The position numbers were made by a program, and so were the translations under genes. Below the pieces are notes generated by a model. It ran no database searches and had not been told where the DNA came from. It saw only the letters and a list, made by a program, of their open reading frames with translations. Of a stretch of DNA of 34,366 nucleotides, positions 1 to 34,366 are shown one piece after another (position 1 is the first letter of the stretch; each line of letters starts with the position of its first letter). The stretch lies in NCBI RefSeq assembly GCF_000472905.1, contig NZ_AXAR01000021.1:14423-48788 (forward strand), read 5' to 3'. The DNA comes from Alicyclobacillus pomorum DSM 14955. Its GTDB lineage: Bacteria > Bacillota > Bacilli > Alicyclobacillales > Alicyclobacillaceae.

Positions 1-337
1 CAGACAGACTTAATTCGCCACAGAGAGCCAGCGGTGGGTCTCGGTCAGGAGGAATACACCCTTCGGCGCGCAATATCGCCACTGCAATCGCCAAATCCAG
101 GCCGGCGCCGCGTTTGCGCATGCTCGCCGGAGACAAATTCACGGTGATCCGTTGGTTGGGGAACGGTAGTCCACTATTGCAAATGGCGGATCGGATTCGG
201 AGTTTGGATTCGTTGACGGCGGAGTCTGGGAGTCCCACAATGTGAAATTGCGGCAAACCCTTCGCGACGTCTGCCTCGACGGCTACGACAATGCCGGCCA
301 GGCCATCCATTACCGCTCCCACGCTGGTGCCAATCAT
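1..337 (-). CDS. comM: YifB/ComM-family Mg-chelatase-like AAA ATPase, N-terminal part (3' end outside window)
   Basis: Reading the minus strand from the ATG at 337-335 gives 112 codons, open to the window edge. The product starts MIGTSVGAVMDGLAG and carries the pattern of the N-terminal ChlI-type domain of the YifB/ComM family: GLPQFHIVGLPDSAVNES near residues 27-44, then a stretch ending NQRITVNLSPASMRKRGAGL. In naturally competent bacteria ComM is a hexameric helicase that promotes branch migration of incoming DNA; in Bacillota its role is less studied. The AAA module (Walker A/B) lies beyond the window. The start is supported by a GGAGGAGG-type ribosome site just upstream. The gene sits near dprA, another transformation gene, but is divergent from it. 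The family assignment is firm; the exact function is inferred. Confidence 0.9.
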   Translation of the reverse strand, partial: MIGTSVGAVMDGLAGIVVAVEADVAKGLPQFHIVGLPDSAVNESKLRIRSAICNSGLPFPNQRITVNLSPASMRKRGAGLDLAIAVAILRAEGCIPPDRDPPLALCGELSLS

Positions 338-460
338 GCGCCTCCTCCTCTTCAAACATGTGTACATTGCTCGTGCCAAATTTTGCGAGGACACGAATAC
401 GATATATATAGCAGGAACTATTTCTTTTAGCCAGAATCTTCAGTATAAGCGGTCACCTTA

Positions 461-489
461 TTGCACAACGACGTATGACACGTTACGAT
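461..489 (+). promoter_or_regulatory. Predicted sigma-A promoter for the small membrane protein gene
   Basis: TTGCAC at 461-466 and TACGAT at 484-489 are separated by 17 bases, a good match to a housekeeping promoter. Transcription would start near 496, a short distance upstream of the small ORF beginning at 524 or 599. Prediction from sequence only. Confidence 0.45.
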
Positions 490-523
490 GAAAACTGAGC
501 CAATGTGATGGGGGCGAGCGCCG

Positions 524-904
524 GTGCAAAGTCAAAACGGAAAGTTGCGAAGTGACAAACGAGACAGTCACACAAAGGGCAAAGGGCGCGTGGTCAGCAT
601 GCGTGCCTGGCGAACGAAGAAGCGTTTACAAAGTTTCCGCGGGTCGCGTTCTTGGGCCGGGTATGTGTTGGCTCTGTTGAATGGCGCTTTCCTGGTGGCG
701 GCGCTGGTCTCTGCCTTGCTCAGTTGCATTCCGTTCGCATGGCAGGCGCAGAGCATCATATTTACCTCGTTTTTCGCCACAGTGGGCAGTGCGTTGGCGC
801 TTGTGCTCCACGTCATGCGGGACAGATTTGCTCTTCGCGCGCTCTCGGTGTACGCGCTCTGTATGGCACTGTCGTTTGTCGTGGCACTTGTGAAACTGGC
901 CTAA
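524..904 (+). CDS. Small hypothetical membrane protein
   Basis: A 126-residue ORF if read from GTG 524. It has a basic N-terminus (about 45 residues rich in Lys/Arg) followed by three hydrophobic stretches at roughly residues 45-68, 73-97 and 105-124, so it is probably an integral membrane protein with three short helices. I recognise no family. The start is uncertain: GTG 524 has only a G-rich weak ribosome site, while GTG 590 and ATG 599 (giving 101-104 residues) lie behind AAAGGG sequences and keep all the hydrophobic part. It is framed by its own likely promoter (461-489) and a strong terminator (933-963), so it is probably a single-gene unit between the divergent comM-like gene and sucC. 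Confidence 0.55.
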   Translation: MQSQNGKLRSDKRDSHTKGKGRVVSMRAWRTKKRLQSFRGSRSWAGYVLALLNGAFLVAALVSALLSCIPFAWQAQSIIFTSFFATVGSALALVLHVMRDRFALRALSVYALCMALSFVVALVKLA

Positions 905-932
905 TCGACATGTAAACGATTCCCTACAATTC

Positions 933-963
933 AAGCGGCTGGGTCCAACCCAGCCGCTTTTTC
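933..963 (+). terminator. Intrinsic terminator before sucC
   Basis: A perfect 12-bp stem, 933-944 paired with 948-959, loop CCA, followed by a T run to 962. It ends the small membrane-protein gene and isolates sucC from upstream transcription. Confidence 0.9.
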
Positions 964-1113
964 GCATGGAAAGTTGTAAATGCCACGCCTGTCATTTATC
1001 CTATAACAGGACTCTTAGAAAGGGGATTGAAGGAATCCCCACGACGTCTTCCACTGAAGGCGTTCCGTCGCATGACCAAAGATGTAGATCATGGTGTGGG
1101 AGGAATCGGCTGC

Positions 1114-2268
1114 ATGAACATTCACGAGTATCAAGCGAAGTCGGTACTCGCCAAGTACGGCGTCGCGGTGCCGGCCGGGAAAGTGGCGTTCACCGTCGAA
1201 GAAGCCATTGAGGCCGCAAAGGAACTTGGTGGAAAAGGGGTCGTGAAGGCTCAGATCCACGCTGGTGGCCGCGGCAAGGCTGGTGGCGTCAAGTTGGCCA
1301 AGTCGCTCGACGAAGTGGAACAGTATGCAAAAGAATTGCTCGGTAAAACGCTGGTCACGCATCAGACAGGCCCTCAGGGCAAAGTTGTGAAACGTCTGCT
1401 GATTGAACAACTAACAAATATTGAAAAAGAGTACTACATCGGTGTGGTCGTGGATCGTGCAAGTGGACGGGTCGTCATGATGGCCTCTGAAGAGGGCGGT
1501 ATGGAAATCGAGGAAGTGGCGGCAAAGACGCCGGAGAAGATCTTCCGCGAAACGATTGATCCTGCTGTTGGACTGCTTCCGTTCCAAGCGCGTAAGCTTG
1601 CTTACTCCATCCATATTCCAAAGGCGCTCGTCAACAAAGCAGTCGCATTTATGACGGCTCTGTACAACTGCTTTGTGGACAAGGACTGCTCCGTTGCAGA
1701 AATCAATCCGTTGGTCGTCACCAAAGAAGGCGACGTGATGGCCCTCGACGCGAAACTGAACTTCGACGACAACGCGCTCTACCGTCACCCTGACATTCAG
1801 GAATTGCGCGACTTTGACGAAGAAGATCCCAAGGAAGTTGAAGCGTCCAAGTTCGGCTTGAACTACATTGCGCTGGACGGCAACATTGGCTGCATGGTCA
1901 ACGGAGCGGGTCTCGCGATGGCGACTATGGACACCATCAAGTACTACGGCGGATCCCCTGCAAACTTCTTGGACGTTGGCGGCGGGGCCAATCAGGACCA
2001 AATCCGTGAGGCCTTCAAAATCATTCTGTCGGATGAGAACGTCAAAGGGATTTTGGTCAATATCTTTGGCGGCATCATGAAGTGCGATGTCATTGCGAAC
2101 GGCGTCGTTGCGGCGGCCAAGGAAATCGAGCTCGACAAACCGCTTGTCGTCCGTCTGGAAGGCACGAACGTAGAACTCGGCAAGAAGATTTTGAACGAGT
2201 CGGGATTGAACATCGTAGCAGCAGACTCACTCGCCGATGCGGCGCAACGCATTGTGGCGCTGGTTTGA
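1114..2268 (+). CDS. sucC: Succinyl-CoA synthetase (ADP-forming) beta subunit
   Basis: SucC pairs with SucD to convert succinyl-CoA, ADP and phosphate to succinate, CoA and ATP in the TCA cycle (cytosol). The 384-residue product starts [16 protein letters not shown], the canonical opening of the family. The ATP-grasp domain covers about residues 1-240, with the glycine-rich segment [12 protein letters not shown] near residue 52. The C-terminal ligase-CoA domain shows [10 protein letters not shown] and [15 protein letters not shown]. The frame is open from 1027, but ATG 1114 is chosen because it follows GGGAGGA at about 1098-1104 and matches the family start; the upstream residues are not SucC-like. 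sucD begins 15 bases after the stop, so the two form an operon. No convincing promoter could be fixed in the 150 bases upstream. Confidence 0.97.
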
Positions 2269-2283
2269 GGAGGGACCATAGCG

Positions 2284-3186
2284 ATGAGTATTCTGGTTAA
2301 CAAAGATACACGTGTCATCACACAAAACATTACTGGGAAAACAGGGTCGTTTCACCTGAAGCAATGCTTGGAATACGGTACGAAGATGGTGGGGGGTACG
2401 GCGCCCGGAAAAGGCGGTACCACCATTGAGGGTCTGCCGGTCTTTGACACGGTCGCAGAAGCGGTTCGTGAGACCGGAGCCAATGCGTCCGTGATTTACG
2501 TTCCACCTGCAGGGGCTGCGGACGCGATTATGGAAGCGGTCGACGCGGAATTGGATCTTGTCATCTGTATCACCGAAGGGATTCCAGTGCTTGACATGAT
2601 TAAGGTCAAGCGGTACATGGAAGGCCGTCACACGCGCTTGATTGGCCCCAACTGCCCGGGTGTCATCACCCCAGGAGAATGCAAAATCGGGATTATGCCG
2701 GGATATATTTTCACGCCAGGTAAAGTCGGCGTCGTGTCTCGCAGTGGTACCTTGACGTATGAAGCGGCTTATCAGTTGAGTGTTCGCAACATTGGTCAAT
2801 CGACGGCTGTCGGCATTGGCGGCGACCCTGTGAAAGGCACAGAGTTTATTGAGGTTCTGGAAATGTTCAACGAAGACCCGGATACGGAAGCTATCGTCAT
2901 GATTGGCGAAATCGGCGGCACCGCTGAAGAGGAAGCAGCGCAGTGGATTCGCGACAACATGAAGAAGCCGGTTGTCGGGTTTATCGCGGGTGCCACCGCG
3001 CCTCCGGGACGTCGCATGGGGCACGCTGGTGCGATTGTCTCCGGCGGCAGTGGCACGGCAGAATCGAAAATCAAGACAATGGAAGCGTGCGGCATTCGCG
3101 TGGCTCCGACACCGTCTGAAATTGGTGCAACGTTGGCACAAGTGCTCGAAGAGCGCGGCCTGTTGGAACGCTGCCTCATAAAATAA
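2284..3186 (+). CDS. sucD: Succinyl-CoA synthetase alpha subunit
   Basis: The catalytic alpha subunit. It binds CoA through an N-terminal Rossmann-like domain and carries the phosphohistidine of the reaction. The 300-residue product shows the CoA-binding region ([20 protein letters not shown], about residues 19-38), [10 protein letters not shown] in the middle, and the active-site segment [10 protein letters not shown] with His247. The ribosome site GGAGGG lies at 2268-2273, overlapping the end of sucC. Length and motifs are normal for the family. A strong terminator (3246-3284) closes the operon. Confidence 0.97.
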
Positions 3187-3245
3187 GCGGTTTGGCTGCG
3201 CATCTTGGCCAAACGTGCCATGAGATGAATAAACGGTGACAATGG

Positions 3246-3284
3246 ACTTCCCATATCACGCGCAGCGTGGTATGGGAAGTTTTT
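3246..3284 (+). terminator. Intrinsic terminator of sucCD
   Basis: A 15-bp stem (one T-G pair), 3246-3260 with 3266-3280, loop CGCAG, followed by TTTT. A second, weaker inverted repeat (GTTTGGC 3190-3196 with GCCAAAC 3208-3214) sits just after the sucD stop without a T run. The rest of the gap to dprA (3285-3475) holds no gene I can support. Confidence 0.9.
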
Positions 3285-3475
3285 ACATTAGAGCGATTTG
3301 GAAATTCCTCTAGCGTGAGGCGCCAGGGGCCGACTCAGGGAGGACGAAAGCGTCTATGGGATTTCAACTTCTTCTCCGCGTCATGGAACCCACTGACCTC
3401 CGGAAGCTATGATTCGTGTGGAACGATAAGCAAAGATCAAACCGGATTGGTTTTAAGAATAGGAGGGCTCAGTCG

Positions 3476-4561
3476 GTGCGGGTGTCTGCTCAAGATGCGG
3501 AAGAACGTGCGTATCTGGTGGCCTTGGCTGCTTGTCCCAGATTGGAGCCTCTGACCATGAAGCGCTTGTTGAGCGCGTTTGGTAGCGCAACTGCGGTTTG
3601 GACAGCACATCCCACGGAGTGGACGTCAGCCTGTAACTTACAGGATGTCACCGTACGCAACCTTCTTTCATGGCGGAGACGATGTAACCCACTTCATGCG
3701 GAACCAGGCCTTCGTGACTCGGGCGTTCACTGTATTGTGCAAGGTGACGCAGCATATCCCTCCACCTTCTTGGACTTGGCCGATCCCCCTATCGTCTTGT
3801 TTGCAAGAGGAGAACTGCATGCGTTTGCGGACACCGTCAGCATTGTTGGAACGCGGCGTATGTCTGCCTATGGGCGTGAGGCTGCACAATGGATTGCCGA
3901 AACATTGGCGTCGCACGGGTACAACGTGGTTTCGGGGCTGGCAGAAGGCATTGACGGGGTGGCACACAAAGGCGCTCTCGCGGTTGGCGGAAAAACCACA
4001 GCGATTTTAGCGTGCGGCGTCAATGTCTGCTATCCCAAACACCACTCGCGATTGTACACGCAAATTCTCGAATCCGGCGGTCTCATCCTCAGCGAGTACC
4101 CGCCGGACGACCCCGTAGCGAAACATCGATTTCCTCAGCGAAACCGATTGATTGCTGCCCTTTCCAAGGCTCTGATTGTTGTTCAGGCAGGAGAGAAGAG
4201 TGGAGCTTTACATACGGTGGATGCAGCATTGGATTTAGGCAGAGACGTCTATGTTGTACCTGGCCCCATCACGGTCTCGTTGCACCGCGGATCAAACCGC
4301 CTCTTGCAGCAGGGGGCCAACGTTTTGTTGGATCCTATAGATTTTCTAGCGGAGCAAGGGAAGACATGTTCCACAGTGAACAGAGACATCCCAGACCGAT
4401 GGCGTGAACTGTATGATAGCCTCGTGGAACCGAAGGCACCGATTCACTTGGCGCTAGAAATGACACGGCCTGTCAACGAGGTGTACGCTGGATTGCTTGA
4501 ATTGGAATTGGCGGGGTGGGTAGAACGTCAAGCCAGTGGCACTTATGTGCGCAAGTCGTGA
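3476..4561 (+). CDS. dprA: DNA-processing protein DprA (Smf)
   Basis: DprA binds incoming single-stranded DNA during natural transformation and loads RecA. The 361-residue product has an N-terminal helical region, then the Rossmann-fold DprA domain (about residues 105-310) with SIVGTRRMSAYGREA, SGLAEGIDGVAHKGAL, FPQRNRLIAALS and the nucleotide-site loop GEKSGALHTVDAALDLGR. The last 55 residues (LALEMTRPVNEVYAGLLELE) resemble the winged-helix DprA C-terminal domain. The frame is open further upstream, but GTG 3476 has AGGAGGG at 3461-3467, eight bases away, and fits the family. Placement next to topA is the usual Bacillota arrangement. The comM-like gene at the window start supports a competence theme. 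Confidence 0.95.
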   Translation: MRVSAQDAEERAYLVALAACPRLEPLTMKRLLSAFGSATAVWTAHPTEWTSACNLQDVTVRNLLSWRRRCNPLHAEPGLRDSGVHCIVQGDAAYPSTFLDLADPPIVLFARGELHAFADTVSIVGTRRMSAYGREAAQWIAETLASHGYNVVSGLAEGIDGVAHKGALAVGGKTTAILACGVNVCYPKHHSRLYTQILESGGLILSEYPPDDPVAKHRFPQRNRLIAALSKALIVVQAGEKSGALHTVDAALDLGRDVYVVPGPITVSLHRGSNRLLQQGANVLLDPIDFLAEQGKTCSTVNRDIPDRWRELYDSLVEPKAPIHLALEMTRPVNEVYAGLLELELAGWVERQASGTYVRKS

Positions 4562-4570
4562 ACCCACGGT

Positions 4571-4598
4571 TTGCAAAAGAAAACTGTCTGGTGATAAT
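4571..4598 (+). promoter_or_regulatory. Possible promoter upstream of topA
   Basis: TTGCAA at 4571-4576 and GATAAT at 4593-4598 are separated by 16 bases. This would give a topA leader of about 150 bases containing the hairpin at 4618-4642. Sequence match only. Confidence 0.4.
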
Positions 4599-4617
4599 AT
4601 TTGTAGAACGCGGGGGT

Positions 4618-4642
4618 GCCGACAAACCAATCCGTTGTCGGC
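4618..4642 (+). promoter_or_regulatory. Hairpin in topA leader
   Basis: GCCGACAA (4618-4625) pairs perfectly with TTGTCGGC (4635-4642) around a 9-base loop. There is no T run, so it is not a standard terminator. It lies just after the predicted topA promoter. Function unknown. Confidence 0.35.
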
Positions 4643-4752
4643 GTAATCACCGAGACACCCTCACATATTGGACAAACGCAAAAGAAAGTCACTGGTTGAG
4701 CATACAGTATAGTGGTTGGCTGCAGGGCACGTGAACATAGGGAGGTAACACT

Positions 4753-6867
4753 TTGTCCGAGTACTTAGTCATCGTGGAGTCGCCCGCGAAAGCGAAGACC
4801 ATTGGAAAGTACCTAGGGAAGAAGTATACGGTAAAGGCGTCGATGGGCCACGTCCGCGATTTACCCAAGAGTCAACTCGGCGTTGATGTAGAGAAGAATT
4901 TTGAACCGAAGTACATCACCATTCGCGGCAAGGGAGATGTCATCAAGTCCTTGCGCGATGCTCGTAAAAAAGCGAAAAAAGTGTTTCTGGCGGCCGACCC
5001 TGACCGCGAAGGCGAAGCCATCGCGTGGCACTTGGCGACACTGCTCGACGTGAACCAGGATGAGGCCTGCCGCGTGGTGTTTCATGAAATCACGAAGGAC
5101 GCAGTACGCGACGCGTTTCACCAGCCGCGCAAGCTGAACCACCACCTCATCAATGCGCAGCAGACGCGTCGTATTCTGGATAGACTCGTGGGATATCGAC
5201 TCAGTCCGTTGCTTTGGCGCAAGGTGAAGAAGGGATTGTCAGCAGGGCGGGTGCAGTCCGTCGCGGTGCGACTCATCGTGGACCGTGAACGGGAAATTCG
5301 GGCGTTTGAACCGCAGGAATACTGGACGGTTGATGCACAGTTTCAAGTGCCGGAGGGTAAGTTTAAGGCACGGTTCTACGGTTACGACAACACCAAGACA
5401 GAGTTGCCAGACAGGTCGGCAGTGGATGCGCTGCTTGAAAAAATTGACGGTCAGCCCTTCGCTGTAGAGCGCGTGAAGCGGAGTGAGCGGCGGCGCAATC
5501 CGAGTCCGCCGTTCACTACGAGTAGCTTGCAGCAAGAGGCAGCGCGAAAACTTGGATTTCGGGCGTCGAAGACGATGTCCGTCGCGCAACAGCTCTACGA
5601 AGGATTAGATGTGGGCGCGGAAGGCAGCGTCGGCCTCATCACGTACATGCGTACCGATTCCACGCGAATCGCGGAGACGGCTCAGACGGAGGCACGGCAG
5701 TTCATTGCCGAGCGCTACGGGGCGAACTACGTGCCGAAGGAAGCCAGGCAGTTTAGCACCAAAAACAACGCTCAAGACGCCCACGAAGGCATTCGACCGA
5801 CATCCGTGCTGCGCACGCCGGAAGCCATCAAGGAACACCTATCCAGAGATCAGTATCGACTGTATAAACTGATCTGGGAGCGCTTTGTGGCTAGCCAAAT
5901 GGCGCATGCCGTGCTCGACACGACAACGGTGGATATCTCGGCGAACGGTGCTTGGTTTCGTGCGACGGGGTCCGTTGTGAAGTTCCCTGGATTTATGGCT
6001 GTGTACACGGAGGGGACAGATGATCAGCCGTCGGAAGAGCAAGACAAAAAGCTACTTCCGCCGATTGAAGAAGGGCAAGTTTTGCCCGAGCCGGAAGTGG
6101 TCCCAGAACAGCATTTCACGGAGCCTCCGCCGCGGTACAGCGAGTCCAGTCTCGTGAAAGCGATGGAAGAATTGGGCATTGGACGCCCCAGTACATATGC
6201 GCCCACCATGGAAACCATCCTGAAGCGCGGGTACGTCGTTCTGGACCAAAAGCGTTTCTTCCCCACCGAACTTGGGGAGATTGTGGTGGATCTACTGGTT
6301 CAAAACTTCCGCCAGTTGATTGATGTGGATTTTACGGCACATCTGGAAAAACAGCTGGATTTGATTGAGGAAGGAAAAACGGATTGGGTGCAACTTCTCG
6401 AAGAATTCAACAGAGAGTTAGAGGCGGATCTCGAGAAGGCGGAAGCGACGTTAGAGCACGTCCAAATCGCAGACGAAGAGTCGGACGTGGAGTGTGAAAA
6501 GTGCGGGCGCAAGATGGTGTACAAACACGGGCGCTACGGAAAATTTTTAGCGTGTCCGGGATTTCCTGAGTGCCGGAATACAAAGCCCATTGTCAAGGAA
6601 GTTGGGGTAGATTGCCCCATCTGCAGCAAACCGCTCGTAGAACGCAGAGGAAAGCGGAAAGTGTTTTTCGGTTGCAGCGGTTATCCAGATTGCGAATACG
6701 TCCTGTGGGATAGGCCCACGGGGGCGTTGTGCCCCGTTTGTTACCATCCAATGGTGGAAAAGAAGGCGAAGGGCGGCGTGAAGCTGGTTTGCAGCAACGA
6801 ATCGGCTCATCCAGATGCCGCTACCCCAGAACGCAGCAAAGGAACAAAGAACAAGAAACTTTCGTAG
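4753..6867 (+). CDS. topA: DNA topoisomerase I (type IA)
   Basis: Relaxes negative supercoils by passing DNA through a transient single-strand break. The 704-residue protein starts at TTG 4753 behind GGGAGGT (4739-4745). The Toprim domain opens with [17 protein letters not shown] and includes [14 protein letters not shown] (about residues 80-93). The active-site tyrosine is Tyr298 in TYMRTDSTR. The C-terminus has three zinc-ribbon units, starting at about residue 580: CEKCGRK...CPGFPEC, CPICSKP...CSGYPDC, and a last one (CPVCYHP...LVCSN) that ends without a clear fourth cysteine. The length is normal for Bacillota. The stop codon lies in an 18-bp tandem duplication. trmFO follows 32 bases later, the conserved neighbour. 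Confidence 0.97.
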
Positions 6868-6884
6868 AACAAGAAACTTTCGTA
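6849..6884 (+). repeat. 18-bp perfect tandem duplication across the topA stop codon
   Basis: The unit GAACAAGAAACTTTCGTA occurs at 6849-6866 and again at 6867-6884 without a mismatch. The first copy ends topA with TAG (6865-6867), using the first base of the second copy. The second copy would end with TAA, which joins the trmFO ribosome site TAAGGAGG. Because 18 is a multiple of three, the original gene probably ended at TAA with the same last residues. Confidence 0.95.
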
Positions 6885-6899
6885 AGGAGGTGGTTCTGC

Positions 6900-8207
6900 T
6901 TGAAGGTAACCGTGATTGGGGCCGGGTTGGCCGGTTCGGAAGCGGCTTGGCAAGTCGCGCGGCAAGGGATCCCGGTTCGGTTGTACGAGATGCGGCCGAA
7001 TCAGCGCACGCCCGCTCATCACACCTCGCATTTTGCGGAACTCGTATGTAGCAACTCTCTCCGCGCAGCCGCCATTACGAATGCGGTGGGATTGTTGAAG
7101 GAAGAGATGAGGCGACTGGACTCACTGGTGATCCGGTCTGCAGATGAAAACGCTGTACCTGCGGGTGGAGCGTTGGCTGTGGATAGAGAAGGATTTTCTG
7201 GCGATATCACGCGTGCTCTCGAAGAACATCCGTTAGTGGAAGTTGTGCGTGAAGAGGTCAGTCAGTTGCCTGACGAGGGGATTGTGATTGTCGCCACTGG
7301 ACCGCTCACGTCTCCGGCTCTGTCCGAGTCCATTCGGTCCTTTATCGGCGGAGAATACCTGTACTTCTACGACGCGGCTGCCCCTATTGTCACCAAGGAA
7401 TCCGTCGACATGGATAAAGTGTATCTAGCGTCGCGATACAATAAGGGCGAAGCAGCCTACTTAAACTGTCCGATGAATGAGGCTGAGTTCGACGCGTTCT
7501 ACCAAGCCTTGGTCACCGCGGAGACGGCGCCTTTACACGACTTCGAGGAGGAAAAGTACTTTGAGGGGTGCATGCCCATCGAAGTGATGGCGGCGCGCGG
7601 TCCCAAAACCTTGCTGTTTGGCCCGATGAAGCCGGTTGGACTTGTCAATCCCCGCACCGGACAACGTCCGTACGCGGTGGTTCAGCTCCGCCAGGACAAC
7701 GCGGCCGCGACGCTGTTCAACATCGTGGGGTTCCAGACGCATCTCAAGTGGGGGGAACAGGCGCGGGTATTTCGAATGATCCCGGGCCTGGAAAACGCCG
7801 AGTTTGTGCGTTATGGCGTCATGCACCGGAACACGTATATCAACAGTCCGACAGCACTGCTGCCGACGTACCAGACGAAGCGCCGGGACACACTGTTTTT
7901 CGCCGGCCAGATTACCGGAGTTGAGGGGTATGTGGAGTCCGCGGCCGCTGGATTGTTGGCAGGTTTGAATGCCGGACGACTTGTGCGCGGCCTACCCCCA
8001 GTGGTGTTGCCACCGACCACCGCGATGGGTAGCTTGGCGCACTACATCACGCACACAGACAGTGACAACTTCCAGCCGATGAACGCAACTTTCGGGCTGA
8101 TGCCCCCGTTGTCAGAGCGGATTCGAGACAAGCGGGAGAGGGCTCAGAAGATGGCCGACCGTGCTTTGACGGAGCTCGCCCGCGCAGTGGAGGAATTCGG
8201 ACTGTGA
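6900..8207 (+). CDS. trmFO: Folate/FAD-dependent tRNA (uracil-54-C5)-methyltransferase
   Basis: TrmFO makes ribothymidine at position 54 of the tRNA T-loop with methylenetetrahydrofolate and FADH2, in place of the SAM-dependent TrmA. The 435-residue product begins with the FAD Rossmann motif [18 protein letters not shown]. It continues with the family segments [17 protein letters not shown] and [12 protein letters not shown]. Near the C-terminus it shows the FAD-contact segment [20 protein letters not shown]. The TTG start at 6900 follows AAGGAGGTGG; the longer open frame upstream overlaps topA and is not TrmFO-like. xerC begins at the stop codon with a 4-bp overlap, so translation of the two is probably coupled. 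Confidence 0.96.
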
Positions 8208-9133
8208 CAACAGCGATGCGACTGGATGATTGCATCGAGATGTTCCTAGCGGCGCGCAAGGTGGGCCGCGGGGGATCTGCGCGAACCATCGAGGCGTATC
8301 GCAGAGATTTGCGGGCGCTTTCTCAGTTTCTACGCGCACAGGGCATTGTCCACGTGCAAGACGTCCGTGTGGTACACCTGCGTTCCATGCTCGCGCAAGA
8401 AGTCCAACGCGGCATGGCGAAAACGTCGATTGCTCGCCGATTGTCCTGTTATCGGACCTTTTTCGATTACCTGGCAAAGGAAGGGTACGTCGAGCACAAC
8501 CTGGCGCGGTTGCTGACCATGCCTAAACTTGACAAAAAGGTGCCGGATTTCTATTACCAGGAAGAAATGAAGGCGCTGTTGGAGCACATTCGCGGCGACG
8601 ACTTGTGGTCGCTGCGAGACCGGGCGTTGTTAGAGTTCATTTACGCCACCGGAGTTCGTGTCAGCGAGTGTGTGGCACTCGATGTCAGTGACGTAGACCT
8701 GCGAGAGGGCGGAGCGTTGGTGTTCGGAAAAGGCGGCAAGGAACGTTATGTGATTGTTGGCCAAGCGGCCTTGGATAGTTTGCGCAGGTATTTGCATCAG
8801 CGTTCCCTTGCCGAGTTTCATCACCCTGCGCTTTTCATTAACCGCCGTGGTGGGCGCCTGACGGACAGGAGTGTACGCCGAATCTTAGATAAGAGAATCC
8901 AGGAAGTCGCCGGACTCGGGCACATCAGTCCACACGCCATTCGCCACAGCTTTGCCACACATCTCCTCGACGGCGGCGCTGACTTACGGGTTGTTCAAGA
9001 ACTGTTGGGCCACGCCAGTTTGTCGTCGACGCAGATTTATACACACACGACTCGAGATAGACTCGTTCGCGTATATCAGTCCGCGCATCCACGCGCGGCG
9101 TTGCAATCGAAACCAGATCACCACGACAAGTAA
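8204..9133 (+). CDS. xerC: Tyrosine recombinase XerC (CodV)
   Basis: A site-specific recombinase of the XerC/XerD type that resolves chromosome dimers at dif. The 309-residue protein has an N-terminal SAM-like DNA-binding domain (about residues 5-90, with [16 protein letters not shown]). The catalytic domain holds Arg152 (TGVRVSE), His244 and Arg247 ([15 protein letters not shown]), His270 ([15 protein letters not shown]) and the nucleophile Tyr279. GTG 8204 overlaps the trmFO stop; an in-frame ATG at 8216 is an alternative. In Bacillus the equivalent gene (codV) heads the codV-clpQ-clpY-codY operon. The first three are kept here, while codY is missing. Confidence 0.96.
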
Positions 9134-9148
9134 GGAGGAGGTGCTCAC

Positions 9149-9694
9149 ATGACGCACCAGTTGCACGCCACCACGATTTTTGCAGTGCTGAAGGACGGCA
9201 AGGGCGCGATGGCTGGAGATGGTCAAGTGACGCTCGGCAATTCCATGATTATGAAGCAAGGTGCCCGCAAGGTGCGGCGTCTGTATCGCGGCGAGGTGAT
9301 TGCTGGATTTGCCGGCTCCGTGGCAGACGCCTTTACGCTGTTTGAAAAGTTCGAAGGGAAATTGGACGAGTTTCACGGTAACATGCAGCGAGCAGCGGTG
9401 GAACTGGCGAAAGAATGGCGATCCGACAAGGTGTTACATAAGCTGGAAGCGATGTTGATTGTCATGAATCGCCAGCATATCTTCATTCTGTCTGGAACAG
9501 GTGAAGTGATTGAACCGGACGACGGCATTTGTGCGATTGGATCCGGTGGTGCGTATGCACTGGCCGCAGGTCGCGCGCTGGCGCGAAACACGTCGATGGC
9601 TCCTGCGGAGATTGCGCAGCAGGCCCTGGCAATAGCGTCGGAAATCTGCGTCTACACAAACGACCACATCGTGGTGGAGACGTTGGACGAGTAA
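9149..9694 (+). CDS. hslV: ATP-dependent protease HslV (ClpQ) peptidase subunit
   Basis: The proteasome-like peptidase that works with HslU. The 181-residue product shows [49 protein letters not shown] and the C-terminal [13 protein letters not shown], all typical of Bacillus-type HslV. Like those proteins it carries a few residues before the ATTI motif (MTHQLH). Whether the nucleophile is Thr2, by analogy with the N-terminal Ser reported for B. subtilis ClpQ, or the threonine of ATT cannot be decided from sequence. ATG 9149 has AAGGAGGAGG just upstream. The gene lies 15 bases after xerC and 52 before hslU. Confidence 0.96.
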
Positions 9695-9746
9695 AGCTTG
9701 GAAATGCCATGTGCGCGTGTAGCATTGTGATGAAAGGGTGAAGGAC

Positions 9747-11132
9747 ATGCCAGAGGCAAACTTGACGCCACGTCAGATTGTGGAAGAGCTCGACAAATAT
9801 ATTGTTGGACAGAAGGCGGCCAAGCGTGCGGTTGCCATCGCGCTGCGCAACCGGATGCGGCGGGCAAAGCTGCCACCCGAGTTGCAAGAGGAAGTGACGC
9901 CGAAAAACATTTTGATGATTGGTCCGACAGGCGTCGGGAAGACGGAAATTGCACGTCGGTTGAGCAAACTGGTGGGTGCTCCGTTTTTGAAAGTGGAAGC
10001 CACGAAATTTACGGAAGTGGGCTACGTTGGACGCGACGTAGAGTCCATGGTTCGGGATTTGGTGGAGACCGCCGTGCGCATGGTGAAGGCCGAGCACGCC
10101 GAAAAAGTGAAGGCACAGGCGACGGAGCATGCAGAACAACGCATCGTCGAGGCACTGGTCCCAGATCCGAACGCGAAGAATGCCAATCGCAATCCGTTCG
10201 AGTTCCTGTTTAGCGGTGGGCAGATGGGGCGTACCGAAACTGGCCCTTCGGAGAGTGTTCGCAGCGAGCGGAAGCGGGTTGCTCATCAACTGGCCATGGG
10301 CGAGCTGGAAGATCGGCTGATTGAGGTGGATGTCGAGGAACAGCAGAGCGCCATGCTGGGATTTTTGCCTGGAATGGGTCCGGAGGGCCTCGGGAACTTA
10401 CAGGAGGCACTCGGAAACCTGTTACCGAAGCAGACGAAAAAGCGCAAAATGACGGTGCGCGAGGCGCGAAAGGTGCTGACGCAGGAGGAAGCGCAAAAGC
10501 TGATTGACATGGATGCGGTGACGGCCGAAGCAGTTCATCGCGTGGAGAACCAGGGAATCATCTTCATCGATGAGATGGATAAGATTGCAGGCCGGGAAGC
10601 CAATAGTCGCGACGTGTCCCGCGAGGGTGTACAGCGCGATATCCTTCCCATTGTCGAGGGATCAACGGTCGTGACCAAGTATGGGGCGGTCAAAACGGAC
10701 CACATTCTGTTCATTGGTGCGGGGGCGTTTCACATCGCGAAGCCGTCCGATTTGATTCCGGAGCTCCAGGGTCGCTTCCCCATTCGGGTGGAACTAGACA
10801 GCTTGACGCCGGACGATTTCGAACGCATTTTGAAAGAGCCGCAGCACGCGCTGCTCAAGCAGTACACGGCGTTGCTGGAGACGGAAGGAATCAGAGTCCG
10901 GTTTACGGACGAAGCCATACGCAAAATTGCCGAAATGGCTGAGCAGGTCAACCGGGAGACGGAAAACATCGGAGCCCGGCGCCTCCACACGCTGGTGGAA
11001 AAGGTGCTCGAGGACCTGTCGTTTGAAGCACCGGACGTGACACTCGAGGAAGTCGTGATTACTCCGGAATACGTAGACGACAAACTTAAGTCCATTGTCG
11101 TGAACAAAGACCTGAGCCGCTTTATCTTGTAG
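9747..11132 (+). CDS. hslU: ATP-dependent protease ATPase subunit HslU (ClpY)
   Basis: The AAA+ unfoldase partner of HslV. The 461-residue protein has the opening [17 protein letters not shown], Walker [15 protein letters not shown] (from about residue 60), the pore-loop region [16 protein letters not shown], an intermediate domain (about residues 110-240), Walker [12 protein letters not shown], the sensor region and the family C-terminus SRFIL that inserts into HslV. ATG 9747 is preferred over GTG 9738 because AAAGGG (9733-9738) is then eight bases upstream. A strong terminator follows at 11163-11190. In the Bacillus order codY would come next; here a truncated group II intron does. Confidence 0.96.
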
Positions 11133-11162
11133 AGCGGCATCGAGCTGAATACACCTCACCGA

Positions 11163-11196
11163 AGAGAGACGGCTGGGCAGCCGTCTCTCTTACTTA
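11163..11196 (+). terminator. Intrinsic terminator of hslU and target of the group IIC intron
   Basis: A perfect 12-bp stem, 11163-11174 with 11179-11190, loop GGGC, followed by a weak T-rich tail. The intron begins at 11198, seven bases after the stem. Class C group II introns are known to insert just behind terminator stem-loops, so this is both the end of the hslU transcript and the insertion target. The usual T run is short here, probably because the intron interrupts it. Confidence 0.9.
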
Positions 11197-11197
11197 T

Positions 11198-11822
11198 GTG
11201 CGCCCGGTATGGGTGTTGTCTATACGGTGAAAGTTCGGAATGGCGAAGGTAGCAGTAGCCATTAGCTTAAGCCAAGGGTGCCCATCGCGAGGTGGGATCT
11301 GAAGGAAGGCGGCGGCAAACCTCCGGCCCAAGGTTCACGAACTCCAATTGAGGCTAGCGACAGTTGGGCGAGTCTGCAGACCAAGACAAAGCCCTTGCTA
11401 CCGAAGGCTGTCGAGAGTAAATGGAGTGGGTATATGGAGAGAAAGACAACGCTCTTACCCGGGGAGGCCTGCCCGGAACGCCAGTAAAGCTGGTAACCGT
11501 CATCGAAAGGTGGCGCTGAACGGGTAGGAGTTAGCAGAGGTCGTAGTACCTGCAAAGGGACGCCAGAGCAGAGAAGGGCTGAACATGATTGTGAGGGTTG
11601 TTCATGGCAAGTTCGAGAGAGAAGCATAGACAGCCGAATATCCCGAAAGGGAGCTATCCTCAGGAGGAAGTGGTGAATCCACGGGGGACTGAGGAAGCGC
11701 CGAGTTTCTCTGCGGCACGACCCAACGAACCAACCCGCGAAGCGAATTGTACGAACCTGATGGAACAGGTAGTAGAGCGGGAGAACCTGCTCTCGGCCCT
11801 GCGCCGTGTGGAGAAGAACAAG
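11198..11822 (+). mobile_element. Group IIC intron, 5' fragment (domains I-III and start of the IEP), 3' end missing
   Basis: The fragment starts with GTGCGCCCGGTATGGGTG, the hallmark 5' end of class C introns. It continues with segments I recognise from the Oceanobacillus/B. halodurans-type class C ribozyme: ATCTGAAGGAAGGCGGCGGC (about 11297), CACGAACTCCAATTGAGGC, GAGAGTAAATGGAG, CTCTTACCCGGGGAGG and the domain II/III stretch TAGCAGAGGTCGTAGTACC near 11534-11552. An IEP reading frame starts at ATG 11604. Its first 73 residues, including NLMEQVVERENLLSALRRVE, are those of a group II intron maturase/reverse transcriptase just before the usual NKGAPGVDGM. At about 11814-11822 the sequence changes to flhA. 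The RT, maturase, and domains V and VI are absent, so it cannot splice or move by itself. No second piece of the element is seen in this window. Confidence 0.9.
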
Positions 11823-13841
11823 CTCGTCATTTTACTGGCGGTGCTCGGCATTATTGTGATGATGGTGATTCCGCTTCCCCCGGTTGTGCTGGACGTACTG
11901 CTGGTGATCAACTTGTTCGTTTCCATGACCGTTTTGATGGTCGCCATGAACAACACGGAGCCGTTGCAGTTTTCTGTCTTTCCGTCGCTTTTGTTGATTA
12001 CAACGTTGTATCGCCTTGCGTTGAACGTATCCTCCACGCGTCTGATTCTTTCTCAAGGTCAGGCCGGGGAAGTCATCAGTACGTTCGGAAGCTTTGTCAT
12101 CGGCAATAATCCAGTCGTTGGATTCATCATTTTCTTGATTCTCATCGTCATTCAATTTGTCGTCATCACCAAAGGTACGGAACGCGTCGCCGAAGTCGCC
12201 GCGCGCTTCACCTTGGACGCGATGCCGGGCAAACAGATTGCCATTGACGCGGACTTGAACGCCGGGTTGATCACCGAAGCAGAGGCACGGCAGCGACGTC
12301 AAGCCATTGAACGTGAAGCAGATTTCTACGGCGCGATGGACGGCGCTTCCAAGTTCGTCAAGGGAGACGCCATTGCCGCCATTCTGATTGTCGGTATTAA
12401 CATCGTTGGCGGATTCATTATCGGCATGGTGATGCAAGGGGATACCTGGCAGGACGCATTGCACAAGTACACACTGTTGTCGGTCGGTGATGGGCTCGTC
12501 AGCCAGATGCCGGCTTTGTTGCTGTCGACGGCCACGGGTCTCATGGTCACGCGCGCGGCGTTGGAAGCCAACCTCGGTTCGGACGTTGTGCGTCAGGTGT
12601 TCTCCTATCCGCGCACCTTGTTCATCGTGGCCGGTGCGATTGCGTTGCTCGGACTGTTTACACCGATTGGTATTCTGCGCACCGCTCCCATCGCCGGGCT
12701 CGCAGCGTACGCCGGATGGCGCGTTCGAAACGCGGCTGCAAAAGCACAGAACATCGAAATGGAGCAGGAAATTCGTACGAAAAAGGAGGAGACAAAAAAA
12801 ACCGAAAGCGTGTTTTCGCTCATACAGGTGGAACCTGTGGAGTTTGAATTTGGGTATGGACTCATTCCCATCGTAGACAGCAAGCAGGGTGGAGATTTCT
12901 TGGAGCGCATCGTCATGATCCGAAGACAACTCGCCCTGGAACTCGGTATGGTCATTCCCACCATTCGCATTCGTGACAACATTCAACGAAAACCGACAGA
13001 ATACGCCATGAAAATACGCGGCGTTGAAGTGGCGACTGGCGAAGTCATGCTTGGACACTGGTTGGCAATGAGCCCAGGGCCAGAAGATCCGTCTGTCACC
13101 GGCATTCCCACTACAGAGCCCGCGTTTGGCCTGCCTGCTTTGTGGGTGACAGGTGACATGAAGTTGCGCGCGGAAGCTGTGGGATATACCGTGGTGGATC
13201 CGCCTTCCGTCATTGCCACGCACTTGACAGAAGTTCTTAAGCGGCACGCGCATGAACTGCTCAGCAGACAAGACACGAAAGCACTGTTGGATCACCTACG
13301 CGAGACGGCGCCCGCAGTGGTTGAAGAGGTGGTGCCAGGGACGCTTTCCATTGGCCAAGTGCAACGTGTGCTGGCGAACCTCTTGCAGGAGAAGATCTCG
13401 ATTCGAGATCTTGTCACCATCCTGGAGACGCTTGGGGACTATGGCAAGCAGACGAAAGACCCAGACCTTCTCACCGAGTATGTCAGGCAGGCGCTCTCGC
13501 GTCAGATCTGCCATCAGTTTCGGGTACCGGGACAACCGCTGTTGGTTATCACCTTCGCACCAGCGGTCGAAGAAAAGATTCAGGGATCCTTAGTGCAGCA
13601 TGAAAACAACATGTTCATCAGCCTGGATCCGTCCACATCGCAACAGGTGTTCCGACGGTTGCGAGAAGAGTCCAGCCGATTGGCAGCGGCCGGCAAGACG
13701 CCGATTCTGCTGACACATCCGAAACTGCGTTTAGCCGTGCGTCGCTGGTTGGTGCGCTCGCTGCCGGACTTAGTAGTCCTTTCCTACAACGAAGTAGATC
13801 CCTCGGTCGACATTGAGAGTGGCGGGGTGGTGAATCTCTAA
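11604..13841 (+). CDS. flhA: FlhA flagellar export protein with N-terminus from a group II intron ORF (in-frame chimera)
   Basis: FlhA is the large membrane subunit of the flagellar type III export gate. Residues 1-73 of the 745-residue product are the start of a group II intron IEP. From residue 74 (LVILLAVLGIIVMMVIPLPP) the protein is an ordinary FlhA: about eight membrane helices in the first half, the conserved cytoplasmic FHIPEP-region segment EVAARFTLDAMPGKQIAIDA with DADLNAGLI, and a C-terminal export domain ending near VNL. Only a handful of native N-terminal residues can be missing, since FlhA normally enters its first helix almost at once. ATG 11604 has GTGAGGG at 11591-11597; TTG 11598 is an alternative. 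No native flhA promoter or ribosome site remains, and a terminator lies upstream. flhF overlaps by 1 bp. The chimera could be functional, but its expression is uncertain. Confidence 0.9.
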   Translation: MASSREKHRQPNIPKGSYPQEEVVNPRGTEEAPSFSAARPNEPTREANCTNLMEQVVERENLLSALRRVEKNKLVILLAVLGIIVMMVIPLPPVVLDVLLVINLFVSMTVLMVAMNNTEPLQFSVFPSLLLITTLYRLALNVSSTRLILSQGQAGEVISTFGSFVIGNNPVVGFIIFLILIVIQFVVITKGTERVAEVAARFTLDAMPGKQIAIDADLNAGLITEAEARQRRQAIEREADFYGAMDGASKFVKGDAIAAILIVGINIVGGFIIGMVMQGDTWQDALHKYTLLSVGDGLVSQMPALLLSTATGLMVTRAALEANLGSDVVRQVFSYPRTLFIVAGAIALLGLFTPIGILRTAPIAGLAAYAGWRVRNAAAKAQNIEMEQEIRTKKEETKKTESVFSLIQVEPVEFEFGYGLIPIVDSKQGGDFLERIVMIRRQLALELGMVIPTIRIRDNIQRKPTEYAMKIRGVEVATGEVMLGHWLAMSPGPEDPSVTGIPTTEPAFGLPALWVTGDMKLRAEAVGYTVVDPPSVIATHLTEVLKRHAHELLSRQDTKALLDHLRETAPAVVEEVVPGTLSIGQVQRVLANLLQEKISIRDLVTILETLGDYGKQTKDPDLLTEYVRQALSRQICHQFRVPGQPLLVITFAPAVEEKIQGSLVQHENNMFISLDPSTSQQVFRRLREESSRLAAAGKTPILLTHPKLRLAVRRWLVRSLPDLVVLSYNEVDPSVDIESGGVVNL

Positions 13842-14806
13842 TGATGATCCGGCGTTACATTGTAAAAGACATGCCAGAGGCTGTGGTGCACATTCGCAGA
13901 GAGCTTGGCAAGGATGCAGTGATTCTCAGCAGCAAGCGCATCACGCTCAAGAAATGGCTTGGACTGTGGCGGTACAAGCGTCTAGAAGTGGTCGCGGCAC
14001 CAGGGGTTCGTCCGCCGCTGGTACACCAGTTGATACGACAGGGGTTGAATGAAGAGCACGTGTCTCGCCTCATGGAGTCATTCACGGCGACCCGGACCCC
14101 CGTCGGTGGTGAGGGGACCGGTGAGCCGTGGACGAGCGGAAAACAACACGACCTCTTCGTGCAGCATGTCCTGCGTGACATGGAGGCGCAGGTGGAAGCG
14201 CAACCGATTGCGCCGACCTCCAGAGTGGTGGCATTGGTGGGACCGACAGGAGTCGGTAAGTCCACAACGATTGGAAAGTTGGCCGCGCTTCACGTGCTCG
14301 CGGGGAATCGGAAAGTCGGATTACTCACGACGGATACATATCGGATAGCGGCTGTCGACCAACTGGAGACGTACGCCGATATCTTGAACATTCCACTGGA
14401 GGTTGTTTACGAGACCAGCGACATTCCTGGTGCTTTGGAGCGGTTGGCGGACAGGGATTTGATCCTGTTGGATACCGCCGGTCGCAATTTTCGAGTGGAA
14501 CGGCACGTTGAAGAGCTTCGTCACTGGTTGCAACAGATCTCTGTGGATGAAACATATCTCGTGTTGGCCCTGACGAGCAAGACGGAAGATCTCGACGCGA
14601 TTGCGGCAGCCTTCGAGCGCGTTCCGGTGGACAAATTTCTGTTTACAAAATTGGACGAGACAACCACGTATGGGGCGATACTGAATCTTCTCTACTCCTA
14701 CCGCAAGCCCCTCTCATATCTGACGACCGGCCAAAATGTCCCGGATGACATTGAGGTTGCGTCTCTGGAGAAAATTCTTCGTCTCATGATTGGAGGGGCG
14801 GCTTAA
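13841..14806 (+). CDS. flhF: Flagellar SRP-like GTPase FlhF
   Basis: A GTPase of the SRP family that controls flagellar placement. The 321-residue product has a basic N-terminal B-domain region (MMIRRYIVKDMPEAVVHIRR). Its NG domain holds the P-loop GPTGVGKSTTIGKLA from Gly134, then LLTTDTYRIAAVDQLETYA, LILLDTAGRN and FTKLDETTTYGA. It is shorter than B. subtilis FlhF (about 366), mainly in the linker after the B-domain, and all GTPase motifs are intact. The ATG overlaps the flhA stop by one base, so expression depends on flhA translation; ATG 13844 is an alternative start. No sign of decay is seen despite the damaged operon context. Confidence 0.95.
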   Translation: MMIRRYIVKDMPEAVVHIRRELGKDAVILSSKRITLKKWLGLWRYKRLEVVAAPGVRPPLVHQLIRQGLNEEHVSRLMESFTATRTPVGGEGTGEPWTSGKQHDLFVQHVLRDMEAQVEAQPIAPTSRVVALVGPTGVGKSTTIGKLAALHVLAGNRKVGLLTTDTYRIAAVDQLETYADILNIPLEVVYETSDIPGALERLADRDLILLDTAGRNFRVERHVEELRHWLQQISVDETYLVLALTSKTEDLDAIAAAFERVPVDKFLFTKLDETTTYGAILNLLYSYRKPLSYLTTGQNVPDDIEVASLEKILRLMIGGAA

Positions 14807-15696
14807 TGGTGGATCAAGCGGAAAACCTGAGAGCTCTGATGTCGAAACAGAGCGTCGACGAAAGAAGAAGCCATCGGGTGGTTGCCATAGCCAGTGGTAA
14901 AGGGGGCGTTGGCAAATCGAATTTCTGCGTCAACTTCGCACTGGGACTCCAGAGGGCTGGTTACCGCCCTATCGTGATTGACGCCGACGTCGGATTTGCC
15001 GATATCGAAGTGTTGCTCGGCATTCGACCGCGCAAGAACATTGTGGACGTCATTGAAGGTCTGCCCATCTGGGAGGCCTTGGAGTATGACGCGTCGGGAC
15101 TCCCCTTCCTGTCGGCGAGCAACGGGTTGCTCAACATCCACGATTTATCCGCGGAACAAGTGGAGCGCCTCATGGAGGAACTGAAAAAGCTCCAAGACAA
15201 ATACGACATCGTACTCATTGACAGCGGGGCAGGATTGGGGCAAAACCTGATTCGTTTGTTGGCAGCTGCGGACGACCTCGTGTTGGTGACGACGCCGGAA
15301 CCTACCGCGATTGCGGACTGCTACGCCCTGTTGAAAAAGCTGGTCGCCCGGGGTGAAGTTCCATTTACACGCATGGTGGTCAATCGGGTGAAGAATTTGT
15401 CGGAAGGAAAGTTGACGGCGGACAAATTGCGAGCTGTCGCACACCGATTTCTCGACGTCGAACTCGGCGTCCTGGGCTATTTGCTGGAAGACAGTGCCGT
15501 GCAGTCGGCAGTCAAGCGACAAGAGGCGCTGTTGTCCGCGTTTCCGACCAGCCCAGCGTCTCGTTGTATTGAGCAGACGGTTCGAAATTTCATGAACAAG
15601 CAGCCCACCCATCCGAGAAAGGGCCTGGCAGGGTTTGTGGAACGTCTGTTGCGGCGTCGGCTGCCTGAGGGATTCGACTCAAGTCATACGGCGTAA
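14806..15696 (+). CDS. flhG: MinD-like ATPase FlhG (YlxH)
   Basis: A MinD/ParA-type ATPase that works with FlhF to set flagellar number and position. The 296-residue protein starts with an N-terminal helix (VDQAENLRALMSKQ), the FlhF-activating element of the family. It then has the deviant Walker A ASGKGGVGKSN (residues 29-39, Lys32 and Lys37), VIDADVGFADIEVLLG and IVLIDSGAGLGQN. The C-terminal tail is rich in Arg (ERLLRRRLPEG), fitting membrane contact. It overlaps flhF by 1 bp. In Bacillus the next genes would be cheB, cheA, cheW, cheC, cheD and sigD; none is present. Confidence 0.95.
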   Translation: MVDQAENLRALMSKQSVDERRSHRVVAIASGKGGVGKSNFCVNFALGLQRAGYRPIVIDADVGFADIEVLLGIRPRKNIVDVIEGLPIWEALEYDASGLPFLSASNGLLNIHDLSAEQVERLMEELKKLQDKYDIVLIDSGAGLGQNLIRLLAAADDLVLVTTPEPTAIADCYALLKKLVARGEVPFTRMVVNRVKNLSEGKLTADKLRAVAHRFLDVELGVLGYLLEDSAVQSAVKRQEALLSAFPTSPASRCIEQTVRNFMNKQPTHPRKGLAGFVERLLRRRLPEGFDSSHTA

Positions 15697-15903
15697 CGAT
15701 GGATTGGCAGTGTTCCCAGTCAGAGTACAGCGTCCATTTGAAGGCGGAGCGTTCTCGGATACGACGTGGTATACGTGCGGCGGTATCACCGACAACCATC
15801 AAGGCATGGGGAAGGAAGTGGAATCGGTGGACAACCTGGAGTACAGTGGAATCATACATACACTCCACTGCATTGAGTAGGGGAGCAACAGGAGGACCGC
15901 GTT
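15697..15903 (+). other. 207-bp gap where che genes and sigD are expected; no supportable gene
   Basis: This interval separates flhG from the swrB-like gene. Two short overlapping frames cross it (about 60 and 80 codons, one starting at ATG 15699 three bases after flhG and running into swrB in another frame). Neither resembles a chemotaxis protein or SigD and neither has a ribosome site. I find no recognisable remnant of cheB or sigD in any of the three forward frames. The only signal is GGAGGA at 15891-15896 serving the next gene. It may be a deletion scar. Confidence 0.5.
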
Positions 15904-16482
15904 GTGTTAACTCTCATCATCATATACGTCGTAATCATTGCCGCGGTCGTCGGTTTATATGTGGTGTCGCAGCGATTTCGTCAAGGACCGCGCCAAGGTG
16001 TTTGGCAGTGGCTAAAGTCCGGCTTCGTTGCAGGTACCGGCGTGACTGCGAGGGTGGATAGGCAAGCTACATCGACTCAACTAGGCCACCCCAATCAAGC
16101 TGCGGAAGTCATCGCTGTCTTGGAAGACATATACGAGGAGTTTCTCAGCGAAACCGCGAAGTTACGAAAGGAATTTCAGTCTCACATCGCATCGCTCGAA
16201 AGCACTTGGGAGCAGCAGTTGGACGACTTGGCGAAACAAGTGGGGCAGTTGCAGAAGAAACTGGAACTGCAGACCCGTCGTTCCGACGCTGACGAAGATG
16301 TGAGGCGCCAGCCTCGGTTCAGGGGAGAGACTTCCAGCGACATCTACTTTTCCATCCTGGATGAACTGCATGCGGGGACACCACCTGTGCAGATTGCATC
16401 GCGACTTGGAGTCAGTTTGGACGAAGTGGTGCGCGTACGCAAGATGATGGAATCTCCTGGACTCGAGGAAGAACCACATTGA
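15904..16482 (+). CDS. SwrB/YlxL-like protein (DUF6115 type), membrane-anchored
   Basis: In Bacillus the gene between sigD and rpsB is swrB, which promotes assembly of the flagellar export apparatus. This 192-residue product has that position and design. It has an N-terminal membrane helix (about residues 2-21, LTLIIIYVVIIAAVVGLYVV), a variable linker, and a coiled coil at about residues 70-125 (EEFLSETAKLRKEFQSHI). The C-terminal helix-turn-helix-like segment is DIYFSILDELHAGTPPVQIA followed by SRLGVSLDEVVRVRKMM. GTG 15904 lies seven bases after GGAGGA. Sequence similarity to SwrB itself is low in my reading, so the call rests on architecture and synteny. It survives although sigD and the che genes are gone from its left side. 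Confidence 0.75.
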   Translation: MLTLIIIYVVIIAAVVGLYVVSQRFRQGPRQGVWQWLKSGFVAGTGVTARVDRQATSTQLGHPNQAAEVIAVLEDIYEEFLSETAKLRKEFQSHIASLESTWEQQLDDLAKQVGQLQKKLELQTRRSDADEDVRRQPRFRGETSSDIYFSILDELHAGTPPVQIASRLGVSLDEVVRVRKMMESPGLEEEPH

Positions 16483-16495
16483 GTTAAACCTTTCC

Positions 16496-16524
16496 TTGCC
16501 TGTGTGCAGCGACTATGTTATAGT
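16496..16524 (+). promoter_or_regulatory. Strong predicted promoter of rpsB
   Basis: TTGCCT (16496-16501), 17-base spacer, TATAGT (16519-16524) with an extended TGT directly before it. Transcription would start near 16531, giving a leader of about 115 bases before rpsB. Confidence 0.75.
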
Positions 16525-16563
16525 ATTGGGCAGTGTGAATGCCCGCGTATCGCGGAGAACACA

Positions 16564-16619
16564 CGCTTGCTGATGTCTCGTTGGGTCCGGAAACGGCAGC
16601 GAGGCAGTTGACGCAAGCG
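16564..16619 (+). promoter_or_regulatory. Structured rpsB leader with GNRA-capped hairpin
   Basis: An outer helix CGCTTGC (16564-16570) pairs with GCAAGCG (16613-16619). Inside it CTCGTTG (16577-16583) pairs with CAGCGAG (16597-16603, one T-G pair). A bulged GGT then leads to CCG-GAAA-CGG (16587-16596), a stem closed by a GNRA tetraloop. A small hairpin CCGCG/CGCGG lies upstream. The element ends about 15 bases before the ribosome site. Ribosomal protein leaders often bind the encoded protein for autoregulation, so control by S2 is an inference; I do not recognise a named RNA family. Confidence 0.5.
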
Positions 16620-16646
16620 GAGGAAAAACCAACAGGAGGGTATACC

Positions 16647-17351
16647 ATGGCCATCATCTCAATGAAGCAATTGCTTGAAGCTGGCGTACACTTCGGCCAC
16701 CAGACGCGTCGCTGGAACCCGAAGATGGCGCGGTACATCTTTACGGAACGTAACGGAATTTACATCATCGACTTGCAGAAGACCGTCCGCAAGGTCGAGG
16801 AAGCGTATCAGTTTGTGCGTGAACTTGCGGCTGAAGGAAAGACCATTCTGTTTGTCGGTACCAAGAAGCAAGCGCAGGAAGCAGTCGCTGAGGAAGCGCA
16901 ACGTTGCGGTATGTTTTATGTGAACCAACGTTGGCTCGGTGGCACGCTCACCAACTTCCCGACGATTCAAAAGCGGATTGCTCGGCTTGTGGAACTGGAG
17001 AAGATGGAAGAGGACGGTACGTTCTCGGTGCTTCCGAAGAAGGAAGTTATTTTGTTGAAGAAAGAAAAAGAGCGTCTGGAGAAATTCCTTGGCGGTATCA
17101 AGAAGATGAAGCGGATTCCTGACGCGATGTTCATTATTGATCCGCGCAAGGAACGCATCGCGGTGGCAGAAGCTCGCAAGCTAGGTATTCCGATTGTGGC
17201 CATTGTGGACACCAACTGTGATCCAGATGAAATTGACTACGTAATCCCCGGCAACGACGACGCGATTCGCGCGGTCAAGTTGCTGACCAATAAAATGGCG
17301 GAAGCTGTTTTGGAAGGGACGCAAGGCACGGAGGAAACGACGACTGCGTAA
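16647..17351 (+). CDS. rpsB: 30S ribosomal protein S2
   Basis: S2 joins the small subunit late and helps dock S1. The 234-residue product shows [59 protein letters not shown] and [20 protein letters not shown]. The open frame extends upstream to 16539, but ATG 16647 follows AGGAGGG at 16634-16640 and matches the family start. A terminator with T run lies between it and tsf (17386-17421), which would reduce readthrough into tsf. Confidence 0.98.
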
Positions 17352-17385
17352 TGGCATACGTCAAACAGTTTCGAGAGAGGCTGTG

Positions 17386-17421
17386 AGGTGGCGGGAGCTT
17401 CTCTGCCTCGTCACCTTTTTT
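17386..17421 (+). terminator. Terminator/attenuator between rpsB and tsf
   Basis: A 10-bp stem with two G-T pairs, 17386-17395 with 17407-17416, followed by six T. It probably sets a lower level of tsf relative to rpsB, since no clear separate tsf promoter is visible. Confidence 0.7.
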
Positions 17422-17474
17422 ATGCCGTTTGCAGCGTGGTTGCGCCATGAGATGCGTTACACAGGAGGATGAAT

Positions 17475-18125
17475 ATGGAGATCACAGCAGCATTGGTGAA
17501 GGAGCTGCGCGAAAAGACGGGCGCAGGTATGATGGATTGCAAAAAAGCGCTGACGGAGGCGAATGGCGACCTCGAGCGCGCGGCGGAAGTTCTTCGTGAA
17601 AAAGGTCTTGCATCTGCCGCCAAGAAGGCGGGCCGCGTCGCTGCGGAAGGGATTGTGGAAGCGTACATACACGGTGCGGGCCGGATTGGCGTACTTGTCG
17701 AAGTCAACTGTGAGACTGACTTCGTGGCGAAAAACCAGGCGTTCCGCGACTTTGTTCACGATATCGCAATGCACATCGCGGCAGCGAGCCCTCAATACGT
17801 CCGTCGCGAAGAAGTTCCGGCGGAAGTTGTGGAGCACGAAAAAGAAATTCTTCGAGCACAGACGCTGAATGAAGGGAAACCGGAACACATCGTCGACAAG
17901 ATTGTCGAAGGGCGGTTGGACAAGTTTTACAAGGAAGTCTGCCTGATGGAACAGCCCTTCGTGAAGGACCCAGACAAGACGATTGACCAGCTGGTGAAAG
18001 AACAAATCGCGCACATCGGTGAGAACATCTCGATTCGCAGATTTTCACGGTTCGTCGTCGGCGAAGGCATTGAAAAGCAAGAAACGAATTTCGCGGAAGA
18101 GGTCATGGCCCAAATTCGTAAATGA
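17475..18125 (+). CDS. tsf: Elongation factor Ts
   Basis: The guanine-nucleotide exchange factor for EF-Tu. The 216-residue protein has the N-terminal UBA-like domain ([20 protein letters not shown]) and the core with ETDFVAKN (near residue 81). It ends early, so it is of the short type (about 200-220 residues) rather than the about 290 of Bacillus. Two ATGs stand close together. ATG 17469 abuts the AGGAGG at 17463-17468 without spacing, so ATG 17475, six bases away, is taken as the start. A terminator follows at 18133-18160. Confidence 0.97.
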
Positions 18126-18132
18126 GGAAGGG

Positions 18133-18160
18133 AGGGAACACCAAGGTGTTCCCTTTCTTT
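18133..18160 (+). terminator. Intrinsic terminator of tsf
   Basis: AGGGAACACC (18133-18142) pairs with GGTGTTCCCT (18145-18154), followed by TTCTTT. A tight loop and clear T-rich tail. Confidence 0.85.
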
Positions 18161-18250
18161 AAACAGAAATGGTCGCCTCAGCGTACGTTGTATTGGGTGC
18201 TGTGATTTCATGACCATCGGTTGCATGCACGATGTTTGCCGATGTCCCTA

Positions 18251-18281
18251 CCGGTGTCTGAAATCACCGGCCTGCCGGTGA
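18251..18281 (+). promoter_or_regulatory. Two mutually exclusive hairpins in the pyrH leader
   Basis: CCGGTG (18251-18256) can pair with CACCGG (18265-18270) around an 8-base loop. The same CACCGG is also part of TCACCGGC (18264-18271), which pairs with GCCGGTGA (18274-18281). The two folds compete. There is no T run, so it is not a terminator. It lies 36 bases before pyrH. No function can be assigned. Confidence 0.35.
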
Positions 18282-18316
18282 CTGGAGACTACCACGCACA
18301 GAACGGAGGAATCTGG

Positions 18317-19048
18317 ATGCCGACACCGAAGTACTCTCGTGTCGTATTAAAACTCAGTGGGGAAGCGCTTGCCGGGGAGCAAGGATATGGCATTGATCCG
18401 GAAGTCATCCACAACATTGCCGTACAAGTGAAGGACGTCGTGGCGCTTGGCGTACAAGTCGCCGTTGTCGTCGGTGGCGGCAATATTTGGCGCGGGATCT
18501 CGGGAAGCGCGCGGGGGATGGACAGAGCCACTGCGGACTATATGGGCATGCTGGCGACGGTGTTGAACGCGCTCGCACTTCAGGATGCCTTAGAAAAACT
18601 GGAGGTACACACGCGAGTACAAACTTCGGTAGAAATGCGACAAGTCGCTGAACCGTACATTCGGCGTCGGGCCATCCGTCACCTGGAAAAGAATCGTGTG
18701 GTCATTTTTGCAGGCGGCACAGGAAACCCGTACTTTTCCACGGATACAACAGCCGCGCTGCGCGCTGCTGAAATCGAGGCCGACGTGATTCTGATGGCGA
18801 AAAACGGAGTGGACGGTGTGTATAGCGCGGATCCTTCGAAGGATCCACACGCTGTCAAATACGACCACCTCGAGTTTTTCGACGTGTTGAGCCAGGGGCT
18901 TGGCGTGATGGATTCCACGGCCACTTCACTTTGCATGGACAATCAGATTCCGCTGATTGTCTTCTCCATTGGTGATGCGACGAATATTCGGAAGGCTGTA
19001 CTTGGCGAACCCATTGGAACGATGGTAGGGGGGAAGTCTCGTGATTGA
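18317..19048 (+). CDS. pyrH: UMP kinase
   Basis: Phosphorylates UMP to UDP; an amino-acid-kinase-fold hexamer unlike eukaryotic UMP/CMP kinase. The 243-residue product shows [71 protein letters not shown] and [12 protein letters not shown]. The frame is open from 18221, but ATG 18317 has GGAGGA at 18305-18310 and matches the family start. frr begins inside its last codons (8-bp overlap). Confidence 0.97.
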
Positions 19049-19598
19049 AGATGTGTTGAAATCCGCCGAGGATAGAATGGAAAAAGCGGTACAAGTGTAT
19101 AAACGGGATCTGTTGACCGTGCGCGCCGGACGCGCCACGCCCGCAATGCTGGATAAGATCACCGTTGAGTACTACGGCACGCAGATGCCCGTCAATCAGG
19201 TTGCGAGCGTGACAACGCCGGAACCTCGTCAATTGGTGATTACGCCGTGGGATAAAGGGATGCTGTCGGAGATTGAAAAGGCCATTCAGAAGTCTGACCT
19301 GGGTGTCAATCCCATGAACGACGGCAGCGTGATCCGCTTGAACATTCCACCGCTGACCGAGCAACGCCGTCAAGAGCTCGTCAAGGTGGTGCGGAAGATG
19401 GCGGAAGAATGTCGTGTGGCCGTCCGTAATATCCGCAGAGATGCGAATGACGAATTGAAGAAGATGGAGAAAAAGGGCGACATTTCGGAAGATCAGGTTC
19501 GCCGAGGCACCGACAAAATCCAGGCCATCACAGACAAGTTTATTGCGGAAGTCGACAAGCTGACGGCGGGTAAAGAACAGGAACTGACGGAAGTGTAA
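19041..19598 (+). CDS. frr: Ribosome recycling factor
   Basis: With EF-G it splits the post-termination ribosome. At 185 residues it has the standard family length and shows [51 protein letters not shown] and [23 protein letters not shown] 19041 lies inside the end of pyrH, with the G-rich site AGGGGGG at 19028-19033, so translation is probably coupled. Confidence 0.97.
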
Positions 19599-19636
19599 CG
19601 AGGGTGACTGCAGACGACAGGGGGAGGTCAGCGCGA

Positions 19637-20404
19637 TTGTTAAATAGGCTGTTTGCACGAATTCGCAAAAGGCCGCATGAGAAAGAGCGTTTTTCGCTCG
19701 AAGGCAACCTCCCTGCTCATCTCGCTATCATTATGGACGGCAATGGTCGATGGGCGAACCGTCGAGGTCTTCCGCGTTTCGCAGGGCATCATGCTGGGAT
19801 GAAGCGGATGCGTCAGGTGATTCGGGACTGCGACGAGCTGGGCATCCCGTGTTTGACGCTCTACGCGTTTTCCACAGAAAACTGGAAGCGGCCGCAGGAT
19901 GAAGTGGAGTACCTTATGCGGCTGCCCGAGGAGTTTTTTGCATCCGAAATTGATGAGCTGGTTGAGCGAGGCGTACGCGTCCGCTTTATTGGTGACACCA
20001 GCAAACTGCCGCAGCACACGCAGGACATCGTGCATCGGACGCTGGAACGCACCAAGGACAGCAACGGCATGATTGTGAACTTTGCCTTGAACTACGGTGG
20101 ACGCGCGGAGATTGTGAGCGCGGCTAAGTCGTTTGCAAGAGAAGTCGCTGCCGGGACTGCGACGTGGGATGACCTCACAGAGGAGCGCTTTCAGCAGCAC
20201 TTGTCCACCGGATCTTTGCCGGATCCGGATTTGGTGATACGCACCAGTGGCGAAATGCGCCTGAGCAACTTCTTGATTTGGCAGGCCGCGTATGCGGAAT
20301 TTTGGTTCACGGACGTGCTGTGGCCAGATTTTACGCGCGACGTTTTGGAGCAGGCGCTGCGTGAGTTCCAGGGACGCAAACGCCGCTTTGGCGGTTTGAA
20401 GTAG
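19637..20404 (+). CDS. uppS: Undecaprenyl diphosphate synthase (isoprenyl transferase)
   Basis: Makes the C55 lipid carrier of cell-wall synthesis by cis-condensation of isopentenyl diphosphate. The product (255 residues from TTG 19637) shows LAIIMDGNGRWANRRGLPR with catalytic Asp34, GHHAGMKRMRQVIRDC, LYAFSTENWKRP and the C-terminal DLVIRTSGEMRLSNFLIWQA with EFWFTDVLWPDF. An upstream in-frame GTG at 19604 would add 11 residues but has no spaced ribosome site, whereas TTG 19637 follows GGGGAGGT at 19621-19628 by eight bases. cdsA starts directly after the stop. Confidence 0.95.
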   Translation: MLNRLFARIRKRPHEKERFSLEGNLPAHLAIIMDGNGRWANRRGLPRFAGHHAGMKRMRQVIRDCDELGIPCLTLYAFSTENWKRPQDEVEYLMRLPEEFFASEIDELVERGVRVRFIGDTSKLPQHTQDIVHRTLERTKDSNGMIVNFALNYGGRAEIVSAAKSFAREVAAGTATWDDLTEERFQQHLSTGSLPDPDLVIRTSGEMRLSNFLIWQAAYAEFWFTDVLWPDFTRDVLEQALREFQGRKRRFGGLK

Positions 20405-20413
20405 GTGAGAAAC

Positions 20414-21193
20414 GTGCTGAGACAACGAGTGGTTACGGCTGTCATCGCCCTGGTGATTGTCGTTGCAGCGGTCGTGTGGTGCTCTCTGTCGTGGCAGATA
20501 CTCGTGTTCGTCGGGTGTCTGCTGTGCGCTTACGAGTTCGCTGCTATCACCGGACAACGGTGGAGTACGCCGGCGGCCATTTGGGGCTATGCGGTGGTCG
20601 CCTTGTTGATATGGTGGCCGCATGGATTCGGTACTTACATGTATCAATGGATGGTTGCTATCACGTTTCTCATCCCCGTGTTGACTCGAAATCGGGCCAA
20701 CATTCTACAGGCTGCGGCACTGTTTGCAGGGGCTATGTACATCGGATTTGGTGGAGCTAGCTTAGTTGCACTGAGATCCCTAGAAAATGGTTTAGCATGG
20801 GTCTTTCTAACAATGATTACAATATGGGCAACCGATACGGCGGCGTATTTTGCAGGGTCGTCTTTGAAGGGGCCAAAGCTATGGCCCGACATCAGTCCGA
20901 AAAAGACCGTCAGCGGCGCGGTTGCCGGCGTGATTGCCGGTGGGTTGGCTGCGGTGTTGATTGGATGGCTCGCCATCCAAAGCGCACATCCGCTGCGGTA
21001 TTTCTACATAGGGGCGCTGATTTCCGTGACGGGACAATTGGGGGACCTCGTCGAATCGGCATACAAGCGATCCGCAGGTGTCAAGGACTCGGGAAGCCTG
21101 TTGCCGGGTCACGGCGGTGTGCTGGACAGGGTGGATAGTTTGCTGTTTGCTGCGCCCTTGGCGGTGTTCCTCATCACGCAGCCCTGGTCGTAG
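20414..21193 (+). CDS. cdsA: Phosphatidate cytidylyltransferase
   Basis: Makes CDP-diacylglycerol, the precursor of phospholipids, in the membrane. The product of about 259 residues has some eight hydrophobic helices. The C-terminal family signature region reads SVTGQLGDLVESAYKRSAGV followed by KDSGSLLPGHGGVLDRVDSL. GTG 20414 is preferred because AGGTG at 20403-20407 then has normal spacing; GTG 20405 immediately after the uppS stop is possible. It is followed by dxr after 29 bases. Low codon distinctiveness and membrane character are normal for the family. Confidence 0.94.
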   Translation: MLRQRVVTAVIALVIVVAAVVWCSLSWQILVFVGCLLCAYEFAAITGQRWSTPAAIWGYAVVALLIWWPHGFGTYMYQWMVAITFLIPVLTRNRANILQAAALFAGAMYIGFGGASLVALRSLENGLAWVFLTMITIWATDTAAYFAGSSLKGPKLWPDISPKKTVSGAVAGVIAGGLAAVLIGWLAIQSAHPLRYFYIGALISVTGQLGDLVESAYKRSAGVKDSGSLLPGHGGVLDRVDSLLFAAPLAVFLITQPWS

Positions 21194-21222
21194 ACGTACA
21201 TCATGATTGAGGTGCATGAGCC

Positions 21223-22392
21223 GTGATTTCAGTAACGATATTAGGGTCGACGGGCGTCATCGGCACCAACACACTCGAGGTATTGGAGCACCTGGGCGAA
21301 AGCTACGTCGTCCGAGCCCTCGCTGCAGGCAAAAACGCTTCTCGCTTGGCTGAGCAGATTCGGCGGTTTCGTCCACAATACGTGTCGGTTCAGGACGAAT
21401 CAACCCTAAGGGAACTCAAAGAGCAACTCGTCGGAATCGACGCATGGCCGGAATTTTTTGTCGGGGACGACGGCCTCGAGCAGATTAGCCAGGTTCCGAC
21501 GGACGTTGTGGTATCAGCCATCGTGGGTGCTAAAGGTCTCGCCCCAACGTGGCGAGCTGTCGAGCGGGGAGCGACCGTCGCACTGGCGAACAAGGAGACA
21601 CTTGTCGCTGCGGGAGATCTGGTGATGCCGCTCGCTGCGAAAACCGGCGCGCACATCGTTCCCGTGGACAGTGAACATTCCGCTCTGTTGCAGTCATTGC
21701 ACAGTGGGAAGCCGGAAGAAGTATCGAGGTATATCCTCACCGCGTCCGGTGGACCTTTTCGCGAGTGGTCGTATGAACAGCTGACGCGCGCCACCGTCGA
21801 AGAGGCTCTGCGCCACCCGACTTGGAGCATGGGGCAAAAGATTACGGTGGATTCTGCTACGTTGATGAATAAAGGCCTCGAGGTGATTGAGGCCCATCAT
21901 TTATTTCAAGCTCCGTATTCAAAGATTGACGTCGTGGTTCACCCGCAAAGCGTTGTCCACTCTTTAGTGGAGTTTGTGGACGGATCCGTGGTGGCTCAGT
22001 TGGCGACTCACGACATGCGATTGCCCATCCAATACGCCCTCACCTACCCGAATCGACGGCAAAGTCCATGGCCCCGCCTGGACTTACTGTCTGTGGCCAC
22101 GCTGACGTTTGAGGCTCCCGATTTCAACAGATTTCCGAGTCTTCGGCTGGCGTATGAAGCGGGGAAGGCGGGCGGTTACGCGCCTTGTGTGCTCAATGCA
22201 GCGAACGAAATTGCAGTGGCAGCTTTTCTGTCTGGACGCATTTCATTCCTTCAGATGGCGAAACTGGTGGAGAGTGTGCTGGAAAGACACATACCGGGGA
22301 CACCTTCTGAATTGAATGATATTGTAGAGATGGACAACTGGGCGCGTCGTTCAGCTCTCGCAATGTTGGAAAAGGGCGGGTGGAACTGTTGA
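21223..22392 (+). CDS. dxr: 1-deoxy-D-xylulose 5-phosphate reductoisomerase
   Basis: Second enzyme of the MEP pathway to isoprenoids, feeding the UppS substrate pool. The 389-residue protein has the NADPH-binding start ISVTILGSTGVIGTNTLEVL and LANKETLVAAG. Metal ligands Asp149 and Glu151 lie in VPVDSEHSALLQSLH, and the catalytic-loop region is SATLMNKGLEVIEAHHLF. GTG 21223 has a TGAGGTG-like site 9-14 bases upstream. rseP begins within the last codons. Confidence 0.96.
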   Translation: MISVTILGSTGVIGTNTLEVLEHLGESYVVRALAAGKNASRLAEQIRRFRPQYVSVQDESTLRELKEQLVGIDAWPEFFVGDDGLEQISQVPTDVVVSAIVGAKGLAPTWRAVERGATVALANKETLVAAGDLVMPLAAKTGAHIVPVDSEHSALLQSLHSGKPEEVSRYILTASGGPFREWSYEQLTRATVEEALRHPTWSMGQKITVDSATLMNKGLEVIEAHHLFQAPYSKIDVVVHPQSVVHSLVEFVDGSVVAQLATHDMRLPIQYALTYPNRRQSPWPRLDLLSVATLTFEAPDFNRFPSLRLAYEAGKAGGYAPCVLNAANEIAVAAFLSGRISFLQMAKLVESVLERHIPGTPSELNDIVEMDNWARRSALAMLEKGGWNC

Positions 22393-23648
22393 CCATTGCA
22401 GTCGTCAGTGTGCTGAAAGGAATCGTCGCGATTGTCTCCGTGTTCTTGGTGTGCATTGTACTGCACGAGTTCGGGCACTACATTGTGGCCAAGAAAAGTG
22501 GTGTGGCCGTTCCAGCTTTCGCAGTGGGATTTGGGCCGAAGATCTTCCGCTGGACGCGGAACGGAACGGAGTTCTCAATCCGGCTGTTTCCTCTGGGTGG
22601 CCTTGTTCAGCTGGCGGGTGAGATTCCGCAGGATGCACTGTTTCGAAAAGGGGAGCAGATTGCGTTCCAGGTGGACGACCAGGGGCGAGTGACCGTGCTT
22701 GGAGATCCCATGGACGTACCTGGCGGCCGCGTCGGTATTCTGCGGGACCTGGATCTGATGAACCGCCTGCAAATGACCATCGATACTGGCGATGAGGTAC
22801 GCAACTACACGGTCGTTCCTCATGCAAAACTGATGACCAATAAACGGAATTCGATGCCGCTGGTGGAGCGGCACGAACAGGTGCTCGGCAAGCCACTATG
22901 GCAACGCGCAGCCATCATTCTCGCCGGTCCAGCGATGAATTTCTTGCTGGCAGGTGTTTTATTCTCCGCATGGTCTGGCTACAATGGGGTGCCGACGACT
23001 CAAGTTGCGACGGTCGCCTCAGGATCTCCGGCTGCAATGAGCGGACTGCAGACAGGAGACAAAGTTCTGGCTGTGGACGGAAAGACAATATCGAGCTGGA
23101 CTGACTTGCAGCGCGCCATCCGGGCGGACCACTCCACACCACCGAAACCGCTGCGCCTTGATATAGAGCGCAATAAAACGACGGAGCACATCACGGTCAC
23201 GCCGAGGATGGTGGACGGGAATATTCCCCAGTTGGGTGTCACGCCGCAGCTGTCACACAACGTGCTCCAAGCTGTGAAAACGGGCTTTGCAAACGTGTAT
23301 TTTGGATCTGTGAACGCAGTTCAAGCATACTGGCAGGTCATTTCACAGCACCAATTCAACAGTCTCGCAGGACCTGTTGGGATTGCAGACGTGATTAATC
23401 AACAAGCCCAGACAGGCTTTTGGCACGTCGTCATGATTGCAGGATTGTTGAGTTTAAACCTCGGATTGTTTAACTTGCTGCCGATACCTGCTCTGGACGG
23501 TGGGCGCTTGCTGTTTATGATTGTCGAGATGTTTCGGGGGCGTGCTGTTGATCCTCGGAAGGAAGGGCTGGTGCACCTCGTCGGTTTCGGTTTGTTGATG
23601 TTGTTTGCAGTGGTCATCACATATCGAGATGTGACACGTCTGTTCTGA
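22380..23648 (+). CDS. rseP: Site-2 intramembrane metalloprotease RseP (RasP)
   Basis: A zinc protease of the membrane that cuts anti-sigma factors and signal-peptide remnants. The 422-residue product has HEFGH at residues 29-33 in the first helix, one PDZ domain (about residues 190-275: GSPAAMSGLQTGDKVLAVDG) and the third metal-ligand motif LLPIPALDGGRLLF in a late helix. GTG 22380 overlaps dxr by 13 bp; TTG 22389 is an alternative start. In Bacillus proS would follow; here polC does, after 76 bases. Confidence 0.95.
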   Translation: MELLTIAVVSVLKGIVAIVSVFLVCIVLHEFGHYIVAKKSGVAVPAFAVGFGPKIFRWTRNGTEFSIRLFPLGGLVQLAGEIPQDALFRKGEQIAFQVDDQGRVTVLGDPMDVPGGRVGILRDLDLMNRLQMTIDTGDEVRNYTVVPHAKLMTNKRNSMPLVERHEQVLGKPLWQRAAIILAGPAMNFLLAGVLFSAWSGYNGVPTTQVATVASGSPAAMSGLQTGDKVLAVDGKTISSWTDLQRAIRADHSTPPKPLRLDIERNKTTEHITVTPRMVDGNIPQLGVTPQLSHNVLQAVKTGFANVYFGSVNAVQAYWQVISQHQFNSLAGPVGIADVINQQAQTGFWHVVMIAGLLSLNLGLFNLLPIPALDGGRLLFMIVEMFRGRAVDPRKEGLVHLVGFGLLMLFAVVITYRDVTRLF

Positions 23649-23724
23649 CGCCTTCGTCCTGTCAGACGGTCGCGTCGGAGCAACATGGAAGTATGGGGAA
23701 CCGCGGATAGTGAGGGTTATTGCC

Positions 23725-26700
23725 ATGAATCAATTGGGGTTGCCGCTCGAGGATACCTCTGGGCACCAGGCGTCGGCGCCGGCGCAGGTTGACGCCACCG
23801 CCGAGTTGCCGAAGGGGTTTGTAGAAAAGGTTGTCGTCAAACGGAAATCCCGTTGTATTGAAGTCTATCTCACTCCCCTGCATCACGTGCGGGAGAGACA
23901 GTCGGCGTCTGAGGATGCATCCGTCGACGCATTGCGCCGTGCTGCGACGGAGATGGTTCGCTACGTGAGAAAGCTGACGTCGCTCACGCCGAGTTTGTCG
24001 GAAGAACGAATCGAGCTTCGTATCATTCCGCCACGTTGGACGGAGAGCACGTCAGATGCTGTCGCACAAGCCATTGTGTCCTCGTTGTTGGAATGGTATA
24101 GCGAAGATGAACCGATTGCGGCCAATTGGCTAGGGAAAGCGTCCGTCCAGTGTGTGTCGACGAGGCCTGCGGAAGATGGAGGCTCTGTGTCTCTATGGCG
24201 GTTTCTGGTCGGCAACGACGCGGAGCGCGCTGCCCTCGTGAAAAAGAAAACGGACAAGTGGCTGGCTGAACACTGCAGACTGGCGTTTGGCCTCAACGTT
24301 CAGTGCGAATTTGTAGTTGATGAATCCGCACAGGAACGCGTGGAAAAGTTGCGCCAGGAATTGGAGGCCAACGAGCGGCAGGAAGTCCTCGAGATGCTTG
24401 CCCGCGAAGCGGAAAGTCGTGCGGAAAAACCGGAGAAACCAGCTGAGCACGCGCACACAGGGGATAGGCCATATCGTCGCGAGCGGCGCAAGGACGATGA
24501 CGGTCCGGTACAGCCGCTGACCATTGGGCGCCCCATCGATGAGACACTGCTGACACCGATGAAGGACATTGTCGATGAAATGCGGAAGGTTGCAGTGGAA
24601 GGCCGCGTGTTCAGTGTGGACACGCGCACGTTGCCCAGCGGTCGGACGTTGATCCAGTTCAACATCACGGACGAGACGAGTTCCATCACCGCGAAACTGT
24701 TCTCGAACAACGAGCGGCAGCTGGAGGCCTTGCAGCCGCTCCAGGATGACGTGTACGTTCGCATTCAAGGTCAAGTTCAGTTTGATACGTACGCCAAAGA
24801 ACTGGTGTTCATGGTCCAGGACATGCAGCCGGTGGATCCGCCGACGCGGGAGGATACCGCGGAAGTGAAGCGCGTGGAGCTGCATCTGCACTCGAACATG
24901 TCGCAGCTTGACGGCGTGACACCAGTCAGCAAGTTTGTGAAGCAGGCGGCGAAATGGGGACACGATGCCATCGCCATCACAGACCACGGCGTGGTGCAGG
25001 CGTTTCCGGAAGCCTACTCCGCCGCCAAGAAGAATGGAATCAAGGTTTTACTCGGCGTGGAAGCGTACGTGGTGGACGACGGGACCCCGATTGTGTACCG
25101 CGAGGCGGATCTTGTGCTCGACGACAATACCGAATACGTTGTGTTCGACACGGAGACAACAGGCCTCAATGCCCGTGAAGACACGTTGATTGAGATCTCT
25201 GGCGTTCGGATGAAAGGGAAGCAAATTGTAGACCAGTTTGCCACCTTGATTGATCCGGAGCGCCCGGTCCCACCGAAAATCACCGAGCTGACCGGAATCA
25301 CCCCGGACATGCTGGTGGGCCAACCGAAACTGGAAGAGGCGTTAAAGCATTTCCGCGCATTCGCGGAGGGGGCCATTTTGGTTGCGCACAACGCAGAATT
25401 TGACGTTGGCTTTCTCGGACAGTGCGCCCTGAGAATCGGTATGGAGCCGTGGACCCATCCGGTCATTGACACATTGGCACTGGCGCGCGTGTTGTACCCG
25501 GGAGAGAAGAACTACCGACTCAAGACGTTGACGCAGAAGTTCAACGTCGAGCTGGTCAACCACCATCGCGCCATCGCTGACGCGGAAGCGACCGGGAAGG
25601 TCTTCGCCCACATGCAACAGACCATGCAGGAGCGTGGTATCTCGCGGCTGACCGAGTTGAACGCGCTCGCGGGAGACGTCGACGTCACGCGGGTGCGCCC
25701 GTTCCACGCAACGATTTTGGTTCGCAATCAGGCTGGCCTGAAAAACCTGTACAAGCTGGTCTCGCTGGCGCATACGAAGTACCTGTACCGCACGCCTCGC
25801 GTACCAAAGAGTGAGTTGGTCAAGCATCGCGACGGTCTGCTGATTGGCACCGCCTGTCAAAACGGCGAGTTAATTCAAGCGTTTCTGCGCGGAAAAAGCA
25901 TAGACGAGATTGAGGCCATCTGCGAGTTTTACGACTATCTCGAACTGCAGCCGCTCAGTCACTACGAAAACCTGGTTCGCGAGCAAATGATCCAGAGCTT
26001 GCAAAGCGTGAAGGATATCCACCGGCAAATCGTCGAGATTGGCAAGAAACTGAACAAGCCGGTGGTGGCGACGGGGGACGTGCACTTCTTGAACCCAAAC
26101 GACCACATCTTCCGCGAAATTTACCTGCAGTCGCAAAACCAGGGCGAAGCGGTGCAACAGCCGCCTTTGTACTTGAGGACGACCAACGAGATGTTGGAGG
26201 AGTTTCAGCATTTAGGAGACGACGCCTACGACGTGGTGGTTGGCGCAAGTCGGTACATCGCGGATCAACTGGAAGAGGTCAGACCGATTCCGGACCAGTT
26301 GTACACGCCGGTGATTGAGGGCGCTGAGGACGAGATTACCCGGATGTCGTACGAGAAGGCTCGCCAGCTCTACGGAGATCCACTGCCGGAGATTGTGGAA
26401 GCGCGACTGAAGAAGGAGCTCAACTCCATTATCAACCACGGGTTCGCCGTCATTTACTTGATTGCACACAAGTTGGTGACCAAGTCGTTGTCAGACGGAT
26501 ACCTCGTTGGGAGCCGTGGATCGGTCGGGTCGTCCCTGGTTGCCACGATGACGGACATTACGGAGGTCAATCCGTTGCCGCCGCACTACCGTTGTCCATC
26601 TTGTCGCTACAGCGAGTTTATCGAAGACGGTTCGGTTGGTTCCGGTTTTGACCTGCCCCACAAAAACTGTCCAAAGTGCGGGACAGATATGGATCGCGAC

Positions 26701-28182
26701 GGCCACGACATCCCGTTTGAGACGTTCCTTGGCTTCCACGGGGACAAAGTGCCTGATATTGACTTGAATTTCTCCGGCGAATATCAGCCTCGGGCGCACC
26801 GCTACACGGAGGAGCTGTTCGGCAAGGACCACGTGTTCCGAGCCGGAACCATTTCCGGTGTCGCGGAAAAGACAGCGTACGGCTACGTCCGGAAGTTTGC
26901 CGAAGAGCGTGGACTGGTGTTACGCAACGCGGAAATCGACCGGCTCGTGAAAGGTTGTACAGGCGTCAAGCGCACCACAGGTCAACACCCGGGCGGTCAG
27001 GTGGTCGTGCCCGGTCACGTGACCGTCTACGACTTTACGCCTGTCCAGTATCCGGCCGACGACAAGAGCGCCGGGACGCTCACGACGCACTTTGACTACC
27101 ATTCGGGCCTCGAGAACTGCCTGTTAAAACTCGATATTCTCGGGCACGACGATCCAACCGTCATCCGCATGTTGCAGGACCTGACGGGGGTCGACCCGAA
27201 GACGATTCCTCTGGATGACCCGCTCGTCCTCGGTCTCTTTTCTGGCACGGAGACGCTCGGTGTGAAACCGGAGGACATTCGGTCCAAAACCGGCACGTAC
27301 GCGATCCCCGAGTTTGGTACTAAATTTGTGCGCCAGATGCTCGAGGATACTCGACCGACCACGTTTTCCGAGTTGGTGCGCATCTCCGGTCTATCACACG
27401 GCACGGACGTCTGGCTGAACAACGCCCAGGACCTGATTCGTCAAGGGATTGCCACGCTGTCCGAGGTCATTTGCGCCCGAGACGATATCATGATCTATTT
27501 GATTTACAAGGGACTTGAGCCAGGACGTGCATTCAAGATTATGGAGAGCATCCGCAAAGGGAAAGGCGTCAAGGAAGAAGATGCAGAGTACATGCGGCAA
27601 TTCGGGGTTCCCGAGTGGTACATCGAGTCGGGACGGAAGATCAAGTACATGTTCCCGAAGGCGCACGCGACTGCATACGTGCTGATGGCTGTGCGGATTG
27701 CCTGGTTCAAAGTACACTATCCACTCGCGTTCTACGCGACGTATTTCACGGTGCGTGCGGACGACTTTGATGTGGAGCTCATGGCCCAAGGAAGAGACGC
27801 CATCTGGCGTAAAATAGAGGAAATTGAGCAGAAGGGGAACGCCGCGCTGCCAAAGGAGAAGAGCTTGCTGACCGTGCTCGAGGTGGCGCTAGAGATGGTG
27901 GTCAGAGGATACAAATTCCTGCCGATTGACTTGTACAAGTCGCACGCCACCAAGTTCCTGATTGACGAAGAACAAAAGGCACTACGGCCTCCATTTGCCG
28001 CGATTCCGGGCGTGGGTGAGTCGGCTGCGAACAACCTCTATCAAGCTTGTCAAGAGGGTGAATTCCTGTCGATTGAAGATTTGCAGTCGCGGAGCCGCGT
28101 TTCGAAGACGGTCATTGAAATCCTGGATGGTCTCGGTTGCTTGAAGGGCCTTCCGGAAACGAACCAGCTTTCGTTGTTCTAA
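23725..28182 (+). CDS. polC: DNA polymerase III alpha subunit, PolC type
   Basis: The Gram-positive replicative polymerase with built-in proofreading. The 1485-residue protein has N-terminal domains and an OB fold (from about residue 290, VEGRVFSVDTRTLPSGRT). A PHP domain (RVELHLHSNMSQLDGVTP, residues 383-400) is split by the DnaQ-like exonuclease (FDTETTG with Asp475 and Glu477; AHNAEFDVGFL; HRAIADAEATGKVF). The polymerase core contains a zinc site (Cys957, Cys960, Cys982, Cys985) and the catalytic aspartates Asp1011 and Asp1013 in PDIDLNFSGEYQ. The tail ends LPETNQLSLF, a beta-clamp binding motif. ATG 23725 has AGTGAGGG eight bases upstream; GTG 23710 is rejected. Confidence 0.98.
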   Translation: MNQLGLPLEDTSGHQASAPAQVDATAELPKGFVEKVVVKRKSRCIEVYLTPLHHVRERQSASEDASVDALRRAATEMVRYVRKLTSLTPSLSEERIELRIIPPRWTESTSDAVAQAIVSSLLEWYSEDEPIAANWLGKASVQCVSTRPAEDGGSVSLWRFLVGNDAERAALVKKKTDKWLAEHCRLAFGLNVQCEFVVDESAQERVEKLRQELEANERQEVLEMLAREAESRAEKPEKPAEHAHTGDRPYRRERRKDDDGPVQPLTIGRPIDETLLTPMKDIVDEMRKVAVEGRVFSVDTRTLPSGRTLIQFNITDETSSITAKLFSNNERQLEALQPLQDDVYVRIQGQVQFDTYAKELVFMVQDMQPVDPPTREDTAEVKRVELHLHSNMSQLDGVTPVSKFVKQAAKWGHDAIAITDHGVVQAFPEAYSAAKKNGIKVLLGVEAYVVDDGTPIVYREADLVLDDNTEYVVFDTETTGLNAREDTLIEISGVRMKGKQIVDQFATLIDPERPVPPKITELTGITPDMLVGQPKLEEALKHFRAFAEGAILVAHNAEFDVGFLGQCALRIGMEPWTHPVIDTLALARVLYPGEKNYRLKTLTQKFNVELVNHHRAIADAEATGKVFAHMQQTMQERGISRLTELNALAGDVDVTRVRPFHATILVRNQAGLKNLYKLVSLAHTKYLYRTPRVPKSELVKHRDGLLIGTACQNGELIQAFLRGKSIDEIEAICEFYDYLELQPLSHYENLVREQMIQSLQSVKDIHRQIVEIGKKLNKPVVATGDVHFLNPNDHIFREIYLQSQNQGEAVQQPPLYLRTTNEMLEEFQHLGDDAYDVVVGASRYIADQLEEVRPIPDQLYTPVIEGAEDEITRMSYEKARQLYGDPLPEIVEARLKKELNSIINHGFAVIYLIAHKLVTKSLSDGYLVGSRGSVGSSLVATMTDITEVNPLPPHYRCPSCRYSEFIEDGSVGSGFDLPHKNCPKCGTDMDRDGHDIPFETFLGFHGDKVPDIDLNFSGEYQPRAHRYTEELFGKDHVFRAGTISGVAEKTAYGYVRKFAEERGLVLRNAEIDRLVKGCTGVKRTTGQHPGGQVVVPGHVTVYDFTPVQYPADDKSAGTLTTHFDYHSGLENCLLKLDILGHDDPTVIRMLQDLTGVDPKTIPLDDPLVLGLFSGTETLGVKPEDIRSKTGTYAIPEFGTKFVRQMLEDTRPTTFSELVRISGLSHGTDVWLNNAQDLIRQGIATLSEVICARDDIMIYLIYKGLEPGRAFKIMESIRKGKGVKEEDAEYMRQFGVPEWYIESGRKIKYMFPKAHATAYVLMAVRIAWFKVHYPLAFYATYFTVRADDFDVELMAQGRDAIWRKIEEIEQKGNAALPKEKSLLTVLEVALEMVVRGYKFLPIDLYKSHATKFLIDEEQKALRPPFAAIPGVGESAANNLYQACQEGEFLSIEDLQSRSRVSKTVIEILDGLGCLKGLPETNQLSLF

Positions 28183-28234
28183 AGCGCTGTGTGACTGAAC
28201 ACTGGCGAAGCGAGGCAACGTTGAATGGAATATC

Positions 28235-28268
28235 AAAAGCACCTGATCCAGTGGGTCAGGTGCTTTTT
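28235..28268 (+). terminator. Bidirectional intrinsic terminator between polC and tdk
   Basis: A 15-bp stem (one T-G pair), 28235-28249 with 28253-28267, loop AGT, followed by a T on the plus strand. The left side starts with AAAA, so the minus strand also ends in a T run and can serve tdk, which is transcribed toward it. Confidence 0.85.
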
Positions 28269-28349
28269 GTTGGAGTGAGGTGTGTTCAAATCGTAGGGCG
28301 TACCAACTTTACAACCATTGGCCACTGCCCGAAAGGACCACCAAGGCGC

Positions 28350-29045
28350 TTAATGCTCCTCGGTGGCTGCCACTTCTGCGAACGTGGATTCCCCCTCGTA
28401 AAAGGTCACGTGACAACGGCGACAGCGCGGCTCATAGGATTCGGTGGCACCTGGATACACCACAGGATCCGTCCAGGCTGCCGGTCTGCCGTTGATTAGG
28501 CGCTGTGGCAACACGGCTGGTGCACCGCAGCGCACGCAAGTTGAGGTAAGGCTCACTCGCTCATCTGCCAATGCGAGGATATCGCCCATGGGTCCAAACG
28601 GCAGACCGCGAAAGTCCTTATCCAGTCCAGATACCACTATGAAACAGTGCCTGCGCAAGAGTTCCACAAGCACCTGGACAATCACGTATCCGTGCTCGTT
28701 TTTCTCCATGAAAAACTGAACTTCGTCGCACGCGACAATTTGCACGTTGTCCGCAATGACCCGTTCCAGCAAGCGGCTGGCAGAATCCACAGGGGTGGCG
28801 GGTATGCGCTCACCACCGTGGCTCGCGATTTCCGTCTGAGAGTAGCGAGTATCCAAACTGTGTTTGTACACGCCAATCTTGCGCGGCTTGTATATGTACC
28901 CATCGCGCTCGGCGGCAGCTTTGCGAATGGACTCGACGCGTTCCATGGTCTTGAGGCGAGCAATGAGTTCCTCTGTTTTTCCAGACATCATGTTGCCAGT
29001 AATCACAAGGAGGTGTCCTGCTTCAGGCAAAGTAGGTGCATTCAT
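28350..29045 (-). CDS. tdk: Thymidine kinase, type II, with two insertions
   Basis: Phosphorylates thymidine in the salvage pathway. The 231-residue product has the P-loop GNMMSGKTEEL, DEVQFF (catalytic region), the lasso-domain zinc cysteines CVRCGAP and CRRCH, and the thymine-site segment YPGATESYEPRC. Compared with B. subtilis Tdk it is longer in two places. About 16 extra residues follow the P-loop helix (ERVESIRKAAAERDGYIY), and about 9 follow DEVQFF (MEKNEHGYV). ATG 29045 (minus) follows AAAGGAG. It lies 186 bases downstream of typA on the same strand, and the gap holds no clear terminator. The pair is inserted between polC and rimP, an unusual place. Confidence 0.93.
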   Translation of the reverse strand: MNAPTLPEAGHLLVITGNMMSGKTEELIARLKTMERVESIRKAAAERDGYIYKPRKIGVYKHSLDTRYSQTEIASHGGERIPATPVDSASRLLERVIADNVQIVACDEVQFFMEKNEHGYVIVQVLVELLRRHCFIVVSGLDKDFRGLPFGPMGDILALADERVSLTSTCVRCGAPAVLPQRLINGRPAAWTDPVVYPGATESYEPRCRRCHVTFYEGESTFAEVAATEEH

Positions 29046-29231
29046 GGTAGGACTCCTTTACGCGGAATAAACGTTGAGGAAGCGCGACATGAGGGTGGCT
29101 GATGTGCAGCCATCGTGTTCAGTTCGCGATGAGAGGAGAACGTTCCCCTTTTGACGGTATCCGACCGCGGACAACCGAGCTCCGGGCCACCGAATGCCTG
29201 ACGCCATTGGTGACCCGTGCGCCTCCTTGGC

Positions 29232-31070
29232 TTACTGCGAGACTTTCCCACGCTTGGCGGCTTTCTCGCGTTCGCTCTTGGATAGTTCGCGCTTGCGGAG
29301 TCGGACACTCTGCGGCGTGATTTCACACAGTTCATCGTCTTCAATGTAGGTGATGGCCTGTTCGAGGCTCAGCTTGCGCGGCGCCTTTAGCCGTACTGTT
29401 TCGTCCTTAGTCGCAGATCTCACGTTGCTCATGTGCTTTTGCTTTGTCACATTGACGGTGAGATCATTTTCGCGGTTGTGCTCGCCGACAATCATCCCTT
29501 CATAGACGACGGTGCCTGGTGTGATGAACATCACACCGCGGTCTTCGAGGTTTTGCAGCGCGTAGGTCGTCGCTGTACCGCTATCCATGGAGACGAGCAC
29601 GCCCTGGCGTCGGGTCACGACGTCACCGCGCCATGCTCCATATTCCAAAAAGCTGTGGTGCATAATGCCGTACCCGCGAGTCAGTGTCATGAACTCGGTG
29701 CGGAATCCGATGAGGCCGCGCGAAGGAACGGAGAATTCCAAACGCGTGGATTCTCCAGATGGAGATGTCTCGAGTTTCTGCATTTCCGCCTTACGCAAAC
29801 CCAAGGCCTCAATGACAGCGCCGACCGAGTCGGACGGTACGTCCGCGACGAGCAACTCGATGGGTTCCAACAAAGTGTCCCCTTCGCGCTTCAGGATGAC
29901 GCGGGGTTTCGACACTTGCATTTCATAGCCCTCGCGGCGCATGGTTTCAATCAAAATCGAGAGGTGCAGTTCCCCGCGGCTGGAGACGAGAAATGCGTCG
30001 GCGTCGTCCGTCTCCTCGACGCGCAGGCTGACGTCCGACTCCAGTTCGGCGAACAGCCGCTCCCGCAACTTCCGCGACGTCACGTGCGTGCCCTCGCGCC
30101 CGGCCAACGGGCTGTTGTTCACGAGGAACGTCATTTGGAGCGTCGGTTCGTCAATCTTGAGGAGCGGGAGGGGATCGACATGGTTTACGTCGCACACGGT
30201 TTCCCCGACCGTGATGTCAGACAAACCGGCAATCGCCACAATGTCCCCGGCGCGGGCCGACTCCACTTCAACCCGCTTCAATCCTTGAAATCCGAACAGC
30301 TTGGTGATGCGGGACCGTTCAATCGACCCGTCTCGCTTCGCAACGGCCACGGTTTGACCGAGCTGGATGGTTCCCCGCGCGATGCGGCCGATGCCAATAC
30401 GGCCTAAGAATTCGTTGTAGTCGAGCATGGTAACCTGCCACTGCAGCGGCGCTTCCATATCTACTGAAGGTGCTGGGATGTGGTTGAGGATGGCTTCAAA
30501 CAGCGGTTGCATGTTTTCGCCAGGCGTATCTGGGTCTTCGGTGGCCACACCCTGCAACGCAGACGTGTAGACGACCGGAAAGTCACACTGTTCTTCGGAG
30601 GCGCCGAGTTCGATGAAGAGATCCAACACTTCGTCGACGACTTCCAGTGGACGTGCATTCGGCCGATCCATTTTGTTCACGACCACAATGGGCGACAGAC
30701 CGACGGAAAGGGCCTTTTGCAGCACAAACTTGGTCTGTGGCATGACACCCTCAAACGCGTCCACCACCAGCAAAACGCCGTCTACCATCTTGACAATGCG
30801 TTCCACTTCGCCACTGAAGTCCGCGTGACCTGGTGTGTCGACAATGTTGATTTTGAAGCCCTTGTAGGGAATTGCCGTGGTTTTGGCGAGAATTGTAATG
30901 CCACGCTCACGCTCGATGTCGTTGGAGTCCATCGCACGTTCCTGAAGTTGTTCATTCTCGCGGAACAATCCAGACTGGCGGAGCAATTGGTCGACGAGGC
31001 TGGTTTTGCCATGGTCGACGTGTGCGACAATCGCCACGTTCCGAAGTTCCGGTTGTGTGTTTTTGGTCAT
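29232..31070 (-). CDS. typA: Ribosome-associated GTPase TypA/BipA
   Basis: A translational GTPase related to EF-G that helps 50S assembly and stress or cold growth. The 612-residue protein has VAIVAHVDHGKTSLVDQLLR (P-loop), RERGITILAKTTA (switch I), IVDTPGHADFSGEVERI and VVNKMDRPNARP. It then shows domains II, III and V and the C-terminal domain ending EREKAAKRGKVSQ. ATG 31070 (minus) has GAGGGATC just upstream; the frame stays open upstream to 31295, but that part lies in the intergenic region. It is divergent from rimP. Confidence 0.96.
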   Translation of the reverse strand: MTKNTQPELRNVAIVAHVDHGKTSLVDQLLRQSGLFRENEQLQERAMDSNDIERERGITILAKTTAIPYKGFKINIVDTPGHADFSGEVERIVKMVDGVLLVVDAFEGVMPQTKFVLQKALSVGLSPIVVVNKMDRPNARPLEVVDEVLDLFIELGASEEQCDFPVVYTSALQGVATEDPDTPGENMQPLFEAILNHIPAPSVDMEAPLQWQVTMLDYNEFLGRIGIGRIARGTIQLGQTVAVAKRDGSIERSRITKLFGFQGLKRVEVESARAGDIVAIAGLSDITVGETVCDVNHVDPLPLLKIDEPTLQMTFLVNNSPLAGREGTHVTSRKLRERLFAELESDVSLRVEETDDADAFLVSSRGELHLSILIETMRREGYEMQVSKPRVILKREGDTLLEPIELLVADVPSDSVGAVIEALGLRKAEMQKLETSPSGESTRLEFSVPSRGLIGFRTEFMTLTRGYGIMHHSFLEYGAWRGDVVTRRQGVLVSMDSGTATTYALQNLEDRGVMFITPGTVVYEGMIVGEHNRENDLTVNVTKQKHMSNVRSATKDETVRLKAPRKLSLEQAITYIEDDELCEITPQSVRLRKRELSKSEREKAAKRGKVSQ

Positions 31071-31166
31071 ATTTGATCCCTCGGGATTTCTGAATTTGAT
31101 GGGCGGTGTTTGGCGGCCCGCCGCGGTGCCGCTTTCCACCTTATCACGTGTCTGAGAAAACCGCAA

Positions 31167-31182
31167 TTTATCCTTAGATAAA
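31167..31182 (+). promoter_or_regulatory. Inverted repeat in the typA/rimP divergent promoter region
   Basis: TTTATC (31167-31172) and GATAAA (31177-31182) with a 4-base spacer, ending five bases before the rimP -35 box. It could be an operator. Short AT-rich palindromes can arise by chance. Confidence 0.25.
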
Positions 31183-31186
31183 GTGT

Positions 31187-31215
31187 TTGCCAGGCGTGAC
31201 CATTGGTGGTATACT
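31187..31215 (+). promoter_or_regulatory. Strong predicted promoter of the rimP-nusA-infB operon
   Basis: TTGCCA (31187-31192), 17-base spacer, TATACT (31210-31215) preceded by an extended TGG. Start near 31222, giving a leader of about 140 bases. Confidence 0.75.
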
Positions 31216-31246
31216 CTCAGTGTTAGACTTCGTATATGTATCGACG

Positions 31247-31273
31247 CGAAGAGTGGGGACTCCCCACTCTTCG
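31247..31273 (+). promoter_or_regulatory. Long hairpin in the rimP leader
   Basis: A perfect 12-bp stem, CGAAGAGTGGGG (31247-31258) with CCCCACTCTTCG (31262-31273), loop ACT. It is not followed by a T run. It starts about 25 bases after the predicted transcript start. It may slow polymerase or stabilise the transcript. The operon encodes NusA, which acts on such hairpins, so feedback is conceivable but unproven. Confidence 0.5.
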
Positions 31274-31359
31274 ATCTATGATTCGGGCGATTCACGTCTC
31301 TCCAATGTCGACCGGCGGATCGCGCGAGTCATGATTAGCCAGCAAAGGGAGGTACTTTT

Positions 31360-31833
31360 GTGCCAAAAGAGCGTGTGACCGACATCGTGGAACGTCTGGC
31401 ACTCCCCATTGTTGAGGCCGCGGGTCTGGAGCTTGTCGACGTGGAGTACAAAAAGGAAGGCGCCAACTGGTATCTGCGCGTCTTCATCGATAAACCGGAA
31501 GGTGTGGACATCGACGACTGCAGTCGGGTGAGCGAGCAGTTGTCTGAGCGCCTGGACGAAGTGGACCCCATTCCGAACTCCTATTTTCTCGAGGTTTCCT
31601 CACCGGGCGCCGAGCGTCCATTGAAAAAACCGTCCGACTTCGAACGCGCGGTTGGTCAGTATGTACACGTCTCCTTCTATGAACCGTTGAACGGCCAGAA
31701 AGCGCTGGAGGGAACCCTGAATCGTTTTGACGGCGAATCCGTCGAGCTGGAGGTTATGCTCAAAGGGGTTCGTAAAACGATGGTCGTACCGCTGGATAAG
31801 GTAGCTGCTGCGCGGCTTGCAGTGAAGCTGTGA
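31360..31833 (+). CDS. rimP: Ribosome maturation factor RimP
   Basis: Assists 30S subunit maturation. The 157-residue product shows the N-terminal domain (ELVDVEYKKEGANWYLRVFI, then DIDDCSRVSEQL) and YFLEVSSPGAERPLKKPSDF, followed by the SH3-like C-terminal domain. The GTG start is behind a GGGAGGT site. It is the first gene of the operon, 36 bases before nusA. Confidence 0.95.
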   Translation: MPKERVTDIVERLALPIVEAAGLELVDVEYKKEGANWYLRVFIDKPEGVDIDDCSRVSEQLSERLDEVDPIPNSYFLEVSSPGAERPLKKPSDFERAVGQYVHVSFYEPLNGQKALEGTLNRFDGESVELEVMLKGVRKTMVVPLDKVAAARLAVKL

Positions 31834-31869
31834 CAATTGTCAGAAGCTTGAAAGGGGGAGATATTGTCC

Positions 31870-32991
31870 ATGAACGCAGAGTTCATCGACGCGCTGGAAC
31901 AGTTGCAAAGAGAAAAAGGAATAGACAAAGACACGTTGCTGGAGGCCATTGAAGCTGCGCTGATTTCTGGATATAAGCGCAACTTCAACTCGGCGCCAAA
32001 CGTCCGTGTAGAGATCCAGCGCGACACGGGTGAGGTCAAAGTGTTTGCCCGCAAGACGGTCGTCGAGGAACCTCAAGATACGCGCCTGGAGATTTCGCTG
32101 GATGCGGCGCTGGATATCAGCCCGACGTACCAGTTGGGCGATGTCGTGGAAATCGAGGTGACGCCGCGGGAGTTCGGGCGCATCGCTGCGCAGACCGCAA
32201 AGCAGGTTGTTACGCAACGGATTCGCGAGGCCGAGCGGTCCATCGTGTACAGCAAGTTCGTGGATCGGGAAGAAGACATTGTGACGGGCGTCATCCAACG
32301 GCAGGATGCCCGCGTTGCGTATGTAGATTTGGGTCAAACCGAAGCAGTGATGCCGCTGTCCGAACAGATGCCCACGGACAAGTTCAAGTCGGGGGATCGC
32401 GTGAAGGCGTACATCACTCGAGTGGAGCGCACGACGAAAGGTCCGCAGATTGTGTTGTCCAGGACGCACCCGGGGCTGTTGAAACGGCTCTTCGAGCTGG
32501 AAGTTCCGGAAATTTACGAAGGCGTCGTGGAGATCAAGTCTGTCGCCCGGGAGGCTGGGTATCGGTCGAAAATTGCCGTTCATTCTCGCAATCCGGAAGT
32601 GGATCCGATTGGAGCTTGCGTGGGCGCCCGCGGTATGCGGGTACAGGCGGTTGTCAATGAACTGAACGGAGAGAAAGTGGATATTGTGAAGTGGAGTGAG
32701 GATCCGGCTGAGTTCGTCGCGAACGCGCTGTCGCCCGCTAAGGTGGTCTCGGTGCAAATTCACGAAGACGAAAAGGTCGCTCGCGCCATCGTGCCTGATT
32801 ATCAGCTTTCTCTTGCGATTGGCAAAGAAGGCCAAAACGCCCGTCTGGCCGCGAAGCTCACGGCTTGGAAAATTGACATCAAGAGCGAAACGCAGGCAGC
32901 GGAGCTCGGAATGTTTGGCCGCCTCGCACCGGATGACGAGGACGACGAAGATATCGGCACGTTGTCCGCTGATTGGCTCAACGAGCCATAA
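31870..32991 (+). CDS. nusA: Transcription termination/antitermination factor NusA
   Basis: Binds RNA polymerase and enhances pausing and intrinsic termination. The 373-residue protein has the N-terminal domain (ALEQLQREKGIDKDTLLEAI), an S1 domain (about residues 130-200, VTGVIQRQDARVAYVDLGQ), KH1 (DPIGACVGARGMRVQAVVNE) and KH2 (LAIGKEGQNARLAAKLT). It ends with a short acidic tail (DDEDDEDIG) and no AR repeats, the normal Bacillota form. ATG 31870 gives an N-terminus that aligns in length with B. subtilis NusA; TTG 31864 is an alternative closer to the AAAGGGGGAG site. Confidence 0.96.
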   Translation: MNAEFIDALEQLQREKGIDKDTLLEAIEAALISGYKRNFNSAPNVRVEIQRDTGEVKVFARKTVVEEPQDTRLEISLDAALDISPTYQLGDVVEIEVTPREFGRIAAQTAKQVVTQRIREAERSIVYSKFVDREEDIVTGVIQRQDARVAYVDLGQTEAVMPLSEQMPTDKFKSGDRVKAYITRVERTTKGPQIVLSRTHPGLLKRLFELEVPEIYEGVVEIKSVAREAGYRSKIAVHSRNPEVDPIGACVGARGMRVQAVVNELNGEKVDIVKWSEDPAEFVANALSPAKVVSVQIHEDEKVARAIVPDYQLSLAIGKEGQNARLAAKLTAWKIDIKSETQAAELGMFGRLAPDDEDDEDIGTLSADWLNEP

Positions 32992-33027
32992 GCCGCGGTC
33001 GGTAGAGTCTGAAGGGGGTGTGTGCAA

Positions 33028-33318
33028 ATGCAACGGCAGAAAAAGGTGCCGCTGCGCAAGTGTGTCGGCTGCCAGGAACAAAGTCCGAAGCGTGAACTGA
33101 TACGCGTGGTACACACGCCAGAGGGCACTGTCGAGCTGGATTTGACCGGGAAGAGAAACGGACGTGGCGCATATCTGTGCAAGAAATTGGAGTGTCTGAA
33201 GGTGGCTCGCAAGCGAAAGTCTCTGGAGCGCGCCATGAAAACGGCAATTCCAGACGAGGTTTTCGATGAATTGGAGTTTCGTCTCCAAGGAGCGATTTCC
33301 GCCGATGGCAGGCACTGA
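33028..33318 (+). CDS. rnpM: YlxR-family RNA-binding protein (RnpM)
   Basis: A 96-residue basic protein with the YlxR signature KCVGCQEQSPKRELIRVV near the start and GKRNGRGAYLCKKLECLKVA in the middle. YlxR has been reported to bind and modulate RNase P in B. subtilis. ATG 33028 sits about eight bases after AAGGGGGTG; GTG 33022 is too close. It overlaps ylxQ by 14 bp. Confidence 0.92.
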   Translation: MQRQKKVPLRKCVGCQEQSPKRELIRVVHTPEGTVELDLTGKRNGRGAYLCKKLECLKVARKRKSLERAMKTAIPDEVFDELEFRLQGAISADGRH

Positions 33319-33700
33319 AGAGCGTCCAGACGCGGACCTGTCCGCGATACGGACAGTCGCAAAGCAGCAGGCGCTGCAATGGGTGGGTTTGGCGATTCGT
33401 GCGCGCAAGGCCGTCATTGGGGCGGATGCAGTGATGAAAGCTGTGCAGTCAAGGAAAGCCCGATTGGTGCTTGTCACCGAAGACGCTGGTGCCAATATGG
33501 CGAAAAAGTACCGCGACAAGTGCGCGTTTTACGATATACCGTTGGTTGTCTGGTTTGACAGATGGGAGCTAGGGATTGCTTGCGGGAAGCCGCAGACCGT
33601 AGCCGTTGCGTTCATGGACCCGGGGTTCGCGGCGAAGATGGAGAAGTATTACGGGGAATTTAGCGGAGGTGAAGCCTTTGGCGAAACTTCGAGTGTATGA
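33305..33700 (+). CDS. L7Ae/YlxQ-family putative RNA-binding protein
   Basis: In the usual place of ylxQ, between ylxR and infB. The 131-residue product has an L7Ae-like core: LGLAIRARK-type start (QWVGLAIRARKAVIGADAVM), LVLVTEDAGANMAKKYRDK and CGKPQTVAVAFMDPGFA. Such proteins bind kink-turn RNAs. The start is uncertain. ATG 33305 lies inside ylxR with AAGGAG 15 bases upstream, a long spacing, and the N-terminal 15-20 residues (TEERPDADLS) precede the core. The end overlaps infB by 23 bp. Confidence 0.85.
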   Translation: MAGTEERPDADLSAIRTVAKQQALQWVGLAIRARKAVIGADAVMKAVQSRKARLVLVTEDAGANMAKKYRDKCAFYDIPLVVWFDRWELGIACGKPQTVAVAFMDPGFAAKMEKYYGEFSGGEAFGETSSV

Positions 33701-34366
33701 GTACGCGAAGCAACTAAACATGTCGAGCAAGGAGATTTTGACCATTCTCAATCGACTGGATGTGCCGGTAGCCAACCATATGAGCGTCATGGAGCCCGAA
33801 ATGGTCAATAAGGTAGAGAAATTCTTCTCTGACGTGAAACATCGTGCGGCCGTGAAACATGCGTCGGACGTGGAAAAGGACCTGCGGGAGAAACAGCGGC
33901 AACGCGAACGCACAAATCGGGAAACGCCTCGCCGGGAACCTGCTCGCGATGGAGCTGCAGCGCAGTCTTCAACGTCGGCTCAGGTGAACTTCGCACGTGA
34001 GGAAGAGAGAACCGCATCGGCGGACACTGGGCGCCCCACAGCAGCAGGAGCGGCGCAGCATGATGCCGGAGCCAATGCGGGGCGAAAGGAACCAGCCGGA
34101 GACGCGGTGGGAACGAGCCAGGACGCGCCAACAGGTCAGGCCGACGCCAGTTCCAGTGCAGCGGGCAGCCGTCGCCATGAAGGAGCTGAGCAGCAGCCAG
34201 GTCATGGAGCAACTGGGGGCTCGCCGCGTACGCAAGGTGACCGTCCTGACGGGCGCAGTGGCACCGCGCAGGGGCAAGGCGGCCAACGCTCTGGAGGTTA
34301 CGGCGGCGGTCAAGGCGGTCAACGTTCCGGAGGCTACGGCGGCCAAGGTGGTCAACGCTCTGGAGG
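33678..34366 (+). CDS. infB: Translation initiation factor IF-2, N-terminal part (runs off window)
   Basis: TTG 33678 follows GGAGGTGA (33665-33672) by five to six bases. The product begins LAKLRVYEYAKQLNMSSKEI, the IF2 N-terminal domain (IF2_N), to about residue 55. A long charged, low-complexity linker follows (about residues 70-195, rich in Glu, Arg, Ala, Gln, Gly) and ends in Gly-rich repeats. The GTPase and tRNA-binding domains lie beyond the window. IF2 places initiator tRNA on the 30S subunit and drives subunit joining. It is the last gene seen of the rimP operon. Confidence 0.95.
   Translation, partial: MAKLRVYEYAKQLNMSSKEILTILNRLDVPVANHMSVMEPEMVNKVEKFFSDVKHRAAVKHASDVEKDLREKQRQRERTNRETPRREPARDGAAAQSSTSAQVNFAREEERTASADTGRPTAAGAAQHDAGANAGRKEPAGDAVGTSQDAPTGQADASSSAAGSRRHEGAEQQPGHGATGGSPRTQGDRPDGRSGTAQGQGGQRSGGYGGGQGGQRSGGYGGQGGQRSG
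34272..34366 (+). repeat. Gly/Gln-rich repeats in the IF2 linker
   Basis: Three imperfect copies of GQGGQRSGGYGG are visible (GQGGQRSGGYGG, GQGGQRSGGYGG with an added Gly, and GQGGQRSGG at the window edge). At the DNA level the copies differ at synonymous positions, so the tract is not freshly expanded. It continues to the right. Confidence 0.85.

Follow-up and report, generated by a model that had tools for sequence, protein, structure and literature searches.

Group IIC (class C) introns are reported to insert after intrinsic terminators (PMC4424553, PMC3898094), and truncated copies are described as forming the majority in bacteria (PMC4424553). In Photobacterium damselae subsp. piscicida, mobile elements are reported to be associated with a broken flagellar cluster (PMC9317898). 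Escherichia albertii is reported to have lost chemotaxis genes selectively while retaining flagellar genes (PMC4700944), and Alicyclobacillus acidocaldarius to be non-motile despite the presence of flagellar genes (PMC3035248). The locus analyzed here, within a window of 34,366 nt from Alicyclobacillus pomorum DSM 14955 (genome G000; all coordinates are positions in this window and all features lie on the plus strand), shares with group IIC introns the 5′ RNA, the N-terminus of the intron-encoded protein (IEP) and the place behind a hairpin, in this case the one after hslU, but a deletion reaching in frame into a host gene has apparently removed the 3′ part of the element. As in the account of P. 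damselae, a flagellar cluster is broken in connection with a mobile element; whereas insertion sequences are reported to interrupt genes in that bacterium, a group II intron forms one end of a large deletion in the window, where an open fusion frame remains. In the open-licence literature searched, no in-frame fusion of an intron protein with flhA was found described. Since truncated group II introns, insertion of IIC elements at terminators and breakage of flagellar clusters are all known, the locus is a new instance of such an accident.

The upstream neighbour of the element, hslU (9738–11132), is an open frame named from its translation and occupies the same place in the sister species (G001, L011:9457–10866). 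It is followed by a 13-pair terminator-like hairpin predicted by folding (11162–11191; folding z-score of −3.25 for 11155–11210), the likely target of the intron, which ends six bases before the intron 5′ end at position 11198. This hairpin was absent from the list of a consensus terminator scan because its T-run is weak. A hairpin is also found between hslU and flgB in G001.

The 5′ part of a group IIC-type intron RNA, starting with GTGCGCCCGG, extends from 11198 to 11603. Rfam matches to RF02001 (11281–11453, 127.5 bits) and RF01998 (11494–11579, 52.5 bits) showed that group II RNA domains 1 to 3 are present, and this RNA aligns along its length with introns at six loci of the same family (L142–L147), whose upstream sequences resemble hairpins by eye. 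These results bear out the claim of an earlier note, made from the letters alone, that a group IIC-type intron stands behind the hairpin following hslU; class C is the probable assignment, taken from the insertion site and the RNA type. No match to domain V (RF00029) was obtained in 10900–14000 at E values up to 1. As a control, the same model matched two of three intact relatives, L142 and L143, but neither L144 nor a second copy of the element on contig C18 of the same genome, so that the Rfam miss alone is weak; it is the DNA after 11822, which is flhA, that leaves the window copy without domains V and VI. Likewise, the IEP stops at codon 73, without reverse transcriptase and maturase. The element is thus a fragment of a group IIC-type intron and not a working intron.

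Dating of the fragment by intron decay was attempted and rejected, given that the window RNA carries 14 unique changes at 298 positions invariant in the six relatives and the intact L142 carries 13 at 297 by the same measure. All 14 window-specific changes in 11198–11603 are transitions, a pattern that would be expected from preservation of the stems by G-U pairing. A contrast between IEP part and RNA was also considered as a sign of selection (1/141 versus 14/298 changes with six relatives; Fisher p = 0.045), but it was dropped when the comparison with three relatives gave 5/187 versus 19/342 (p = 0.19).

The first 73 codons of the IEP occupy positions 11604–11822, with a GTGAGGG motif before the ATG. 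The copy on C18 is identical to the window at 215 of 219 bases up to the junction, including all of the last 79 bases; past that point it continues with GAAGVDGM and a group II reverse transcriptase, and its frame scores as group_II_RT_mat (TIGR04416). Residues 1–74 alone gave no Pfam or NCBIfam match at E values up to 1. By comparison with the C18 copy and with IEPs of relatives, which have the same N-terminus (in one of them, of 473 aa, the reverse transcriptase match starts at residue 60), the 73 residues are assigned to the IEP, and the junction falls inside it, as the earlier note had proposed. The C18 copy itself (L004:5579–7190) is 5′-truncated, without the intron 5′ part, and its reverse transcriptase frame is interrupted by a TGA; by eye, the 3′ end of this copy resembles domains V and VI, which Rfam did not list. 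In the family search an IEP match was present in 24 of 41 genomes, and G001 had neither an IEP match nor an intron match.

From the IEP codons the frame runs without a stop into flhA, so the in-frame IEP-FlhA chimera that had been read from the letters is real in the sequence. A single open frame extends from 11598/11604 to 13841, encoding 745 aa from the ATG at 11604, and its flhA part (11823–13841) comprises about native codon 6 to the stop. The product matches TIGR01398 with 867 bits (cut-off 772; residues 72–743 covered) and PF00771 (FHIPEP) with 903.6 bits over positions 1–656 of 657, a score inside the range of the relatives. Compared with FlhA of the same family, the protein is alike throughout from about residue 6, whereas the first residues are replaced by the 73 IEP residues and the genome lacks FliP and a full FlhB. 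Among 18 relatives of the same family, the usual native start reads M/V-K-R-S/T-D, with D (17 relatives) or E (one) before the aligned leucine, while the chimera reads V-E-K-N-K, encoded by bases that belong to the intron protein; in a check of these 18 relatives, none had a native FlhA in which LVILLAV is preceded by the residues of the chimera. Since IEP bases stand in the place of the native ones, the ribosome-binding site of flhA has most likely gone, together with the start codon and about four further codons. For the same reason, the suggestion that recombination took place at a short AAGAACAAG homology finds no support: these bases belong to the IEP, and the corresponding residues in family relatives are KR[ST]D or similar. 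Such a homology would keep an unsupported chance, as the native flhA start of this species is lost. Two other candidates were noted in these comparisons. A Paenibacillus validus match spanning query residues 1–745 (L031) was rejected as a parallel fusion, having stops upstream of its FlhA, and L123 (contig C51 of G018) holds an FlhA frame with one internal TAA and an FHIPEP score of 832.7 bits, below those of the other full-length matches.

Comparison with G001 revealed a larger change. Its gene order is xerC-hslV-hslU-flgB-flgC-fliE-fliF-fliG ... fliP ... flhB-flhA-flhF-flhG-cheA-cheW-cheC-cheD-(swrB-like)-rpsB (names read from translations, except FlhA and FliP, which are family matches), the hslU stop and the first flhA start being separated by 17,084 bp that include flgB to flhB. 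In the window the FlhA part follows the hslU stop after only 690 bp, and the flgB-flhB block is missing. The earlier note was right that the 3′ part of the intron is gone, but it missed the flgB-flhB deletion and so understated the loss, which also covers about 17 kb of flagellar genes.

Of the flagellar and chemotaxis families, FliP, FliG_C, flagellin, MCP and FlhB were covered by a whole-genome search. No match was found in the own genome to FliP, FliG_C, flagellin or the MCP signalling domain, and FlhB is represented only by profile positions 262–335 of 335 in a frame of 121 aa. This FlhB C-terminal-like frame is located on contig C14 (12664–12882) of the same genome, about 12 kb upstream of the junction. 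Of the export gate partners of FlhA that were searched, FliP is therefore missing and FlhB is C-terminal only. Across 59 genomes of the order, FHIPEP was found in 54 and FliP in 51; FHIPEP without FliP occurred in three, namely the own genome and two incomplete genomes (65 and 81%) in which the FHIPEP match is partial. When the count is restricted to the 45 good genomes (completeness of 90% or more, contamination of 5% or less), the own genome is the only case. One further genome, G052 (100% complete, 6% contamination), has neither FHIPEP nor FliP, which reads as a separate flagellar loss in the same family. The bacterium appears to have lost its flagella, flhA-flhF-flhG most likely being remnants of the lost system.

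Downstream of the chimera, flhF (13841–14806, open, 321 aa) and flhG (14806–15696, open, 296 aa) had tblastn matches in 14 and 12, respectively, of the 14 relatives' regions compared. Their frames overlap by one base, flhA/flhF at 13841 and flhF/flhG at 14806. FlhF and FlhG had been said to depend on the chimera through these overlaps, which do exist; the dependence is largely moot, because the genome is without the flagellar and chemotaxis families searched. Beyond flhG, the distance to rpsB is 957 bp compared to 4615 bp in G001, and the flhG-rpsB spacing together with blastn points to a scar of a second deletion at 15697–15903, whose counterpart in G001 is cheA-cheW-cheC-cheD. The best blastn match of 15680–15960 in 14 relatives had E = 0.061. 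Within the scar, GTGGACAACCTGGAGTAC (VDNLEY) may represent the opening codons of cheA; the sequence after it is unrelated.

Taken together, these data suggest the following course of events, to which we assign a probability of roughly 0.8. In a flagellated ancestor, a group IIC-type retroelement would have inserted downstream of the hslU hairpin, as indicated by the site and by G001, and a deletion would then have joined IEP codon 73 to about flhA codon 6, taking the rest of the intron and some 17 kb of flagellar genes; the gene loss is shown by the comparison with G001, and we infer that it happened in a single step. Aborted reverse transcription removes the 5′ part of an intron and not the 3′ part. 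The window intron, with its 5′ end kept and its 3′ end missing, is the reverse of such a product, and hence the deletion came after the insertion. A second deletion would have taken cheA-cheD, a loss likewise shown by G001. The mRNA, if made, would start with dead intron RNA and would be translated from the IEP start into a protein of 745 aa. Without FliP, FliG, flagellin and a full-length FlhB the chimeric FlhA cannot serve a flagellum, and flhA, flhF and flhG would thus most likely be recent leftovers. An in-frame join would be expected by chance in one in three such joins, and we regard the case as a neat accident whose in-frame join is unusual, not as a new system.

The join itself could be doubted, since the junction is exactly where the match to the C18 copy stops, and the two intron copies would be indistinguishable in reads that do not cross the whole 79-base identical stretch; the copies might have been mis-joined, or a chimeric read might have linked flhA to the intron. 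We consider such an assembly artefact very improbable, given that even a swap of copies requires IEP sequence before flhA, that hslU and flhA lie in the G001 order on one contig, and that the flagellar genes searched are missing from the whole of an assembly rated 100% complete. Accepting the join, it is conceivable that FlhA, if made, starts at the in-frame GTG at 11808 and is not a fusion protein. This codon sits in a column that holds M, V or L (ATG, GTG or TTG) in 17 of the 18 family relatives, and its use would give a near-native length of 677 aa. No ribosome-binding motif stands close before it, although many native genes show GGGGGTGA-like motifs by eye, while GTGAGGG precedes the IEP ATG. 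The latter thus looks the stronger start, which makes use of the element's translation start, as proposed in the earlier note, plausible and initiation at the GTG unlikely.

A different reading would have the fusion gene expressed and selected, with FlhA, FlhF and FlhG keeping a non-flagellar job, for instance in membrane or cell-pole organisation, and with the intron having supplied a new start and a leader by domestication of the IEP N-terminus through gene fusion. In agreement with this, no stop occurs in the 1289 codons of the three frames (neutral probability of 0.05 at 2.5% divergence), and the FlhA branch lengths since the split from G001 (own versus G001) were 0.080 versus 0.109, a ratio of 0.73 that equals those of Dxr and PolC. 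The corresponding lengths were 0.288 versus 0.230 for FlhF and 0.292 versus 0.314 for FlhG. At sites invariant in the relatives (G005, G013 and G018 excluded), own-only versus G001-only changes amounted to 9 versus 7 for the trio, near the 11 versus 10 of eight control genes. FlhA alone, however, showed 8 versus 3 (FlhF, 1 versus 3; FlhG, 0 versus 1), and the summed branch ratio of the trio was 0.96 compared to 0.73 for the controls (0.80 without cdsA), a slight relative speed-up inside the spread of single genes, as the control ratios ranged from 0.49 to 1.73. Trees comprised 15 taxa for flhA and flhF, 13 for flhG and most controls, and 12 for polC; swrB was left out of them, and rpsB, with almost no changes, was set aside from control sums, ratios and invariant-site counts. 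No pairwise dS against G001 could be computed for flhA, flhF and flhG, and the values of the controls were saturated. Moreover, the promoter scan found no promoter-like site in 11050–11900, among the good genomes of the order FlhA without FliP is confined to this one, and a recent loss accounts equally well for the intact frames. Retention under selection therefore seems improbable to us. The open frames and an FlhA that is not faster than in G001, unlike in old relics, imply that the loss is recent or that the three genes are still constrained. Counting against a recent loss, MCP and flagellin genes, which are located elsewhere in most genomes, are also wholly gone.

Selection on the trio, if present, would suggest that FlhA, FlhF and FlhG have a role outside the flagellum. 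As recent relics, which is the reading we favour, the three genes carry a warning for annotation: an intact-looking flhA-flhF-flhG need not mean a flagellum. With the sister species as reference, the locus indicates how a group IIC element lying behind a housekeeping gene can come to mark one end of a deletion, which in this case would have removed most of a flagellar operon.
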